A DNA stretch of 64,000 nt. Origin: Eggerthellaceae bacterium (GTDB taxonomy: Bacteria > Actinomycetota > Coriobacteriia > Coriobacteriales > Eggerthellaceae). A program made the translations under genes and the position numbers. The stretch spans positions 62,001 through 126,000 of the forward strand of contig WRIS01000004.1 of the NCBI GenBank assembly GCA_009782615.1, written 5' to 3'. Positions within the stretch are counted from its first letter, which is position 1. Each line of letters opens with the position of its first letter. Below the pieces are notes generated by a model. It had not been told where the DNA came from and did no database searches. It saw only the letters and a list, made by a program, of their open reading frames with translations. Shown here one piece after another: positions 1 through 64,000 of this stretch.

Positions 1-166
1 CGTTAACTAAGATAACTTCAAAATCAGCAAAGGTTTGTCCGAGCAAAGAATCAAGGCAGCGGCAAAGATATTTTTGGGTGTTATACACTGGCACCACCAC
101 ACTGATGGTGGGTGTCGCCTGTGCTACCTGCACAGCGCTACTTTCTTTAAGGGGCAATTGTGTCAT
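1..166 (-). CDS. GT2 glycosyltransferase, partial (N-terminus only)
   Basis: Reads off the left edge, so only about 55 N-terminal residues are visible. After a short leader comes the opening strand of a GT-A family 2 fold, TISVVVPVYNTQKYL, followed by CLDSLLGQTF and FEVILVN. This is the classic nucleotide-sugar-binding start of GT2 enzymes that add sugars to surface polysaccharides at the inner membrane face. The ATG at 166-164 is the first start after the stop of the upstream gene (TAG, 183-181), 14 nt away, so the two are probably cotranscribed. The acceptor and sugar cannot be told from this fragment. Confidence 0.85.
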   Translation of the reverse strand, partial: MTQLPLKESSAVQVAQATPTISVVVPVYNTQKYLCRCLDSLLGQTFADFEVILVN

Positions 167-180
167 GCGGTTCTTGAACT

Positions 181-525
181 CTAATCTTCCTTATCGCTTT
201 TATGCTCGGCTAGGGCAATTTCTTGGGTGAGCGTATGAAGTTTTTCCCGTAGTTGGGCTATTTCAATAGTGGATATAAACTCACGCACAAAAAGAACTGC
301 AATTACGAATAAAAAAATGAAGTTTGCGGGAGATACGAAGCCGATAAGATCAGAGAAAAAATATGCTATTTGGGGAATTGCGGCAAGAAGGACAAAGCAT
401 GCTGCAAACAAAAACCAAAAAATTGTATCTGTTGCGTGGATTTCAGCTTTTTTAATTCGCCTTATTATAAATACAAAAACCAAAAGTGCGCAAACAACAA
501 GAAGTATTCTGAGTAATCCGTTCAT
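181..525 (-). CDS. DUF2304 family small membrane protein
   Basis: About 114 residues: an N-terminal membrane helix with a short basic stretch (RRIKKAE), two more hydrophobic segments, and a charged C-terminal region with heptad-like spacing (QLREKLHTLTQEIALAEHK). This matches DUF2304 proteins, which commonly sit beside dolichyl-phosphate-mannose-type GT2 enzymes, as here. Function is unknown; a membrane partner of the adjacent GT2 is likely by association. I chose the ATG at 525 because AGGTGA lies just upstream of it. A GTG at 534 is in frame but forms part of that ribosome binding site. The gene starts 5 nt after the stop of the upstream glycosyltransferase. Confidence 0.75.
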   Translation of the reverse strand: MNGLLRILLVVCALLVFVFIIRRIKKAEIHATDTIFWFLFAACFVLLAAIPQIAYFFSDLIGFVSPANFIFLFVIAVLFVREFISTIEIAQLREKLHTLTQEIALAEHKSDKED

Positions 526-530
526 GAGTA

Positions 531-1211
531 TCACCTAAACCATTGTAGTATCAGGATGGATATACAAGTTCTTAGCATATAAGATATTGATTTTGAAACA
601 CTAAGATAGCTTTCTCCGGTTAGTCGTTCCTGCATTTCAACAGGGACTTCAATAACTTTTGCTCCCTTGCGCAAACAATAGGCAATGGTGTCGGGTTCCG
701 GGGCAATATCGTGTTTGGTCACGAAAAGTTCAATCATTTTCGCATTATAGAGTCGCATACCTGAAGTAGGATCCTTGATTGATTTTCCCGTTGTCAGCTT
801 AATAAGTCCTGAAATTATGGAAGATCCGATTGTGCGGCTCGAGAATTTCTTTTTTTGCGTTATAAATCGCGATCCAATTACGATATCGGCATTAGTTTCT
901 CGCATTGCGTCAACCATAGGCTGGATATAATCCGGTTTGTGCTGTCCGTCAGCGTCAAACTGAAGAGCTGCATCATAGCCATTGCGATAGGCATATTTCA
1001 TTCCGGCTTGGAACCCGCCTGCAAGTCCTACATTAATGGGTAGGTTAACAATATTAAAAGCATTTTGCTCGCAAAGTTCTTTCGTTCTATCCGATGAGCC
1101 GTCGTTGACAACAACATAGTCAATAGAAGGTGTTAGTCTTTTCAACGAATTAACAGTAGTGACAATACTGCCTTCTTCGTTGTGTGCCGGTATTATTATC
1201 AATACTTTCAT
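531..1211 (-). CDS. GT2 glycosyltransferase, polyprenyl-phosphate sugar synthase type
   Basis: 226 residues opening with MKVLIIIPAHNEEGSI. VVNDGSSDRT and FDADGQHKPDYI carry the Asp residues that bind nucleotide and metal in GT2 enzymes, and GSRFI follows. The pattern is that of DPM1/ArnC-like enzymes that load a sugar onto a polyprenyl phosphate carrier. The adjacent DUF2304 gene is a usual companion. There is no large C-terminal membrane domain, so it may rely on that partner. The start is the ATG at 1211, preceded by AAAGAGG; a longer in-frame reading to 1253 lacks a ribosome binding site and homologous sequence. Substrate not determined. Confidence 0.85.
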   Translation of the reverse strand: MKVLIIIPAHNEEGSIVTTVNSLKRLTPSIDYVVVNDGSSDRTKELCEQNAFNIVNLPINVGLAGGFQAGMKYAYRNGYDAALQFDADGQHKPDYIQPMVDAMRETNADIVIGSRFITQKKKFSSRTIGSSIISGLIKLTTGKSIKDPTSGMRLYNAKMIELFVTKHDIAPEPDTIAYCLRKGAKVIEVPVEMQERLTGESYLSVSKSISYMLRTCISILILQWFR

Positions 1212-1320
1212 AGCCCTCTTTCGTTGACATATTTTGATTATAGCCCATTTCAAGCTATGAAGTTAATCGTGTGCGCCAAAGCTAAAGAGCTTCAACATAT
1301 ACGTTATATTTTTGACTTTC

Positions 1321-3138
1321 TTATTTGATAATGTTCTTGAGTGCTTCAACAAGGGTATTGTTATCGGTGCTGTTGCGTATGGCAATTCTCATAACTTGAC
1401 GGGTGGAGCCAAGTTTTTTCGTCAAATCTTTGACAAGAATGTTCCAATCTTTAAGAAGGGTTTCTGCCACGCTTTGCACACTCATATTATTGGTGAGCTC
1501 GACCATAAAATAGTTTGCTTGGGAAGGCATCACCTCAAGACCCTTGATTGCTGAAAGCAGGTCGAAGAAGCGCTTTCTTTCGGCACGAAAAAGGTTAAGC
1601 CCTTGTACATAATCGTTTTTATATTTCTCAGCAATTTGTAGATAGAATTCACCAAAGGAATTAATATTCCAAATTGCTACATCTTTTTTCACTAAGGCCA
1701 GTATCTCTAAGTTGGCAGTGACCATGATGCCAAGCCTGACTCCTGGCACCCCGTAGGATTTGGAGATAGATTTTATTACAATCAGGTTCGGGTAAGATTT
1801 CAGCAAACGGTCGTCTATGCAAGAATTGTTGAGTTCGTCTGAAAAATCTGCAAATGATTCATCCAGAATGAGGGTGATAGATTTTGATTTTGCCCAGTCT
1901 AGAACTTGGTCAAGTTCTTTTCTTGGAAGGTAATTGCCGCTGGGATTGTCGGGATTTATCAAAACCAGACTGGCAATATTTTTTTTGTCAAAGTGCTCGA
2001 TTATGTCGGTGGCTCCATAGCTAAAATCTTTGGTGCTGGGAACGAACACTTTGGTATCTTTGGTAATTGCTCTTTGAACATATTCTTCAAAGGTGGGCTT
2101 TATCAGCCCAATTGGTGTATCAACAAAACGAAGAAGGGAAGCAATAATCTCGGCTGCCCCATTTCCTACCACGACATAATCTTCGCTCACAGAAAAATTC
2201 TTTGCAGCCAACAAAGAATTGACTTTTGCGCCTGAAGGGTATTGCGCAATAAGCTTGTTGAAATTTGCTTTCATTTCATTGCAAAGGCGCGGTGGAGGAT
2301 AATAAGGGTTTACGAGATAGCAAAAATCTAAAAGATTTGGGTAGCGCCAATAGCCACCGTAGCGTTCTTGAAATTTTTCCAATTGTTCTTTTGGATTAGT
2401 GGTGAAAAGGGATGACGCAATATCAAGGTCTTGGATATCGTCTATTTCATACCAGAGCTGACCATTAAGCCTTTTTGCCTTTATTCCAGAATCATCAATC
2501 ATAATGAGGACACGAAGCACCTGTTCATGATATTCGTTGTTGCCGTAGGCTTTGCAATATGCCTCCAAAAAAGGAACGTAGTATGATCCGGAAAATTCTT
2601 TACTAAATTTGTAAATATTGACTGTTTTGTAGTAGTTGGGAATGTCTTTGAACACAAATTTCTTGCCCGGGACGCACGCAAGAATGTTGTCGTCTTCATC
2701 AATCTTTACGACGGTGCCGTCCATCCCGCTTGTATATTTATCAACAAGGGCAAGCGTTGGGCGACAGTCTCTAACAAGTTCTTCAAGAACGCTGTCCTCA
2801 AAAATCAGATCAGATTCAAGAAGAAGAGTGTCTTCTTGAACAAGCCAATCTTTCGTTAGAGCCAGAGAAACAATATTGTTAGTCGTGGCAAAATCCTTAT
2901 TTACCACGTAGTGTATTTCAGTAGCGATATCGAGTGTTGAGATATAGTCTTTGAGCTTTTCGCCTTCATATCCAATGGCAATAACGATACGAGACAGGTG
3001 GGGTCGCAGATTGTCAAGCTGCTTAAGCATGCGCTTAATAAGTGTTGTCCCGTTGACCTCAACCATACACTTTGTATTATTGCTGGTAAGCGCCCCGAGT
3101 CTTTTTCCCATGCCAGCCGCAAGAATGATTGCTTGCAC
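1321..3138 (-). CDS. Bifunctional nucleotidyltransferase / PLP aminotransferase, PntC-like
   Basis: 605 residues with two enzymes in one chain. Residues 1 to about 240 are a sugar-nucleotidyltransferase fold: LAAGMGKRLG followed by a conserved Lys in TKCMVEVNG, as in CTP:phosphocholine (LicC) and 2-aminoethylphosphonate (PntC) cytidylyltransferases. Residues from about 270 on are a fold-type I aminotransferase close to HisC, with NPDNPSGNY, DESFADF and the Schiff-base Lys near residue 460 in SISKSYGVPGVRLG. Known PntC proteins of phosphonate pathways show this fusion: the aminotransferase makes 2-aminoethylphosphonate and the other domain activates it as a CMP adduct. No pepM is in the window, so phosphocholine or another amino-alcohol phosphate stays possible. 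It lies in a surface-glycan locus, upstream of the GT2/DUF2304 pair on the same strand. Confidence 0.75.
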   Translation of the reverse strand: MQAIILAAGMGKRLGALTSNNTKCMVEVNGTTLIKRMLKQLDNLRPHLSRIVIAIGYEGEKLKDYISTLDIATEIHYVVNKDFATTNNIVSLALTKDWLVQEDTLLLESDLIFEDSVLEELVRDCRPTLALVDKYTSGMDGTVVKIDEDDNILACVPGKKFVFKDIPNYYKTVNIYKFSKEFSGSYYVPFLEAYCKAYGNNEYHEQVLRVLIMIDDSGIKAKRLNGQLWYEIDDIQDLDIASSLFTTNPKEQLEKFQERYGGYWRYPNLLDFCYLVNPYYPPPRLCNEMKANFNKLIAQYPSGAKVNSLLAAKNFSVSEDYVVVGNGAAEIIASLLRFVDTPIGLIKPTFEEYVQRAITKDTKVFVPSTKDFSYGATDIIEHFDKKNIASLVLINPDNPSGNYLPRKELDQVLDWAKSKSITLILDESFADFSDELNNSCIDDRLLKSYPNLIVIKSISKSYGVPGVRLGIMVTANLEILALVKKDVAIWNINSFGEFYLQIAEKYKNDYVQGLNLFRAERKRFFDLLSAIKGLEVMPSQANYFMVELTNNMSVQSVAETLLKDWNILVKDLTKKLGSTRQVMRIAIRNSTDNNTLVEALKNIIK

Positions 3139-3346
3139 CGATACCTCTTTTCTACCGCCATCGCTTGAAGATATTCAACGATACTATGTATTCTATTGCA
3201 TGTCGAGAGATAGGACTACTGAGAGCTTGTTATGTTCGATATGCGGGTTTGCAATCCTACATATCTCAATTTGCGCGTGTTGCGTGATAAAATTCATGCT
3301 AAAGCGTAAGGATAGTTGATAAAAAGCTTAGTAACAGAGGGGCTTT

Positions 3347-4474
3347 ATGACACAAATAAAAGGATGCTATTTGCACTATCGCGATGTTTTGCACAATAAA
3401 ATGCCAGGTGGAATAGAAAAAAAAGTCGCGGCGCAGATAAAGGCCTTCAACGATGCGGGACTGGCTTGTGATTTTATTCTTTGCGAACAACCAGAAACTA
3501 CTGTTTCGAAGGTTCTTTCATGCTTGCCGTTTTTTTCTGATGGAATCAAGTGGCCGGATCCCAGCAAAATGGCCGAGTATTCCTATGTTTATATCCGACG
3601 CCCTCGCTTTGCCAGCAAAGAACTTCTTCAATTCCTGCGGAATACGAAGAAGGAAAACCCCCATGTACAAATTATCTATGAAATACCAACGTATCCCTAC
3701 GACGGGGAAATGAGAACGCCCATTTTTTATCCAGCGTTTATCAAGGATAGGATGAATCGAAAGCATCTTCGAAAGTATCTTAATCGCATTGCGGTTCTTG
3801 TGGATGAAGAAGAGGTATTCGGAATAGAGACCATCAAGATTACAAACGGAATAGATCTTTCTCATATTGTGCCGAAAGCTCCAGTGCCGAATCTTGATGA
3901 GGTACACATAATCTCTGTAGCACGCTTTGAGCGATGGCACGGAATTGATCGACTTGTTTCAGGTATGCTTGATTATTATCAGAAAGGCTCTTCGCAGAGA
4001 AGAATTGTTCTTCATGTTGTTGGGACGGGAGGCGTACTTAAACCACTTGTTAAGTGGATTAAGAATGCTGGATTGGAAAGCTCTGTTCTTTTTCATGGAT
4101 ACTGCAATTCTGCCGAACTTGATTCTCTTTATGACCAGTGCTCTCTTGCCGTTGAGTCTCTCGGGTTCCATCGTAGGGCAGGATTGACTGTTTCAGCATC
4201 GCTAAAAAGTCGAGAGTATCTGGCAAAAGGTATTCCATTCATCAGCGCTAATGAAATAGATCTTTTTCCCGACAAGCCTGTCGACTTTTTTCTACAAATA
4301 CCAAGCGATGAGACTTCGGTTGATATCGACAAGCTTCTTGAATTTCATGATAGCCTCTATGCTTCTGAGTCGCAGGAAAGCCTCATAAAGCGCATGCGTG
4401 CATTTGCCGAAGCCCACATTGGCATGAATCAGGCTATGCAAAAGGTCACCAACTACATCCTAGAGAACAACTAA
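3347..4474 (+). CDS. GT4-like glycosyltransferase (GT-B fold)
   Basis: 375 residues. The N-terminal half has PGGIEKKVAAQIKAF, a donor-side glycine loop followed by a helix. The C-terminal half has the GT-B nucleotide-sugar domain: VHIISVARFERWHGIDRLV, VLHVVGTGG, LFHGYCNSAELDSLYDQCSLAVESLG and REYLAKGIPFIS. The usual GT4 EX7E motif appears altered around LGFHRRAGLTVSASLKSREY. It probably adds a sugar to the growing surface glycan in the cytoplasm. AGAGG lies 7 nt before the ATG. It is divergent from the nucleotidyltransferase gene across a 208-nt gap and starts a rightward run of six genes. Confidence 0.8.
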   Translation: MTQIKGCYLHYRDVLHNKMPGGIEKKVAAQIKAFNDAGLACDFILCEQPETTVSKVLSCLPFFSDGIKWPDPSKMAEYSYVYIRRPRFASKELLQFLRNTKKENPHVQIIYEIPTYPYDGEMRTPIFYPAFIKDRMNRKHLRKYLNRIAVLVDEEEVFGIETIKITNGIDLSHIVPKAPVPNLDEVHIISVARFERWHGIDRLVSGMLDYYQKGSSQRRIVLHVVGTGGVLKPLVKWIKNAGLESSVLFHGYCNSAELDSLYDQCSLAVESLGFHRRAGLTVSASLKSREYLAKGIPFISANEIDLFPDKPVDFFLQIPSDETSVDIDKLLEFHDSLYASESQESLIKRMRAFAEAHIGMNQAMQKVTNYILENN

Positions 4475-4569
4475 AATGATTATAATATATTCGAAAGAAA
4501 TTTCTCGTATCGCCACTTCAAAAGGTCGCAGATAGGGTAGCCTTAAAAGGAGAAAGCTGATAGTATCCC

Positions 4570-5364
4570 ATGTTTGAAGCTAGAGACCATACATTCGCTA
4601 TCTGCGCTTATGGGGAATCTCCCTACTTGCAAGAGTGCATCGAATCGCTTGTTGCTCAAAGCATTACCAGCAATATCATTATGGCGACATCGACTCCGAA
4701 TACTTATCTTGAGGAACTAGCGCAAAGATATAAAATTCCTCTGTATGTTAATCAGGCATCAGCGGGAATAGCGTCGGACTGGAATTTTGCGTATGACCAA
4801 GCAAAAAGCAAGCTTGTTACCATTGCGCATCAAGACGATATTTATCATTGCAACTATACCTCTTCGGTACTGACGCGTATAAACGAGGCAATGAACCCCT
4901 TGATCTTTTTCACAAATTACGGAGAACTGCGCAATAATGAGCGAGTTGAGAAAAATAGGCTATTAACTATTAAGAGAGCATTATTAAAACCCCTTGAAGT
5001 AAAATCAAGGCAAAATAGCATTTTTTGGAGACGAAGGGTACTTTCGTTGGGGGCGGCTATTTGTTGTCCTTCGGTAACAATGGTCAAGCAAGCTCTTCCA
5101 AATCCTCTTTTTCGCGAGGGCTTTAAGACGAATCTTGATTGGGACGCATGGGAAAGGTTGTCCCTTCTCAAAGGCTCCTTTGTGTACGATTCAAATATTC
5201 TTATGTATCACCGCATCCACGAAGAATCAACGACCACTAAACTCATTGAAGATAAGACACGAAACGCAGAAGACGAATCGTTGTTTTTGCGGTTCTGGCC
5301 GCGACCGATAGCAAAGCTTATCAATATCGTTTATGCTCAATCGCAGAATAGTAATACTCTGTGA
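4570..5364 (+). CDS. GT2 family glycosyltransferase
   Basis: 264 residues. FAICAYGESPYLQECIESL is the GT-A start, and IAHQDDIYHCNYT supplies the DxD-like metal site (QDD). LDWDAWERLSLLKG resembles the acceptor-side motif of rhamnosyl/hexosyl GT2 enzymes, and ILMYHRIHEESTT follows. The only plausible ribosome binding site, AAGGAG, lies 17 nt before the ATG, which is long, and an in-frame stop directly precedes it, so translation may be inefficient or coupled. The gene sits between a GT4-like gene and the uronic-acid pathway genes, all on the same strand. Donor and acceptor are unknown. Confidence 0.8.
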   Translation: MFEARDHTFAICAYGESPYLQECIESLVAQSITSNIIMATSTPNTYLEELAQRYKIPLYVNQASAGIASDWNFAYDQAKSKLVTIAHQDDIYHCNYTSSVLTRINEAMNPLIFFTNYGELRNNERVEKNRLLTIKRALLKPLEVKSRQNSIFWRRRVLSLGAAICCPSVTMVKQALPNPLFREGFKTNLDWDAWERLSLLKGSFVYDSNILMYHRIHEESTTTKLIEDKTRNAEDESLFLRFWPRPIAKLINIVYAQSQNSNTL

Positions 5365-5410
5365 TTGTGGTTGTCTGCGCTATTGCTTGATAAAAGTATG
5401 AGTATCATGA

Positions 5411-6760
5411 ATGTCGATAAGTGAAAACATGGTGAAAATGAAAAATATGAAAGAATTCTTGCTTGAAAAAATTGAAAACCGTACGCTTGTTGTCGGCGTG
5501 GTCGGCTTGGGCTATGTGGGGCTTCCGCTTGCCGTTGAAAAGGCGAAGGCGGGTTTCAAAACCATTGGTTTTGATGTGCAGGATGAAAAAGTTGACCTGG
5601 TAAATTCTGGGAAAAACTATATTGGCGATGTAATCGACGATGATCTTGCCTCACTTGTCAGGGCAGGAACGCTATCGGCAACAACGGATTTCAAGACAGT
5701 GGCGAGTTGCGATTTTGTTGCTATTTGCGTTCCAACTCCGCTTGATTCACACCAGCAGCCCGACACTTCCTATATTGAACAGTCCACCAAAGAAATTGCA
5801 AAGCATCTGAAACCTTCAACAATTGTGGTTTTAGAATCAACCACCTACCCAGGCACCACCGAAGAACTGGTAAAGCCGCTACTTGAGGAAGGGTCGGGAC
5901 TTCGCTGCGGTACTGACTTCTATCTGGGATTTTCACCCGAAAGAGTTGACCCAGGCAATGCTGTCTACAAGACAAAGAACACGCCAAAAGTGGTGGGGGC
6001 GATTGGACAAGACGCTACCGAAGTTATCTCTGCCGTGTACAAGGCTGTTCTCGAAGGCGAAATTACCCAAGTCTCAACACCGCGAATTGCAGAAATGGAA
6101 AAGATACTTGAGAACACCTATCGAAATGTCAATATTGGGCTTGTTAACGAACTCGCCATGCTTTGCGAGCAAATGGATATCAACATTTGGGAAGTTATTG
6201 ATGCGGCAAAAACAAAGCCCTATGGATTCGCTGCATTTTACCCAGGTCCTGGGCTTGGTGGTCACTGCATTCCCCTTGACCCGTATTACCTTTCCTGGAA
6301 AGCGCGTGAGTTCGGCTTCCATACTTCGATGATTGAGGCGTCTATGGCGGTGAACGACCGCATGCCTATCTATTGCGTTGACCGCGCTGCAAAAATACTT
6401 AATCGTTTTTCAAAACCCATGAATGGGTCTTCGGTCTTGATTTTAGGGGTTGCCTACAAGCAAGATATTGACGATTATCGCGAATCACCTGCGCTAAAGG
6501 TTATTGATGAACTGAAAGCGCGGGGGGCAAAGGTCTCCTATTATGACCCGTGGATTCCCGCATTTCGCTATCGGGAGCAGGACTATTCTTCCCTTCCAAG
6601 TTTAGATGCTGATACGTTGGCTGCGTTTGATTTGGTGGTAATTTGTGCATCTCATTCCAATGTTGACTATGAATTGGTGCAGCAGCATGCTTCGTATATC
6701 TTTGATGCAAAAAATGCTATGAAAAACATTGCGAACCGCGGCAATGTCGAGGTTTTGTAA
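5411..6760 (+). CDS. wbpA: UDP-N-acetylglucosamine 6-dehydrogenase (WbpA-like)
   Basis: 449 residues of the UDP-glucose/GDP-mannose dehydrogenase family. The Rossmann motif is GVVGLGYVGLPLAVEKA near residues 27-45. The catalytic loop is GPGLGGHCIPLDPYYL with the nucleophile Cys. The C-terminal UDP-binding domain contains ILGVAYKQDIDDYRESPALK. Family members oxidise C6 of a UDP-sugar twice with NAD+. With wbpB, wbpD and wbpE directly downstream, the likely substrate is UDP-GlcNAc, giving UDP-GlcNAcA. Several Met codons lie near the start (5411, 5429, 5435, 5444) and no ribosome binding site clearly decides between them. Confidence 0.85.
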   Translation: MSISENMVKMKNMKEFLLEKIENRTLVVGVVGLGYVGLPLAVEKAKAGFKTIGFDVQDEKVDLVNSGKNYIGDVIDDDLASLVRAGTLSATTDFKTVASCDFVAICVPTPLDSHQQPDTSYIEQSTKEIAKHLKPSTIVVLESTTYPGTTEELVKPLLEEGSGLRCGTDFYLGFSPERVDPGNAVYKTKNTPKVVGAIGQDATEVISAVYKAVLEGEITQVSTPRIAEMEKILENTYRNVNIGLVNELAMLCEQMDINIWEVIDAAKTKPYGFAAFYPGPGLGGHCIPLDPYYLSWKAREFGFHTSMIEASMAVNDRMPIYCVDRAAKILNRFSKPMNGSSVLILGVAYKQDIDDYRESPALKVIDELKARGAKVSYYDPWIPAFRYREQDYSSLPSLDADTLAAFDLVVICASHSNVDYELVQQHASYIFDAKNAMKNIANRGNVEVL

Positions 6761-6797
6761 GGGTCGTTGAGAACCACCACACAGGAAAGGGGCACAA

Positions 6798-7877
6798 TTG
6801 AAATACGCACTTATCGGATGTGGCAGAATAGCGACGAACCATATCACGGCTGCTCGCGATAACGATTTCGAAATTGTTGCGCTCTGCGATGTTGATGCGG
6901 CATCTATGGAAAGCCTGCTGGCAAAGCACGGCCTTGAAAAAGATTCTTCCATCAAGCGGTATACCGATTATCAACAAATGCTTGCTGAAGAGTCCAGTAT
7001 TGAACTGATTGCCATAGCAACAGAAAGCGGTATTCATGCCCGCATTGCGCTTGATTGTATTAAGGCGCACAAGCACCTAATAATCGAAAAGCCCATTGCG
7101 ATGTCAATCAACGACGCTAACGAAATTGTCGAAGAAGCAAAGCGAGCAGGAGTTCTGGTTGCTGCGTGCCATCAAAATAGGTTCAATGATGCTATCCAAA
7201 AACTTCGCCACGCGGTGGAATCAGGGCGTTTCGGAAAGATTTCTCACGGTAGTATCCACGTGCGCTGGAATCGAAGGCAAGACTACTATACACAGGCTCC
7301 TTGGCGCGGAACTTGGGAACAAGACGGCGGCTGCCTTATGAACCAGTGTATTCACGGAATCGACCTTCTTTGCTGGATGATGGAAAGTCCTGTTGAATCT
7401 GTTTACGCACAAACAAGAAAGCGTTTTCATGACTATATTGAAGCCGAAGATATCGGTATGGCTGTTCTGACCTTTGCTAACGGCTCTATTGCGACCATCG
7501 AGGGAACCACCAACGTCTATCCAGAAAACCTTGAAGAGGCTCTCTGTCTTTTCGGGCAAGACGGAACGGTGAAAATTGGGGGCAAATCGGTTAACGCAGT
7601 AGAGGTTTGGAAGTTTATTGACAGTACTGAAGAAGATAAGCAGCAAGAAGGCTTCAGTGAGCAGGTCTTGAATATATACGGCAATGGACACACCCTTCTT
7701 TACGCAGACATGAAACAGGCAATTGTCGAGGGAAGAAAGCCTTACGTTGACGCAGTAGCTGGCCGCGGAGCGCTCGAAGTTGTGCTTGCTATGTACAAGA
7801 GTCAAAAAACAGGCTTACCAGTGCGCTTGCCCTTAGAGGATTTCTCAAGTGAAGAAATGCAAGGAGAGTTTTCATGA
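6798..7877 (+). CDS. wbpB: Gfo/Idh/MocA oxidoreductase (WbpB-like UDP-sugar 3-dehydrogenase)
   Basis: 359 residues. The N-terminal NAD-binding domain has YALIGCGRIATNH. EKPIAMSINDANEIV holds the conserved EKP Lys of the family. GGCLMNQCIHGIDLLCWMM is the typical His-containing segment near the active site. In the WbpABDE pathway this enzyme oxidises C3 of UDP-GlcNAcA so that WbpE can aminate it. The start is TTG at 6798, supported by AGGAAAGGGG just upstream. It overlaps the next gene by 4 nt (ATGA). Assignment to WbpB rests on family plus operon context. Confidence 0.8.
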   Translation: MKYALIGCGRIATNHITAARDNDFEIVALCDVDAASMESLLAKHGLEKDSSIKRYTDYQQMLAEESSIELIAIATESGIHARIALDCIKAHKHLIIEKPIAMSINDANEIVEEAKRAGVLVAACHQNRFNDAIQKLRHAVESGRFGKISHGSIHVRWNRRQDYYTQAPWRGTWEQDGGCLMNQCIHGIDLLCWMMESPVESVYAQTRKRFHDYIEAEDIGMAVLTFANGSIATIEGTTNVYPENLEEALCLFGQDGTVKIGGKSVNAVEVWKFIDSTEEDKQQEGFSEQVLNIYGNGHTLLYADMKQAIVEGRKPYVDAVAGRGALEVVLAMYKSQKTGLPVRLPLEDFSSEEMQGEFS

Positions 7878-8437
7878 GCGAGCATTTCATACATGAAAGT
7901 GCCTTTGTTGATGAAGGGGTTACCATTGGTGACGGTACTTCAATATGGCATTTCTGCCACGTGCAATCAGGGGCGGTAATAGGAGAAAGTTGTAGTCTTG
8001 GGCAAAATGTCTACGTTGGGAGCAGCGCGATAATCGGTAAAGGCACAAAGATTCAAAATAATGTGTCAATCTATGAAGGCGTTGTGCTTGAGGACTATGT
8101 TTTCTGTGGGCCGTCGTGCGTTTTTACGAATGACCTTACCCCCCGAGCGAAATATCCAAAAGGAAATCAAGCTTACCTAAAAACCCTTGTTCGCACAGGA
8201 GCTTCAATTGGTGCAAATGCGACTATCGTTTGTGGCACGGAAATTGGGAATTGGGCGATTATTGGTGCGGGAGCAGTGGTGGTGAAAGATGTTCCCGCGC
8301 ATGCTTTGATGCTTGGCGTGCCCGCAAAAAAATGTGGCTGGGTCTGCGAATGTGGTGAAACGCTGCCAGCTTCGTTGCGCTGTGATGCTTGCGGGCGGGC
8401 ATATCGGGAAGTAGAAAAAGGGCTGGTTGAAGTTTAA
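7874..8437 (+). CDS. wbpD: UDP-amino-sugar N-acetyltransferase (WbpD-like)
   Basis: 187 residues made mostly of left-handed beta-helix hexapeptide repeats (IGDGTSIWHFCHV, IGESCSLGQNVYVG, IGAGAVVVKDVPAH). LTPRAKYPKG and GVPAKKCGWVC are typical of WbpD/WlbB acetyltransferases. The last 35 residues carry four Cys (CECGE and CDACGR), a possible small zinc ribbon. Expected role: acetyl-CoA-dependent acetylation of the 3-amino group, giving UDP-2,3-diacetamido-glucuronic acid. It overlaps wbpB by 4 nt, and its stop overlaps the start of wbpE by 1 nt, so translation is probably coupled. Confidence 0.85.
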   Translation: MSEHFIHESAFVDEGVTIGDGTSIWHFCHVQSGAVIGESCSLGQNVYVGSSAIIGKGTKIQNNVSIYEGVVLEDYVFCGPSCVFTNDLTPRAKYPKGNQAYLKTLVRTGASIGANATIVCGTEIGNWAIIGAGAVVVKDVPAHALMLGVPAKKCGWVCECGETLPASLRCDACGRAYREVEKGLVEV

Positions 8438-9579
8438 TGATTCAGTTTAGAGACCTGCAAAAGCAATACGCTGCACTGAAGCCCGCTGTTGATGAAGCGG
8501 TCGCGGGCGTCTTTACGTCCACCCATTTCATTGGAGGAAGTGAAGTTTCTTCTCTCGAAAGCGAACTGGCCGATTTTGTGGGAACGACCCATTGCATCAG
8601 CTGCGCAAACGGCACCGATGCTTTAAGCCTTGCCCTGATGGCTTGGGGGATTAAAGCGGGGGACGCGGTCTTTGTTCCAGATTTCACCTTCTTTGCAAGT
8701 GCGGAAGCACCCGCCCACATCGGGGCAACGCCTATTTTGGTTGACGTGGATGCCCAAACCTATAATATCGATCCCCAAAAACTTGAAGAAGCAATTCGAG
8801 CAGTACATAAAGAGGGCAGCCTGACTCCAAAGGTCGTGGTTACTGTTGATTTGTTTGGTCTGCCCGCCGATTATTCTGAAATTCGACGTATTTGCAACAC
8901 CTATGGGCTTTTGATTCTTGAGGATGCGGCACAGGCTTTTGGAGGGTCATATAAGGGGCAGAAGGCTTGCAGCTTTGGGGACATTTCCACGACGAGCTTC
9001 TTCCCGGCAAAGCCTTTGGGGTGTTATGGCGATGGGGGCGCGATTTTCACCGACAACGACGAATGGGCTTCCCTTATACGAAGCTATGCGGTTCACGGCA
9101 AAGGATCCATGAAGTACGACAATGTACGGGTAGGGGTCAATAGCCGCCTTGATGCTATCCAGGCCGCAATTTTGCGCGTGAAGTTTGCAGCATTCAAAGA
9201 CTATGAACTTGATGCAATCAATAAAACCGCCGATTATTATGACGTTGGTCTTAAAGATAGTGGCTGTGAATTGCCGGTTGTGCCGGCGAGTTATTACAGT
9301 TCTTGGGCGCAGTATACGATTCGCCTCCCTCAAGGCACCGACCGCAATGCGATGCAAGAATATCTTAAAGGGCAGGGCATTCCGACGATGGTCTACTATC
9401 CCAAACCGCTGCATCAGCAACCCGCCCTGAAAGACATCGCGCGCCGTTTCGGCGACAACGAGGTTTCCAGCGCGCTTTGCGAAACGGTACTGAGCTTGCC
9501 GATTCACCCCTATCTTGAAACGTACGAGGTGGATCAAGTGATTTCGGAAGTTTGTAGTTTTTTGAAATCTCGTCTCTAA
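8437..9579 (+). CDS. wbpE: DegT/DnrJ/EryC1 sugar aminotransferase (WbpE-like)
   Basis: 380 residues of the PLP-dependent sugar aminotransferase family. It contains CANGTDALSLALMAWGI, VPDFTFFASAEAP, EDAAQAFGG and the internal aldimine Lys in SFFPAKPLGCYGDGG. The C-terminal part has IPTMVYYPKPLHQQ and LPIHPYL. In the WbpABDE route it transfers an amino group from glutamate to C3 of the 3-keto-uronic acid. It ends the rightward operon and meets the next leftward gene tail to tail with a 3-nt gap. No terminator hairpin is visible between them. Confidence 0.85.
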   Translation: MIQFRDLQKQYAALKPAVDEAVAGVFTSTHFIGGSEVSSLESELADFVGTTHCISCANGTDALSLALMAWGIKAGDAVFVPDFTFFASAEAPAHIGATPILVDVDAQTYNIDPQKLEEAIRAVHKEGSLTPKVVVTVDLFGLPADYSEIRRICNTYGLLILEDAAQAFGGSYKGQKACSFGDISTTSFFPAKPLGCYGDGGAIFTDNDEWASLIRSYAVHGKGSMKYDNVRVGVNSRLDAIQAAILRVKFAAFKDYELDAINKTADYYDVGLKDSGCELPVVPASYYSSWAQYTIRLPQGTDRNAMQEYLKGQGIPTMVYYPKPLHQQPALKDIARRFGDNEVSSALCETVLSLPIHPYLETYEVDQVISEVCSFLKSRL

Positions 9580-9582
9580 AGA

Positions 9583-10563
9583 TTAAGACTTGCGTCTATT
9601 CCTATACCAAGAGACGAATTTGTAGGGGAGATACACCAGTCGATGGGTTACCGCAAAATAACGAAACTTCAAACCAAAGGGTAAGATTTCGCTCGCTTCT
9701 TTTTTGTATTCAAGGTGTTTTTCCAATTGCGCTATAAAAATTTTTTCTTCTTCTGAAATGGGTTTGGTCGTTCTTGTCAAATAGTAATAGCAGCGTTCAA
9801 GCCAAGCAATTCTGTTGCTGTTCATATAGTCGAGCAAATACGGGAACACCTCCAGAGTGGCAGCTATCGACTCTTTCTTGGTTTGTCTTTCCAACTGTTC
9901 AATATGCCAACTGCTTAACCTGCCACTACTTATCGAACCCTCCACATTCACAAAATGGTAGCCAGCATAGGGAATATGGACAAAGGTCTGGGCGCCGATA
10001 AAAGTTAGTGGGTCTGCAAGAATCCACTGCTCATCCTGTTTTGCTAAATCTTTTTTGAAAACTTTACACCAGGTTTCTGTGCTGATTTTTCCATTGGTCG
10101 CTGAAATGACGATTTCTTTTTGACCCTCTATTTCAAAATAGGCGTCAACGAATTTTTGACTAACCTTTTTGGTTCTCCAGTCGTGATGGTAATATCCGGA
10201 ATCAACCACATCCACTTCTCGTTCGTTTGCTATTTCCATCAAACGTTCGTAACAATCAAGCTCTAAATAGTCATCGTGGTCGGCATTCGTTATGTAGTCA
10301 CCAGTAGCAAGAGTATAGCCAATATGAAACTTCGCATGGGTTCCATAGTTTTCTTGATGTATTACCCTGATTCTTTCATCACGCTTTTGGTACTCATCAC
10401 ACATTTTTTCGGCACCATTACTTGAGCCATCGTCGAGTAAGATAATCTCTAAATTTGAATAGGTCTGGTTGATTATGGTTTCAAGGCATTGCGTAAATTT
10501 TTCCAAAGGAGGATTATACACACCTACTATCACCGATAGCTTCATTTTCGGTGTTTCCTTCAT
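9583..10563 (-). CDS. GT2 family glycosyltransferase
   Basis: 326 residues. KLSVIVGVYNPPLEKF opens the GT-A fold, and ILLDDGSSNGAEKMCDEY and NADHDDYLELDC provide the two acidic motifs. The C-terminal about 100 residues are rich in aromatic and basic residues (KFRYFAVTHRLVYLPYKF) and may touch the membrane surface. The start ATG overlaps the stop of the flippase gene (ATGA), so the two are translationally coupled. An alternative start is Met7. Likely adds one sugar of the repeat unit; which one is unknown. Confidence 0.85.
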   Translation of the reverse strand: MKETPKMKLSVIVGVYNPPLEKFTQCLETIINQTYSNLEIILLDDGSSNGAEKMCDEYQKRDERIRVIHQENYGTHAKFHIGYTLATGDYITNADHDDYLELDCYERLMEIANEREVDVVDSGYYHHDWRTKKVSQKFVDAYFEIEGQKEIVISATNGKISTETWCKVFKKDLAKQDEQWILADPLTFIGAQTFVHIPYAGYHFVNVEGSISSGRLSSWHIEQLERQTKKESIAATLEVFPYLLDYMNSNRIAWLERCYYYLTRTTKPISEEEKIFIAQLEKHLEYKKEASEILPFGLKFRYFAVTHRLVYLPYKFVSWYRNRRKS

Positions 10564-11960
10564 GTCTCTTTCTGCTCCTTTTTCATAAACGACACTATTA
10601 CTCTATAGTCTTTTGATATCAACAAATAAACGGAAATAAGCAACAGCCATACAAGACCACGAACAAGTACGGTCAAAAATAAGTTTGAAAGCAGAAGGTG
10701 AGGTTGAATAAGTGTGAGAGCAACAAAAAGAAATACGCCGAGAACAAGGGGTTTAAGCAACACGATTAACGGGTCAGTGATTTTCCCGTTCAAACCAAGC
10801 TTCATTAACAAAGACGAAGAAACAAAAAAATTCACAATATAAGAAATCGCTACTGCTGTTGCCACACCAACGAGCGTTCCTGACAGGATACCAATAACAA
10901 TTGAGACACCGATTATGACAAGAGAAATCCAACCGTTTCTATGAAGTATATGGGGTAGATTTCTTGACTGCCAAAATACAATAATAATTTGGGCCAACAT
11001 TTGAGCCCAAATACTGAGGCTTAGTATTGCAAAAGGAACAATTGCTTCTGTCCACTGACTACCAAAAAGAAGGTAGACAATTTGTTCTGCGTTCAAACAA
11101 AAAAATACCGAAACCGGGACTGCAAGGAGAGCAAGCATTTGGCAAGCTTTGAGATACGTGTTTCGGATGAGTTCTGTATTTTGCTCGTGAACCGATAGGG
11201 TTGGCTGTATAACAGGGGAAACGATACTGAGAATCACCGTAATGGGGAAGGATATCAACTGATAGCTTTTAGTATAATTCCCAAGCGCTGATGCGCCCAA
11301 AAATTTACCAACAAGCAAATTGTCAAGATTTCTGTACAGATAATTGATTATTGAAAATCCTGTTTGGTAGCGTGCAAAGAAGAAGATTTTTTTGACCGGC
11401 TCCAGGCTCATCGACTTCGTGTGTTTGATGTTTGCAATTGATAAATTCAAAAACAAAGAAGTGATTGCAGGAACGGTTACCACAATAATGAGAGCATATA
11501 TGCCCGCCCCAAAAAAAGTTGAAGCAATGCCTACAATTGCACCGAGTGCTAAAGCTAGAAGAAAACGAATATTGATGTCTTTGAATCTTTTTTCTTTTGA
11601 CAAAATTCCTCTTGGAACACTGTTAGCCGCATCGGCGATAATGAGAATAGACATAGCCCAGCTTATAGGTATATAAATCTGATTACCGAGGATTATTGCA
11701 AGAAGAAAGCCGCTGGCTCCAAACACAAGAGCCAAGAACACACCAAGAAGAATAGAATAGTTGAAGAGTACGCCGTAATCTTTTTCATTCAATTCTTTGT
11801 TTTGAATAATGGCAGGAACGGTTCCTTGCACAGTTATCAATGAAAAGAACAGTACTAAAACTTGAACCATTCCGACAATTCCAAAATCTTCGGGCGTCAG
11901 CAACCTTGAAAGAATAATATGAATCAACAAAGTGAGAATTACATTCCCAAATTGACCCAC
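10560..11960 (-). CDS. wzx: Polysaccharide flippase, Wzx/MATE-like
   Basis: 466 residues from the GTG at 11960, almost all hydrophobic, with about 12 to 14 membrane segments. SRLLTPEDFGIVGMVQVL near the start and FFARYQTGFSIINYLYRNLDNLLVG in the middle are typical of polysaccharide exporters that flip undecaprenyl-linked oligosaccharides. The N-terminus is probably longer: 13 further in-frame codons (KDEVKKNLF...) fit the family start but begin at an ATA preceded by AAGGAG at 12010-12005, while the GTG has no ribosome binding site. The gene is followed by a coupled GT2. It sits near a separate ABC exporter, giving two export routes in one locus. Confidence 0.85.
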   Translation of the reverse strand: MGQFGNVILTLLIHIILSRLLTPEDFGIVGMVQVLVLFFSLITVQGTVPAIIQNKELNEKDYGVLFNYSILLGVFLALVFGASGFLLAIILGNQIYIPISWAMSILIIADAANSVPRGILSKEKRFKDINIRFLLALALGAIVGIASTFFGAGIYALIIVVTVPAITSLFLNLSIANIKHTKSMSLEPVKKIFFFARYQTGFSIINYLYRNLDNLLVGKFLGASALGNYTKSYQLISFPITVILSIVSPVIQPTLSVHEQNTELIRNTYLKACQMLALLAVPVSVFFCLNAEQIVYLLFGSQWTEAIVPFAILSLSIWAQMLAQIIIVFWQSRNLPHILHRNGWISLVIIGVSIVIGILSGTLVGVATAVAISYIVNFFVSSSLLMKLGLNGKITDPLIVLLKPLVLGVFLFVALTLIQPHLLLSNLFLTVLVRGLVWLLLISVYLLISKDYRVIVSFMKKEQKET

Positions 11961-11996
11961 GGATTGAAAGAAAAGATTCTTTTTGACTTCGTCTTT

Positions 11997-12010
11997 TATT
12001 GCGGCTCCTT
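11997..12010 (-). promoter_or_regulatory. RBS plus candidate ATA start of the flippase gene
   Basis: On the minus strand AAGGAG (12010-12005) is followed by CCGCA and then ATA (11999-11997), which opens a reading frame continuous with the flippase. No ATG, GTG, TTG or CTG lies between the ATA and the GTG at 11960. Upstream of that GTG the sequence is pyrimidine-rich with no Shine-Dalgarno. This suggests a non-standard AUA start, a type known from rare, weakly translated genes. Confidence 0.45.
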
Positions 12011-12027
12011 AGCGGACGAGAGAAAAG

Positions 12028-13605
12028 CTAGACAAGCGATGCATAGGCAACAATTCTTACAAGGTAGGCAAGGTTAAGTGCAAGCAAGCTAAACATAGTC
12101 AGGGTGAGCAAGTTTCGTTTTGACACAATGGTGTTGTTGCGAAACAGTAGCGCAATAAGAGGGATAAAGGGCAACAGATATCTCCCTTGAACTCCCAGAA
12201 TAATATTCTCATAGTCAAAAGTGTGTCCGACAAACATCGAAAGCATAACAGCAAAAAGCCCGCAACAAAAAATAACAAGGTAGAGAATTTTGTGCTTAAA
12301 GGGAATGGAAAGTTCGTCGCTAGGTGTTTTCAAGAAGGATAGAACAAGAGGGATTGCGAACAGTATGACGATAAACCAAGGAGACTTAATGTCGCCCTGA
12401 AACCATCCAAGACTGCCACCGATAGTGGTTGAAAGGTACCAGTCACCCAAGGAATCAAGCGTTCTCATAAAAATCAATCCCGTGCCTAAGGGGTCGGAAA
12501 ACAGTTCAGAAAGGGAATGCGTGTATCCTTGATCTGTCCCGCGCAGGAGAAGGGCACTTGTTGCTGCTTCGCCTACGTTTGCAGGCGAAAACATGCCAGG
12601 CAGCCTCATCAGGAGAATTGAAAGCATCGATAGTAAAGGAACCCCCGTCTTGAAAAGGACAGCACTTCTCTTTGATGAAAAAGCTTTTATGGGGATAAGA
12701 ACTACCATAAAGATAAGAAGGGCATAGAGCACCTTGCAGGGGGCCAAAAGAAAGGCGACAAGAGCTATTGCAATAAAATCCTTTCGAGAAATACTCTCGG
12801 TTGTGTAAATAGCTTTTAAGCACAGAGCTATGAACAAAAACGAAAGTCCAAGAATACCGGCATCATAGGAATATGAGCTTGTAATATGAAGGGTCATAGG
12901 AAGAAGCGAGATTGCCATGAAGGTATTTTTGCCAAGAGGGGTTATCTTTACCGCAAAAAAGCAGAGAATGGCAAAGAGGAGAAAATTAAAAAAACGTCCT
13001 AGGTAGTAGAGAGGATAACTGCCAAGCCCTAAGAGGCGTGCGATAGTTATGCCAAGAGCTGAAGCAAGCTTGAGTTGGGGCGGGTTTGATTCCAGCGGAA
13101 AACTTGAGACGGGCTTTATTGAGGTTTCCCGAGGATTGCTTGAGAATAACTCAAAATTATCAAGGAGGCTAATATAGCGAGAATAGGAAAGAAAGCGCCC
13201 TGAGTCTTGGATTAAGGTTTTATCGTCTGTTCTTACGGGAATAGAATCAGCCTGAGAGTTTTTGAACATAAGAAAGTTCGAGTACTTGTACGAGGATTCA
13301 AAATGATGTGTTTCATCTGGTGCACTACCAGGCAAAAAAACGGCAGAGTACAGTACCCCCAAAGTCAAGAGGCTTACTATAAAGACGCGATGAATTCGGT
13401 TCTCTCTCTTTTTTTGAAGGAAAAAGAGAAAACAAAGGGCGCTCCAGACGATGACAACAATTACGGTAAGAAAAAGAGTACTTTTTGCATAGCTGACAGC
13501 AGCAAACAAAAACACCCCATGAAGCAACAGCAAGCAGGCAGCAGCTAGGGAATAGCAGATAGCTCTATTCTTGTTTGCCCACTGGCGGAGCTTTTCTAAA
13601 GACAT
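12028..13605 (-). CDS. DUF2142 family polytopic membrane protein
   Basis: 525 residues with an N-terminal basic segment, two early membrane helices and then about ten more. The periplasmic-side motifs PDETHHFESS, SNPPQLKLASALG and SSYSYDAG agree with the DUF2142 family, which resembles GT-C glycosyltransferases and occurs in surface-polysaccharide loci. GT-C activity would use a polyprenyl-phosphate sugar outside the membrane. That fits the polyprenyl-phosphate-type GT2 at 531-1211, but this link is inference. The start is the ATG at 13605, with AAAGG 7 nt upstream. A longer in-frame reading to 13716 would overlap the ATPase gene and is not supported. Confidence 0.75.
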   Translation of the reverse strand: MSLEKLRQWANKNRAICYSLAAACLLLLHGVFLFAAVSYAKSTLFLTVIVVIVWSALCFLFFLQKKRENRIHRVFIVSLLTLGVLYSAVFLPGSAPDETHHFESSYKYSNFLMFKNSQADSIPVRTDDKTLIQDSGRFLSYSRYISLLDNFELFSSNPRETSIKPVSSFPLESNPPQLKLASALGITIARLLGLGSYPLYYLGRFFNFLLFAILCFFAVKITPLGKNTFMAISLLPMTLHITSSYSYDAGILGLSFLFIALCLKAIYTTESISRKDFIAIALVAFLLAPCKVLYALLIFMVVLIPIKAFSSKRSAVLFKTGVPLLSMLSILLMRLPGMFSPANVGEAATSALLLRGTDQGYTHSLSELFSDPLGTGLIFMRTLDSLGDWYLSTTIGGSLGWFQGDIKSPWFIVILFAIPLVLSFLKTPSDELSIPFKHKILYLVIFCCGLFAVMLSMFVGHTFDYENIILGVQGRYLLPFIPLIALLFRNNTIVSKRNLLTLTMFSLLALNLAYLVRIVAYASLV

Positions 13606-13645
13606 TAACACCCTTTCAAATCTCGTAAAGCTACATACTAGTAAT

Positions 13646-15454
13646 TTAGAGGAGCTCTCTGAAAAGAAGCTCTCTGTCGAGTTCGCTGAGGTTTGCCTCG
13701 CCACCAAAGAAAACAAGTTTACTTATCGCAGCTTTATTGCGGGAAACAAAATCGAGGCACAGAGCGATACTGTCAAGATCGGTTGAATCCTCAAAAAGCA
13801 GCGCGCCATTTGTGTGGGCACAGTATGCGCCACACATAAGAACGTCGGGCCACTGGCTTCCCTCAAGGGATGCAATGCAGAGTTCTTTGTGTGGGGCACT
13901 GTTTTGTTCAAACTGCCAATTACAAATATCAACACAGGCTTGATGCACTGATTTTGAAGCTATGCGAACAGCTTCAACACCGTGTTTGTGGCAGAGATTT
14001 TCGATTCCGTGATGTGCAGTTTTTCCAAAGATTACCAGGTTCTTTATTTCTGAAGTCTTCAGCACGTTGAGAAGGTCATGGGGTTTCATGGGGTCGGTAT
14101 CAGATGAAGAAAATACGGGGCACTTTTCACGATATAGGTAGGGGGCTCCAGCAAGTGATTCGGGGTTGTCGGCAAAATCAACAACAACTGCCGTTGAACC
14201 CCAGAGCTTTTGTTTTTCACCGTAAGCAAATATTTCTTTTGACAAGTCGAACACAGAACCCTTATTAGAAAAATCAACAATTTCAGGCTTCCATTTGAGT
14301 TCTTTGAGGTGATTAAGCGCGCTTGTGGCACTGGAACCACAGTCAAAGAAAAGGATTCTTTTTGGTTTATGAGTGGATAGCAAATCATGCAGCGATTCAG
14401 AAATTCGATTGATTCTTGTGGGGAATACTGGTGCGTTATAGGCACCCGCAAGGCCATTGGCAAGAACGGTGTTGATGTGGGTTCCTCCGCATACGATGGC
14501 AACAGTATCGAAGGCTTCGTCTTTCCAAATAATTGAGGCTGCTTGTACAGCGGTTTCGTAACTATTTTCTCCCGTAATCATAGAATAAGAGTCGCTCGGC
14601 ACAGGGGTAGTTGTCTTTTCAATGGCAGCTATGACACGGGCTTCCGATTTGGGTGTCCCAGACCGACCCCCCAAAGCGCGGTAGGTTTTGCAAATTTCTG
14701 CGGTGTCCCCGAGTTTTTTTGTGCGGCCTTTGTCAATCCAAATAACCTTGTTGCACAGGCGCTCTATTTGTTCGTTGCTGTGCGAAACAATGAGAACCGT
14801 TACGCCATGGGTTTCAATCAATTCGCTGATGCGATTTTCACATTTCTTCTGGAACATAAAGTCGCCAACAGAAAGTACCTCATCGACGATGAGGATATCA
14901 GGGACAATGACGGTTGCGACCGAAAAAGCAACCCGCGCCACCATGCCCGAAGAAAAATTCTTCATGGGCATGTCTAAGAAATGTTCAATTTCTGCAAAGG
15001 CAACGATATCGGCAAAGTTTTCCTCGATGAATTTTTTGGGATAGCCCAAGAGGGCTCCATTTAAGAAGATATTTTCTCGTGCGGTGAGTTCAAGGTCAAA
15101 GCCTGCCCCCAATTCAATCAAGGGTGCAATGCTTCCATTTATGGTGCAGGTGCCTTCGCTGGGTTCGAGTACGCCAGCAATGATTTTGAGCATGGTGGAT
15201 TTACCAGAACCGTTTGACCCGATAATCCCGAACACATCCCCGCGTTTTACTTCGAAGGAAACATCATCAAGGGCTTTGAATGCCGAAAAGAACAGCTGTC
15301 GCTTTGCAAACTTGATAACATATTCTTTGATGCTGTTGAGCTGTTCGGATGCCATATTAAACACCATCGAAACATTCTCGACTTTAATCATGATATCGTC
15401 TTGATGCACGATTTCGTTCGTTGCTTCTTGGGATATAAGGGCGGTGTTTGACAT
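13646..15454 (-). CDS. wzt: ABC exporter ATPase (Wzt/TagH-like) with three CWB2-like repeats
   Basis: 602 residues. Residues about 20-255 are the ATPase: Walker A GSNGSGKST (79-87), signature NFSSGMVARV (166-175), Walker B ILIVDEVLS and the switch His in LIVSHS. It is the TagH/Wzt subtype that pairs with the permease upstream to export lipid-linked polysaccharide. The C-terminal region is the unusual part. Residues about 287-387, 391-492 and 497-598 look like three degenerate copies of the cell-wall-binding repeat 2 fold (for example ITGENSYETAV, LAGAPYLYREKCPVF, KNLVIFGKTA). Wzt proteins often have a C-terminal glycan-binding domain, so this module may recognise the glycan inside the cell. 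Start ATG at 15454, 29 nt after the permease gene. Confidence 0.85.
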   Translation of the reverse strand: MSNTALISQEATNEIVHQDDIMIKVENVSMVFNMASEQLNSIKEYVIKFAKRQLFFSAFKALDDVSFEVKRGDVFGIIGSNGSGKSTMLKIIAGVLEPSEGTCTINGSIAPLIELGAGFDLELTARENIFLNGALLGYPKKFIEENFADIVAFAEIEHFLDMPMKNFSSGMVARVAFSVATVIVPDILIVDEVLSVGDFMFQKKCENRISELIETHGVTVLIVSHSNEQIERLCNKVIWIDKGRTKKLGDTAEICKTYRALGGRSGTPKSEARVIAAIEKTTTPVPSDSYSMITGENSYETAVQAASIIWKDEAFDTVAIVCGGTHINTVLANGLAGAYNAPVFPTRINRISESLHDLLSTHKPKRILFFDCGSSATSALNHLKELKWKPEIVDFSNKGSVFDLSKEIFAYGEKQKLWGSTAVVVDFADNPESLAGAPYLYREKCPVFSSSDTDPMKPHDLLNVLKTSEIKNLVIFGKTAHHGIENLCHKHGVEAVRIASKSVHQACVDICNWQFEQNSAPHKELCIASLEGSQWPDVLMCGAYCAHTNGALLFEDSTDLDSIALCLDFVSRNKAAISKLVFFGGEANLSELDRELLFRELL

Positions 15455-15483
15455 GGTTAGTTTCTCGGTTTCATGAATTGAAG

Positions 15484-16272
15484 CTATACGAAGAGAATGA
15501 ATCGTTTTGCGTTGGCACGAAACACCACTACGCCTAAAAGAAGGGCACCAAGGGCAAACGCAAGGCAAATGAGATTTTCAGCAAGACCGGGCGTAGTGCC
15601 CCAAAGAGCAATTTCACGAAAGTACGTGACGTAGTGATACATAGGGTTGAAGGCCATCGCTTGCATCATCCAGGGTTTGAGCGCCTCAACAGGGTAAAAC
15701 AAAGGGGTAGCATACATCCAAGCTAAAAGGAAAACCGTCCAAATATGAATAACGTCCCTGAAAAAGACCGAAAGAGCAGCAAGGAGCAAGCCAAGACCAA
15801 GACTGAATACAAAGACATACACAAGGAGCAAAGGTAAGAAAAGCAGACTGACCGTAGGCGCAACTTGAAAAAACAGCATAACGGCTATGATTGCGACAAG
15901 CGATATAACAAAATTCAACAGGCTGAAGAGCACCTTTGAAACAGGGAAAAGCATCTTTTCGATGCGAATCTTCTTTATGAGGGGCGCGGATTGAATGATA
16001 GAGGTCATTGCCCCTTGGGTGGCTTCGCTCATTAAGGTATAGAGCGTCAAGCCTAAAATAAGGTAAAGCGGAAAGTTTTCAATCGGAAATTTTGCGAACA
16101 TAGTGCTAAAGACTGCTGAAAGAACAATCATCATGAGCAGGGGATTAAGCACCGACCAAAACATGCCAAGCACGCTGCGGCGATATTTCAGCTTGAAATC
16201 TTTGGACACCAAAGAGGTGATGATGAACCAATTTCGTTGTGCTCTACTATGTTTTAGCGTAGTTGGTGCCAT
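15484..16272 (-). CDS. wzm: ABC exporter permease (Wzm/TagG-like)
   Basis: 262 residues with six predicted membrane helices and the amphipathic N-terminal region of ABC-2 polysaccharide permeases (LVSKDFKLKYRRSVLGMFWSVLNPLLMM). FRDVIHIWTVFLLAWMYATPLFYPVEALKPWM and NPMYHYVTYFREIALWG are typical of the TagG/Wzm family. It forms the membrane channel for the ATPase encoded just downstream, moving a completed lipid-linked glycan across the membrane. The reading frame starts at the ATG at 16272. The gene lies 233 nt downstream of the large double-domain glycosyltransferase. Confidence 0.9.
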   Translation of the reverse strand: MAPTTLKHSRAQRNWFIITSLVSKDFKLKYRRSVLGMFWSVLNPLLMMIVLSAVFSTMFAKFPIENFPLYLILGLTLYTLMSEATQGAMTSIIQSAPLIKKIRIEKMLFPVSKVLFSLLNFVISLVAIIAVMLFFQVAPTVSLLFLPLLLVYVFVFSLGLGLLLAALSVFFRDVIHIWTVFLLAWMYATPLFYPVEALKPWMMQAMAFNPMYHYVTYFREIALWGTTPGLAENLICLAFALGALLLGVVVFRANAKRFILFV

Positions 16273-16348
16273 GGTTGCCTTGCCTTTAATGTTGCTTTTA
16301 TCTGAGACGGCTACTTGATTTTTTGGCCAGCCAAGCAGTCGTCCTTTT

Positions 16349-16376
16349 GTTCGTTTTTGTCTTGATAAAAACGAAC
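16349..16376. repeat. Perfect 10-bp inverted repeat
   Basis: GTTCGTTTTT (16349-16358), an 8-nt loop, then AAAAACGAAC (16367-16376). It sits in the 233-nt gap between the double GT2 gene and the permease gene. The stem is half A-T and no T-run follows on either strand, so it is not a standard intrinsic terminator. It could end or attenuate transcription between the two leftward genes, or bind a protein. Confidence 0.5.
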
Positions 16377-16505
16377 GAGTAGTTTTGTGTGCGGAAAATC
16401 ATAGCACAGCGAAAGAAGCTCAGGTGAAACTGAAGCAAAATCTCACGTTTGTCGGGTTTTTTGCATGACGACGGGAGGGGTTGTTGCAGTGGCGGGAAGG
16501 CAACT

Positions 16506-18944
16506 TTAAGCCCCGTACCACCTTGCTTTTGGACTGGTTTCAAGATGATAGTAACAATTATCAGGGTCAAGATTGGGATTTCTGAAAGGGTCGCCAATAA
16601 CCATGTATTGTGGCCACTTGCTGCCAAGGAGCGATAATTCTTTTTTGAAGCGTGTTTGTTTTTCGAGGGTGACCTCGTATCCACGAGAAAGCGATTCGTA
16701 GTGAAAAAGTTCGACATTGGGAGAGAATATTACCGAAAGACCCCGTTCGCGCACTTTTAGACAGTAATCGATGTCATTAAAGGCAATAGCAAGTTCTTCA
16801 TCAAAGCCACCAACACAGGCAAAAACTTCTCGCTTCGTCATTATGCAGGCTGCGGTAACCGCGCTGAGTTCATGAGTTGTCATAGTTGTATTAAAGTATC
16901 CTGGGTTGCTTTTGTCGAGATTAAGGTTAATGTGTCCTGCAGCTTCGCCTTCGACATAAACCCCTGCATGTTGGATGGTTCCGTCGGGGTAGTATAGTTT
17001 GGCACCGACCACGCCTACTTCTTCTTGACAACAAATTCCAAGCATAACTTCAATCCAGTTGGGAGTAATAATTTCGGTATCGTTGTTAAGAAGAATGAAG
17101 TATTCGCCTTGAGCATGCTGGGCACCAAAATTCATCAATTTCGAAAAGTTGAATTCGTGTTCCCACGTAATCAAGCGGATTCTTTTATCGCGTTTGAGCA
17201 GGTCATCATAATAAGAAAACGTATTGGGGTCGGTGCTGTTGTTTTCCACCAGGATGATTTCAAAATTCTGGTAGGTGCTTTTTTCGAGTACGGACATGAG
17301 ACACGTGTCAAGAATATCTTGGCTGTCTTTGTTGGGGATGATAAGGGAAACCAAAGGTTTGGTAGGCGCTTCGTAGATAAGGCGGAATCTGCATGGGTCG
17401 GCTGAGGGCAGTATGGCGGCTTTAATTGAACGCCGCGAAAGATGTTCTCCAATAGCCCGTTTTGCAGCAGCATCGGCATAGGGCTTATTGTCCGTTGCGG
17501 CTGCCGTAGAGCTTTCGGCCACGCGCCAGTGATAGAGAACGCGGGCAACATGGTGTACGCGTGCCCCGCAATCAACAGCTTGTAATATCAGGTGGTGATC
17601 TTGGGCACCATCAAATCGAGAATCATCAAGCGTAAGTTTTTCAAGGGTGGATTTCCGCACCATAAGGAAATGACATATATAGTTGATTTCTCTTAAGAGA
17701 AACGGGCTGAAATCGGGCTTGAAGTAGGGGGTTGCGTATTGCCCGTCGGGAAGCAATTTGTCTTCATCGCAATACAAAAGATCAATCGTCGCGTTGTTGT
17801 TAAGTGCATAAACATATTCGAACAAGGCATCGGCTTCAAGGGTATCGTCATGGTCAAGGAAGGCGACATATTCACCCTGCGCTTCTTTGATGCCTGCATA
17901 GGTATTTTTTGAAATACCCCCGTTTGAGGAAAGTTTGATTTCACGAATGCGTGGTTCAGAATGCGTATAAGCAGCAACGGCCTTGCCCAATGCTTCGTTT
18001 TCGGGGTCTGCGTTGACCAGCAAAAGTTCAAAGTTCTGATAGGTTTGGTCAAGTACGCTTTCTACCATAGCGCGAAAATAAGGCAGGGGAGTCTTGTAGA
18101 GAGGAACAACAATGCTGATAAGGGGTGCCCAGGAAAAACGCACCTTTCGTTGCACGTTTTTTTCAGATTGACTCACGCGTTTTTTCGCAAACCAGAGGGG
18201 ATAGGCAGGATCTTGAGCGGCGTTGAGCGTGACTTGGCGAAAATCATCAAGACGCTGTGCGTAGGCCGCCGCTTCCAAAACAGCAAAATTTGACCTCAAG
18301 TCACCAGTTGGGTTTTCGAAATAGAGGGTGTAGGGTGCTATTTCTTGGGGAATACGGCAGGAAAACACGATTCGCTGAAGGTCAACAGGAGTCGTGGGCT
18401 TCTGAGGTATTTTTATGTCGGTCATGGTTATTATTTCGCAGGGAATTTCTTCAAGCGCCCCATTCAAGAGTTTAAGAGAATAAGGCTTTTCTTCTGCCCA
18501 AGGGAGGAAAAGAAGGCCTCTTAAGATATTGGTAGTTTTTGAAGGGATGCACGTATCAAGCTTGATAGTAGCGTGGCTGAAAAAATCGTCTTGGTCAATG
18601 TCGCGAATGAGAGCGCAGGTTTCACTTTTGAAGCGGTAGTTGAAACGCGACATCCATTTGAGGACGTGGGGACGAACAGTGATGGGGACAGAAGGACACT
18701 CGCGCCCGTCAACAGGCATTTCCTGTATGCTCAACGTAAGGGGGCACGTGGCAATAGGAAAGACCAACACCGCGTGTTTGGTTTTGTCGGTTTCGTCAAG
18801 GACGTGCAGTTGGGTTGGCACTTTATTTCCCGCGAAGGTGGTACCCGTGAGAAAAAGCCTGCTTAAAGGGGAAAACTTTGTGACAAAGATTTCAATATAT
18901 GCTTTGCCGTCGCCCCGACAGGTGCAGGCAGTTCTTATCTTCAT
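16506..18944 (-). CDS. Large glycosyltransferase with two GT2 domains
   Basis: 812 residues. Residues 1-260 are a beta-rich region without a family I recognise. A first GT2 domain starts near 275 (LISIVVPLYKTPLPYF, then FLDHDDTLEADAL near 362-374). A second starts near 531 (LVSLIIPNKDSQDILD, then LLNNDTEII), with a late GGFDEELAIAFNDIDYCLK motif. This layout is common in O-antigen and rhamnan synthases that add two different linkages. It is the first gene of the leftward export block. The ATG at 18944 has GAGGAG 5-6 nt upstream. Sugars transferred are unknown. Confidence 0.85.
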   Translation of the reverse strand: MKIRTACTCRGDGKAYIEIFVTKFSPLSRLFLTGTTFAGNKVPTQLHVLDETDKTKHAVLVFPIATCPLTLSIQEMPVDGRECPSVPITVRPHVLKWMSRFNYRFKSETCALIRDIDQDDFFSHATIKLDTCIPSKTTNILRGLLFLPWAEEKPYSLKLLNGALEEIPCEIITMTDIKIPQKPTTPVDLQRIVFSCRIPQEIAPYTLYFENPTGDLRSNFAVLEAAAYAQRLDDFRQVTLNAAQDPAYPLWFAKKRVSQSEKNVQRKVRFSWAPLISIVVPLYKTPLPYFRAMVESVLDQTYQNFELLLVNADPENEALGKAVAAYTHSEPRIREIKLSSNGGISKNTYAGIKEAQGEYVAFLDHDDTLEADALFEYVYALNNNATIDLLYCDEDKLLPDGQYATPYFKPDFSPFLLREINYICHFLMVRKSTLEKLTLDDSRFDGAQDHHLILQAVDCGARVHHVARVLYHWRVAESSTAAATDNKPYADAAAKRAIGEHLSRRSIKAAILPSADPCRFRLIYEAPTKPLVSLIIPNKDSQDILDTCLMSVLEKSTYQNFEIILVENNSTDPNTFSYYDDLLKRDKRIRLITWEHEFNFSKLMNFGAQHAQGEYFILLNNDTEIITPNWIEVMLGICCQEEVGVVGAKLYYPDGTIQHAGVYVEGEAAGHINLNLDKSNPGYFNTTMTTHELSAVTAACIMTKREVFACVGGFDEELAIAFNDIDYCLKVRERGLSVIFSPNVELFHYESLSRGYEVTLEKQTRFKKELSLLGSKWPQYMVIGDPFRNPNLDPDNCYYHLETSPKARWYGA

Positions 18945-18985
18945 AACGCTCCTCGAAATGGTTTACGCATGTCGCGCGGTACACA

Positions 18986-19021
18986 AAGCATGCACGAGCA
19001 CACAAGCATGCACGAGCACAC
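18986..19021. repeat. Perfect 18-bp tandem duplication
   Basis: AAGCATGCACGAGCACAC occurs twice head to tail (18986-19003 and 19004-19021) in the divergent gap between the large GT2 gene and the hydrogenase gene. Each unit holds a GCATGC palindrome, so the pair could be a repeated operator; this is inference. Confidence 0.7.
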
Positions 19022-19086
19022 GCACGTAAAACGGGTTGTGCATAGCGCCTATTGTATATGAGAGTAATTGTGGTTGATAGCTTTCC

Positions 19087-19117
19087 TTGTTTCTTATACA
19101 CAACAATACCCTATAAT
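19087..19117 (+). promoter_or_regulatory. Candidate hydrogenase promoter
   Basis: A perfect -10 box TATAAT lies at 19112-19117. The best -35, TTGTTT at 19087-19092, gives a 19-nt spacer, slightly long. It lies 82 nt before the hydrogenase ATG in the divergent region and is the only consensus -10 there. Confidence 0.5.
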
Positions 19118-19198
19118 CAAACCAGTTACTAAAATGGGTTTGGTAAGCCATAAGTCAAGCGTTGTTCTTGCAGGCTCAATCAAAGGAGGACTTTAGTT

Positions 19199-20569
19199 AT
19201 GAGTGTTCATCAGTTTAGCGATATTCGCATCCCCATCGATCAAAACAATCCCGCTATCGTGCGCCACGAAGAGCTCTGCATCAAGTGCGGCGAATGCCGA
19301 CGCATGTGCGAAGGTGACGTTGCGGTTGGCGGGCTCTATGATTTAGAAAGTACGGGAGATTGTCCGATTTGCATCCACTGCGGGCAGTGCGCTAATGTGT
19401 GTCCTCCCAGTTCAATTACTGAGCGCTATGAATACGCTGATGTGAAAGAAGCCATTCTCGATCCTGAAAAAATTGTCATATTTTCCACCTCTCCTTCGGT
19501 AAGAGTCGGTTTGGGCGAAGAATTCGGGTACGCTCCTGGCACGTTCGTGGAGGGGAAAATGGTGGCATCGCTGCGTGCACTCGGAGCAGATTACGTGCTC
19601 GACACCAACTTTGCTGCTGACCTTACTATTACCGAAGAAGCATCGGAATTGGTTGACCGTATCGTCAACAAAACGAAGCCGCTTCCGCAGTTTACCAGCT
19701 GTTGTCCTGCGTGGGTGAAGTTCGTTGAAACGTTCTACCCGAATATGCTGGCTCATATTTCTACCTCGAAAAGTCCTATCGGTATGCAAGGTCCGACCAT
19801 CAAGACTTATTTTGCCGCTCAACACGGCATCAACCCTGAAAGCATCGTGAATGTGGCGCTCACCCCTTGCACGGCGAAGAAGTTCGAAATTCGCCGCGAA
19901 GAAATGTGCGACGCTTCCAAAGAACTGGACATTGACGCCATGCGCGACATGGATCACGTGATTACGACTAGGGAATTGGCTCTTTGGCTCAAAGAAGAAG
20001 GCATCAACTTCGATGAACTGGAAGAAGGTAGCTACGACGATTTAATGGGTGCTGCTTCAGGCGCAGGCGTGATATTCGGCAATACTGGTGGTGTGATGGA
20101 AGCTGCTGCCCGCACGGCGTACTTTTATGTGGCAGGCGAAAACCCTGGGGAGGGCTTTTTGAATCTCGAACCTGTGCGCGGGATGGATGGCATCCGCAGC
20201 GCCGAGGTCGACATCGCGGGAACTCCTGTTCGCGTGGCGGTTGTTCACGGTATCAGTAATGCGAAACAGGTGCTTGATGAATTGGTTGCTGGCAAATGTG
20301 ACTATGATTTTGTGGAGGTTATGACGTGCTGGGGCGGCTGCATTGGCGGCGGTGGACAGCCGAAAACGGCAATCCCGATGAATAATGAAATTCGCGCGTC
20401 GCGCATTGCCGCTCTATATCAAAAAGACAGCAGCATGGCGCTTCGCTTTAGCCACGACAATCCTGACATCAAGGCGGTCTATGAGAACTATTACGAAAAG
20501 CCCTTGAGTGAACGTGCGGAAAGGATGCTGCATACGTCTTATCACGACCGCAGTGCTGACCTGGGATAA
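19199..20569 (+). CDS. Monomeric [FeFe] hydrogenase with two ferredoxin-type clusters
   Basis: 456 residues. Two [4Fe-4S] motifs come first: Cys 27/30/33/37 and 58/61/64/68. The H-cluster domain then shows L1 TSCCPAW (166-172), L2 TPCTAKKFE (222-230) and L3 EVMTCWGGCIGGGGQP (Cys 377 and 381). These bind the catalytic diiron cluster that interconverts protons and H2 with ferredoxin. L2 has Thr where the best-known enzymes have Met, and L3 reads TCWGGC where they have ACPGGC, which suggests a less-studied group. No maturation genes (hydE, hydF, hydG) are in the window. AAGGAGG lies 9 nt before the ATG. Confidence 0.92.
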   Translation: MSVHQFSDIRIPIDQNNPAIVRHEELCIKCGECRRMCEGDVAVGGLYDLESTGDCPICIHCGQCANVCPPSSITERYEYADVKEAILDPEKIVIFSTSPSVRVGLGEEFGYAPGTFVEGKMVASLRALGADYVLDTNFAADLTITEEASELVDRIVNKTKPLPQFTSCCPAWVKFVETFYPNMLAHISTSKSPIGMQGPTIKTYFAAQHGINPESIVNVALTPCTAKKFEIRREEMCDASKELDIDAMRDMDHVITTRELALWLKEEGINFDELEEGSYDDLMGAASGAGVIFGNTGGVMEAAARTAYFYVAGENPGEGFLNLEPVRGMDGIRSAEVDIAGTPVRVAVVHGISNAKQVLDELVAGKCDYDFVEVMTCWGGCIGGGGQPKTAIPMNNEIRASRIAALYQKDSSMALRFSHDNPDIKAVYENYYEKPLSERAERMLHTSYHDRSADLG

Positions 20570-20601
20570 AAAGGCTAAGACTACAGGAAAGGACGCAAGC
20601 C

Positions 20602-20883
20602 ATGGTTGACTGGAAAGACGACGATGGTCGTCGCATTGGCGATTGGCAACACAAGGATTTGCGGAAAAATGCCAATGACCTAGTTGAAGATGTCGGGCAA
20701 AAGCCTTGGTATCAGCAAAGTTTCTGGATAGTCATCTTCTTGCTGGTTTTTTGGCCAGTCGGTATCGTTCTTTGCTGGAGAAGTGGCTGGCCTCTGACGG
20801 GGAAGCTGCTCGCTACCATCTTAGTTCTTCTGAGCATTGCTGGGATGATGTGGGTTAATGCCCAAAGGCTGGGCCTGGTATAG
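20602..20883 (+). CDS. Small two-helix membrane protein
   Basis: 93 residues. The first 40 are charged and soluble (WKDDDGRRIGDWQHKDL). Two hydrophobic helices follow, FWIVIFLLVFWPVGIVLCW and LLATILVLLSIAGMMWV, separated by a short SGWPLTGK loop. I recognise no family beyond a general likeness to small helix-hairpin proteins. It starts 32 nt after the hydrogenase stop, with AGGAAAGGA upstream, so it is probably cotranscribed and might anchor or accompany the hydrogenase; that is inference. Confidence 0.65.
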   Translation: MVDWKDDDGRRIGDWQHKDLRKNANDLVEDVGQKPWYQQSFWIVIFLLVFWPVGIVLCWRSGWPLTGKLLATILVLLSIAGMMWVNAQRLGLV

Positions 20884-20947
20884 GCTTTACGATAAGTTTC
20901 GATGTAAGTTTTTCAAAGTTTTATGAAAATTGTCTTTGCTTTAGTAC

Positions 20948-20968
20948 TATACTGTGATAAAGTATCAC
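20948..20968. promoter_or_regulatory. Operator-like palindrome at the his operon promoter
   Basis: GTGATA AAG TATCAC (20954-20968) is a perfect 6-bp inverted repeat with a 3-nt centre. It directly follows a good -10 hexamer, TATACT (20948-20953). A repressor bound here would cover the likely transcription start of the his operon, 69 nt before its first codon. No clear -35 at ideal spacing was found. Confidence 0.45.
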
Positions 20969-21036
20969 GGCAATATAGCCATGGTTCGCTAGTGCGGCAA
21001 CTTTTAAGAATGGCAATTTTTTAAGAAAGAGCAGCT

Positions 21037-22668
21037 ATGAATTTTGTTACCCCTTCAGGTTTTAGAGACGTGCTTGGCGAAGAAGCGCGCTTCCGTGAGG
21101 AAATCGCGACGCGCGTGCAGAGTTGCTTTGCTCGTCGTGGCTACGCGCCGCTTGAAACACCCACGCTTGAGATTATGGACGTGCTGCGTGCAGGGGGGCG
21201 TATCCCTGGTGCTCCCTTTAAGTTTTTCGATTCGCAAGGTTCCCTTTTGGCCATGCGCCCCGACGTGACCATGCAGATAGCTCGGATGTGTGCGACACGC
21301 CTAAAAGACGAACCAGGACCGTTCAAATTCCGCTATATGCAACGGGTTTTTCGCGAAACCGAACCTGAAATGCAGGCATCGGCTCGTGAACTAACGCAGT
21401 TCGGCATCGAATCGATTGGCGAGGGTGGTTCTGCAGCAGATGCTGAAATTGTCGAACTTTTCGCCGAAGCCTTAGAAGAATGTGGCTTGCAAGATTTCAA
21501 GCTTGCGCTGGGCACGGTAGGCGTGTTGCGTGCTTTGCTTGAAGTGGGTGGGGCAGGAGATTCTTGGAAAGAACAGGTGCTTGAAGCCTACCACCGTTCA
21601 AATTTTGTCGAACTTGATTCCTTGGTTAAGGATGCACAGATAAAAGAAGATTTCGCGCGTGCCATTAAGGCGCTTCCTCGGATACGCGGTGGCGTTGAAG
21701 CCATCGGCGTACTGCGTGAAATCGTAGAGCCGCTCGGTTGTTCGGATGGGCTTGATGCCTTCGAAGCAACTTATCAGTTGTTGGTCGACAAAGGTCTTGC
21801 CGATAAAATTCTCATCGATTTTTCGGTCATGAGTTCCTTTGATTACTATACGGGCATTGTGGTGGAAGCCTATGCTTCAGGGCTTGGCGATTCTTTAGGT
21901 TCGGGCGGGCGCTACGATTCAATGCTCGGGGCTTACGGGAAAGAACGTCCAGCGGCAGGCTTTGCGTTCTACCTTGAATCAGTTATGGCGGCGTGTGCTT
22001 TTCAGGAATCTGCGCGCGAAGCAGCCCTTGAACGTCCGTTGCGTATTGCTGTGCCGAAGGGCGCGTTGTATCGCGAAGCGGTAGCCGTGCTTGCTTCGGC
22101 AGGCTTGGACACAAGCGGGCTTGAAGACCCTGGCAGACAGCTTATCATCAGAAATCCTGGCGTCGAATACGTGATTGTGCGCCCGACGGATGCCCCTGCG
22201 TTTGTTGCGCTCGGCGCGGCTGATTGCGGCATCTGTGGCAAGGATTCACTCGTTGAAGCTGCCCCTGAAGTGGTGGAATTGGTTGACCTGGATTTCGGTG
22301 GTTGTCGCTTTGTGGTGGCAGAACCTAAAGGCGCAACCGAAGCGGTCAACGAACACTATCGCAAGTTGGGTTCGATTCGCATTGCCACGAAATATCCCAA
22401 CATCACCACTGCCTATTATGCCAAAGTTGGTATGCAGGTTGAAATCGTGAAGCTGCATGGCAACATTGAGCTCGCCCCACTTACGGGCATGGCAGAAAGG
22501 GTTGTGGACATTACCGCGACAGGAACAACCCTGCGTGAAAACAATTTGGTTATTGTGGATGAAATTCTTGCTTCAACTGCGCGCTTCTTTGCCAACGTTA
22601 GTGTTTTCAGAACCGATCCACGCATCAAAGAACTTGCAGAAATTTTGCAAGAAAAGAAAGAGGCTTGA
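21037..22668 (+). CDS. hisG: HisZ-HisG fusion: ATP phosphoribosyltransferase
   Basis: 543 residues combining two usually separate subunits. Residues 1 to about 325 are HisZ, a histidyl-tRNA-synthetase-like regulatory domain (MRPDVTMQIARM, RYMQRVFRETEPE, SGGRYDSMLGAYG). From about residue 331 it is short-form HisG (LRIAVPKGALYRE, KYPNITTAYYAK, GNIELAPLTGMAERVVDIT, ATGTTLRENNL with the PRPP-binding loop). It catalyses the first step of histidine synthesis, ATP plus PRPP. In most bacteria with this type, HisZ and short HisG are separate chains that form a hetero-octamer. This is the first gene of the his operon; hisD starts 1 nt after its stop. Confidence 0.93.
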   Translation: MNFVTPSGFRDVLGEEARFREEIATRVQSCFARRGYAPLETPTLEIMDVLRAGGRIPGAPFKFFDSQGSLLAMRPDVTMQIARMCATRLKDEPGPFKFRYMQRVFRETEPEMQASARELTQFGIESIGEGGSAADAEIVELFAEALEECGLQDFKLALGTVGVLRALLEVGGAGDSWKEQVLEAYHRSNFVELDSLVKDAQIKEDFARAIKALPRIRGGVEAIGVLREIVEPLGCSDGLDAFEATYQLLVDKGLADKILIDFSVMSSFDYYTGIVVEAYASGLGDSLGSGGRYDSMLGAYGKERPAAGFAFYLESVMAACAFQESAREAALERPLRIAVPKGALYREAVAVLASAGLDTSGLEDPGRQLIIRNPGVEYVIVRPTDAPAFVALGAADCGICGKDSLVEAAPEVVELVDLDFGGCRFVVAEPKGATEAVNEHYRKLGSIRIATKYPNITTAYYAKVGMQVEIVKLHGNIELAPLTGMAERVVDITATGTTLRENNLVIVDEILASTARFFANVSVFRTDPRIKELAEILQEKKEA

Positions 22669-22669
22669 T

Positions 22670-23986
22670 ATGTCTGTGATGAGACGAATCAATGTTGCAC
22701 CTGGACAAGTTTTCAAGACCGAATATCTCAACCGTCTCGGTGCCTTTAACGCGGATGCGCTCACGGCAGCTACTGCGATTGTTGCGGACGTGCGTGAGCG
22801 GGGGGATGAAGCGCTACACGAATATACCGAAAAGTTTGATGGGGTAGACGCTGCTCGTTTGAATACGTTTCGCGTGTCCGATGAAGCAGTCGATGCCGCT
22901 CTTGAAACCCTGGATGGAAAAGTTGCCGCAGCTTTGGAGCGTGCGGCAACACAAATACGTGATTTCCATACGCGTCAGCTTCAGCAAAGTTGGTTTTATA
23001 CACGCGAGGATGGTGCCTTAGTTGGCAGCAAAGTTGAGCCTCTTGAATCGGTGGGCATCTATGTTCCCGGGGGACGGGCGCTTTATCCTTCGTCAGTTTT
23101 GATGAATGCCATTCCCGCACAGGTTGCGGGTGTCAAGCGCATTGTGTGCGTGACTCCGCCGACCAAAGATGGCTCACTTGATGCGGCAATTCTTTTTGCA
23201 TGCCGTATTGCAGGCGTCAGTGAAATCTATTCAGTTGGCGGTGCGCAAGCAATCGCGGCGCTAGCTTACGGCACGCAAAGTATTGCTCCAGTTGCAAAGA
23301 TTACTGGGCCTGGTAATGCCTACGTTGCCGCGGCAAAGAAAATCGTTTCGGGCGATGTAGGTATCGACATGGTAGCTGGGCCTTCCGAGGTGTGTGTGGT
23401 GGCAGACGCAACGGCAGACGCGCGGTTGGTCGCTATCGATTTAATGGCACAAGCCGAACACGACCCGCTTGCAAGTTGCTATCTGGTCACGTTTGAAAGC
23501 GCCTTTGCTGATGCGGTTGAAGCGGCTATCGAAGGAGAACTTGCCGCGTCTCCGCGCGCCGAAATAACACGCGCGTCCCTTACCAATCAAGGGCTTATTA
23601 TCGTGTGTCCCGATTTGGAAACCGCGCTCAATGCGGTCAACGCGATTGCACCTGAACACCTTGAACTCTATCTTGACCAAGCCATGGATTTGCTCGGAAG
23701 CATATCCAATGCTGGGGCAATATTTTTGGGAGCCTGGACGCCCGAAGCTGTGGGGGACTACGTTGCTGGTCCCAATCACACCTTGCCTACGGGAGGCACT
23801 GCACGTTTTTCATCCCCGCTTTCGGTGGACGATTTCGTGAAGAAAACAAGCGTCATTCGCTATGGCGCCCAAGCTTTGAAAAACGATGGCGAGGCAGTTA
23901 TCGCCCTTGCCGATTACGAAGGGCTTTGGGCGCACGCTCGCAGCGTGGAATACCGTTTGGAGAAGGCGAAGGCAGCAGATGAATAG
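22670..23986 (+). CDS. hisD: Histidinol dehydrogenase
   Basis: 438 residues from the ATG at 22670, which has AAAGAGG 7 nt upstream. It contains SVGIYVPGGRALYPSSVLMNAIPA, SVGGAQAIAALAYGT, KITGPGNAYVAAAKK, MVAGPSEVCV, and the catalytic Glu-His pair in IAPEHLELY. AEHDP supplies a zinc-binding His. It oxidises histidinol to histidine in two NAD+-dependent steps, the end of the pathway. The stop overlaps the start of hisC by 8 nt. Confidence 0.95.
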   Translation: MSVMRRINVAPGQVFKTEYLNRLGAFNADALTAATAIVADVRERGDEALHEYTEKFDGVDAARLNTFRVSDEAVDAALETLDGKVAAALERAATQIRDFHTRQLQQSWFYTREDGALVGSKVEPLESVGIYVPGGRALYPSSVLMNAIPAQVAGVKRIVCVTPPTKDGSLDAAILFACRIAGVSEIYSVGGAQAIAALAYGTQSIAPVAKITGPGNAYVAAAKKIVSGDVGIDMVAGPSEVCVVADATADARLVAIDLMAQAEHDPLASCYLVTFESAFADAVEAAIEGELAASPRAEITRASLTNQGLIIVCPDLETALNAVNAIAPEHLELYLDQAMDLLGSISNAGAIFLGAWTPEAVGDYVAGPNHTLPTGGTARFSSPLSVDDFVKKTSVIRYGAQALKNDGEAVIALADYEGLWAHARSVEYRLEKAKAADE

Positions 23987-25055
23987 GTATAGATTGCCCG
24001 CACAAAAACTTGCAGATATTCTTCCCTACGACCCCAAGTTTAGGGTTCTAGACACCGTGTTGTCGGCGAACGAAAGTCCCTATGATGTGCCACAGGAATT
24101 AAAAAGTGCTGTGCGGGAGCGTATCGAAAAAGTCAATTTTAATCGCTATCCCGATCCACTGGCAAATACCTTGCGCGATTTGATTGCGAAAGATTATGGG
24201 CTTAAGCGCGAACAGATTCTGGTGGGTAATGGGGGAGATGAATTGCTGTTCAACTTCACCCTTGCGTGGGGTGGGGTTGGGCGAACCTTTCTCAATTTTC
24301 CTCCGACATTCTCAGTCTATGAGCACAACGCTCGCATCACGGATACGCAGATAGTAAACATTCCCCTTTTGGCGAATTTTGCGATTGATGAAGAAGCGGT
24401 GTTTGCCCGCCTTGCTAAAAACGATATCGATTTCATGATTATAACAACTCCCAATAATCCAACGGGAAACTGTGTCGACGAATCCTTTGTATTGCAGCTT
24501 TTGGATTCAACTGATGCAATGGTTCTGGTTGATGAGGCGTATTTTGAATTTGCGGGCGTTTCTTTTTTGCCGTACTTGGAACAGCACAAGAACTTAATTA
24601 TTGTGCGTACCCTATCAAAGGCGTACAGCCTTGCTGGTGTGCGCTTGGGCTATATTTTTGCTCACGAAGAAGTTATCAATGAGCTTATCAAAGTGCGCCA
24701 ACCCTATTCGGTCGATGCAATAAGTCAGGCGATTGGGGAATGTGTTTTCGAGCAACGGGCATTGTTTGAGGCACCTCTTGCCGAGATTGTTGCGCAGCGC
24801 GATTTCGTGTTTGAAAAACTCAAAGAACTTAAGGGAGTCGAGCCGTATCCGAGTAGTGCAAACTTCATCTTGTTCAAGGTAAAGGAGGCTTTTGAAATTT
24901 GGAACGATCTTTGCGAACAAGGGATATTGATACGCGACCCCTCCGAAGAAGAAGGACTTAAAAATTGTCTGCGCGTGACTATTGGTACACCTCAAGACAA
25001 CCAACGCTTTCTTGAGGCTTTAGAAAAAAGCCTGGCGAAGAGAGGAAATCTATGA
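23979..25055 (+). CDS. hisC: Histidinol-phosphate aminotransferase
   Basis: 358 residues of the class II PLP aminotransferase fold: SANESPYDVP, NFNRYPDP, VGNGGDELL, TTPNNPTGN, VDEAYFEFAG and the Schiff-base Lys in TLSKAYSLAGVRLGY. It converts imidazole-acetol phosphate to histidinol phosphate. The ATG at 23979 is used because an upstream reading to 23886 lies inside hisD. It overlaps hisD by 8 nt and hisB by 4 nt (ATGA), so the three are translationally coupled. Confidence 0.95.
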   Translation: MNRYRLPAQKLADILPYDPKFRVLDTVLSANESPYDVPQELKSAVRERIEKVNFNRYPDPLANTLRDLIAKDYGLKREQILVGNGGDELLFNFTLAWGGVGRTFLNFPPTFSVYEHNARITDTQIVNIPLLANFAIDEEAVFARLAKNDIDFMIITTPNNPTGNCVDESFVLQLLDSTDAMVLVDEAYFEFAGVSFLPYLEQHKNLIIVRTLSKAYSLAGVRLGYIFAHEEVINELIKVRQPYSVDAISQAIGECVFEQRALFEAPLAEIVAQRDFVFEKLKELKGVEPYPSSANFILFKVKEAFEIWNDLCEQGILIRDPSEEEGLKNCLRVTIGTPQDNQRFLEALEKSLAKRGNL

Positions 25056-25717
25056 GCGATAGAAACGAAACAAACGAACAACAACCAAGCCCCGCCAAGG
25101 ATGTGAGCAGCGTTTCATCGGGCGGTGGAAGAGTGTGCACCCGCACTCGAACTACGAGTGAAACCGACATCGTCCTTACTCTCAATCTTGACGGCACGGG
25201 CGAAACAAATATCGCAACAGGCATCGCCTTTTTCGACCACATGTTGGAAGCGTTTGGGCGCCACGGCTTGTTCGATCTTGACATTGCAGCGAAAGGCGAT
25301 TTAGAGGTTGACGCGCACCACACTGTTGAAGATGTGGGCATCGTTTTAGGGCAAGCGTTTGCTGCGGCACTTGAAAACAAGCAAGGTATTACGCGCTTTG
25401 GCTCGAGCCTTATTCCCATGGATGAAGCTTTGGTGTTGGCGGCGTGTGACCTTTCGGGGCGCGGGCAGCTACACTATGACGTGAAGCTACCGATAGAAAT
25501 TATCGGAACCTTCGATACAACGCTGGCAAAAGAATTCTTTATTGCCTTTGCGAACAATGCGGGCGTTACCTTGCACATAAGAAGTCTTGTTGGTGAGAAC
25601 TCTCACCACATAATCGAGGCGGCATTCAAGGCGGTGGCGCGTGCTCTTATGGCAGCGGTTGCCCTCAATCCACGCATTGCAGGCGTGCTTCCTTCAACAA
25701 AGGGGAGTCTTTCGTGA
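25052..25717 (+). CDS. hisB: Imidazoleglycerol-phosphate dehydratase
   Basis: 221 residues. After a polar N-terminal extension of about 28 residues the core has FFDHMLEAFGRHG, DAHHTVEDVGIVLGQ and ENSHHIIEAAFKA, the His/Glu motifs that bind two manganese ions. It is the single-function form with no histidinol-phosphatase domain, and no separate phosphatase gene is in the window. Its TGA overlaps the ATG of a 19-codon mini-ORF (TGATG) that sits where hisH normally follows. Confidence 0.93.
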   Translation: MSDRNETNEQQPSPAKDVSSVSSGGGRVCTRTRTTSETDIVLTLNLDGTGETNIATGIAFFDHMLEAFGRHGLFDLDIAAKGDLEVDAHHTVEDVGIVLGQAFAAALENKQGITRFGSSLIPMDEALVLAACDLSGRGQLHYDVKLPIEIIGTFDTTLAKEFFIAFANNAGVTLHIRSLVGENSHHIIEAAFKAVARALMAAVALNPRIAGVLPSTKGSLS

Positions 25718-25776
25718 TGGCAAATATAAGGGTAAGTATGTCAGAAAATATGCTTTCAAACGTGAAAGGGTTTTAA
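25717..25776 (+). pseudogene. Mini-ORF in the hisH position, possible hisH deletion scar
   Basis: A 19-codon frame, ATG (25717) to TAA (25776), fills the gap between hisB and hisA. It overlaps the hisB stop as TGATG and ends 4 nt before the hisA ATG. It reads MANIRVSMSENMLSNVKGF. The first residues resemble the start of many HisH proteins and the last ones their C-terminal helix, as if the interior had been lost in frame. The match is too short to prove. The AAAGGG used as hisA ribosome binding site lies at its end. Confidence 0.4.
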
Positions 25777-25780
25777 TCGT

Positions 25781-26563
25781 ATGTATCTACTTCCGGCAAT
25801 CGATATTTTGGGGGGCAAGGCTGTGAGGCTTGCCAAAGGCGATTATGCTCAGGTAACTGTCTATAACGATGATCCTGTTGCCCAGGCGCTCACCTTTGAA
25901 GAGGCGGGAGCCACGTGGCTTCATGTGGTCGACTTGGATGGCGCTCGTTCAGGAACGCCTGAAAACATGGCAATCATCGAAGCAATTTTGGCAAAGACTT
26001 TGCTGAAAGTCGAAGTGGGCGGCGGCATCCGCAGCCTCGGAACCATACAGCGACTCTATGACGCGGGCGTGTCGCGCGTGGTACTCGGCACCAGCCTTGT
26101 TGCCGACCCTGCGTTTGCCGAAGAAGCGCTGTCGCACTACCGTGATATGCTCGTAGCAGGCATTGATGCAAAAGGCGGGGAAGTGGCAGTTGCGGGGTGG
26201 CGCGAGGGCGCAGGAGTGTCCGCCGAAGAATTGGTGGCTCATGTTGCCGACATCGGATTTAAGCACTTGGTCTACACCGATATCGCACGCGACGGGATGC
26301 AAACAGGAATCGACGCGAACACCTATGTGCGCATGGCGGAAATCTTCAAAAACCCCGTCATTGCTTCGGGTGGTGTCGCGACTATCGATGATATTATCGC
26401 GCTGGGAAAGGTTGCCGATTCAATAGAAGGTGTTATCGCTGGACGTGCGATTTATGAAAAACAATTAGATGTAGCTCGCGCGGTTGTTGCGTGTCGGGTG
26501 GCGGAAAAGACATCAGAACTCAGGCGTATTGCCGAAAATCCTTGTGGAGGTTGTTCATGTTAG
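25781..26563 (+). CDS. hisA: HisA, ProFAR isomerase
   Basis: 260 residues with the HisA/HisF TIM barrel: LLPAIDILGGKAVRLAKGDY, HVVDLDGARSG, VEVGGGIRSLG, VVLGTS, AGIDAKGGEVAVAGW, YTDIARDGMQTG and IASGGVATIDD. Asp in AIDI and Asp in YTDIARDG are the acid/base pair. It isomerises ProFAR to PRFAR, the substrate of HisF. The C-terminus has a short Cys-rich end (NPCGGCSC) that I cannot assign. It overlaps hisF by 7 nt. Confidence 0.95.
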   Translation: MYLLPAIDILGGKAVRLAKGDYAQVTVYNDDPVAQALTFEEAGATWLHVVDLDGARSGTPENMAIIEAILAKTLLKVEVGGGIRSLGTIQRLYDAGVSRVVLGTSLVADPAFAEEALSHYRDMLVAGIDAKGGEVAVAGWREGAGVSAEELVAHVADIGFKHLVYTDIARDGMQTGIDANTYVRMAEIFKNPVIASGGVATIDDIIALGKVADSIEGVIAGRAIYEKQLDVARAVVACRVAEKTSELRRIAENPCGGCSC

Positions 26564-27321
26564 CAAAAAAAGTAATACCGTGTATGGATGTAAAAGACGG
26601 ACGTGTCGTTAAAGGCATCAACTTTGTTGGCTTGCGCGATGCGGGTGACCCGATTGAGTTTGCGCAGCGCTATGCAGAACAAGGTGCCGATGAAGTGGTG
26701 TTCTTGGACATAACCGCCACGGTTGAAGGGCGCAAAACCACCGTAGAAATGGCGGGTCGGGCGAGCAAGGAACTAAGTGTGCCCTATTGTGTCGGCGGTG
26801 GCTTTGGCAGCATCGAAGATATTTCCGCGATGATGTCAGCCGGTGCCGATAAGGTATCCATCAATTCGGCGGCGGTAGCAACACCGTCTTTGCTCACGCA
26901 AGCAGCTCAAACCTTTGGAGCCTCGGCAATCGTGTGCGCGATTGACGCGAAACAAGTTGCGGGAAACCCCAACAAGTGGGAAGTCTATGTAAGCGGTGGG
27001 CAAAAGGCAACGGGAATGGATGTGGTTGCTTGGGCGCAAGAAGTTGAACGCCTGGGCGCAGGCGAAATATTGCTGACCAGCATGGATCGTGATGGAACGA
27101 AGGACGGCTACGACTGCGCTCTCACCCGTGCGGTTGCTCGTGCGGTGAACCTTCCCGTCACGGCTTCAGGGGGAGTCGGTGCAATCGAACACTTTGCCCA
27201 AGGGATTTTAGAAGGTGAAGCGTCGGCGGTTTTGGCAGCATCCGTTTTCCATTTCGGGGAATTCACTGTTCGCGAAGTGAAGGAATACTTACGTGCCCAA
27301 GGGATTGAAGTGCTACTTTAA
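26557..27321 (+). CDS. hisF: Imidazole glycerol phosphate synthase, cyclase subunit
   Basis: 254 residues: [65 protein letters not shown] and [14 protein letters not shown]. The two catalytic Asp (in MDVKDG and TSMDRDG) are present. HisF makes IGP and AICAR from PRFAR and ammonia, and normally receives that ammonia from the glutaminase HisH. No hisH gene is seen here. Start ATG at 26557, with TGGAGG 7 nt upstream, inside the end of hisA. Confidence 0.95.
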
Positions 27322-27332
27322 GGAGAAATTAT

Positions 27333-27650
27333 ATGCAAGCTATCGAGCTGAAATACAACGAACAGGGGCTCATTGCCTGCATTGTGCAGGATGTTGATAG
27401 CTGCGCGGTGCTGATGATGGCATGGATGAACGAAGAGGCGCTTCGGCTGACGCTTGAGCAGCGCAGTATGTGGTTTTGGTCACGCAGCAGAAACGAACTT
27501 TGGCACAAAGGTGCCACGAGCAAAAACACGCAAGAATTAGTCGAGTTGCGCTACGATTGCGACGCAGACACCCTGCTCGCTCTCGTGAAGCCTCAAGGCC
27601 CTGCGTGTCACACAGGCGAGGTCAGCTGCTTTTTCCGCACCTTATCGTGA
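27333..27650 (+). CDS. hisI: Phosphoribosyl-AMP cyclohydrolase
   Basis: 105 residues: [64 protein letters not shown]. The DCDAD acidic motif binds magnesium, and the Cys in ACHTG and the first motif bind zinc. It opens the purine ring of phosphoribosyl-AMP. Only the HisI domain is present; the pyrophosphohydrolase HisE is neither fused nor adjacent and must be elsewhere. AAGGAG precedes the ATG. It is the last gene of the his operon. Confidence 0.93.
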
Positions 27651-27665
27651 CAAGAATGCAGGTAA

Positions 27666-27722
27666 GTCCTTGCGGGTGACTCGCAAGGACGAAAGGCTAG
27701 GATTGCGGGTCGAGCCCGCAAT
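27666..27722. repeat. Paired palindromes, REP-like intergenic repeat
   Basis: Two perfect hairpins: a 9-bp stem GTCCTTGCG/CGCAAGGAC (27666-27690) and an 8-bp stem ATTGCGGG/CCCGCAAT with TCGAG loop (27702-27722). The second recurs with one base change at 33649-33669. Both palindromes carry the TTGCG core seen in the other intergenic repeats of this window. Confidence 0.65.
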
Positions 27723-27817
27723 GACGAAGATGCCGCATAAAACCTACCATAGTTGTGGATTTTTGCCCCTTAAATGATGTTTACCGCCCGTGAGCGGGCA
27801 TATGCCAAAATACTTAC

Positions 27818-27846
27818 TTGAAAGCATAAGAAACATACGCTACTAT
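27818..27846 (+). promoter_or_regulatory. Sigma-70-type promoter for tal-rho
   Basis: TTGAAA (27818-27823), a 17-nt spacer, then TACTAT (27841-27846). Spacing is ideal and both boxes are one or two bases from consensus. It lies 109 nt before the transaldolase start codon. Confidence 0.65.
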
Positions 27847-27954
27847 GGTGCCCGTTCCTTTAATTTCCTACGAAAGAATGTTCAAAGAAATCCCAAAACA
27901 TGCATTCATGTATAGAAGCGTATATATCTCGACGAGCCTTATGAGGAGGATTAA

Positions 27955-28635
27955 GTGAAATTCTTTTTAGACACTGCTGATTTGAACGAAATCGAAGAAG
28001 CTGCAAGCTGGGGAGCCTTGGCGGGCGTTACCACAAACCCCACGTTGTACGCGCGCATTGGCGGTAAGCTTTCCGACTTTCACGCTCATATCAAGCGGAT
28101 TTGCGCACTGGTTGACGGTCCTGTTTCGGCGGAAAGCGTGGCTATGACTCGCGATGAAATCATCCGCGACGGACGCGAACTTGCTGCTTTGGCTCCGAAT
28201 GTTGTGGTGAAGATTCCGACGATGGTTGAAGGCCTTGCGGCAACTCATGCTTTGGCGAAAGAAGGCATTGCCGTCAACATGACCTTGTGTTTTACGGTGC
28301 CCCAGGCTATTATGGCGGCACGCGCAGGCGCTCGCTACATTAGCCCCTTCGTGGGTCGCTTCGACGATATTTCAGAAGACGGAATCGGTCAACTTGAGGA
28401 TGTCGTCATTGCAATCAACAATTATGATTTTACGCAAAACACGGTGCGTGGCGAACAAATTGAGATTATCGCCGCTTCCATCAGGAGCGCGAATCACGTT
28501 ACTCAGGCTGCCTTGATGGGCGCCGATATTGCAACAATTCCTTTTGATGTATTGAAAAAGATGGTATCTCACCCGCTCACTGACCGCGGGCTAGAGTCCT
28601 TTATGAAAGATTGGGAGAAAGTACAAAACGCATGA
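27955..28635 (+). CDS. tal: Transaldolase, small TalC/FSA-type
   Basis: 226 residues of the single-domain transaldolase/fructose-6-phosphate aldolase family. KFFLDTADLNEIE opens it; the Schiff-base Lys is in VVVKIPTMVEGL. Two residues separate activities in this family. Here the position that is Gln in fructose-6-phosphate aldolase is Glu (SAESV), and the position that is Tyr is Phe (ISPFVGRFDD). Both match transaldolases, so sedoheptulose-7-phosphate chemistry of the pentose phosphate pathway is likely. Start is GTG with GAGGAGGA 5-6 nt upstream. Its stop overlaps the rho ATG (ATGA). Confidence 0.88.
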   Translation: MKFFLDTADLNEIEEAASWGALAGVTTNPTLYARIGGKLSDFHAHIKRICALVDGPVSAESVAMTRDEIIRDGRELAALAPNVVVKIPTMVEGLAATHALAKEGIAVNMTLCFTVPQAIMAARAGARYISPFVGRFDDISEDGIGQLEDVVIAINNYDFTQNTVRGEQIEIIAASIRSANHVTQAALMGADIATIPFDVLKKMVSHPLTDRGLESFMKDWEKVQNA

Positions 28636-30350
28636 TTGAAAACGAAAACATCGAGCCAGCAGGCTCACCCGCAGGCGAAGCCGCCGCACAATCAACCGAG
28701 CCAGCGCGTCCAAGTCGCAAACCGCGCGCAAGGCAAACAGCTGCAGCTGCTGCACCTGAATTGACAGGCGAGGTAGCTCAAAACAACAAAGGGCAAAACA
28801 AAAAGGCTGCTCAAAAAACCAATGGAAAGCAGCAGAACAAGCCTGTTCAGTCCAATAAGCCTGCTCAGCCTAACAAGGCAAGCAACGCCAATAACAAAGC
28901 AAACAACAATGCCAGCAACAATAACGGCGGCAGCAATAATGGCTCTAACAACAATGGCAGCAACAATAACAACAATGGCAGCAACAATGGCAGCAACAAT
29001 AATGGTGGACATCGCCGTCAGCGCCGTCAGCATGCGGGGCAAAACCGCAACGAAGCCGTTGTTCCTCAGACTAATCTGGAAGATCTCGCCTTACTCAAAG
29101 TTGCCGAACTGCGCGCGAAAGCCGATGAGTTGGGCATTGACGCAACTGGCCTTAAGAAGGCAGAACTCGCCGAACGGGTATTTGAAGCAAGCGTAAAAGC
29201 GGAAGGCTTCGTTGACGTCGAGGGCATTCTCGACATCCTCGCTGACGGTTATGGGTTCTTGCGTACGCAGGGCTATCTTCCCAGCGAAACGGATGCCTAT
29301 GTGGGCTTGTCGACCATTAGGCGCAACGGTTTGCGTAAAGGCGATTACGTTGTTGGGCAGGTAAGACCTCCCCGCGAAAACGAAAAATATGCGGCGGTCC
29401 AAAAAGTCCTTGCGGTAAACGACATCAAGGCAGAAGAACTTGAGAAGCGCGTTCGTTTTGCAGACTTAACCCCAGTCTATCCCGACGAGCGTCTGTGGAT
29501 GGAGCATGGCAAAAACACCATCACCGCACGCGTTATCGATCTTTCTGCTCCTATCGGCAAAGGGCAGCGCGGGCTGATTGTGTCGCCTCCAAAAGCTGGT
29601 AAGACCACTATTTTAAAAGATATTGCAGCTTCTATCTCGGCAAACAACCCCGAAGTGCACCTCATGTGCCTGCTGGTGGATGAGCGTCCCGAAGAAGTTA
29701 CCGACATGGAACGCTCCATCAAGGGCGAAGTCATTTCTTCAACCTTCGATATGCCCAGCGAAAACCATATTGCGGTTGCAGAACTGGTGATTGAAAGGGC
29801 AAAGCGCCTTGTTGAGAGCGGTAGAGATGTTGTTATTTTGCTCGACTCACTCACGCGTCTTGCGCGTGCCTACAATCTGGCACAACCGGCATCGGGTCGT
29901 ATCCTTTCGGGCGGCGTTGATTCAACTGCTCTGTATCCTCCGAAGCGCTTCTTAGGTGCTGCGCGCAATATCGAAGGAGGCGGTTCCTTGACCATCTTGG
30001 CGTCAGCGCTCATTGATACTGGTTCTAAGATGGATGAGGTCATCTTCGAAGAATTCAAGGGAACGGGCAACATGGAACTCAAACTTGACCGTAACCTTTC
30101 TGACCGCAGGATATTCCCGGCAATCGACCCGGTTGCATCGGGCACGCGTCGTGAAGACTTGCTGCTTGATCCGCAAGAAGCGCCGCTTATCTGGGCGGTA
30201 CGTCGTATTCTTGCGAATCTCAATAATCCGGAACGCGCGATGGATATGCTCATCAAATCGCTCAAGCAGACGAACAACAATCAAGAATTCCTCATCAAGA
30301 CTGCAAAAAAGGCGCAGCAAAGCAAGTCGAATGAAAACTTCGAATTCTAG
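28632..30350 (+). CDS. rho: Transcription termination factor Rho with Asn-rich insert
   Basis: 572 residues. Residues 51-127 are a low-complexity Asn/Gln/Gly/Ser stretch of NNG-type repeats, followed by a basic HRRQRRQ patch. The Rho_N domain begins near 150 (LKVAELRAKADELGID), the RNA-binding cold-shock-like domain near 200 (GILDILADGYGFLR), and the RecA-like motor has Walker A SPPKAGKTT (318-326), LVDERPEEVTDM and VILLDSLTRLARAYN. It is a hexameric helicase that ends untranslated transcripts. The Asn-rich insert sits where many actinobacterial Rho proteins carry a basic insert. A TTG at 28611 is also in frame but less likely than the ATG overlapping tal. Confidence 0.94.
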   Translation: MIENENIEPAGSPAGEAAAQSTEPARPSRKPRARQTAAAAAPELTGEVAQNNKGQNKKAAQKTNGKQQNKPVQSNKPAQPNKASNANNKANNNASNNNGGSNNGSNNNGSNNNNNGSNNGSNNNGGHRRQRRQHAGQNRNEAVVPQTNLEDLALLKVAELRAKADELGIDATGLKKAELAERVFEASVKAEGFVDVEGILDILADGYGFLRTQGYLPSETDAYVGLSTIRRNGLRKGDYVVGQVRPPRENEKYAAVQKVLAVNDIKAEELEKRVRFADLTPVYPDERLWMEHGKNTITARVIDLSAPIGKGQRGLIVSPPKAGKTTILKDIAASISANNPEVHLMCLLVDERPEEVTDMERSIKGEVISSTFDMPSENHIAVAELVIERAKRLVESGRDVVILLDSLTRLARAYNLAQPASGRILSGGVDSTALYPPKRFLGAARNIEGGGSLTILASALIDTGSKMDEVIFEEFKGTGNMELKLDRNLSDRRIFPAIDPVASGTRREDLLLDPQEAPLIWAVRRILANLNNPERAMDMLIKSLKQTNNNQEFLIKTAKKAQQSKSNENFEF

Positions 30351-30367
30351 GAACGAAAGATTTTTCT

Positions 30368-31480
30368 ATGAGTAATCAGCAAAATTGGCAAGACCCAAGC
30401 GCGCAATCGAATGCTTGGCAACCGGGTGCGCCACAAGTGTCTCACGTACCACCTGCTTCGCATATACCACCCGTGTCGCAAGCGACCACACCTCCCATAG
30501 CACCTGTTATGCAGCCGGCATACGTGAGTGCTTATCCACCATCTCAGCCCGCTCAGACAAAGGGGAAAGGCTGGATTGTTGGTATCGTTGCTATTCTCGC
30601 GATTCTTGCTTTGCTTACTGTTGGTATGGTTTCATGTGCGTCGATGTTTGGCAGCTTGGGAAATGCACCAACCGATGAAGTTGCACTTCTTAACAAGGAT
30701 AGCATCGCCATCATCACCATTTCCGGCACCATCCAATACGATGGAAGCACCGCAAGCCCGGAAGGTCTGAAAACCCAACTTGATCGCGCCGCCGAAAACG
30801 ACTACATCAAAGCTGTTGTGTTGCGCGTGAATTCAGGGGGAGGGGTGGCAACTGCCGGGGAAGAAATGGCGCTCTACGTCAAAGACTTCCCGAAGCCCGT
30901 TGTGATATCGAGTGCTTCTATCAATGCTTCTGCTGCCTATGAGTTTTCTTCGCAGGCCGATTATATCTTCACGGCAAAAACGACCGCCATCGGCTCAATC
31001 GGAACGGCAATGAGTTTCACCGATCTTTCCGGCTTATATGAAAAACTAGGAATCCACATTGAGGACATTACGTCTGCCGAAAGTAAGGATTCCAGTTATG
31101 GCAACCGTCCTTTGACCGAAGAAGAGCGCGAATACTATCAGGCTATGATTGATGAGATTAATGAATCGTTTATCGAAACCGTGGCCGAAGGGCGCAATAT
31201 GGATATTGAAGCGGTGCGCGAACTGGCCACAGGTCTTACTTTTACGGGAATAACCGGAGTTGAGAATGGCTTAGCAGATAGGGTGGGAACCTTAGAAGAC
31301 GCGTGTGACAAGGCTGCCGAATTGGCAGGCATCTCAGATTATGAGACGGTTTATTTGCGCCAGCGGGGTTTAAACCTTGACATGTTGACCTTACTTGACC
31401 TCTTGAGCATGACCGCTTCTGAGCGCGAACTGCTGGCACATTTGAGAGAACAGCAAACCTATGACACCTTCACCCAATAG
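30368..31480 (+). CDS. sppA: Signal peptide peptidase SppA, S49 family
   Basis: 370 residues. The first 65 are Pro/Gln-rich and soluble, then one membrane helix near 68-93 and an outside protease domain. IAIITISGTIQYDG, VLRVNSGGGVATAGEEM and SASINASAAYEFSSQADYIF give the S49 pattern; the Ser in NASAAYE is the likely nucleophile and the Lys in ITSAESKDSSY the base. The usual GG after the nucleophile is AA here. It degrades leftover signal peptides in the membrane. At 370 residues it is the short bacillus/archaeal type. metG starts inside its last codons (20-nt overlap). Confidence 0.88.
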   Translation: MSNQQNWQDPSAQSNAWQPGAPQVSHVPPASHIPPVSQATTPPIAPVMQPAYVSAYPPSQPAQTKGKGWIVGIVAILAILALLTVGMVSCASMFGSLGNAPTDEVALLNKDSIAIITISGTIQYDGSTASPEGLKTQLDRAAENDYIKAVVLRVNSGGGVATAGEEMALYVKDFPKPVVISSASINASAAYEFSSQADYIFTAKTTAIGSIGTAMSFTDLSGLYEKLGIHIEDITSAESKDSSYGNRPLTEEEREYYQAMIDEINESFIETVAEGRNMDIEAVRELATGLTFTGITGVENGLADRVGTLEDACDKAAELAGISDYETVYLRQRGLNLDMLTLLDLLSMTASERELLAHLREQQTYDTFTQ

Positions 31481-33479
31481 AACGGTCTGGCCGAAAAGGG
31501 CGACCGTTACTGCAGGGATGCCCTATGGCAACAAAGGACTTCATTTTGGTCATATCGGCGGGGTTTTTGTGCCGGCTGACTGTTTCGCCCGCTTTTTGCG
31601 CGACCGCATCGGTTCAAAGAACGTCCGCTTCATTTCGGGAACAGATTGCTTTGGTTCGCCCATTGACGAGGGATACCGCAAGCTAGTTGAAGCAGGTGAG
31701 TTTCAGGGAACCATAGCCGATTACGTGCAGGAAAACCACGAAGCGCAACGAGCAACGCTTGCAGCATACGGAATCAGTCTGTCGATTTATGAAGGAAGCG
31801 GGCTGGGGTATAGCGCCGAAGTTCATCAAATGGTTACCGATACGTTCATCAAGCGCCTTCATGAAGAGGGGTATCTGAAGAAATCTTCCACGCTGCAGTT
31901 CTATGATGCGCAAGCCAAAACCTACCTTAATGGGCGCCAGGTAACAGGGCGCTGCCCGGTTCAGGGTTGCAAAAGTGAGCATGCCTATGCTGACGAATGT
32001 GATTTGGGACATCAGTATGCTCCGGAGGATCTGATTGCTCCGAAATCTTCGATTACCTCCACGATTCCTGCGATGCTTCCTGTTGAGAACTGGTATTTTG
32101 ATTTACCAGCGTTTTCCGAATATTTGAAAGAACACGCCAGCGTTCTTGAGGCAGATTCCGAAATGCGTCCTATTGTCTCAACGACGATAAAAGAATTTTT
32201 GGCACCACCAGTTATCTACGTGAAAAACGACGATGCAGCCGCCTATCAAAGCGTTGCAGACAAACTTCCTCGCCACGAATATCGAGAGGCTGAAAAAGGA
32301 AAGCAGAGTTTCGAGATTGAATTTGCTTCAATTGACGATCGCGATATTGCGCGCGACGTGCTCACTTCGGCAGGTCTTCGTTTCCGTACAGGAAAGACTC
32401 TGGTGCCGTTTCGTATTTCGGGGAATATTACATGGGGGGTTGCTGCACCAGTCATTGACGGGGTCGAAAATCTTACGGTGTGGTGCTGGCCGGAAAGCCT
32501 TTGGGCGCCCATTTCGTTTACCCTTGCCCTTAACGATAAAAAGGGGCTGCCACGTAACACCTGGAAGGATTTTTGGTGTTCGGATGATGCGATTGTCTAC
32601 CAATTCATTGGACAAGACAACCTCTACTTTTATGGTGTGGCTCAACCGGCGCTGTTCGAGGCGGTTAGGGAAAAGAAAGATGGAAAGCCCTTCATGTTCG
32701 ATGAACCAATTCGCCAAACGCGCCTCATTGCGAATCATCACATCCTTTTCGGTGATAAGAAGGCTTCTTCATCCAGCGAGATAAAGCCGCCGAGTGCCGA
32801 TGAATTGCTCAAGCACTACACCTTTGAACAGCTTCGTGCCCATTTCCTTGCTTTGGGACTTAATCAAAAGTCGGTTGGCTTCAAGCCGAAAGCCTTTGAG
32901 GTTGACGAAGACAAGCGCAATGACCCACGTTATGCCGATCCGGTTCTCAAAGAAAGCGCGTTGCTCACCAACATCTTCAATCGCCTTGCGAGAAGTTGCT
33001 TTTATGAGGCGCAGCGAAACTTCGACGGCTATATGCCGATAGGAAAGATTTCGCCCGAGATACGAAAAGAAGCCCACGTTGCTCTCTTAAAGTATGATGC
33101 GCTTATGTACAAGGTGGAACTGCATTCCGTCATGTCGCTCATGGACGAATTTATTCGCTGGTCAAACAAATATTGGACGGAAAAAATTAGTATTGTTGAG
33201 CAAAGCGGGAACGAAGAAATGCGGCGGCAAGTGCTCGTTGACTGTTTCTACCTGCTTCGTGTTTGTACGCTCATGATGCATCCGATAGTGCCTGAGGGAA
33301 CCGAGAAGATTTGCAATTATCTTGGGTTTGAGTATGAAGAATTCTTTAGTTGGAATTACGATTTCGAGAACATGGAAGAACTTTGTTCGGCTACCGCCAT
33401 TGATGAGGGGCGCCATCTTGTTCGGGAATTGCCTCCACGCACTGACTTTTTCACGAAACATCCCAGCCAGCTTAAGTAA
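31461..33479 (+). CDS. metG: Divergent methionyl-tRNA synthetase
   Basis: 672 residues of class I synthetase. TAGMPYGNKGLHFGHIGG holds the HIGH-like motif near 28-31. CPVQGC...ADECDLGH is a zinc knuckle. ENWYFDLPAFSEYLKEH and ITWGVAAPVIDG match MetRS. Two features are odd. About 65 extra residues (near 257-322) sit just before ITWG. The KMSKS loop is replaced by KKASSSS (433-439), losing the second Lys that stabilises the adenylate transition state. An anticodon-binding helical domain follows. It could be the only MetRS or a duplicate with altered activity. The start lies inside the end of sppA. Confidence 0.8.
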   Translation: MTPSPNRTVWPKRATVTAGMPYGNKGLHFGHIGGVFVPADCFARFLRDRIGSKNVRFISGTDCFGSPIDEGYRKLVEAGEFQGTIADYVQENHEAQRATLAAYGISLSIYEGSGLGYSAEVHQMVTDTFIKRLHEEGYLKKSSTLQFYDAQAKTYLNGRQVTGRCPVQGCKSEHAYADECDLGHQYAPEDLIAPKSSITSTIPAMLPVENWYFDLPAFSEYLKEHASVLEADSEMRPIVSTTIKEFLAPPVIYVKNDDAAAYQSVADKLPRHEYREAEKGKQSFEIEFASIDDRDIARDVLTSAGLRFRTGKTLVPFRISGNITWGVAAPVIDGVENLTVWCWPESLWAPISFTLALNDKKGLPRNTWKDFWCSDDAIVYQFIGQDNLYFYGVAQPALFEAVREKKDGKPFMFDEPIRQTRLIANHHILFGDKKASSSSEIKPPSADELLKHYTFEQLRAHFLALGLNQKSVGFKPKAFEVDEDKRNDPRYADPVLKESALLTNIFNRLARSCFYEAQRNFDGYMPIGKISPEIRKEAHVALLKYDALMYKVELHSVMSLMDEFIRWSNKYWTEKISIVEQSGNEEMRRQVLVDCFYLLRVCTLMMHPIVPEGTEKICNYLGFEYEEFFSWNYDFENMEELCSATAIDEGRHLVRELPPRTDFFTKHPSQLK

Positions 33480-33480
33480 A

Positions 33481-33517
33481 TTCATCATTGCGTCTGCAAA
33501 AACGCCGCAATGATGAA
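33481..33517. repeat. 12-bp perfect inverted repeat after metG
   Basis: TTCATCATTGCG (33481-33492) pairs fully with CGCAATGATGAA (33506-33517) around a 13-nt loop. It starts one base after the metG stop. No T-run follows, so it may act as a 3' stabiliser or as part of the repeat family rather than an intrinsic terminator. Confidence 0.7.
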
Positions 33518-33568
33518 GGACAGCGGCTCCCAACTTTCACTTTATCGTTGGACGTACAGCTCCCTCTC

Positions 33569-33669
33569 GTCATTGCGAGGAGCATCGCGACGAAGCAAGC
33601 TAGTCGCCGATGTGCAGGTTGTTGCTCTTCCTTGATTGCACGATTAAGATTGCGGGTCAAGCCCGCAAT
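33569..33669. repeat. Intergenic repeat element, copy A
   Basis: Begins GTCATTGCGAGGAGC, continues with GACGAAGCAA and CTAGTCG, and ends with the palindrome ATTGCGGG TCAAG CCCGCAAT (33649-33669). The first 50 nt match 41646-41704 apart from an 8-nt length difference; the terminal palindrome matches 27702-27722. Confidence 0.65.
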
Positions 33670-33700
33670 GACTTGGGAACAAAAGGGTAAAAATACCCGC

Positions 33701-33728
33701 TTGTAATTGAAAAAATCGATGGTACAAT
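33701..33728 (+). promoter_or_regulatory. rpsB-tsf promoter
   Basis: TTGTAA (33701-33706), a 16-nt spacer and TACAAT (33723-33728). It is the only good pair in the gap and leaves a leader of about 105 nt before rpsB. Confidence 0.55.
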
Positions 33729-33761
33729 TACAAGGTTTTGAGAATACGCATGTTTGTGCGA

Positions 33762-33803
33762 CCCAAATCGCCAGTGGCCACCGAAAAAGGCTGCGACTTT
33801 GGG
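33762..33803 (+). promoter_or_regulatory. Structured leader of rpsB
   Basis: CCCAAATCGC (33762-33771) can pair with GCGA and TTTGGG (33793-33803) around one bulged C, with a self-complementary GTGGCCAC in the loop. Leaders of ribosomal protein operons often bind their own product, so feedback by S2 is possible. Nothing here matches a leader family that I know. Confidence 0.4.
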
Positions 33804-33840
33804 GAAGACCACAGACAGAGGATTAACGAATGGAGAAAAC

Positions 33841-34965
33841 ATGACTAAAGTCAACATTGCTGCTTTGCTTGATGCTGGCAGCCACTTCGGGCATCAGACC
33901 CGTCGCTGGAACCCCAAAATGAAACCTTATATCTTTGGTAGTCGTGGGGACATCTATATTATCGATTTGAAAAAGACCCTTGTTGGCATGGATCAGGCCT
34001 ACACTTTTGTTTCCGACCTTGCACGCAAAGGCGGCACAATTCTGTTCGTGGGAACCAAAAAGCAAGCCCAAGAAGCGGTTGCCAATGCGGCGAATCGCTG
34101 CGGAATGCCTTACGTGAATGCGCGCTGGTTGGGTGGTATGCTGACGAACTTCGTCACGATTCGTTCACGCGTGACCCACATGGAAGGGCTTGAAGCCATG
34201 GAGACCGATGGTCGCATGGAATTGCTGCCGAAAAAGGAGCAAATCCTGTTGCGCAAAGAGCTTGCCAAGCTCCAAACCAACCTCAATGGTATTCGCAACA
34301 TGAAGAAGGTTCCTGATGCGATTTTTGTTATCGACACCAACCGCGAGATAATTGCTATTCATGAAGCGCGTCGCTTGAGCCTACCTATCTTGGGAATGCT
34401 TGATACCAACTCTGATCCCGATGATGTCGAGATTGGAATTCCTGCAAATGATGACGCAATCCGTTCGGTTGCGCTGTTAGCTGACTTTATTGCTGATGCG
34501 GTTGTCGCAGGAAGCACGGCGTTTATCACTGAAGCTGACATGAGCGGAAAACCAGCTGACCAAGCTGCGAAACCTGTCGAAAAAGCTCCCAAGCCTGCTG
34601 AAAAAGCGGCAAAGCCTGCCGCCGATGCGGCACAGGCTCCCGTAGCTGAGGCTCCTGCAGCAGAAGTTGCTCCTGTTAAAGAGGTTGCAGAAGCGGTCGA
34701 AGAAGCCGCTCCCGCTGAGGAAGCCGCCGCAGTTGCAGTCGAGGAAGCCGCCGCAGTTGCAGTCGAGGAAGCCGCCGCAGTTGCAGTCGAGGAAGCCCCC
34801 GTTGAACAAGCAGCGAAAAAAGCTCCTAAAGCTCCTGCTGCAGACGCTGACAAAGCAAAAGCCCCCAAGGCAAAAGCAGCCCCTAAAGCTGCTGCCGACA
34901 AACCAAAGGCTGACAAAGCAAAAGACGTAAAGGCAAAAGACACCGAAGCAAAAGACGCCGAATAG
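33841..34965 (+). CDS. rpsB: Ribosomal protein S2 with long Ala/Glu/Lys tail
   Basis: 374 residues. Residues 1 to about 235 are normal S2 (LLDAGSHFGHQTRRWNPKM, GTKKQAQEAV, RWLGGMLTNF, NREIIAIHEARRL, IPANDDAIRS). The remaining roughly 140 residues are a low-complexity tail: Ala/Pro/Lys, then Ala/Glu/Val, then Lys/Ala/Asp. The acidic middle contains three identical 24-nt DNA repeats. Start ATG at 33841 follows GGAGAAAAC; a longer frame to 33754 has no support. S2 binds the 30S head-body junction; the tail would extend into solvent. tsf follows after 90 nt. Confidence 0.95.
   Translation: MTKVNIAALLDAGSHFGHQTRRWNPKMKPYIFGSRGDIYIIDLKKTLVGMDQAYTFVSDLARKGGTILFVGTKKQAQEAVANAANRCGMPYVNARWLGGMLTNFVTIRSRVTHMEGLEAMETDGRMELLPKKEQILLRKELAKLQTNLNGIRNMKKVPDAIFVIDTNREIIAIHEARRLSLPILGMLDTNSDPDDVEIGIPANDDAIRSVALLADFIADAVVAGSTAFITEADMSGKPADQAAKPVEKAPKPAEKAAKPAADAAQAPVAEAPAAEVAPVKEVAEAVEEAAPAEEAAAVAVEEAAAVAVEEAAAVAVEEAPVEQAAKKAPKAPAADADKAKAPKAKAAPKAAADKPKADKAKDVKAKDTEAKDAE
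34717..34788. repeat. Three perfect 24-nt tandem repeats inside rpsB
   Basis: Units at 34717-34740, 34741-34764 and 34765-34788 are identical and encode EEAAAVAV three times; a fourth partial unit begins at 34789. The frame is kept, so copy number can change without breaking S2. The absence of silent differences points to recent expansion. Confidence 0.85.
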
Positions 34966-35055
34966 GCTGAACGAGAATCGGGTAAAGATACCCGCGAGAT
35001 ACACGATAGTTCCGCACGGTTGAGGTACCTGCGGAAAATAGAGAAAGGAATCTCC

Positions 35056-35925
35056 ATGGCAGAAGTAACTGCTTCTTTGGTAAAAGAATTACGCGAAATG
35101 ACTGGTGCTGGCATGATGGAATGCAAAAAGGCACTCGTTGAAACTGAAGGCGACATCGACAAGGCTGTTGACGTGCTGCGTACCGCAGGCTTGGCAGCGG
35201 TTGCAAAAAAGGCGGGTCGCGCAACGAACGAGGGTACGGTTGCTGCCGTTGTTGCAGATTGCGGTATGTCGGGCGCGCTCGTCGAACTGAACTGTGAAAC
35301 TGACTTTGTGGGCATGAACGAAAAGTTCAAGGCATGTGCCGACAAAATCGCTCAAGCGGCGCTCGCCAACAAACCTGTTGACACGGATGCGCTTATGGCT
35401 TCTGAAATTGAAGGTGCAAGCGTTGACGCGATTGTGACTGAAGCCATCCACACTCTGGGTGAAAACATCCAGGTGGCGCGTTTTGCCTATGCCCGCCAAG
35501 AGGGTGGTGCGATTGCCAACTATATCCACGGTGGCGGAAAAATCGGCGTTCTCGTCGAATTCCAACTGGGCGATGGTGCTCTGGCGAAAAATGAAGATTT
35601 CAAGCGCTATGGTCGCGATATCGCCATGCAAGTTGCTGCTGCTCAGCCTGTTGCTGTGAACCGTGAAGCGGTGGACGCTGAAGTGGTAGCACATGAAATG
35701 TCAATTTATAAGGCGCAAGCTGCCGAATCGGGCAAGCCTGAAAACATCCAAGAGAAAATGGCGCTTGGCCGTATGGAAAAATACTACAAGGAAAACTGCC
35801 TGACCGAGCAAGAATTCGTGAAAAACCCTGACCAAACAGTTGCTCAGTACAGTGCCGCTGTTGCAAAAGAACTCGGCTCTACCATTGAGATTGTTGCCTT
35901 CACTCGTTTTGTGTTGGGCGAATAG
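35056..35925 (+). CDS. tsf: Translation elongation factor Ts
   Basis: 289 residues. The N-terminal UBA-like domain has VKELREMTGAGMMECKKALVE, the signature of EF-Ts; the core has ALVELNCETDFVGMNE and NYIHGGGKIGVLVEF. It releases GDP from EF-Tu by disturbing the magnesium site. Start ATG at 35056 has AAAGGA 6 nt upstream; an upstream in-frame Met at 35020 has no support. It forms an operon with rpsB and ends before a strong terminator. Confidence 0.95.
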   Translation: MAEVTASLVKELREMTGAGMMECKKALVETEGDIDKAVDVLRTAGLAAVAKKAGRATNEGTVAAVVADCGMSGALVELNCETDFVGMNEKFKACADKIAQAALANKPVDTDALMASEIEGASVDAIVTEAIHTLGENIQVARFAYARQEGGAIANYIHGGGKIGVLVEFQLGDGALAKNEDFKRYGRDIAMQVAAAQPVAVNREAVDAEVVAHEMSIYKAQAAESGKPENIQEKMALGRMEKYYKENCLTEQEFVKNPDQTVAQYSAAVAKELGSTIEIVAFTRFVLGE

Positions 35926-35943
35926 TCGTTGAGAAATTAAAGG

Positions 35944-35980
35944 AACGGCGCCTCGTTATTTCGTAGCGGGCGCCGTTTTT
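35944..35980 (+). terminator. Intrinsic terminator of rpsB-tsf
   Basis: AACGGCGCC (35944-35952) pairs with GGCGCCGTT (35969-35977) around a 16-nt loop, and the run of five T residues at 35976-35980 completes it. It lies 19 nt after the tsf stop. Confidence 0.85.
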
Positions 35981-36045
35981 GGCTCTACCGTAGTTTTGGC
36001 TCTACCGTAGTTTTAGTTCTGCCATAGCTTTGGTTCTGCTTTCGT
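35978..36045. repeat. Four degenerate 17-nt tandem repeats
   Basis: TTTGGCTCTACCGTAGT occurs at 35978-35994 and exactly again at 35995-36011. Two decayed copies follow (36012-36028, 36029-36045). It begins inside the T-run of the tsf terminator. No role is apparent; probably slippage-generated. Confidence 0.75.
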
Positions 36046-36180
36046 TGTGGACTTCACTTCGATTGCAAATGCTTCATATAAAGTATAGAAAAGATGGGGT
36101 GGCTTTCAGAGGAAAGCTTTGTTTCTTATGAAAGGATGTTCGTATAAGGGTGGAGGACCCTCTTTAGAGAGGAGATGTAC

Positions 36181-37512
36181 ATGTCTGAGGAAATCATTGA
36201 CGTGCAGGAAAGCGAAACTACTGAAAATTTAAGACCCGAAAGACGTTCTGAAAAAATCATCGTTGTACAGGGGAACAAAACGCTCAAAGGCAGCGTTACG
36301 GTTTCGGGGGCGAAAAATTCTGCCCTCAAACTGATGGCGGCATCAATTCTTGGACAAGGGAAAACCCTGCTGCACAACGTCCCTCACATTTCAGACATTG
36401 ACGTTATGGGCGATGTCATCCAATATCTCGGTGCCACGGTTGAGCGCGATGGGCATGACATGAGCATTGATACCACAGCGCTCAATTCCCTTGAAACCCC
36501 GTATGAGCTGGTCTCGAAGATGCGCGCTTCGATTGCGGTGCTCGGCCCTCTAATCGGGCGCTTCGGGCACGCGCGGGTTGCCATGCCAGGCGGTTGTCAA
36601 CTAGGTGCTCGAAAAATCGACATGCATCTGGTTGGGCTGGAAAGGCTTGGAGTCACTTTCACCATCGACCACGGATTCCTTGAAGCGAGTGCGCCTAAGG
36701 GGCTTGTTGGAAAGCCCGTCTTGTTAGAGTTTCCCAGCGTTGGCGCTACGGAAAACCTTCTTATGGCAGCGGTGGTTGCCGAAGGTACGACCATCGTCGA
36801 AAATGCTGCGCGAGAACCTGAAATCGTTGATTTGGCGAATATGCTCAACAGCATGGGTGCACGCATTAGCGGCGCGGGCAACGCTGACATCGAAATTGAA
36901 GGCGTGACCCTTGATGCGCTTCACCCGTGCGAACACACTACGGTGGGGGATCGCATTGAAGCAGGAACCTTCCTTGCGGGCGCGGCACTTTTGACTGGCC
37001 CTGTCACGGTCAAAGGCATAGACCCCGCTTTCTTGCGCATGGCAATCATGAAACTCGAAGCCATGGGTGCCACGGTTGTCATTGACGAAGCGGGCATCAC
37101 CGTCAGTAGAGAAAAACCGCTCACCGCAACCGACATACAAACCCTTCCGCACCCTGGTTTTCCGACCGACCTTCAGGCGCAGTTCATGTTGTTGGCTGCT
37201 TTGGCTGAGGGCAATACCATCATTACCGAAAACATTTTCGAAAATCGTTTCATGTTCGCCTCAGAATTGGCACGCATGGGCGCTGATATCACCATTGAAG
37301 GGCATCACGCCTTGGTTCGCGGGGTGAAAAGCCTGCAAGGTGCCCCCGTTTCTTGCACCGATTTGCGCGCGGGTGCCGCCTTGGTACTTGCGGGCATTGC
37401 GGCAGAGGGGCAAACGCAGATTCATGAGGTTGAACATATTAGTCGCGGATACGAGGACTACGTGGGAAAACTCTGTTCACTGGGGGCAGATGTCCACTAC
37501 GCGTTAGTTTAG
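36181..37512 (+). CDS. murA: UDP-N-acetylglucosamine 1-carboxyvinyltransferase
   Basis: 443 residues. The EPSP-synthase-like fold shows [13 protein letters not shown], the catalytic-loop Cys in [28 protein letters not shown] and [12 protein letters not shown]. It performs the first committed step of peptidoglycan synthesis, adding enolpyruvate to UDP-GlcNAc. Because the loop residue is Cys and not Asp, the enzyme should be fosfomycin-sensitive. A 25-residue acidic leader precedes the core. Two ATGs lie at 36175 and 36181; the GGAG at 36171-36174 is well placed only for the second. Confidence 0.94.
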
Positions 37513-37542
37513 TAAGTTTAGATAAGGACAAACGGTCAGTAT

Positions 37543-39093
37543 ATGGTTCGTCGCACAAAAGGTTTTTCACACGCACGTTCGAGACGCAAACTTCCTCATG
37601 TCAATTCGGTGACGGTCGGCACGCATGTCCCTCGTCTGCGTGAAGAGGACAGTCCGCTGATGGGTGTGGGTGGCGAAGTCCCTGATGATACTGCACGGTT
37701 GCCTGGCGTTTCGGCGATGCCGCAGGACACCTTTTCAAACGTACGCAAAGCCGAACGAGCACGCAAGGGCATTCTTGACCACATAACACCCGACACGGAA
37801 ACGGGCGAAACCACGTCCGAAGCGGAAAAACGAGTCAACAAACCCACGTATGCAGAAACGCGGCAGCGTCATGCGCGGGCGCGTGCCGTTACCATCACGG
37901 TGTCCATTTTGACGGCAGTCATCGTTATTGCCGCAGGCATCGGCGCCTTTGCCTATGCTGGGTCAATCAATGACAAAATGGCGCTGGATGACTCCAACGC
38001 GCACGAAGCCTTGGAGTCGGTGGAAAAAGGGGAGCCGTACTACATTTTATTTGCTGCGGAATTCTTCGAACCAGGGCAAGAATATGTCGGTCCGAGCCTG
38101 CTGATGCTTGCGCGGATAGACGAAGCCGAAAAGCGCGTTTCCCTGCTGGCAATTCCGCCGAGTCTTCAGGTTCTCTTAAGCGACGGGGAATATCGCCGCC
38201 TTTCAGAAGCGCAGCTTTTGGGGGGCGATGCCGAACTTATCGATTTGGTTTCAGAATTCATCGGCGCTCCCATTTCGCATTTCGTAAAAACCGACCGCGA
38301 AAGTTTCGTAGAGTTGATTGATGCCCTCGGAGGCCTGGAAATCGATGTCGCCCAAGAAGTTGATGACCCGCAAGCTGGTGCAATCTATATTCCTGCAGGT
38401 CAACAAGTTTTGAGCGGGGAAGAGGCTTTGATTCTTGCCCGTGCGACAAACTTTATCAATGGGGATGAAGTGCGCTTCCAAAATCAAGGACAAATCACCA
38501 TAGCCCTCGGGCAAAAACTTCTGGAAAAGAATAGTTTTGGGCTTGCCCTTACCTTTAATAAGGTGGCAAAAAATATAGCAACCGATTTTTCGCTTACCGA
38601 ACTGATGCGCATCGCCGATGCCTTGCGCGGCATAGAAGCCGAAAGCATCCAAAATGTTCAGGTTCCTGGCTATTTTGAAACGAGCACCTTTAGCGGAATC
38701 AGATACTTTATCGTTGCCAAAACCGCATGGGGTAAGCTGCAAGAAAGTTTTGAGACGGGGGAAGAAGCCGCCGTGGTTGATGTGGGACCTGTGGTGGTTG
38801 ACCCCACCACCTTTACGATTACGGTCAGAAACGGCTCAGGTGTTACGGGTAGTGCAAGTCAGGTGGCAAATTTGTTAGGTGAGCGGGGATTTCAGGTAGA
38901 AGAAATCGGAAATGCCGACTTATATGTGTATGAAGAAACCCTTATCGTTTACCACAGCAGTGAATACGCGCATGCTGCCGAATCCGTCGTGCGCAACTTA
39001 GGAATCGGGCGCGCGATAGTGTCGTATGGCTTTTATGCTTTTGATACCGACGTGTTGGTGGTTATCGGCAAAGACTGGAAACCGCTTAACTAA
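37543..39093 (+). CDS. LytR-CpsA-Psr family protein with LytR_C domain
   Basis: 516 residues. About 110 cytoplasmic residues, one membrane helix (near 113-136), an LCP domain (about 165-345: LLMLARIDEAEKRVSLLAIPPSL, VKTDRESFVELIDALGGLEIDV, LSGEEALILARAT) and a LytR_C domain (about 427-515: ITVRNGSGVTGSASQVANLL). LCP enzymes move lipid-linked polymers onto peptidoglycan outside the membrane, so this is a candidate for attaching the glycan made by the first 19 kb. The usual DxR of the first motif is not obvious. It follows murA by 30 nt. Confidence 0.88.
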   Translation: MVRRTKGFSHARSRRKLPHVNSVTVGTHVPRLREEDSPLMGVGGEVPDDTARLPGVSAMPQDTFSNVRKAERARKGILDHITPDTETGETTSEAEKRVNKPTYAETRQRHARARAVTITVSILTAVIVIAAGIGAFAYAGSINDKMALDDSNAHEALESVEKGEPYYILFAAEFFEPGQEYVGPSLLMLARIDEAEKRVSLLAIPPSLQVLLSDGEYRRLSEAQLLGGDAELIDLVSEFIGAPISHFVKTDRESFVELIDALGGLEIDVAQEVDDPQAGAIYIPAGQQVLSGEEALILARATNFINGDEVRFQNQGQITIALGQKLLEKNSFGLALTFNKVAKNIATDFSLTELMRIADALRGIEAESIQNVQVPGYFETSTFSGIRYFIVAKTAWGKLQESFETGEEAAVVDVGPVVVDPTTFTITVRNGSGVTGSASQVANLLGERGFQVEEIGNADLYVYEETLIVYHSSEYAHAAESVVRNLGIGRAIVSYGFYAFDTDVLVVIGKDWKPLN

Positions 39094-39248
39094 GCGGCGT
39101 GAAGGACGGGAAGCCGCTCAACTAAGGTGCTCAAACGAAGGGAAGCTGCCCTCGACCCAAACCGCTTAATTGATGGTTTGCTAACAAACACGACACTTCC
39201 CTGCGATTGCGCATTGCTGTGTTACAATCACGGAAAACCAAATAGATG

Positions 39249-39273
39249 AGATTCGCGTCGCTGATGCGAATCT
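39249..39273 (+). promoter_or_regulatory. Stem-loop in the leader of the Nfu gene
   Basis: AGATTCGC (39249-39256) and GCGAATCT (39266-39273) form a perfect 8-bp stem with a 9-nt loop. It ends 7 nt before the ribosome binding site AGGAG of the Nfu-like gene and could influence translation or bind a regulator. Confidence 0.45.
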
Positions 39274-39291
39274 AAGAATCAGGAGATGAAC

Positions 39292-39525
39292 ATGATTAAC
39301 AAAGAAGATGTTGCGGCAGTACTTGAACTGATTCGTCCCAGTCTGCAAGCAGATGGCGGCGATGTGGCTTTGGTTGATGTTGATGATGAAGGTGTGGTTA
39401 CCGTTGAATTGCAAGGCGCTTGTAAAGGTTGCCCTATGTCGCAGATGACCTTGGCTAATGGGGTAGAAAAAATCTTGAAGGACAGAGTTCCTGGCGTAAC
39501 CAAGGTTGTTCGCGCCCAAGACTAA
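39292..39525 (+). CDS. Nfu-type Fe-S scaffold domain protein
   Basis: 77 residues comprising only the NifU C-terminal domain: IRPSLQADGGDVALVDVD and the CxxC in LQGACKGCPMSQMTLANGVE. Two chains bind one [4Fe-4S] cluster between them and pass it to client proteins. That suits a genome with a hydrogenase, fumarase and radical SAM enzymes. The ATG at 39292 is preferred because AGGAG at 39281-39285 is 6 nt away from it and adjacent to the alternative ATG at 39286. Confidence 0.9.
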   Translation: MINKEDVAAVLELIRPSLQADGGDVALVDVDDEGVVTVELQGACKGCPMSQMTLANGVEKILKDRVPGVTKVVRAQD

Positions 39526-39567
39526 TTGCAGCAAAACTAATTGCAGCAAAATTAATTGCAGCAAAAC
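39523..39567. repeat. Three 15-nt tandem repeats at the Nfu stop
   Basis: TAATTGCAGCAAAAC repeats at 39523-39537, 39538-39552 (last base T) and 39553-39567. The first unit begins with the stop codon of the Nfu gene, so each copy supplies a further in-frame TAA. Confidence 0.8.
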
Positions 39568-39588
39568 TAATCAAGGATCGGTAGGGCT

Positions 39589-39879
39589 ATGGCACTATGC
39601 TGGGAAACACGGGGGTGCGATGAAGAACTGCAATCGCGCTGCCCGCACAATACTCCTGGTGAGCCGTGCCCTGCCGATTGTTTTTATGCGGCGTGTTCTC
39701 GCGAAACGCATCAAATCGAACACGACTTCGACATCTTGCTCAATCCCGAACGCGATTACGAAGCGGCAGTCAAACAGGTGTGTCGATTCTGCAGCTTCTT
39801 TTTGGTGAACGGCCCGCTTTTAGCAGACAGAAAGGCAGATGCTGAGCGCATAGGGAATCCCAACCGCTTTCTGTTATAA
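39589..39879 (+). CDS. Small Cys-rich protein, possible metal-binding
   Basis: 96 residues with eight Cys: positions 4, 10, 18, 27, 31, 36, 65 and 68. The segment CPHNTPGEPCPADCFYAAC and the later CRFCSFF look like metal ligands, perhaps two zinc or Fe-S sites. I do not recognise the family. It lies between the Nfu gene and another small Cys-containing gene, all on the same strand, so a role near Fe-S or zinc biology is possible. The ribosome binding site (TAGGG) is weak and close to the ATG. Confidence 0.6.
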   Translation: MALCWETRGCDEELQSRCPHNTPGEPCPADCFYAACSRETHQIEHDFDILLNPERDYEAAVKQVCRFCSFFLVNGPLLADRKADAERIGNPNRFLL

Positions 39880-39930
39880 TGAAAACACCGAGCGAGTATG
39901 TCTGAGAATGCGTTGTGAAGGAGGTAAAAG

Positions 39931-40155
39931 ATGGTTGCAAGCCTGCTTACCTGTCCTTCATGTGGCAAAACTGACTTAGATATTCGCCAATACGATTCCA
40001 TGATGGTGATCAAAGCCGACACCGCTCTTTTTACCCTTCAGTGTCCGAAGTGCTTGAAGCGTGTTTCTTCGATGCAGCCTATTCCCCCTGAATTAATCGA
40101 TGAGGTTCTTTGTGCTGCCCTCAAACTTGATGCCGGCATGGGGTGCGACATTTGA
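39931..40155 (+). CDS. Small zinc-ribbon protein
   Basis: 74 residues. CPSCGKTDLDI and CPKCLKRVSSM form a two-CxxC ribbon with about 27 residues between the pairs, followed by a short helix (PPELIDEVLCAALKL). Likely binds zinc. Function unknown. A very strong ribosome binding site AAGGAGG stands 6 nt before the ATG, suggesting it is well translated. A strong terminator follows 40 nt after its stop. Confidence 0.7.
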   Translation: MVASLLTCPSCGKTDLDIRQYDSMMVIKADTALFTLQCPKCLKRVSSMQPIPPELIDEVLCAALKLDAGMGCDI

Positions 40156-40195
40156 TAAAATCTAAGAAGGAAACTGCGTTAAGAAGCAATAGTGC

Positions 40196-40218
40196 TGCCG
40201 AGTTTCTCGGCATTTTTT
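40196..40218 (+). terminator. Intrinsic terminator before lgt
   Basis: TGCCGAG TTT CTCGGCA (40196-40212) followed by six T residues (40213-40218). A compact, GC-rich hairpin with a tight loop. It ends the run nfu-Cys-rich-zinc ribbon and implies a separate or read-through start for lgt 23 nt further on. Confidence 0.88.
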
Positions 40219-40240
40219 ATGGAGCCAATCGGAGCGATGA

Positions 40241-41068
40241 ATGCTAAACGAAATCTATAACCATCTTGACCCGATCATTTTTTCAATCGGACCTCTTGAT
40301 ATCCGCTGGTACGGGCTGGCGTATAGCGTAGGCTTCCTCTGCTTTGCGTTTTTGACCTATCGGCTCGCAAAACGCTGGCAGATTAAAATCAACGTTGACG
40401 CAATCCTCATTTTGGTGATTTGCGTAATAGCAGGAATCGTCATAGGCGCGCGCGTTGGCTATATTTTCTTCTACGGAAAGGGATACTACCTTGAGCATCC
40501 CGAAATGATACTGGCATTTTCGGGCATGTCTTTCCACGGCGGTTTGATAGGGGTGCTCATAGGCGGTCTTGTTGCGGCAAAAATCACACGCATACCCTTT
40601 TCGACGATTGCCGATTTTGGGGCAATAGGTGCTCCTCTCGGTCTGTTTTTTGGACGCTGTGCGAATTTCATAAATGGGGAATTGTGGGGGGCTCCAACCG
40701 ATGCGTCCTGGGGCGTGGTGTTCGGGGGAATGGCAGGCTCTATGCCGCGGCATCCCACTCAACTTTACGAAGCGTTTCTCGAAGGACTTGTCCTTTTTTG
40801 CATTTTGTTTATTCTTGCGAGAAAAAAGCCGCCGCTGCCACGGGGCACGTTTATTGGCTTTTTCTTGATACTGTATGGGATATTCCGTTTCGCCATCGAA
40901 TTTGTCCGTGAACCCGATGTTCAACTGGGGTATCTTTGGGGCGGATGGTTCACCATGGGGATGCTGCTTTCGCTGCCTATGGTGGTGGTGGGCGTGGGGG
41001 TTGTGATATATGCTCTTCGCAAGAAATTGCCCCAGCAAGGTCTTCCTGAGGTCGCGCCAACGGAGTAA
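40241..41068 (+). CDS. lgt: Prolipoprotein diacylglyceryl transferase
   Basis: 275 residues with seven predicted membrane helices. Key family motifs are RWYGLAYSVGF, the His in MSFHGGLIGVLIG and the signature GRCANFINGELWGAPTD. HPTQLYEAFLEG and the late Arg of FAIEFVREPD complete the site. It moves diacylglycerol from phosphatidylglycerol to the lipobox Cys of pre-lipoproteins at the outer membrane leaflet. GGAG stands 6 nt before the ATG. Confidence 0.93.
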   Translation: MLNEIYNHLDPIIFSIGPLDIRWYGLAYSVGFLCFAFLTYRLAKRWQIKINVDAILILVICVIAGIVIGARVGYIFFYGKGYYLEHPEMILAFSGMSFHGGLIGVLIGGLVAAKITRIPFSTIADFGAIGAPLGLFFGRCANFINGELWGAPTDASWGVVFGGMAGSMPRHPTQLYEAFLEGLVLFCILFILARKKPPLPRGTFIGFFLILYGIFRFAIEFVREPDVQLGYLWGGWFTMGMLLSLPMVVVGVGVVIYALRKKLPQQGLPEVAPTE

Positions 41069-41110
41069 CATGTTCAAGGAACAAAAAAACTACTACGGAA
41101 AGGAAACACT

Positions 41111-41491
41111 ATGGATGTGAAGTTTTATCGTTGTCCGAATTGCGGAAATGTTGCTATTAAGCCTTTTGATAAGGGTCCTGCAATGATATGTTGCGGCGAG
41201 CGCATGGCTGATATGTCGGCGAATTCAACTGATGCCGCCACCGAAAAGCATGTTCCCGTAGTTGCCGTTGATGGCGCTGCGGTAAAGGTTGAGGTAGGCA
41301 GCGTTGCTCATCCGATGACTCCCGAGCATCGCATTGCTTTTATCTGCCTCGTGACGGAAAAGGGATATCAGGTGGTAGAACTGTCTGCCGATGATGAACC
41401 GAAAGCGGAATTTGCCCTTGCAGCAGGAGACGCTGCGGTAAAGGTGTACGAGTATTGCGACCTGCACGGCTTGTGGGTTACGTTGGCTTAA
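41111..41491 (+). CDS. dfx: Desulfoferrodoxin, superoxide reductase with two iron sites
   Basis: 126 residues. The N-terminal desulforedoxin domain has four Cys (CPNC near 8-11 and CC near 27-28) for a rubredoxin-like iron. The C-terminal domain has the superoxide reductase ligands: His in TEKHVPV, two His in AHPMTPEHRIA, and Cys and His in YEYCDLHGLW. It reduces superoxide to peroxide without making oxygen, which suits an anaerobe. The usual Glu-Lys lid at the iron is kept (EKHVPV). AAAGGA precedes the ATG. Downstream is a 286-nt gap with an intergenic repeat. Confidence 0.93.
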   Translation: MDVKFYRCPNCGNVAIKPFDKGPAMICCGERMADMSANSTDAATEKHVPVVAVDGAAVKVEVGSVAHPMTPEHRIAFICLVTEKGYQVVELSADDEPKAEFALAAGDAAVKVYEYCDLHGLWVTLA

Positions 41492-41645
41492 CAGCCAACG
41501 TAACTGTCGCTGCGAGACACCCGGATACCCAATCTTGCCCCTTATGCACTTTCCCTCACGTACGAAGTACGCTCGGTCGTGCGGCGGGGCAATCTCGGGC
41601 ATCGGGGTGCCTCTCGCTGACTTAATGCGAACCTAAGAACCTTTT

Positions 41646-41704
41646 GTCATTGCGAGGAGTGAGCGCTAGAGAACGACGAAGCAACCTAGTCGATGACCTG
41701 CAAT
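41646..41704. repeat. Intergenic repeat element, copy B
   Basis: Begins GTCATTGCGAGGAGT, then GACGAAGCAACCTAGTCG, matching 33569-33618 over about 50 nt with an 8-nt insertion in the middle. A fragment CATTGCGGGCTTGA follows at 41761-41774. It lies in the gap between dfx and the next, leftward gene. Confidence 0.65.
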
Positions 41705-41777
41705 CTTCATATCGCTCTTCCAGAAATGTTTCACGTGAAACATCTGTACGCTTTTTTCATCATTGCGGGCTTGAGTC

Positions 41778-42167
41778 TTAGCCGAGGAAGCTGCCAAGCT
41801 TTTCGAGGATAACGCTCAGTCCCCCGAGGCTGTTGATAATAAAAGCAGCTACCACTATAACGATAACGACAATAATAATCGTGCGTATCCCTCGTCCAAT
41901 GCGCCGCACCCCATTGAGGAAGCCTCCACTTGCTATCTTGCCTATCATGTCCATGAGTTGTTTATCGGTTTCGGTGGTATTATCAACCATTATTTTCGGT
42001 TGTTTCGCTGCTTCTTCTAAGAATTTTTCAGTCGCCGTTTTTTCTATAAGTTCCTGCACAATCCATTTATTACGACAAAACTGACAAATAACCTCACCAG
42101 TCTTTGAATCGGTTAGATTGTATTGACCCGCCCCGCATCGGGGGCACTTGATATCAGTCTGTGACAT
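41778..42167 (-). CDS. Zinc-ribbon membrane protein
   Basis: 129 residues. CPRCGAGQYNLTD and CQFCRNKW form an N-terminal zinc ribbon; a charged helix follows (LIEKTATEKFLEEAAKQ). One strongly hydrophobic helix (about 95-115, rich in Ile and Val) sits near the C-terminus, after GFLNGVRRIGRGIRT. The ribbon would face the cytoplasm. I do not recognise a named family. It is transcribed leftward into the repeat-containing gap. Confidence 0.65.
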   Translation of the reverse strand: MSQTDIKCPRCGAGQYNLTDSKTGEVICQFCRNKWIVQELIEKTATEKFLEEAAKQPKIMVDNTTETDKQLMDMIGKIASGGFLNGVRRIGRGIRTIIIVVIVIVVAAFIINSLGGLSVILEKLGSFLG

Positions 42168-42297
42168 ATCAACCTCAAGCTTCTTTGTAAAAACGGTATT
42201 GTCGAGTTATCTCGCACAAGTGACTATATCCGATTTTCTTCTTATTGTCAGCTATAACACGAACTTATCAGGAGCAAACAGGGGTAGCATTATGGGG

Positions 42298-42987
42298 CTA
42301 TAAAAGTTCTCGGACAATAGCGGCAATGTGCAGTTGAGTTGTGTTAAGAAGCAAAGTGTCTAAATCGCCCTCTTGTATCATAAGGGGTAGTTCGGTGCAG
42401 CCAAGAACAAGCGCATCAGCCCCCTGTTCGAGAAGTAAACGATTAGTAAGTTCAAGCATTTTTTGTTTATCTTCAGGAACAACGATACCGTTTTCAAGAT
42501 GGGGAACAATAAAGCTATGGATAAGTTCTTGCTCGCTTTTTGAGGGCACAACTGCGGCAATGCCATATTCTTGAAATGCTTTGCTATATAAACTACTGCC
42601 CATGGTGAAACGCGTACCTAAAACCAGTACTTTTTTGTAGCCTTGAGCCTGAGCGTATTTGCAGGTTTCATCAACGATGCTCACCAGGGGTAGCGCAACG
42701 CGCTTCTGGATTTCGTCAAAAACAATGTGTGGCGTGTTGGAAGCTAGGGCTCCCAATTCTGCACCAGCTGCGGTAAGGTCACCAATCGCGTTGACGAGCA
42801 AATTTGTAACCGCTTTCCAGTCATTAGCTTCTGCTAAGCCGAGCATCTTGGTCATATTGATACTTGAGATAACAAGTTCTGGGTAATCTCCCGTATCTGC
42901 CTGTTCGTATGCGGCATTGACGATGCCTTCGTAATAGTCTAGCGTTGAAACTGGACCAATTCCGCCGATGATTCCCACTTTTTTCAT
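42298..42987 (-). CDS. Aspartate/glutamate racemase family protein
   Basis: 229 residues. VGIIGGIGPVSTLDYYEGI is the signature start; the second catalytic Cys is in LVLGCTELPLMI. At the first catalytic position, which is Cys in aspartate racemases and Thr in YgeA-type enzymes, this protein has Ser (LASNTPH). Family members interconvert amino-acid enantiomers by two-base chemistry. With Ser there, the activity may be one-sided or on another substrate. The ATG at 42987 has AAAGGG 7-8 nt upstream; a longer frame to 43095 is not supported. Confidence 0.85.
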   Translation of the reverse strand: MKKVGIIGGIGPVSTLDYYEGIVNAAYEQADTGDYPELVISSINMTKMLGLAEANDWKAVTNLLVNAIGDLTAAGAELGALASNTPHIVFDEIQKRVALPLVSIVDETCKYAQAQGYKKVLVLGTRFTMGSSLYSKAFQEYGIAAVVPSKSEQELIHSFIVPHLENGIVVPEDKQKMLELTNRLLLEQGADALVLGCTELPLMIQEGDLDTLLLNTTQLHIAAIVRELL

Positions 42988-43115
42988 AAAAGAACCCTTT
43001 GTTCGCCGTTTGTTCGCAACTTCTGTTTGCGCAATCTCATTATAAGGCTGTTTGCTTAATTGTCTGCGCGGAGCAGACCGATGCAGAAAAAGCATCGAGT
43101 ATTATGCTATGAAAG

Positions 43116-43142
43116 TTGACAAAGCTAGGGGGGGGGTATTAT
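43116..43142 (+). promoter_or_regulatory. Promoter with G9 spacer, candidate phase-variable switch
   Basis: A consensus -35 TTGACA (43116-43121), a 15-nt spacer made of AAGCTA and nine G residues (43128-43136), and a -10 TATTAT (43137-43142). Slippage in the G-run would change the spacer between 14 and 17 nt and so alter promoter strength, as known for poly-G promoters of some mucosal bacteria. It faces the membrane-protein gene 90 nt downstream. Confidence 0.65.
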
Positions 43143-43231
43143 GAGCAAAATTACCTGATGAATTGGTGATTTTGCAAAAGAAGAACTATGGTCGACAAGA
43201 AGACCTGAGTTTGGTATGTTGCTAAAGGTGA

Positions 43232-43564
43232 ATGAGTGTTTTGAAAGGGCGTGTGAGAGTCATGAAAACTAAGGGACAAAAAGGCTTTTCGATTGTAAAC
43301 ATTATTGTGGGGGTTATTTTGACGCTTTCATCTTTTATTATGTTTGCGGATGAGACAACCTATCCTGGGCCGCTTATTGTTTTGCCGCTGGGATTAGTTA
43401 TTCTCATATGCGGATGGCTTACCTTGAGAAAACTAACCGCCGCGCGACACTCCAATACGAGTGTTGAGAAAAACATGCTTGTTTTTAACCTCGTTTGTTT
43501 TGTGCTGTCGTGCATAATTTTAGCGGCGGTCATCATTTTGCCGATTATAGGACCAATGCTTTAA
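43232..43564 (+). CDS. Small membrane protein under the poly-G promoter
   Basis: 110 residues with three predicted membrane helices: IVNIIVGVILTLSSFIMFA, GPLIVLPLGLVILICGWL and VFNLVCFVLSCIILAAVIIL. A polar loop (RKLTAARHSNTSVEKN) separates the last two. No known family comes to mind. The start may be ATG 43232 (AAAGG is very close) or ATG 43262. It is the only gene clearly served by the G9-spacer promoter, so it may be switched on and off within a population; a surface or stress role would be a guess. Confidence 0.65.
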   Translation: MSVLKGRVRVMKTKGQKGFSIVNIIVGVILTLSSFIMFADETTYPGPLIVLPLGLVILICGWLTLRKLTAARHSNTSVEKNMLVFNLVCFVLSCIILAAVIILPIIGPML

Positions 43565-43761
43565 TCTCCTGCCGTAATTTTTGGGTAGCTAGTCACATCG
43601 GGGCATAGAGCTGTATTTGAGCGGTTGAGGGTAAGCGCGCGCGGCTTGTGTCGCGCGTATGGGCGTGCGGAAAATTTTTGGGAAAAAAGGGGATGTAGTG
43701 TGCTATCATAGGCAGGCTGTCTTCGCTTTGGTCGGAAACCAAGGCACGAAATGGAGAGATA

Positions 43762-44346
43762 ATGAAACAAGGAATCCATCCAGATTATCTGGATTGCACG
43801 GTTAAGTGCAGTTGTGGAAATACCTTCCAAACCCATTCAACCAAATCTGAAATGAAACTCGACATCTGCAACGTCTGCCACCCCTTCTTTACGGGTCAGC
43901 AGAAGTTTATTGATACAGGCGGACGTGTCCAGCGTTTTGCTGACCGTTTCGGGTCTGCCAAGGACACTGTTGCCGCGCGTGAAGCTGCGCGTAAGGCAGA
44001 GCGTGCCGCAGAGGTTGAAGCCGCTGAGGCAAAAAGACAAACCGAGCGTGAAAACAAGGCTGCTGAAAAGGCAAGTCGTGCTGCTTCGTTTGCCGCAAAG
44101 GCAGAAAAAGCTGCTCGCAAAGCAGAGGTAGAAGGCGCGGCTGCCGCTGCGACCGATACGGAAGTTGTTGTGTCAGAAGCTGCTGATGCTGAACTCGATG
44201 CTGTTCTTGAAGCTGCTACGGACGCTGCTGTTGAAACCGTTGTGGAAGAAGCTGCCGCCCCAGCTGAAGCAGAAGTTGCTGTGGAAGAATCCCCTGCTGA
44301 AGCCCCAGCAGAAGAATCCCCTGCTGAAGAGGCTGCTGCCGAATAG
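43762..44346 (+). CDS. rpmE: Ribosomal protein L31 with long Ala/Glu tail
   Basis: 194 residues. The first about 70 are L31: MKQGIHPDY, then zinc ligands in KCSCGNTF and [14 protein letters not shown], so it is the zinc-binding (C+) form. The other 125 residues are a charged Ala-rich helix ([21 protein letters not shown]) and then an acidic Ala/Glu/Pro region. Normal L31 is about 70 residues. It bridges the ribosomal subunits, so the tail would emerge near the central protuberance. A GGAGA stands 5 nt before the ATG. It converges with the methyltransferase gene. Confidence 0.93.
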
Positions 44347-44359
44347 TAAGACGCTTTTC

Positions 44360-45250
44360 TCACTTATCCCATGCGATGAATGCCCAGGTGGTTATCTGCG
44401 GAGTTTCAAGGCATAACGCCTTTTCGCAGATGCCATCTTCACTCACCTTGCCCGCTAGTGGGTTTGCAACGAGATTATCGTCAAGCCACGCCGCCAAAGG
44501 CGACGAAACCTGAGCCGCATCAACCTTGCTCAAACCCTGAGCACTATCAAAAATCATGCGGGAGTAATATTCGTGTGCCTCATCGCACGTGGCGAAACTT
44601 TCTTTGCGCACACTTTTTATGTAGGACACCTCAGGCGTAATTCCTTCGTTGACTAAGATATTAAACGCATATTGGGAATCGTTGCCCAAGCACCGCTGAA
44701 GCCCGACGGCTTTTATGATGCGCTCATCTATCCGCGGGGAAGCGCCAAGAGCAATCGTGACGCAAACACGCCTGCGGGCAACCTTGTCGAGACGCAGCAA
44801 AGATTCTTTCAAGTTAGCGGTAGCGATTGAGCGAGAAGCTAGCGCCACATCCACTGACCCCGCGCTAAGACCATGTTCAAGCCAATCATCTTCCCAGCTC
44901 ATTAGCTTTATTGCAAGATTGCACAAGCCCGCTGCATCAACGCGTTTCTGCAAGACTTCCAACATTCCCGAAGAAAAATCGGCCGCAATAACAGGGTGGT
45001 CAAGTCGCGCCAAAGGAATTGCAAGCGCGCCTGTTCCGCATCCCATATCAAGTACGCTTTCAAAAGGTTGCAAGCCTGCGCGTTCAATGAAAGCCTTAAC
45101 ATAGGGGGTCGGGGCATCTTTTTGTCCGAAACTTTTCGCGCGCGCGTCCCAGTGGCGGGCATCATCGGCTTTTTGGCGCACCTGTTGCAAGCGCATCCAT
45201 TCTTCGTTCCAGTCGGTGTTAGAAAGCAATGGTGTGAAATTTTTGGCCAC
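44360..45250 (-). CDS. Class I SAM-dependent methyltransferase
   Basis: 296 residues. Motif I is VLDMGCGTGALAIPLA, followed by VIAADFSSGMLEVLQKR (motif II) and VDVALASRSIATAN (motif III region). The N-terminal 45 residues and the C-terminal third are specific to this protein and may form the substrate site. The family covers small molecules, lipids and RNA, and nothing here decides among them. It is a single leftward gene between rpmE and thyX; its start at 45250 lies 128 nt from thyX. Confidence 0.78.
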   Translation of the reverse strand: MAKNFTPLLSNTDWNEEWMRLQQVRQKADDARHWDARAKSFGQKDAPTPYVKAFIERAGLQPFESVLDMGCGTGALAIPLARLDHPVIAADFSSGMLEVLQKRVDAAGLCNLAIKLMSWEDDWLEHGLSAGSVDVALASRSIATANLKESLLRLDKVARRRVCVTIALGASPRIDERIIKAVGLQRCLGNDSQYAFNILVNEGITPEVSYIKSVRKESFATCDEAHEYYSRMIFDSAQGLSKVDAAQVSSPLAAWLDDNLVANPLAGKVSEDGICEKALCLETPQITTWAFIAWDK

Positions 45251-45293
45251 AGAAACCCTTCCCCGTAAAGCCGCTACGCGCTTTAGGACTGTT

Positions 45294-45321
45294 TTGTATC
45301 ACCTAGATAGAGTATTATATA
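45294..45321 (+). promoter_or_regulatory. Candidate thyX promoter
   Basis: TTGTAT (45294-45299), a 16-nt spacer and TATATA (45316-45321), in an A/T-rich island between the divergent methyltransferase and thyX genes. An overlapping TATTAT at 45313 is a second possible -10. Confidence 0.4.
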
Positions 45322-45378
45322 GCTAGATTATTATCGGCAAACATGAGAGATTCAAAAACCAAGGAGTGTGTTCATCTC

Positions 45379-46059
45379 GTGCAAGTTGAACTTCTTTATC
45401 ATACACCCGATCCCGAGCGTGCGATTGCTACGGCGGCTCGCCTTTGCTATGCCCCTGTTGGTGCGGCTGAACTTTTGGAATCGATGTCTGAAGAACAGGC
45501 GCGCAAGGTGCTTGCCACCATTATGAAAAGCGGGCACTATTCAGCACTTGAACACGCAAGTTACACCTTTGCGGTCGATGGGGTTTCCCGCGCACTCACT
45601 CACCAGCTGGTGCGCCATCGCATAGCAAGTTTCAATCAGCAGTCTCAGCGCTACGTTGCGTTTACCGATGGGCTGAATGTGGTAAAGCCCGAAACGGTTT
45701 CATCCAACACAGCAACCGACGCCGTTTTCGACGAAGCAATCGATTTCGCACTGGTGGCTTACGAAAAACTGCTCGATGCAGGGGTGCCTGCCGAAGACGC
45801 GCGCTACCTTTTGCCCAATGCCGCAGAAACAAAAATCGTTATCACGATGAACATTCGTGAATTGCTGCACTTCTTTGAACTGCGCTGTTGCAATCGCGCT
45901 CAATGGGAAATTCACGAACTTGCCGATAGAATGCTTGAATTGGCGCGTCCGAGTGCTGCGTATGTGTTCATGGATGCAGGCGCTGCTTGTATACGGGGCG
46001 CGTGCTCGGAGGGGAAGATGACGTGCGGAAATCCGTTTCCCTCGGTATCACGAACTTAG
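45379..46059 (+). CDS. thyX: Flavin-dependent thymidylate synthase
   Basis: 226 residues from the GTG at 45379. The ThyX signature RHRxxSxNxxSxR is present as RHRIASFNQQSQR. HYSALEHASYTFAVDGVSRALTHQLVRH and NIRELLHFFELRCCNRAQWEI complete the FAD and dUMP sites. It makes dTMP using FADH2 and methylenetetrahydrofolate. I prefer the GTG because AAGGAG lies 12 nt upstream and the protein then begins where the family does. An ATG at 45343 would add 12 residues and has no ribosome binding site. The C-terminus has three further Cys (CIRGACSEGKMTCG) that I cannot explain. Confidence 0.93.
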   Translation: MQVELLYHTPDPERAIATAARLCYAPVGAAELLESMSEEQARKVLATIMKSGHYSALEHASYTFAVDGVSRALTHQLVRHRIASFNQQSQRYVAFTDGLNVVKPETVSSNTATDAVFDEAIDFALVAYEKLLDAGVPAEDARYLLPNAAETKIVITMNIRELLHFFELRCCNRAQWEIHELADRMLELARPSAAYVFMDAGAACIRGACSEGKMTCGNPFPSVSRT

Positions 46060-46085
46060 GTAGATTTTAGGTAGAGGATTATAAG

Positions 46086-47621
46086 ATGACGGACGAACAG
46101 AGCATGCAGATAGATGAAAGCCAACCCGCGCCTGAAGTTGCGCCTGAAGTTGCGCCTGAAGCAGACGGCGCTGGCTCAACTTTGCCCGAAGCCACGGTCG
46201 GCGGCGCGGACAGTGCAAGGCAAAAAACCCAACTTTCTCGCGCTTTTGGCGAGGACGGCGCCTTAAAAACCCATGTAGGGGGACAGGCCTTGCTTGAGGG
46301 CATCATGATGCGCGGCAAGCATAACTGGGCGGCTGCCATACGCGAACCCACGGGCGGCATTTATGTAGCTACGCACGACCTTGCTTCAGGAGAAAAGAAA
46401 AACAAGTGGATGTATTGGCCCCTCATCCGCGGGTGTCGCGCTTTGGTTGAATCCTTGACGCTGGGGTATAAGGCGCTCGAAATAGCCGCTGAACACGCTT
46501 TTGTTGAAGAAGGCGCAGAAGAAGGGATTGTCTTTGACATTGGACAGCCCGATGCCGAAGGCAACACCGAACAAACTCTTGTCGGCAAGGATGAGCTTGT
46601 CAAAAACATAGCCCAAAGGATACTGGCAGACCAAAATCTCAACCCTTTTGAGGTTAACTGGGCAGAAATACGCACCGAACTTGGAAAAGCCACTCCTGAA
46701 GATGAATTGCTGCTCGTGAAAGCTAAAGAAGCCGAAAAGCAGGCAGAAGAAATTGTCAACAAAATAGTGGCTCAAAAAGCAAAGAATAGGCAGATACCTG
46801 CCCCAACCGCCCTCAAGGACTCGACCGAAGCAGGCTTAGACTCAGCCAACACAGCCAACACAGCCGCCGCGTACGACAAAGACGACTCAGACGACACAGA
46901 CGAAGAGCCGCTTTTGGGCAAAGGTGCCATGGTGACCGCCATGGTGCTCGGGCTTGTTTTGGGCATTGGTCTTTTTGTCGTGGCGCCCGCGTTTTTGACG
47001 AATCTTATGGTGGGCGAATACGATTCCAACATCGTTTTGTGGAATGTGGTAGACGGGCTTTTGCGTGTGGGAGTATTCGTCGGTTATCTGTGGCTTATTG
47101 GTCGCATGAAAGACATCAAGCGCATGTTTGGGTATCACGGCGCGGAACACAAAGCCATCCACTGTTACGAACACGGGTTGGAACTTACCCCTGATAACGC
47201 CCGTAATTTCCCGCGCTTACACGTGCGTTGTGGCACGGCATTCCTTATCATGGTAATGATTATCGCCATCATCGTGTTTACGGCGATTCCCCTCAAGGCG
47301 CTGTTTGTTGCGTGGGGTGTTCCCGATGGTATGTTAAAGCTGCTGTTAGTTATTGCGGTGCGTATTTTGTTCCTGCCTGTTATCGCGGGTCTTTCGTATG
47401 AAATCACGGTGAAGTGGGCGGGCAACCGTCCCAATAACCCGTTGGTGAAAATCATTTTGTGGCCAGGTATGCAACTGCAATACTTAACAACCAACGAACC
47501 CGATGACGGGCAAATTGAATGCGCTATTGTAGCCCTGCAAGAGGTGCTCAAGCGCGAAGAGGCAGAAGCTCAAAAGGCTCAAGAAAGCACGTTTTCGATT
47601 CTTGAACCAGCAGCAGGATAA
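46086..47621 (+). CDS. DUF1385 (YqhQ-like) membrane protein with large insert
   Basis: 511 residues. DUF1385 hallmarks are GGQALLEGIMMRGKHNWAAAIR and YHGAEHKAIHCYEHG, with His/Glu residues that look like metal ligands. About five membrane helices lie in the second half. Between the two parts (about 137-278) is a charged, acidic insert (EEGAEEGIVFDIG, DELLLVKAKEAEKQAEEIV, DSDDTDEEP) not seen in the short family form. The N-terminus has 12-nt DNA repeats giving APEV units. In many Gram-positive genomes this gene neighbours rpmE and prfA; here rpmE is 1.7 kb away. Function unknown. Confidence 0.85.
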   Translation: MTDEQSMQIDESQPAPEVAPEVAPEADGAGSTLPEATVGGADSARQKTQLSRAFGEDGALKTHVGGQALLEGIMMRGKHNWAAAIREPTGGIYVATHDLASGEKKNKWMYWPLIRGCRALVESLTLGYKALEIAAEHAFVEEGAEEGIVFDIGQPDAEGNTEQTLVGKDELVKNIAQRILADQNLNPFEVNWAEIRTELGKATPEDELLLVKAKEAEKQAEEIVNKIVAQKAKNRQIPAPTALKDSTEAGLDSANTANTAAAYDKDDSDDTDEEPLLGKGAMVTAMVLGLVLGIGLFVVAPAFLTNLMVGEYDSNIVLWNVVDGLLRVGVFVGYLWLIGRMKDIKRMFGYHGAEHKAIHCYEHGLELTPDNARNFPRLHVRCGTAFLIMVMIIAIIVFTAIPLKALFVAWGVPDGMLKLLLVIAVRILFLPVIAGLSYEITVKWAGNRPNNPLVKIILWPGMQLQYLTTNEPDDGQIECAIVALQEVLKREEAEAQKAQESTFSILEPAAG

Positions 47622-47645
47622 GGGAGGGTAGGGGCAGATACCGCA

Positions 47646-48791
47646 ATGTCTCCGACTAAAAGACATCCGCAAGCGCAAGCCCCAGAAGGGGCGTCAACAA
47701 AACTGATAGCATTCGTGCTGGCTGCTGCTTTGATGCTTTTGGCGGCAGGCTCGTTTGCCTTTATTAAGTATGCGCAAAACGATGCTCTCTCAGTCGCTCA
47801 GCGCACTTCTTCATACGCGCCCAAAACATCTTTTTCAACAGGTGATTCCCCGTTTTTTGCGCAGGGAAGCGCGCCCACGTCTCCCGCATCATATTCACTA
47901 ACCCTGACCTTTGTAGGGGACTGCACACTGGGCACCGATGAAGCCTTCGGCTATGCAACGGGCTTGCCTGCCTACTACGACGAAGAAGGTCCCGACTACT
48001 TCCTTGAAGGCGTGCGCCCTCTTTTCGAAGCGGATGATTTAACCATCGTCAACATGGAGGGCACCTTCACCCACGAAAGCGCGCGCGAATACAAGGAATT
48101 TGCCTTCAAGGCACCGCCCGAATACGCTTCTATCCTTTCGGGCTCTTCGGTGGAACTTGCCAATCTCGCCAACAACCACAGCAGTGACTACGGGCAGCAA
48201 AGCTATCACGACACCATCGACGCCCTCGAAGGCGCGGGCATTCGCAGTTTTGGCTATGAACGCACACAAGTACTTGAGGTCAACGGCGTGAAGGTGGGCT
48301 TTGTCGGGTCGTACGCTCTTGCGGGGGAATGGTATGCGGCAGAAATCCTGAGCGAGGGGATAGAACAGGTGAAACAACAAGGCGCTCAAGTGATTATCGT
48401 GACCGTTCATTGGGGCGAAGAAAAGCACTATTATCCTTCGTCTTCCCAGGTAAGCCTTGCCCACCTTGCAATCGACGAAGGAGCCGATTTAGTGGTGGGG
48501 CATCATCCTCATGTATTCCAGGGGCAAGAAACCTATCAGGGGAAACAGATTATCTATTCTTTGGGAAATTTCTGCTTTGGGGGCAACCGCAACCCCTATG
48601 ACATGGATGCCATCATCTATCAGCAGACCTTCACCCTTGATGCAGGGCAGATTAAAACCTACGACGATTATCAAATCATCCCGTGCTCAACTTCTTCGCG
48701 AGAAGACTATAACGATTACCGCCCAAGAATCTTAGAAGGTAGCGAAGGGGAACGCGTACTTGCCAAGTACCACGAACTGCGCGTTGACTAG
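47646..48791 (+). CDS. CapA family poly-gamma-glutamate/capsule protein
   Basis: 381 residues. One N-terminal membrane helix (about 20-42), a Ser/Thr linker and an outside calcineurin-like CapA domain: LTFVGDCTLGTDEAF, DLTIVNMEGTFT, ELANLANNHSSDYG, VTVHWGEEKHYYP, DLVVGHHPHVFQG and YSLGNFCFGG. The His, Asp and Asn residues match metallophosphatase-type metal sites. Family members take part in poly-gamma-glutamate capsule synthesis or anchoring, but no capB or capC lies here, so another surface polymer is as likely. Confidence 0.88.
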   Translation: MSPTKRHPQAQAPEGASTKLIAFVLAAALMLLAAGSFAFIKYAQNDALSVAQRTSSYAPKTSFSTGDSPFFAQGSAPTSPASYSLTLTFVGDCTLGTDEAFGYATGLPAYYDEEGPDYFLEGVRPLFEADDLTIVNMEGTFTHESAREYKEFAFKAPPEYASILSGSSVELANLANNHSSDYGQQSYHDTIDALEGAGIRSFGYERTQVLEVNGVKVGFVGSYALAGEWYAAEILSEGIEQVKQQGAQVIIVTVHWGEEKHYYPSSSQVSLAHLAIDEGADLVVGHHPHVFQGQETYQGKQIIYSLGNFCFGGNRNPYDMDAIIYQQTFTLDAGQIKTYDDYQIIPCSTSSREDYNDYRPRILEGSEGERVLAKYHELRVD

Positions 48792-48892
48792 TATGTTTGA
48801 GGATGTTGCACGCGCAAGATTGCGTGCTTTTTCGGGGTGAAGCAAGGTCTGTTTGCAGACCAAACAAGGGAATTTTTGGAAATGGCTGTGGT

Positions 48893-49255
48893 ATGGACAA
48901 TCGAGCGAAACGGTGGATTCGCAACAACGCGTCCACCGTCAAGAAATCATTTGTGTCGTTAGGTGTACATCTTGCGGGTGCGCTGGTGTTTACGGGAGCC
49001 TGTGTCGTTTCGCCGTGGTATGCATTTCTTGCCCGACCTCTGCTTTCAACCGATGTGTTGCTAATCGGACTTTTCGGCTTTGTCCTTGTGGTGGTTACTA
49101 CGCATGTGGTGACCTATGTTTGGAGCGAGGGAAAGCTGCTGCACCCTTCGGCCTTGCCCCCGAAAATGAAGCTGTTCTTGGTGGGGGTGCTTGTTTCTAA
49201 CGCTTTCATTTCAGCGTGCCACTATCTCATCATAGACTACGTCTTGAAGGGTTAA
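48893..49255 (+). CDS. Small membrane protein, three helices
   Basis: 120 residues from the ATG at 48893. Basic start (MDNRAKRWIRNN), then hydrophobic helices near 20-44, 54-76 and 94-116 (for example LLIGLFGFVLVVVTTHVVTYV). I recognise no family. An in-frame Met at 48797 would add a non-hydrophobic leader overlapping the region after capA and seems less likely; neither start has a strong ribosome binding site. It ends 255 nt before topA. Confidence 0.55.
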   Translation: MDNRAKRWIRNNASTVKKSFVSLGVHLAGALVFTGACVVSPWYAFLARPLLSTDVLLIGLFGFVLVVVTTHVVTYVWSEGKLLHPSALPPKMKLFLVGVLVSNAFISACHYLIIDYVLKG

Positions 49256-49509
49256 AATTTTCAGGGCAACGTGGTGCTTTCTCAGGTTTTCTGCGCCTTG
49301 GTTCTCTCTTTTGCGCATAGGGTACAAATTCTGAAGCTAATTTGTAAATATGGTTCGATAGCAATTCTATCGTTGCTTTTTGTGAAAATCGTGTATCCTT
49401 ACAAGCTGTTATCGTAAGATAATGCGCAATCCCCGCACACGTTAATAAATGAGGGGCACCGTGTGAATTGGCGGCTGTGTATGCAGCCCAACGATGAAGG
49501 AGGCACCGC
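49256..49509 (+). promoter_or_regulatory. topA leader region with small hairpins
   Basis: 254 nt without a gene. CGATAG CAATT CTATCG (49356-49372) is a perfect 6-bp hairpin followed by a T-rich stretch and may be a weak terminator. Nearer to topA, GGCTG TGTATG CAGCC (49473-49488) is a second small stem before the strong ribosome binding site AAGGAGG. No confident promoter pair was found. Confidence 0.4.
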
Positions 49510-52131
49510 GTGAAGCTGGTTGTTACCGAAAAGAACCTCGCGGCTCAAAAAATTGCCGACCTTTTGGGAGTCGGAAAACCCCAAAACGAAAAAGTGTATT
49601 CAACGCCCGTGTATCGATTTACCCGCAACGGCGAAGAATGGGTAGCCATCGGGCTTCGCGGACACATTCTTGAACCCGATTTCATGGCAAATCTCACCTA
49701 CAAGAAAACAAAAGGATGGCAAGGCGTCACTTCTGAAGGTGCAAGTGTTTCAGTTAATGTTCCAAATACCTTGGAAAAACCCCCGTTTAAGAAGAAGAAA
49801 CCTTTCACGGTGGACGGGGTTGAATTGGGTGCATGGAAAATGGAAGCGCTGCCGTATTTGGTGTATGCGCCCATAGAAAAACTGCCGAAGGAAAAAGAGA
49901 TAATCCGTTCCTTGAAAACCCTTGCGAAAAAAGCGGACGAAATAATTATCGCAACCGACTTCGACCGCGAAGGCGAATTAATCGGTTCCGATGCCTTGTC
50001 GTGCATCAAAGAAGTCAACGACACTGCCCCCGTTTTTCGTGCACGCTATTCAGCAATCACGAAAGGAGAAATCGAGAACGCCTTTACCAACCTGGTTGAT
50101 TTGGACACCAACCTTGCCAGCGCAGGTGCGTCTCGCCAGGATATCGACCTTATTTGGGGCGCGGTACTTACGCGCTACCTCACCATAGTGAAGTTCGCTG
50201 GGTATGGAAATGTGCGTTCCTCAGGGCGCGTGCAGACGCCGACCTTGGCACTCATCGTGGCAAAAGAACGCGAGCGCATGGCTTTTGTTCCTGAAGATTA
50301 CTGGGTGATAAAAGCTGCTTTCACTGCAGAAGGTTCTGCCTTTGAAGCGCCGCACGAAACCGCGCGCTTTAAGGTGGAAGCCCAAGCACAGGCGGTTATG
50401 GAACACGTAGAAGGCGAAAAAAGCGCCACCGTTTCTTCCATCGAAAAGAAGAAACGCAGTGTGGGTGCACCCGTTCCCTTTAACACCACGTCCTTGATGG
50501 CAGCCGCTGCTTCCGAAGGCTTGTCGCCTGCGCGCACCATGCGCATTGCTGAGAGCCTCTACATGGATGGCTATATCAGCTATCCGCGCGTTGACAATAC
50601 GGTTTATCCTGCGTCCCTCGACCTTAAAGGCATCGTTTCTAAGTTGAGGGAAAACCCTGCGTATGCGCCGCATTGCAAGGAACTTTTGAGCAAAGGAACG
50701 TTGACACCAACGCGGGGCAAGAAGGAAACGACCGACCATCCGCCTATTCATCCCACGAATGTGGCGACCCCTGATACTTTGCCACCTGCTGAATTCAAGC
50801 TCTACAACTTGGTTGCACGCCGATTTTTGGCAACCCTTTCAGAAGCAGCCGTGGTTGAGGGAACGAAAGTTGCTTTGCGCGTTGATGGCGAAACCTTCAT
50901 CGGGCAAGGCGACGTGTTAGTAAAGCAGGGCTTTCGCGCAATTTATCCCTATGGGTTGAAAAAAGACGAAGAATTGCCTGCCTTAAGCGAAGGGCAAATA
51001 ATTGCTTTTGAGGGAGCCACCTGCACACAAAAGCAAACAGAGCCACCTGCGCGTTATTCGCAAGGAAGGCTTATCCAGGAAATGGAAAAACTTGGGTTGG
51101 GAACAAAATCAACCCGCCATTCTATCATTGAGCGCCTCTACGAAGTGAAGTATGTCCAAAACGACCCCATCGAACCTTCCCAGTTAGGCATTGCTGTGTG
51201 CGATGCGCTCGACAAGTTCGCGCCCCACATTACGCATCCAGAAATGACGGCGGAACTTGAAGCGCGGATGGACAGTATCGCTGCGGGCAGCGTTTCCAAA
51301 GAAGAGGTGGTCACCAATTCGCGTAACCTTCTTGCAGAAGAATTGAGCAATTTGTTGCCTCATTCCGATGAAGTGAAAGAAGCGCTTTCCGATGCCGTTG
51401 CCGCTGATGCGTATGTGGGTACGTGCAAGAAATGCGGCAAGGATTTACAGATGCGGGCATCGTCTAAGACTCGTTCCATGTTCATTGGGTGTGCAGGATG
51501 GCCCGATTGCGATGTGACCTTCCCGCTTCCGAAAGGCAAGATTGAATCACAAGCCGAACTTTGTTCGACGTGCGGAATGCCCCAGGTGAAAGTCAGTGCT
51601 TTTCGGGCAAAGCCACGCGTTTTGTGCATTGACCCGAACTGCGAGACGAACCAAGAACCCAATGTAGTGGTGGGGCAGTGTCCCGTGTGCGCTCAGACGA
51701 ACAAAAATGCGCAGCTTATCGCGCAAAAGAATCCCCGCACCTTGAAGCGTTTTATTCGGTGCGAGAACTATGAAGAATGCAATACGGGCTATCCCTTGCC
51801 GCAATACGGCGCGCTCACGGCAACCGAAGAGGTGTGCGAGCACTGCGGGGCACCGATGGTGATTGTTACCACCAACCGCGGGCCGTGGAAGTTGTGTCCG
51901 AATTTTGAGTGTCCCAGCAAGGCGGACGACGCGAAGGCAAAAACGGGCAAAACTAAAGCGGGTGCCAAGGGTTCCAAGGGTGTGGCGAGTAGCAAAGCAG
52001 GTGCCAAGAGCGCGGGCAAGGCAAAAGCGACTGCCAAGAGTGCCAAAGCCGCTGCAGGTGCCAAGAGTGCCAAGAGCGCTGCAGGTGCCAAGAGCGCCAA
52101 AGCCGCTGCCCCAAAGACGAAGAGGAGCTAG
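49510..52131 (+). CDS. topA: DNA topoisomerase IA with zinc fingers and Lys/Ala tail
   Basis: 873 residues. The TOPRIM domain has VVTEKNLAAQKIADLL and TDFDREGELIGSDAL (acidic triad). GRVQTPTLALIV marks domain II. The catalytic Tyr is Tyr358 in GYISYPRVDNTVYP; that motif is closer to the archaeal TopA type (YPRTDN) than to the GxITYMRTDS of most bacterial TopA. Three or four C-terminal Cys4 zinc motifs follow (CKKCGKDLQ, CSTCGMPQV, CPVCAQT, CEHCGAPMV). The last 65 residues are Lys/Ala/Gly repeats like those of other actinobacterial enzymes. It relaxes negative supercoils. Start is GTG with AAGGAGG upstream. Confidence 0.93.
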   Translation: MKLVVTEKNLAAQKIADLLGVGKPQNEKVYSTPVYRFTRNGEEWVAIGLRGHILEPDFMANLTYKKTKGWQGVTSEGASVSVNVPNTLEKPPFKKKKPFTVDGVELGAWKMEALPYLVYAPIEKLPKEKEIIRSLKTLAKKADEIIIATDFDREGELIGSDALSCIKEVNDTAPVFRARYSAITKGEIENAFTNLVDLDTNLASAGASRQDIDLIWGAVLTRYLTIVKFAGYGNVRSSGRVQTPTLALIVAKERERMAFVPEDYWVIKAAFTAEGSAFEAPHETARFKVEAQAQAVMEHVEGEKSATVSSIEKKKRSVGAPVPFNTTSLMAAAASEGLSPARTMRIAESLYMDGYISYPRVDNTVYPASLDLKGIVSKLRENPAYAPHCKELLSKGTLTPTRGKKETTDHPPIHPTNVATPDTLPPAEFKLYNLVARRFLATLSEAAVVEGTKVALRVDGETFIGQGDVLVKQGFRAIYPYGLKKDEELPALSEGQIIAFEGATCTQKQTEPPARYSQGRLIQEMEKLGLGTKSTRHSIIERLYEVKYVQNDPIEPSQLGIAVCDALDKFAPHITHPEMTAELEARMDSIAAGSVSKEEVVTNSRNLLAEELSNLLPHSDEVKEALSDAVAADAYVGTCKKCGKDLQMRASSKTRSMFIGCAGWPDCDVTFPLPKGKIESQAELCSTCGMPQVKVSAFRAKPRVLCIDPNCETNQEPNVVVGQCPVCAQTNKNAQLIAQKNPRTLKRFIRCENYEECNTGYPLPQYGALTATEEVCEHCGAPMVIVTTNRGPWKLCPNFECPSKADDAKAKTGKTKAGAKGSKGVASSKAGAKSAGKAKATAKSAKAAAGAKSAKSAAGAKSAKAAAPKTKRS

Positions 52132-52132
52132 T

Positions 52133-53053
52133 ATGGCAAAAGTGACTATTGTTGGCGCGGGCAACGTCGGCGCAAGTGCTGCCCATATCTTGGCAAGCAA
52201 AAACCTTGCCGACATCGTCTTAATTGATGTTGCCGAGGGTTTGCCTCAAGGAAAAGCCCTCGATTTGATGCATTTGCGTTCTATCGAAAACTTCACCACA
52301 AGCATTGTGGGCACAAACGATTACGCCTTGACGGCTGATTCAGACGTGGTGGTCATTACCGCAGGAATTGCGCGCAAACCAGGAATGACCCGCGAAGATT
52401 TGCTCGAAGTGAACGCTTCTATTATGTCGTCAGTTATCAAAGAAGCGCTCATCGCGTCTCCTGATGCACTTTATATCTGTGTCACCAATCCGCTTGATGT
52501 GATGACCTATCTCGCTTACAAAAAATCGAAACTTCCCCCTAATCGCTTGATGGGAATGGGTGGCGTACTTGATTCCGCTCGTTTTTCTTTTGCGATTTGC
52601 GAAAAACTGGGGTGTAAACCTGAAGATGTTGAAGCGTGGGCTTTAGGTGCTCATGGGGAAGGCATGGTTTGCTGGCCGCGCCACACAACGGTTGCTGGTA
52701 AGCCCTTGCCCGAACTTTTGAGCGAACAAGAAATTGCCGAGGTGGTTTTGCGCACCGTGCAAGGTGGGGCAGAGGTGGTTGCGCACCTAAAAACTGGCTC
52801 AGCGTATTATGCCCCAGGTGCCGCTATTGCGCAGATGGTCGAAGTAATACTGACCGATAGTGGGAAAACCATGAGTGTTTGTGCCTATATCGACGGGCAA
52901 TACGGCATCCACGATTTGTATATGAACGTCCCTGTGCGCTTGGGGAAAAACGGGGTGGAAGAAATTGTCGAGTTCGACTTAAATGAAAAAGAACTTTCTG
53001 ACTTGCACATTTCGGCTGAACATGTCGCACGAGGGATAGCTGGTATCGTGTGA
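52133..53053 (+). CDS. mdh: Malate dehydrogenase, LDH-like type
   Basis: 306 residues. Rossmann motif VTIVGAGNVGASAAHIL; substrate loop AGIARKPGMTREDLL, where Arg (instead of Gln) marks malate over lactate; catalytic His in LGAHGEGMVCWPRHTT; VTNPLDVMTY. It interconverts oxaloacetate and malate with NAD(H). The ATG at 52133 follows GAGGAG inside the end of topA, 1 nt after its stop. With the two fumarase genes downstream it makes a compact oxaloacetate-malate-fumarate operon. A longer frame from 51863 is the topA tail in another frame. Confidence 0.94.
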   Translation: MAKVTIVGAGNVGASAAHILASKNLADIVLIDVAEGLPQGKALDLMHLRSIENFTTSIVGTNDYALTADSDVVVITAGIARKPGMTREDLLEVNASIMSSVIKEALIASPDALYICVTNPLDVMTYLAYKKSKLPPNRLMGMGGVLDSARFSFAICEKLGCKPEDVEAWALGAHGEGMVCWPRHTTVAGKPLPELLSEQEIAEVVLRTVQGGAEVVAHLKTGSAYYAPGAAIAQMVEVILTDSGKTMSVCAYIDGQYGIHDLYMNVPVRLGKNGVEEIVEFDLNEKELSDLHISAEHVARGIAGIV

Positions 53054-53904
53054 GCGAAAAGCGTCTAACAGCAAGCATGGTGGCAGATGCGGTGTATCGC
53101 GCGATACCCACGCTTGCCCAAGTACTGCCCGATGATGTGAGAGCTGCCCTGGTGTCTGCGCGCGCCGAAGAAACTCATCCGCGTGCACACGTGGTGTTAG
53201 ACCATCTGGTTGAAAACTTCGCCCTAGCTGAGTGCGACCGTGTTCCTTTGTGTCAAGACACAGGCGTGGTTTGGGTTTGTTTGGAATTAGGGTCTGACGT
53301 GGCAGTAGGCGGAGACATTTTTTCTGAGGTGGACGCAGCGGTTGCGCGTGCTTTTGATGAGGCTCGTTTGCGCACCTCGCTCGTGCGTGATGCAGCCTTT
53401 GACCGTTCGAATACGGGCAACAACACCCCTGCTTTTTGTGAAATTCGCACTACGCCGAAGCGTTGCGGAGCGCGGTTGCACCTGATGTTAAAAGGTGGCG
53501 GCTCTGACAACGCGAGTCGAGTGGTGATGCTCACTCCAAGTGCGGGGCACCAAGGCGTTATAGATGAAGTAGTGAATTGTGTGCGGGCTAAAGCGGTGAA
53601 TGCGTGCGCGCCTGTGATTATTGGCGTGGGCATCGGGTCTACCTTTGACAAGGTTGCCGCCCTTGCGAAACACGCCTTGATGCGCCCGCTTGACGAAGCA
53701 GCTCCCGATGAACAAACTGCTGCGCTCGAAGCTGAGCTTTTGAGTGCGGTGAACGCTACCGCTATTGGCGCGGGAGGCTTAGGCGGCGTGACCACTGCCC
53801 TTGCGGTGAAGGTCAACACGGCACCTTGCCATATTGCCGCACTGCCGCTTGCCATCAATATGGGCTGTTCAGCGATGCGGAGGGCAAGCATTGAACTCAT
53901 ATAA
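53050..53904 (+). CDS. Class I fumarase, alpha subunit
   Basis: 284 residues of the Fe-S hydro-lyase alpha family (fumarase/L(+)-tartrate dehydratase TtdA). VPLCQDTGVVWV, LMLKGGGSDNASRVVML and GGLGGVTTALAVKVNTAPCHIAALPLAI contain the Cys residues that can hold the [4Fe-4S] cluster. It dehydrates malate to fumarate together with the beta subunit. The family cannot be told from tartrate dehydratase by sequence alone, but the mdh neighbour favours fumarase. Start is GTG overlapping the mdh stop by 4 nt. Confidence 0.9.
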   Translation: MSEKRLTASMVADAVYRAIPTLAQVLPDDVRAALVSARAEETHPRAHVVLDHLVENFALAECDRVPLCQDTGVVWVCLELGSDVAVGGDIFSEVDAAVARAFDEARLRTSLVRDAAFDRSNTGNNTPAFCEIRTTPKRCGARLHLMLKGGGSDNASRVVMLTPSAGHQGVIDEVVNCVRAKAVNACAPVIIGVGIGSTFDKVAALAKHALMRPLDEAAPDEQTAALEAELLSAVNATAIGAGGLGGVTTALAVKVNTAPCHIAALPLAINMGCSAMRRASIELI

Positions 53905-54424
53905 TCTCACCTTGCCGCTCTCAAAAGAAATCCTTGCAACGCTGCGGGCGGGGGATGCCTGCATGCTTACGGGCACACTTTACGCCCTGCGCGATGCGGG
54001 GCATATACGTCTTCTTGCCGAATTAGAAGAAAGGGGGAACCTTCCCTATGGGCTGGTTGGGCAAACGCTTTTTTATGCAGGCCCTACCCCCGAAGCGGCA
54101 GGGCGTCCTTTCGGAGCAATCGGGCCCACCACGGCATCCCGCATGGATTTTGCCGCACCTGAGCTTTACCGAGCAGGCATCGTGGCAACTTTGGGCAAGG
54201 GTCAGCGCAGCAAAGAAGTGGTTGATGCGTGCCGAGAAACTTCTTCGGTATATTTTATTGCGACAGGAGGGGCTGCTGCATTTCTCGCGAAGTGCGTAGA
54301 AACTTCTGCGACCTTGGCGTATGATGATTTGGGAACGGAAGCACTCCGCAGGATTGAGGTTGTCGATTTCCCTGTTTTCGTGGGAATCGACGTACTCGGA
54401 AACGACGTGTACGCGCGCGACTAG
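53891..54424 (+). CDS. Class I fumarase, beta subunit
   Basis: 177 residues of the TtdB/fumarase C-terminal domain: LPLSKEILATLRAGDACMLTGTLYALRDAGH, GPTTASRMDFAAPEL, LGKGQRSKEV, YFIATGGAAAFLAKCV and DFPVFVGIDVLGNDVY. It completes the active site of the alpha subunit. Start is TTG at 53891 with GGAGGG 6 nt upstream, inside the end of the alpha gene (14-nt overlap). In many bacteria alpha and beta are fused; here they are split but tightly coupled. Confidence 0.9.
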   Translation: MNSYNLTLPLSKEILATLRAGDACMLTGTLYALRDAGHIRLLAELEERGNLPYGLVGQTLFYAGPTPEAAGRPFGAIGPTTASRMDFAAPELYRAGIVATLGKGQRSKEVVDACRETSSVYFIATGGAAAFLAKCVETSATLAYDDLGTEALRRIEVVDFPVFVGIDVLGNDVYARD

Positions 54425-54484
54425 ATTGCTCTTGCTTGCTCTTGCGCGTGCAATAAGGATTAAAAATAAGGATTAAAAAGCCCC

Positions 54485-55315
54485 ATGACTTTTGGAACTA
54501 CACAAGACCAAGACAACGCTGCGGCTGCGAACGCTGCGAACGCTGCGGGTGCGGCTTGCGCAGAAACGAACACCACGGGTGCGGCTTGCGCAGAGACGAA
54601 CGCTTCGCGCGGTATCTTCATCACCTTTGAAGGCGGCGAAGGGGCGGGCAAATCGACCCATATCAACTTCTTGGCAGAAGTGCTCGAAGAACATGGCTAC
54701 GAAGTTTTGCGCCTGCGCGAACCAGGGGGCACCGTCATTGGCGAAAAGCTGCGCGAAATCGTGCTTGATGCTGCTCATCAGGAAATGAGTCACGAAGCAG
54801 AACTGCTTATCTACGAAGCCGCGCGCGCCCAGATTGTTGCTGAAGTCATTAAGCCTGCACTAGAGCGGGGAGCCGTTGTGCTGTGCGACCGCTTCTTCGA
54901 TTCCACGCTGGCATACCAGGTATACGGCAGAGGGCTTGATGCCACCTTTGTCAAACAAGTGAACGATTTCGCTGTTCAGGGTGCTATTCCTCAAAGGACA
55001 ATCGTGCTGAGTTGTGGGCGCGCCGCCCGCTGCGGGCTTGAGCGCGCAACAAAGCATGGCGTTACCGACCGCCTGGAAAGTGCGGGTGAGGATTTCCACA
55101 CACGGGTAAACGAAGCGTTTCTCGAACTTGCCAAAGATTACCCCGAACGTATTCGCGTGGTTGAATCGCAGGATTTGAAATCCCAGACTGCGTGTGCCGT
55201 TTTTGCGGCGCTCAAAGACCTTTTTACTTGGATAAGCCCCCTTTTGGACGATAAGGATTTCTTTGCACGGGTTGATACCGGTCGTTATGGAAACAAGCAT
55301 TGCGACGAAGGGTAG
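54485..55315 (+). CDS. tmk: Thymidylate kinase with repetitive N-terminal extension
   Basis: 276 residues. The core starts near residue 43: IFITFEGGEGAGKSTH (P-loop near 50-58), LREPGGTVIGEKLRE, ALERGAVVLCDRFFDSTLAYQ and the lid after VTDRLESAGEDFH. It makes dTDP from dTMP, downstream of ThyX. The 42-residue leader is Ala/Asn/Thr-rich and encoded by imperfect DNA repeats (GAACGCTGC units, then GGTGCGGCTTGCGCAGA twice). Upstream, ATAAGGATTAAAA is duplicated and supplies the ribosome binding site. Normal Tmk is about 205-215 residues. Confidence 0.93.
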   Translation: MTFGTTQDQDNAAAANAANAAGAACAETNTTGAACAETNASRGIFITFEGGEGAGKSTHINFLAEVLEEHGYEVLRLREPGGTVIGEKLREIVLDAAHQEMSHEAELLIYEAARAQIVAEVIKPALERGAVVLCDRFFDSTLAYQVYGRGLDATFVKQVNDFAVQGAIPQRTIVLSCGRAARCGLERATKHGVTDRLESAGEDFHTRVNEAFLELAKDYPERIRVVESQDLKSQTACAVFAALKDLFTWISPLLDDKDFFARVDTGRYGNKHCDEG

Positions 55316-55320
55316 CGTTC

Positions 55321-56463
55321 GTGTCCGATATTTTTGAGAACATATTGGGACAGGCGAAGGTTCGTGAATTTCTCAGAGCAACGGTGGCACACGACCGCGT
55401 AAGCCACGCCTACCTGTTCACAGGACCTGCGGGTTCGAACAAGACTTTGGCGGCATACGCCTTTGCGCAGGCAATTCTGTGCGAAAAGAAGGGCTGTAGT
55501 GCTTGTGACAGCTGTCAGCGCATCATGCGCCGCAAGCATCCCGATGTGCGCTATTTTGCTCCTGAAGGAGTGAGCGGGTATTTAGTTGAGCAGGTCAGGG
55601 AAATTGTTGCTGACACCGCGCTTGCGCCGATTCAGGCGCGCAAGAAGGTCTATATCCTCGACCGTGTCGATTTGCTGACTACCCATGCGGCGAATGCTTT
55701 CTTGAAAACCTTGGAAGAGCCGCCCTTAGACGTGGTTCTCATTTTGTTGGGACGCACGCGGGAAAGTGTATTGCCCACGATTGTATCACGCTGCCAAGTG
55801 GTACCGTTTCGCCATATTCCTGCACGTGAAGCGGCGGGTATCTTGTCGCAGCACACGGGAGCCACCACCCAACAAGCCCATATTGCCATTCAGGCGTGCG
55901 GGGGTTCTATAACCAAGGGGATTGATTTCCTCAAGTCGAGCGAACGCATGGTTTTTCGCACGCAGGTGCTTGAAGTGTTGGATTCACTCGCTTTGTCAGA
56001 CGATTGGGATGTGCTTACCTACGCGCAAGATTTGGTGGTGAAGTCGCAAGCGCCGCTTGATGTCGTGCGCGGGACACTCGAGGAAGAATTTGTTGAATCG
56101 GCTGATTTCCTGGCGAAATCTGCCCTTCGCCAAATTGAAGCACGCAACAAACGCCTGCTTTCTGCTGTCGCGCTTGAGTCCCTTCGGCACATGACGGCTA
56201 TCATTCGTTCGTGGCTGCGTGATGTGATGATGGTTTGCAGCGGGTCGGCTGACCTTGTTATCAATAGTGACGTCATGAGCGCTCTTGAACAAGCAGCACG
56301 CAATACCGATGTGGCGCGGGTTGTGGTGGCTTTGGAAGCCTGCCGCCGCGCAGACAGCGCCATAACGTATAATGTTTCACCAGAAACATGCATTGACGCA
56401 TTGTTGTTTGAGATAAGAGAGGTTTTATATGGTACGCATTGCACCAATAAAGCTGCAATATAA
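55321..56463 (+). CDS. holB: DNA polymerase III delta-prime subunit
   Basis: 380 residues from the GTG at 55321. AAA+ clamp-loader fold: SHAYLFTGPAGSNKTLAAYAFA has a P-loop with Asn where Gly is common (GSNKT), then a four-Cys zinc module (CEKKGCSACDSCQ), VYILDRVDLLTTHAANAFLKTLEEPP and the SRC motif (TIVSRCQV). Delta-prime is a stator of the clamp loader. Start choice: GAAGG stands 9 nt upstream of the GTG; an ATG at 55300 would add seven residues. tmk ends 5 nt before; ricT begins inside its 3' end. Confidence 0.88.
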   Translation: MSDIFENILGQAKVREFLRATVAHDRVSHAYLFTGPAGSNKTLAAYAFAQAILCEKKGCSACDSCQRIMRRKHPDVRYFAPEGVSGYLVEQVREIVADTALAPIQARKKVYILDRVDLLTTHAANAFLKTLEEPPLDVVLILLGRTRESVLPTIVSRCQVVPFRHIPAREAAGILSQHTGATTQQAHIAIQACGGSITKGIDFLKSSERMVFRTQVLEVLDSLALSDDWDVLTYAQDLVVKSQAPLDVVRGTLEEEFVESADFLAKSALRQIEARNKRLLSAVALESLRHMTAIIRSWLRDVMMVCSGSADLVINSDVMSALEQAARNTDVARVVVALEACRRADSAITYNVSPETCIDALLFEIREVLYGTHCTNKAAI

Positions 56464-57910
56464 TTCGAAAGTTCTCTGGTTCGAACCAGGGGATCTCGAA
56501 ATACATAAGGGAGACGCTGTTGTTGTAACAACGGCGCGCGGTCTTGAATTCGGACACGCTTCTGACGATATTATTGAAGTGGAAGAATCTGAAATCAAAA
56601 AACTCAAGACCGAATTGAAGCCCGTCAAAAGACTTGCCGATGAAAAAGATGAAGAAGATGCTGTTCGGATGCAGGAAAAATCCAAAGAAGCACTCCCTGT
56701 GTTCAAAGAAATGGCAGCAGAAATAAGCGCGGATATGCGCCCTGTTTCGGTTGAATTTTTGCTCGATGGCGACAAAGCAGTTTTCTATTTTGAAGCAGAA
56801 GAGCGCGTCGACTTTCGTGAATTAGTGAGAAAACTTGCTGCGCACTTTCGGGTGCGTATCGACATGCGCCAAATCGGTGTGCGCGATGAAGCGCGTATGG
56901 TGGGTGGGCTTGGCCATTGCGGTCAGGAACTGTGCTGCAAGCGACTCGGCGGGGAATTTTGTCCTGTTTCTATCCGTATGGCAAAGGAACAAGACCTTTC
57001 GCTGAACCCGCAAAAAATATCGGGAGTCTGTGGTCGTTTGATGTGTTGTCTGCGTTACGAATTTGACGCCTACAAGGAATTCAAGGAAAGAGCACCCAAA
57101 ATCAACGCCACTATCGACACTCCTGAAGGAGCTGCGCGCGTTGTCGACTTGAACATTCCGCTTGAAATCGTGACCATCAAGCTGTCCAGCGACAAAACCG
57201 TGAAGATTCCGCTGGCGAAAATGGAAGCCGACGAAAAAGGTACGCGCCCCAACAAAATAGGGAAAAAGGTCTTTGACGAATACGCCAACCAGACGATACT
57301 CGATTCATTCGGTTCGCCGACCTTTTCTCCGTTTGGCGATAAGTCTTTAGCCGACGGACCGTTGAAAAAAGAACGCTTGGGCGAAGACGGCGGGGCAGGT
57401 TCGGCGCGCAAGGAACAAGACACGCTGAGCTCTCGCAAACCGCGCCGTCGTACGAGGTCGGGTAAGGCACAAGAGGCACCAGATGCCCAAGGAGAGAGCA
57501 GAGCTCAAGGAACCACCCGCAGCAACAACCAAGCAAAGAAGAGCGCGAACCAAAAGAATCAGGGCAAAAACGCAAAAGACCAAGGACAGGCGAAGCGGCG
57601 CAGGGGAAAGAACAGCGAAGACGCTTCGAGCAAAAATGGGAGCCAGGGACAAAAGCGGGGAAGGCCTTCTCGTCAAGGTCAAGGCGCGAATACTTCAGAA
57701 GCTGGTGCAGGAACACGGTCAACAGGACCGCGCCCTGGGCAGAAATCTTCAGGTCTGCGCACGGGAGAACAGCGTTCGTTCACTGAACCACGAAAAGCTC
57801 CCACGCGCACACGCAAAGATAGCGGTGAAGCGCAAGATTCAGGCGAATACCGCCGCTCAAGACGGCGCACCCACACATCGGGTGGGGAAAAGTCGGGTGA
57901 AACCGAATGA
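56429..57910 (+). CDS. ricT: PSP1/RicT family protein with long basic tail
   Basis: 493 residues. Residues 1 to about 265 are the PSP1 family: VLWFEPGDLEIHKGDAVVV, FRVRIDMRQIGVRDEARMVGG, then GHCGQELCCKRLGGEFCP and GVCGRLMCCLRYE, whose Cys can bind Fe-S clusters as in RicT (YaaT). RicT works in the RicAFT complex that affects mRNA processing in Bacillus; ricA and ricF are not in the window. From about residue 310 to the end is a disordered, Arg/Lys/Gln/Gly-rich tail (KPRRRTRSGK, KRRRGKN, SRRRTHT), like an RNA-binding region. It overlaps holB by 35 nt and pncB by 4 nt. Confidence 0.88.
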   Translation: MVRIAPIKLQYNSKVLWFEPGDLEIHKGDAVVVTTARGLEFGHASDDIIEVEESEIKKLKTELKPVKRLADEKDEEDAVRMQEKSKEALPVFKEMAAEISADMRPVSVEFLLDGDKAVFYFEAEERVDFRELVRKLAAHFRVRIDMRQIGVRDEARMVGGLGHCGQELCCKRLGGEFCPVSIRMAKEQDLSLNPQKISGVCGRLMCCLRYEFDAYKEFKERAPKINATIDTPEGAARVVDLNIPLEIVTIKLSSDKTVKIPLAKMEADEKGTRPNKIGKKVFDEYANQTILDSFGSPTFSPFGDKSLADGPLKKERLGEDGGAGSARKEQDTLSSRKPRRRTRSGKAQEAPDAQGESRAQGTTRSNNQAKKSANQKNQGKNAKDQGQAKRRRGKNSEDASSKNGSQGQKRGRPSRQGQGANTSEAGAGTRSTGPRPGQKSSGLRTGEQRSFTEPRKAPTRTRKDSGEAQDSGEYRRSRRRTHTSGGEKSGETE

Positions 57911-59361
57911 AGTTTGACGTATCGCTTCTGACCGATCTGTACCAATTAACGATGGCTCAAAGCTATTGGGCAAGCAAAAAGATTGATGACGAAGCATGCT
58001 TTTATATGTATTTTCGTGAAGCGCCTTTCAAGGGTGGTTTTGCGATTGCGTGCGGGATGGCGCAAGTGGCAGACATGGTTGAGCAGTTTCATTTTTCCGA
58101 AGACGATTGTGCCTATCTAGCTTCGCTGGACGCGCCAGGTGGTGGGAAACTCTTCGACAAAGCTTTTCTAGACTACCTTGCCAATCTCACTCTAGAGGTT
58201 GATATTGATGCGGTTTTGGAGGGGACGGTTGTTTTCCCGAATGAACCCTTGGTGAGGGTTACCGGTCCCATCATGCATTGTCAACTTTTAGAAACTGCGC
58301 TTTTGAACTGCGTCAACTTCCAAACTCTTATTGCAACCAAGGCGGCTCGGGTCTGCCTTGCGGCACAGGTTCCTGTGGCTGAATTTGGGCTTCGCCGCGC
58401 ACAAGGTGCAGGCGGCGGGATTTGGGCGTCACGTGCGGCGGTTGTTGGCGGGTGTGCGACTACGTCTAACGTGCTGGCAGGGAAGCTTTTCGACATACCA
58501 GTGTCGGGAACCCATGCTCATTCATGGATTATGTCTTTCGATGATGAACTTGAGGCGTTTCGAAAGTATGCGCAGGTGATGCCGAATAACTGCATTCTCT
58601 TGGTCGATACCTACGACACCTATCAAGGAGTCAGCAACGCTATAACGGTGGGTCTTGAGATGCGCGCGCGCGGAGAAAAACTGGCGGGCATTCGGATTGA
58701 TTCGGGGGATTTAGCTTGGCTTTCAAAGATGGCACGGGCACGCCTAGATGAAGCGGGCCTCCAAGATTGCGCCATCGTCCTTTCAAATGATTTGGACGAA
58801 TATACGATTCAGTCCTTGCGCAACCAGGGGGTGCAGGCAAGTTCTTATGGTGTCGGGACAAAGCTGGCAACCGCCTTTGACCAGCCGAGTTTGGGCGGGG
58901 TCTATAAACTTTCGGCTATGCGCCTTCAGGGAAGTGATGTGTGGCAAGACCGTTTGAAGGTTTCAGAGCAGCTTGTCAAGATGACCGTTCCAGGTCTTTT
59001 AGACACCAGGCGTTATTTCCATGCGGATGGGCGCATTGCGGGAGATATGGTGTTTGATATCAACGCGGAAATTGACGCGCGGGAATTGATAATTGATCCA
59101 GGGGACGCTTTGCGACAAAAGCGGCTTGCGCAAAAGCGCTTTGAAACGCTGATGCACCCGCTTGCTCGTTTGGGCAAAACCGTGCTTTCGCCTGAACAGC
59201 GCAGCGCACTTTCTGCACAAAAACGGACGAGAGCAGGGCTGGAGACTTTGGATGAAAGTCAAAAAAGGATGCTTAATCCGCATAGTTATCCAGTGGGGCT
59301 GGAATGTGGTCTTTTTGAACGGAGACATAATTTGGTTGTGCAATTGCGCGGGATTCAGTAG
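57907..59361 (+). CDS. pncB: Nicotinate phosphoribosyltransferase
   Basis: 484 residues. LLTDLYQLTMAQSYW is the family start, followed by FREAPFKGGFAIACG, EFGLRRAQG, the phosphorylated His in SGTHAHSWIMSF, LVDTYDTYQGV, GIRIDSGDLAWLS and YGVGTKLATAFDQPSLGGVYKL. It joins nicotinate to PRPP to salvage NAD. It is the longer bacterial form with a C-terminal zinc-less extension. The ATG overlaps the ricT stop by 4 nt. A DegV gene follows after 49 nt. Confidence 0.94.
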   Translation: MKFDVSLLTDLYQLTMAQSYWASKKIDDEACFYMYFREAPFKGGFAIACGMAQVADMVEQFHFSEDDCAYLASLDAPGGGKLFDKAFLDYLANLTLEVDIDAVLEGTVVFPNEPLVRVTGPIMHCQLLETALLNCVNFQTLIATKAARVCLAAQVPVAEFGLRRAQGAGGGIWASRAAVVGGCATTSNVLAGKLFDIPVSGTHAHSWIMSFDDELEAFRKYAQVMPNNCILLVDTYDTYQGVSNAITVGLEMRARGEKLAGIRIDSGDLAWLSKMARARLDEAGLQDCAIVLSNDLDEYTIQSLRNQGVQASSYGVGTKLATAFDQPSLGGVYKLSAMRLQGSDVWQDRLKVSEQLVKMTVPGLLDTRRYFHADGRIAGDMVFDINAEIDARELIIDPGDALRQKRLAQKRFETLMHPLARLGKTVLSPEQRSALSAQKRTRAGLETLDESQKRMLNPHSYPVGLECGLFERRHNLVVQLRGIQ

Positions 59362-59410
59362 TTTGGTAGGGGTAGGGTAAATGCACCCGCACTGCAAAGG
59401 GAGAAATTAA

Positions 59411-60307
59411 ATGATTCGAATAGTCACTGATTCAGCGGCATCTATTCCTGCCGATATGTTGGAGGGCAAGCCAGTTGATGTGGTCAGCCTGTTTGTCAAC
59501 CGCGACGGAGTAAGCCATGTCGAATCCGAAATGGATATCGAAGCGTTCTATACCGAAATACACGACATGTTTGACAATATCCCCACGACAAGCCAGCCTT
59601 CACAACAAGTGCTCGAAGATGTATTTTCGCGCATTGCTCACGCGGGCGACGAACTTCTGGGCATTTTTATGTCGTCAGGGCTTTCGGGAACCTACAACGG
59701 CGTGATTCGCGCCGCACAAGCAGTGAAGAGCCGCATCCCTGAATTCAAGTTTGCGCTCATCGATTCGTATTCGTGTTCTTTTGACGAGGCGTGGTCAATA
59801 TTTGAGGCAACCGAAGCGGTTCGCAAGGGATTTGACTTGGCAAAATGCGTTGATGCCGTTACTACGAGCTTGAAAGCAACACGGTTTTTGTTCACTCCCG
59901 AGTCACTCCACTTTTTGCAAAAAGGGGGGCGCATCGGGAATGCGTCAGCGCTCTTGGGCAACATTATCAGCTTGGTGCCGGTGCTCACGGTGGTGGATGG
60001 CAAAGCAGCAACGCTTGCAAAAATCCGCCAGAGAAAAAAGGCGCTTGAGCGAATATTGCAAGAATTCAAAAGCGATGTTGATGCTTTTGGCTTGAAAAAC
60101 GTTGTCGTTCACTATATCGGGGACAAGACCCCTGCGGTTGAGTGGGCAAAAAACACCGTAGAACCTTATGTTGGCAGGGCTGTGCGCGTGTTGCCCGTAA
60201 GCCCTGTTGTGGGGCTTCATGTAGGACCTGCGGTGGGAATTGCCTATGAATGTCAACAGGCTATGCCGTATAAGTTCATTCATGGAGAGCCGCCCGTCTT
60301 TTCGTAG
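59411..60307 (+). CDS. DegV family fatty-acid-binding protein (first)
   Basis: 298 residues. DegV/FakB fold: IRIVTDSAASIPADM, TTSQPSQQVLEDVF, GIFMSSGLSGTYNGV, ALIDSYSCSF, LHFLQKGGRIGNASALLGNIISLVPVLTV and a late SPVVGLHVGPAVGIAY. FakB proteins hold a fatty acid for phosphorylation by FakA, feeding host fatty acids into phospholipid. No fakA is in the window. Its usual SLG at the fatty-acid mouth is replaced by DSYSCSF, so the ligand may differ. Confidence 0.88.
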   Translation: MIRIVTDSAASIPADMLEGKPVDVVSLFVNRDGVSHVESEMDIEAFYTEIHDMFDNIPTTSQPSQQVLEDVFSRIAHAGDELLGIFMSSGLSGTYNGVIRAAQAVKSRIPEFKFALIDSYSCSFDEAWSIFEATEAVRKGFDLAKCVDAVTTSLKATRFLFTPESLHFLQKGGRIGNASALLGNIISLVPVLTVVDGKAATLAKIRQRKKALERILQEFKSDVDAFGLKNVVVHYIGDKTPAVEWAKNTVEPYVGRAVRVLPVSPVVGLHVGPAVGIAYECQQAMPYKFIHGEPPVFS

Positions 60308-60442
60308 GGTTTTCGTAGACAAAAGATTTTGCCAGCAAGCTAATAATAAAATAAGAGGTGATGAGGGGCTGTGTGTGGTCTCGAGCGTTTCTTTGTGCCC
60401 TTCTTTGATAGTGTTTGGTACCAAGACAGATAGGAGAGCTTT

Positions 60443-61375
60443 GTGGTGAAGCCCAAGTGTAATCTGATTATTGACTCATGCTGTGACCTGCCTTTTGAGA
60501 TTGTCAATCGGGAAGGCATCGAACTGGTTGAGTTTTCTTTTATTTTAGAAGACGGCGAACATATTGATAACTTGTATCAATCGCTTTCAGGTCAAGAATT
60601 CTTTGAAGCAATGCGGCAAGGCGCTGAACCCAAGACAGCACAGCTTACGATGCAGCGCATTCATGATGCCTTTATGGCTGGGGTAAAAAGCAAGATTCCG
60701 ACGGTATACCTGGCGTTTTCAAGCGGGCTTTCTGGTGCTTTTGAAACGGCGCTGATGGTGCACACGCAGATAATGAAAGAGCATCCCGATGCCGAGCTGT
60801 ATGTGGTTGATACCAAGTTGGCATCTCTTGCGGAAGGCTTGTTGGTCTATGAGGCAATCCGTCAGCGGGACAAGGGTTTGAGTGCGGCAGAACTTGCTGA
60901 ATGGGCGGCTGAAGCGGGCAATTATATTAACTGCCAGTTCATGGTCGACGATTTAGAGTCGCTGCGCCGCGGCGGGCGCATCCCTGCTTCCGTTGCTTAT
61001 GCGGGGTCAAAACTTGATGTAAAACCGCTTTTGAGCATCGACCTTGAAGGGAAGCTTTTCTTGGTGGGTGTAGCGCGGGGACGCAAGAAGGGCATTAAGC
61101 ATCTGGCATCTTTCTATGAAAAGCGTGTGGTGAAAAACGAACCTGGTCAATGCGTTATGGTGGGACATTCCGATTGCCCCAAGGACATGGAACGCTTGCG
61201 GGAAGAAGTCATGAAGATAGACAAAGACATACTTTTGATAGATTCTTATATTGGTCCCGTTGTCGGAAGCCATGTTGGTCCTGATATGCTTGCGGTGGTG
61301 TTCTGGGGGCCTGACCGCAGGGAAGATCTTTCGGTGGCTGATAAAATTGCGCGGAAAGTCAAAGGCGAACACTAG
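60443..61375 (+). CDS. DegV family fatty-acid-binding protein (second)
   Basis: 310 residues. CNLIIDSCCDLPFEI, KTAQLTMQRIHDAF, LAFSSGLSGAFETALM, VVDTKLASLAEGLLVY, LESLRRGGRIPASVAYAGSKLDVKPLLSI and GPVVGSHVGPDMLAVVFWG. It is a paralogue of the gene just upstream, about 30 percent alike by eye; paired FakB proteins often prefer different fatty acids. Start is GTG at 60443 with AGGAGA 5 nt upstream (a second GTG follows at once). The 135-nt gap before it holds no clear signal. Confidence 0.88.
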   Translation: MVKPKCNLIIDSCCDLPFEIVNREGIELVEFSFILEDGEHIDNLYQSLSGQEFFEAMRQGAEPKTAQLTMQRIHDAFMAGVKSKIPTVYLAFSSGLSGAFETALMVHTQIMKEHPDAELYVVDTKLASLAEGLLVYEAIRQRDKGLSAAELAEWAAEAGNYINCQFMVDDLESLRRGGRIPASVAYAGSKLDVKPLLSIDLEGKLFLVGVARGRKKGIKHLASFYEKRVVKNEPGQCVMVGHSDCPKDMERLREEVMKIDKDILLIDSYIGPVVGSHVGPDMLAVVFWGPDRREDLSVADKIARKVKGEH

Positions 61376-61417
61376 GCTAGAGGAAACACGAGAACACGAG
61401 GCTAGAGGAAACACGAG
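61375..61417. repeat. Duplicated 18-nt unit after the second DegV gene
   Basis: GGCTAGAGGAAACACGAG occurs at 61375-61392 and 61400-61417. The surrounding 61418-61490 continues with related GAGGGCAAGG and CGCAAGGCGA fragments. The stretch up to the next ATG looks like decayed short tandem duplication. Confidence 0.7.
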
Positions 61418-61491
61418 CGCGCATGCCGAGGGCGCAAGGCGAACTACGAACGCACAAGGCGAGGGCAAGGCTAGAGCAAAGGGCGGCTGTT

Positions 61492-62442
61492 ATGGGCATA
61501 TCATTTTCTTATCGGGGAAACGCTGCTGTGGGAGAAGCGATAGGCAAAAGTCTTGCGAAGGCGGGCTATTCTGCCCAAAGTGATATAGGCGCGTGCGATG
61601 TCGTGTTTGTTTACAGCGAATCACAAAGCGAATTAGAAGATGTGTTCTTCGAGGACAAGGGTTTGATCCAGGTTGCTCGCAAGGGCGCGCATCTGGTTGT
61701 CCTGAGTGCGTCAACCCCGAGTTTTGCTCGCGAACTAAATGCGATTGCGCTGGTCAATGACTTACATTCGGTAGAGGCTCCTTTGTATGTCATTGACGTG
61801 ACGCGTGTTGATGCGTTTTCGGATCCATCCAATCTTGGTTGCTTTTTAGCAGGAGAAAAAGCCGAACTTGAATTCGTTGAGCCTTTAATCGCGTCTTTTG
61901 TGGGCGCGGTTGAAGTCGTGGGGGCTTGCGGGTCTGCGCAAGCGCTGCGCGCATCTTATACCATTCAAATGGCCGCACAGCTTGTTTCTTGCATGGAAGC
62001 GGAAGCTCTTTGTCGCCTGTCCTCGAACCCCTCGGTGTCGCTGGGAGATTTTCTTTCAGTACAAGGGGTGCTTGTTGAAAGGGCTGCTTTTCTCTTACAG
62101 GCGCTCAAAGCCGAGCGGTTTGAAGGAAGCTATACTACAGCAATGTGTATGGCAGAAATAAGCGCGGCGCTCATGGCGGCTGACGATATCGACTTGATTT
62201 TGCCTGGTGCTGAAGCCTGCATGCATCTTCTTGAACTGCTTGCCTTAATCGGTGGGAAAGACTTAAATCCCGCAGCGCTGAGCCTGGTGTATGCCGAAGA
62301 AGCGCTCTGTGCAAAGCACGGGCTTGATTGGACTCAAGCCGAGCAAAGCTATGCTGAAGAAATGTACGATGGGCAAGATTGCGACGAACACCCCCTTCGA
62401 GGTGATTTTCCAGGTGGCTTCGGCGCTTATTCGTCGAACTAA
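61492..62442 (+). CDS. Beta-hydroxyacid dehydrogenase-like protein, degenerate cofactor site
   Basis: 316 residues. The overall layout (an N-terminal half of alternating strands and helices, then a helical C-terminal half) recalls the 3-hydroxyisobutyrate/6-phosphogluconate dehydrogenase family. VFVYSESQSELEDVFFEDKGLIQ matches the family's modification-by-residue pattern near the cofactor, and AVEVVGACGSAQALRASYTIQMAAQLVSCMEA matches the conserved helix with GxxGxGxxxK, but the catalytic Lys is absent. The start lacks the GxGxxG of the NAD site (SYRGNAAVGEAIG). It may be an enzyme-derived binding protein. Start ATG at 61492 follows AAAGGGCGG. Confidence 0.6.
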   Translation: MGISFSYRGNAAVGEAIGKSLAKAGYSAQSDIGACDVVFVYSESQSELEDVFFEDKGLIQVARKGAHLVVLSASTPSFARELNAIALVNDLHSVEAPLYVIDVTRVDAFSDPSNLGCFLAGEKAELEFVEPLIASFVGAVEVVGACGSAQALRASYTIQMAAQLVSCMEAEALCRLSSNPSVSLGDFLSVQGVLVERAAFLLQALKAERFEGSYTTAMCMAEISAALMAADDIDLILPGAEACMHLLELLALIGGKDLNPAALSLVYAEEALCAKHGLDWTQAEQSYAEEMYDGQDCDEHPLRGDFPGGFGAYSSN

Positions 62443-62473
62443 GCTTTCTTGAGTGCATTATGGGGTATATAGC

Positions 62474-63448
62474 TTAAGGTGCTAAGAGGGGAAGCGTGAT
62501 TTCAGCAAGTTCTGTTTTTGCGTTGGGGGTTGGGGGACAACCAAGGCTTTCCTGCATTTCGGTGATGTTTTTCCATAAACGCTTGGGCATGAACTGTTGC
62601 CTGAGTTCAGGATTGTAGCGCGATTCTACCGCAATGGTTTTGTAGAAACGCTTCCAGGCTTCTTGCATGAGCAATTCATCATCGGTACGTTTCGGCACAC
62701 TCAGTTGGTCTGTTTTGACCAGATACCAATCTTTCCCTTCGTAGACTCCCGCAAGATGGTGAACTTCGTCATAAATCATGAAGGCTTGAGTGTTGAAGCG
62801 TGCGGTGAACCAATCCATGACAAGGGGAATAACTGAAGCCTTAGGGTTGCATCGGGCAAACCAAAGATTGCCTTCAACCTTTTCAAAGCGGAGAAATTGC
62901 ATGATGTAGCGCTGTTCGTTGCTGACTGACCGATGCGCTGCGATAAATGGGGCAACGGCGCTATGAGCGATGTCGTCGAGGGCAGTTTTTGTGTGTTTGC
63001 GCGTGCAAAGCCCGTTGCAGTAGGGTTTGCGCCGACAGTTGGAACAGTCGTGCGGTCGGTTTTTCTTCAGGGCGTAGCGGACGAATCGATAGATGATGCT
63101 TCCGATGGCAGGGTCGTCGGAAACCGACGCATATTTGACTGCTTCGAACACGGAAGCGCCGCAGGTTTTGCAGATGCCCTTTTGAACGCGCAGGGCGTGT
63201 TCAAGGTTGGTGGGGACTTCGTGTATGGTTTGCCCGAGTCGCGGTTGAAGGTTTGCTTGCGCTACCACATCGCTGGGGTGCAGGTGTTTTGCATAAGCGA
63301 AGAAAATGGCGCTCAAAAGACCTTCGAGTGAGCCGTCAAACACCAGAGCGCTGTCTTGTCCAACAGGGGTATCCACCAGAGCGCTGTCTTGTTCAACAGG
63401 CGTATCCATCAGGGTGTTTCGTTCATCTGTGAAGCTTGGCGACACCAT
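62474..63448 (-). CDS. DUF4130 protein, partner of radical SAM DNA-repair-type enzyme
   Basis: 324 residues. VFDGSLEGLLSAIFFAYAKH opens the domain and matches DUF4130, the family regularly found next to the radical SAM protein encoded upstream. SVSNEQRYIMQFLRFEKVEGNLWFARCNPKASVIPLVMDWFTARF and YHHDEVH-like MIYDEVHHLAGVY follow. CKTCGAS and HDCSNCRRKPYCNGLC give six Cys, possible metal sites. The N-terminus has two protein repeats (DTPVEQDSALV, DTPVGQDSALV). The pair is thought to act in DNA metabolism, without proof. Start at ATG 63448, 7 nt after the stop of the upstream gene; other starts at 63508 and 63409 are possible. Confidence 0.78.
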   Translation of the reverse strand: MVSPSFTDERNTLMDTPVEQDSALVDTPVGQDSALVFDGSLEGLLSAIFFAYAKHLHPSDVVAQANLQPRLGQTIHEVPTNLEHALRVQKGICKTCGASVFEAVKYASVSDDPAIGSIIYRFVRYALKKNRPHDCSNCRRKPYCNGLCTRKHTKTALDDIAHSAVAPFIAAHRSVSNEQRYIMQFLRFEKVEGNLWFARCNPKASVIPLVMDWFTARFNTQAFMIYDEVHHLAGVYEGKDWYLVKTDQLSVPKRTDDELLMQEAWKRFYKTIAVESRYNPELRQQFMPKRLWKNITEMQESLGCPPTPNAKTELAEITLPLLAP

Positions 63449-63455
63449 GGCTTTT

Positions 63456-64000
63456 CTACCACCCTGCCAGCGCCATGCCCGCAGGTTCTTTGAGCGGTTT
63501 TGCGCCATTTAAGGGAGCGGGCAACTTTTGTGGAGGCTGAGGTAAAACCGCTTCTTTTTCCCGTGCGGCAAACAGGGGCTCCCGTGCGCCAAACAAGGGC
63601 GTTTGCGCGTTTTTGAACAGGCGCGACGTTTGCGTTCCCGAGCTTTCGAAAAGGCTCATTTGACCAGGTAGGGCGCGGTCGGCACGGCGTCCGTGCTTGC
63701 CCCCTTCGATGGGGGCTGCAAGGTGTGCCCGCAAGCCTTCCCGAGAAAAATCTGCCCCTGAACCCGTATAACTTCCGTTGCAGGTGATAAAAAACCGCGC
63801 CCGTTTATAGGCGATACCTAATTTGCGGAGTTCAGCTTCGCGCAGAGTGGTAGTGCGCCGCGCGCGCATAATGAGTTTCGCGCCGCGCACCCCTATGCCA
63901 GGCACGCGGATGAGCATTTCAAGGGGGGCGGTGTTGACTTCAATAGGAAAGCAGCCCAAGTTGTTAAGCGCCCAGTTTGCTTTCGGGTCGAGGTCAGGGT
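63456..64000 (-). CDS. Radical SAM DNA-modification/repair-type protein, partial (C-terminus)
   Basis: Reads in from the right edge; about 180 C-terminal residues are visible and the radical SAM CxxxCxxC core lies outside. DLDPKANWALNNLGCFPIEVNTAP and LIRVPGIGVRGAKLIMRARR, a helix-hairpin-helix DNA-binding motif, identify the family (putative DNA repair radical SAM protein, partner of DUF4130). KLGIAYKRARFFITCNGSY is also typical. The last about 90 residues are Pro/Ala/Arg-rich and contain two similar FGAREPLF/FAARE segments. The reaction is unknown. Confidence 0.8.
   Translation of the reverse strand, partial: PDLDPKANWALNNLGCFPIEVNTAPLEMLIRVPGIGVRGAKLIMRARRTTTLREAELRKLGIAYKRARFFITCNGSYTGSGADFSREGLRAHLAAPIEGGKHGRRADRALPGQMSLFESSGTQTSRLFKNAQTPLFGAREPLFAAREKEAVLPQPPQKLPAPLNGAKPLKEPAGMALAGW

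Follow-up and report, generated by a model that had tools for sequence, protein, structure and literature searches.

In Neisseria meningitidis a poly-G tract between the -35 and -10 elements of the porA promoter sets the distance between them, and transcription drops when this distance falls below 17 nt (PMC3899988; PMC7864442). A poly-G tract between -35 and -10 is also found in Treponema pallidum at tp0126, which encodes an OmpW homolog and has an optimum total spacing of 17 nt; tprL provides a further poly-G promoter precedent (PMC7864442). For PPA1880 of Propionibacterium (Cutibacterium) acnes, tracts of G11, G13 and G15 give spacers of 18, 20 and 23 nt in three strains, and the protein was secreted by the 18-nt strain only (PMC3224659). 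Replication slippage in a poly-G tract of a surface structure, the pilus of Bifidobacterium breve, was detected by maximum depth sequencing (PMC9187656). Most catalogued cases of phase variation through simple repeats come from pathogens, a distribution which may reflect database bias according to a review (PMC11868660).

The locus described here lies in a 64-kb stretch of DNA (the window, meaning the whole stretch that was analysed) belonging to the draft genome of an Eggerthellaceae bacterium (1.67 Mb in 15 contigs). Direct reading of the plus strand at 43116-43142 gave TTGACA-AAGCTAGGGGGGGGG-TATTAT: a -35 hexamer matching the consensus at 6/6 positions (43116-43121), a 15-nt spacer composed of AAGCTA followed by nine G residues (43122-43136), and a -10 hexamer matching at 5/6 positions (43137-43142). 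The G9 tract, which is the proposed slippage site, forms the 3' nine bases of the spacer (43128-43136). The first-pass annotation had given this same arrangement, exact in sequence and coordinates, and had also claimed that the window holds no other G run of that length; no other run of G, and none of C, reaches 7 nt there. The site was absent from the results of a simple promoter scan, since the scan accepted spacers of 16-18 nt only. TATTAT is located 89 nt upstream of the start of a gene coding for a protein of 110 aa, and from the standard distance between -10 and +1 the transcript would be expected to start near 43149.

The locus has in common with porA a poly-G spacer between -35 and -10; it differs in phylum and in its product, porA specifying a porin of the outer membrane whose output has been measured and depends on tract length, whereas the protein in question here is a small, predicted membrane protein. 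The tp0126 promoter, in contrast, has been tested with reporters and serves a spirochaete outer-membrane protein. PPA1880 is the closest case within the same phylum and also has a poly-G spacer promoter, but it encodes a putative secreted adhesin and its spacers are long, while that of our locus, at 15 nt, is short; furthermore, NucS is present in nearly all members of the class to which P. acnes belongs (PMC5290159). B. breve is, likewise, a member of the Actinomycetota, a gut commensal, and its tract is poly-G, although that tract is coding and switches the reading frame, not the promoter spacing. The sequence comparisons make it well supported that the locus is a poly-G spacer promoter of the porA, tp0126 and PPA1880 kind, and a candidate phase switch.

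We consider it likely that the site is a sigma-70-type promoter of the 110-aa gene, that a slippage-prone G tract makes up most of its spacer and that it works as a spacing switch. Slippage during replication would add or remove G residues and shift the -35 to -10 distance: with G9, and hence 15 nt, the promoter would be weak or off, and with G10 to G12, giving 16 to 18 nt, initiation would be stronger. The outcome would be a heritable and reversible mix of expressing and non-expressing cells. By analogy with porA and tp0126, which perform best at 17 nt, and with PPA1880, which is on at 18 nt, the present G9 tract would represent the low state, from which expression would rise with the gain of one to three G residues. 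A spacer of 15 nt is unusual, and the promoter could also be a permanently poor one. What we infer at this locus comprises promoter activity, slippage at 43128-43136, the direction of the effect, the response of the 110-aa gene and a benefit to the cell.

The putative 110-aa gene (43232-43564, plus strand) has an alternative start at ATG 43262, which would yield 100 aa. Its product had been annotated as an unassigned three-helix membrane protein; three membrane helices were predicted for it, with a low-confidence single-sequence model (mean pLDDT 68), and every Pfam match was below the cut-off. No ortholog was found in the genus, and the matches elsewhere in the family were weak and unconvincing (26-39% identity). 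A terminator-like hairpin (43651-43670, plus strand) separates the gene from the L31 gene that follows; the transcription unit is therefore probably the 110-aa gene alone, and a switch would probably affect this gene only. A divergent gene of the Asp/Glu racemase family (42298-42990, minus strand) has its own promoter-like site (43066-43039, minus strand), with the G tract outside it.

When the DNA of the locus was searched against the relatives, the only match was the L31 gene. The L31 gene of the sister genome G001 has a desulfoferrodoxin-like gene as its direct neighbour, and the segment 41778-43564 of the window, which carries the genes for a zinc-ribbon membrane protein, the racemase and the 110-aa protein, is thus a species-specific insertion between genes that adjoin in G001.

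Two further elements were found between the G tract and the 110-aa gene. The first is an 11-bp dyad, GCAAAATTACC-N9-GGTGATTTTGC (43145-43175), overlapping the expected transcript start. Its RNA fold has an energy of -14.3 kcal/mol (z -5.9); in the window and the fetched loci it was seen only here and in copies of the locus, and it is possibly an operator or a 5' hairpin. The other is a weaker promoter-like site on the plus strand, TCGACA-17-TATGTT with TG ahead of the -10 (43192-43220, 9/12 matches), which could give basal, tract-independent expression of the 110-aa gene. An invertible promoter was considered and rejected: the best flanking inverted pair is 19 nt long with 74% agreement, and its arms are 175 nt apart.

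From the run-length decay of the window itself, the probability of a G run of at least 9 is approximately 0.10 per window. The G9 run by itself is unremarkable, since about one such window in ten would hold one. Pattern searches of the whole source genome identified 15 G runs of 8 or longer; of these, 10 had a length of 9 or more, where 2.7 would be expected, and 6 a length of 10 or more, where 0.55 would be expected. TTGACA and TAnnnT bracket two of the 15 tracts (binomial P about 4e-6). It is the placement of the G9 tract, rather than the tract alone, that exceeds chance.

The second copy of the layout (L083; G000:C1:384911-384939, minus strand) reads TTGACA-GTTTGTA-G10-TATTGT, with the optimal 17-nt spacer, and is found 127 nt ahead of the gene for a 129-aa zinc-ribbon membrane protein.

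Other long G tracts were noted as well. At L030:4993-5002 a coding G10 lies at the N-terminus of a 999-aa protein with ChW, LRR and Ig domains, in frame with its start; at L036:5677-5687 a G11 is out of frame in a paralog of this surface protein, the paralog frame being truncated further on as well. Three more G10/G11 tracts (L027:4808-4817, L028:5260-5269 and L033:3124-3134) are all at cell-envelope genes: one at the 5' end of the gene for a CDP-glycerol glycerophosphotransferase, one within a Mur ligase gene, and one 267 nt upstream of the gene for a 952-aa secreted protein. G9 positions in the relatives G001, G012 and G034 were 312, 425 and 1597, and there were also relatives that had none.

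The family was searched with the pattern TTGACA-N3-10-G7-N0-5-TAnnnT in the 138 genomes of the family-level set, which probably corresponds to the Eggerthellaceae, the comparison genomes being one per species. The pattern gave 12 matches and its reversed form none. A displaced control, in which TTGACA was shifted 20 to 50 nt away, gave a single match in the same 138 genomes with approximately four times as many positions (31 instead of 8), so that about 0.26 family matches would be expected by chance. In the family matches there is nearly always no gap between the G tract and the -10, and the product of the following co-directional gene usually has a signal peptide or membrane helices. At the order level a tighter pattern again yielded 12 matches and no reversed ones (397 genomes); one of these matches is identical to an Enorma phocaeensis record (L129/L211), which assigns the window to the order Coriobacteriales in the GTDB sense. 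The G tract of our locus lies between the two hexamers, within a promoter class that recurs non-randomly.

Tract length was compared in six pairs of related promoters with conserved flanks among the matches listed. The lengths were unequal in four of them (G13/G11 in L134/L184, G10/G9 in the L165 pair, G10/G11 in the L130 pair and G9/G11 in L095/L137) and equal in the remaining two (L075/L076 and L155/L195). L165 consists of tandem paralogous genes, each with its own poly-G promoter, and the flanks of the two tracts are near-identical. In the genus g16 two species carry a G10 within a 19-nt spacer; in a third species the -35 is unchanged, the spacer is of 18 nt with G4 only and the -10 is TAGAGT. 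From this comparison the g16 hexamers look like an ancestral promoter, the G tract having apparently been substituted for the spacer later.

Genes for mismatch repair were also searched for. MutS was found in none of 41 genomes (the source genome and 40 relatives), with positive controls detected in 11 of 14 genomes. NucS was not found in the source genome, and seven relatives gave only partial matches of about 40 residues. A published survey describes all analysed Coriobacteriia as being without MutS and NucS (PMC5290159).

A public genome collection was searched with TTGACA-N3-10-G9-TATnnT, which gave at least 120 loci spread over many phyla; Bacillota, Spirochaetota, Saccharibacteria, Planctomycetes and Elusimicrobia are represented, as are Streptobacillus, Helicobacter, Enorma and others. 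Among the matches listed, the -10 is TATAAT (free letters AA) in 55 of 125. The spacer lengths of the listed matches are not uniform and rise at 16-19 nt (chi-square P 7e-17), the position of the peak being poorly defined because the pattern allows at most 19 nt. An N-terminal hydrophobic segment is present in 72-75% of the genes adjacent to the listed matches, against 20-27% of background genes at the same loci (P about 1e-19 to 1e-22). By these three internal tests, on the -10 letters, the spacer distribution and the hydrophobic segments of the adjacent genes, the listed loci are mostly real promoters. A looser pattern gave 9 matches in viral contigs, where enrichment was not seen.

The comparison with porA made in the first-pass annotation was sustained by these results, the layout recurring in the genome, the family and other phyla and being enriched over displaced and reversed controls. 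Its porA-like reading agrees also with the location at genes for exported or membrane proteins, the differences in tract length among related promoters and the missing mismatch repair genes.

Four other explanations were weighed. The promoter may be real and its G tract fixed, in which case expression would be constantly low from the 15-nt spacer or would be governed by an activator, or by a repressor at the dyad 43145-43175. The strength of this dyad, situated over the expected start, is in keeping with this explanation, as are the equal lengths in L075/L076 and L155/L195 and the judgement that tract variation in P. acnes is slow and clade-consistent, not active (PMC4746626). We nevertheless hold a fixed tract to be unlikely in view of the lengths that differ in the other four of the six related pairs, the failure to find MutS and NucS in the genomes searched and the genome-wide excess of long G tracts. 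Still less probable is a chance G9 between promoter-like hexamers, with the gene driven from elsewhere, for example from the site at 43192-43220. The 10% or so probability of a G9 in any such window and the position of that weaker site, closer to the 110-aa gene, speak for it; it is opposed by the occurrence of the layout at two of the 15 genomic tracts, by the 12 family matches against one displaced and none reversed, and by the orthologous g16 promoter, which keeps its hexamers.

A translational switch, with the tract inside a coding sequence and slippage shifting the frame as in the B. breve pilus genes, would have a counterpart in the coding G10/G11 tracts found elsewhere in the genome, and a 16-codon frame starting at ATG 43109 does span the tract at its present length. 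However, each of the three frames that leave the tract meets a stop codon (at 43144, 43158 or 43169) ahead of 43232; whatever the tract length, an upstream frame cannot be joined to the gene, which excludes a coding switch, and a frameshift contingency locus was rejected on this ground, leaving this explanation only a very small probability. An artefact of sequencing or assembly, such as the dark-G tails of two-colour chemistry or a miscounted homopolymer, is equally improbable: in a draft genome such as this one, of 15 contigs, G counts may err by one, but the tract is internal to its contig and has ordinary flanks, and the layout recurs in unrelated records, including those of the isolates Enorma phocaeensis and Streptobacillus notomytis. 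A promoter whose spacing is switched by slippage in the G tract is the reading we retain.

Beyond the single locus, we incline, with some reserve, to the view that poly-G spacer promoters are widespread phase switches of exported proteins among the gut- and animal-associated commensals of many phyla, a general class that has gone largely unrecognised, and that the Coriobacteriales, in which neither of the known mismatch repair systems is present, use such promoters at several loci alongside coding G tracts in envelope genes. In the open-licence papers searched this class was not found described, either for Coriobacteriales or as a feature of commensals across phyla. The locus points to the same type of switch in commensal lineages, one of them without known mismatch repair. 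The searchable signature TTGACA-N-G8+-TAnnnT leads to candidate exported proteins that gut bacteria may switch on and off.
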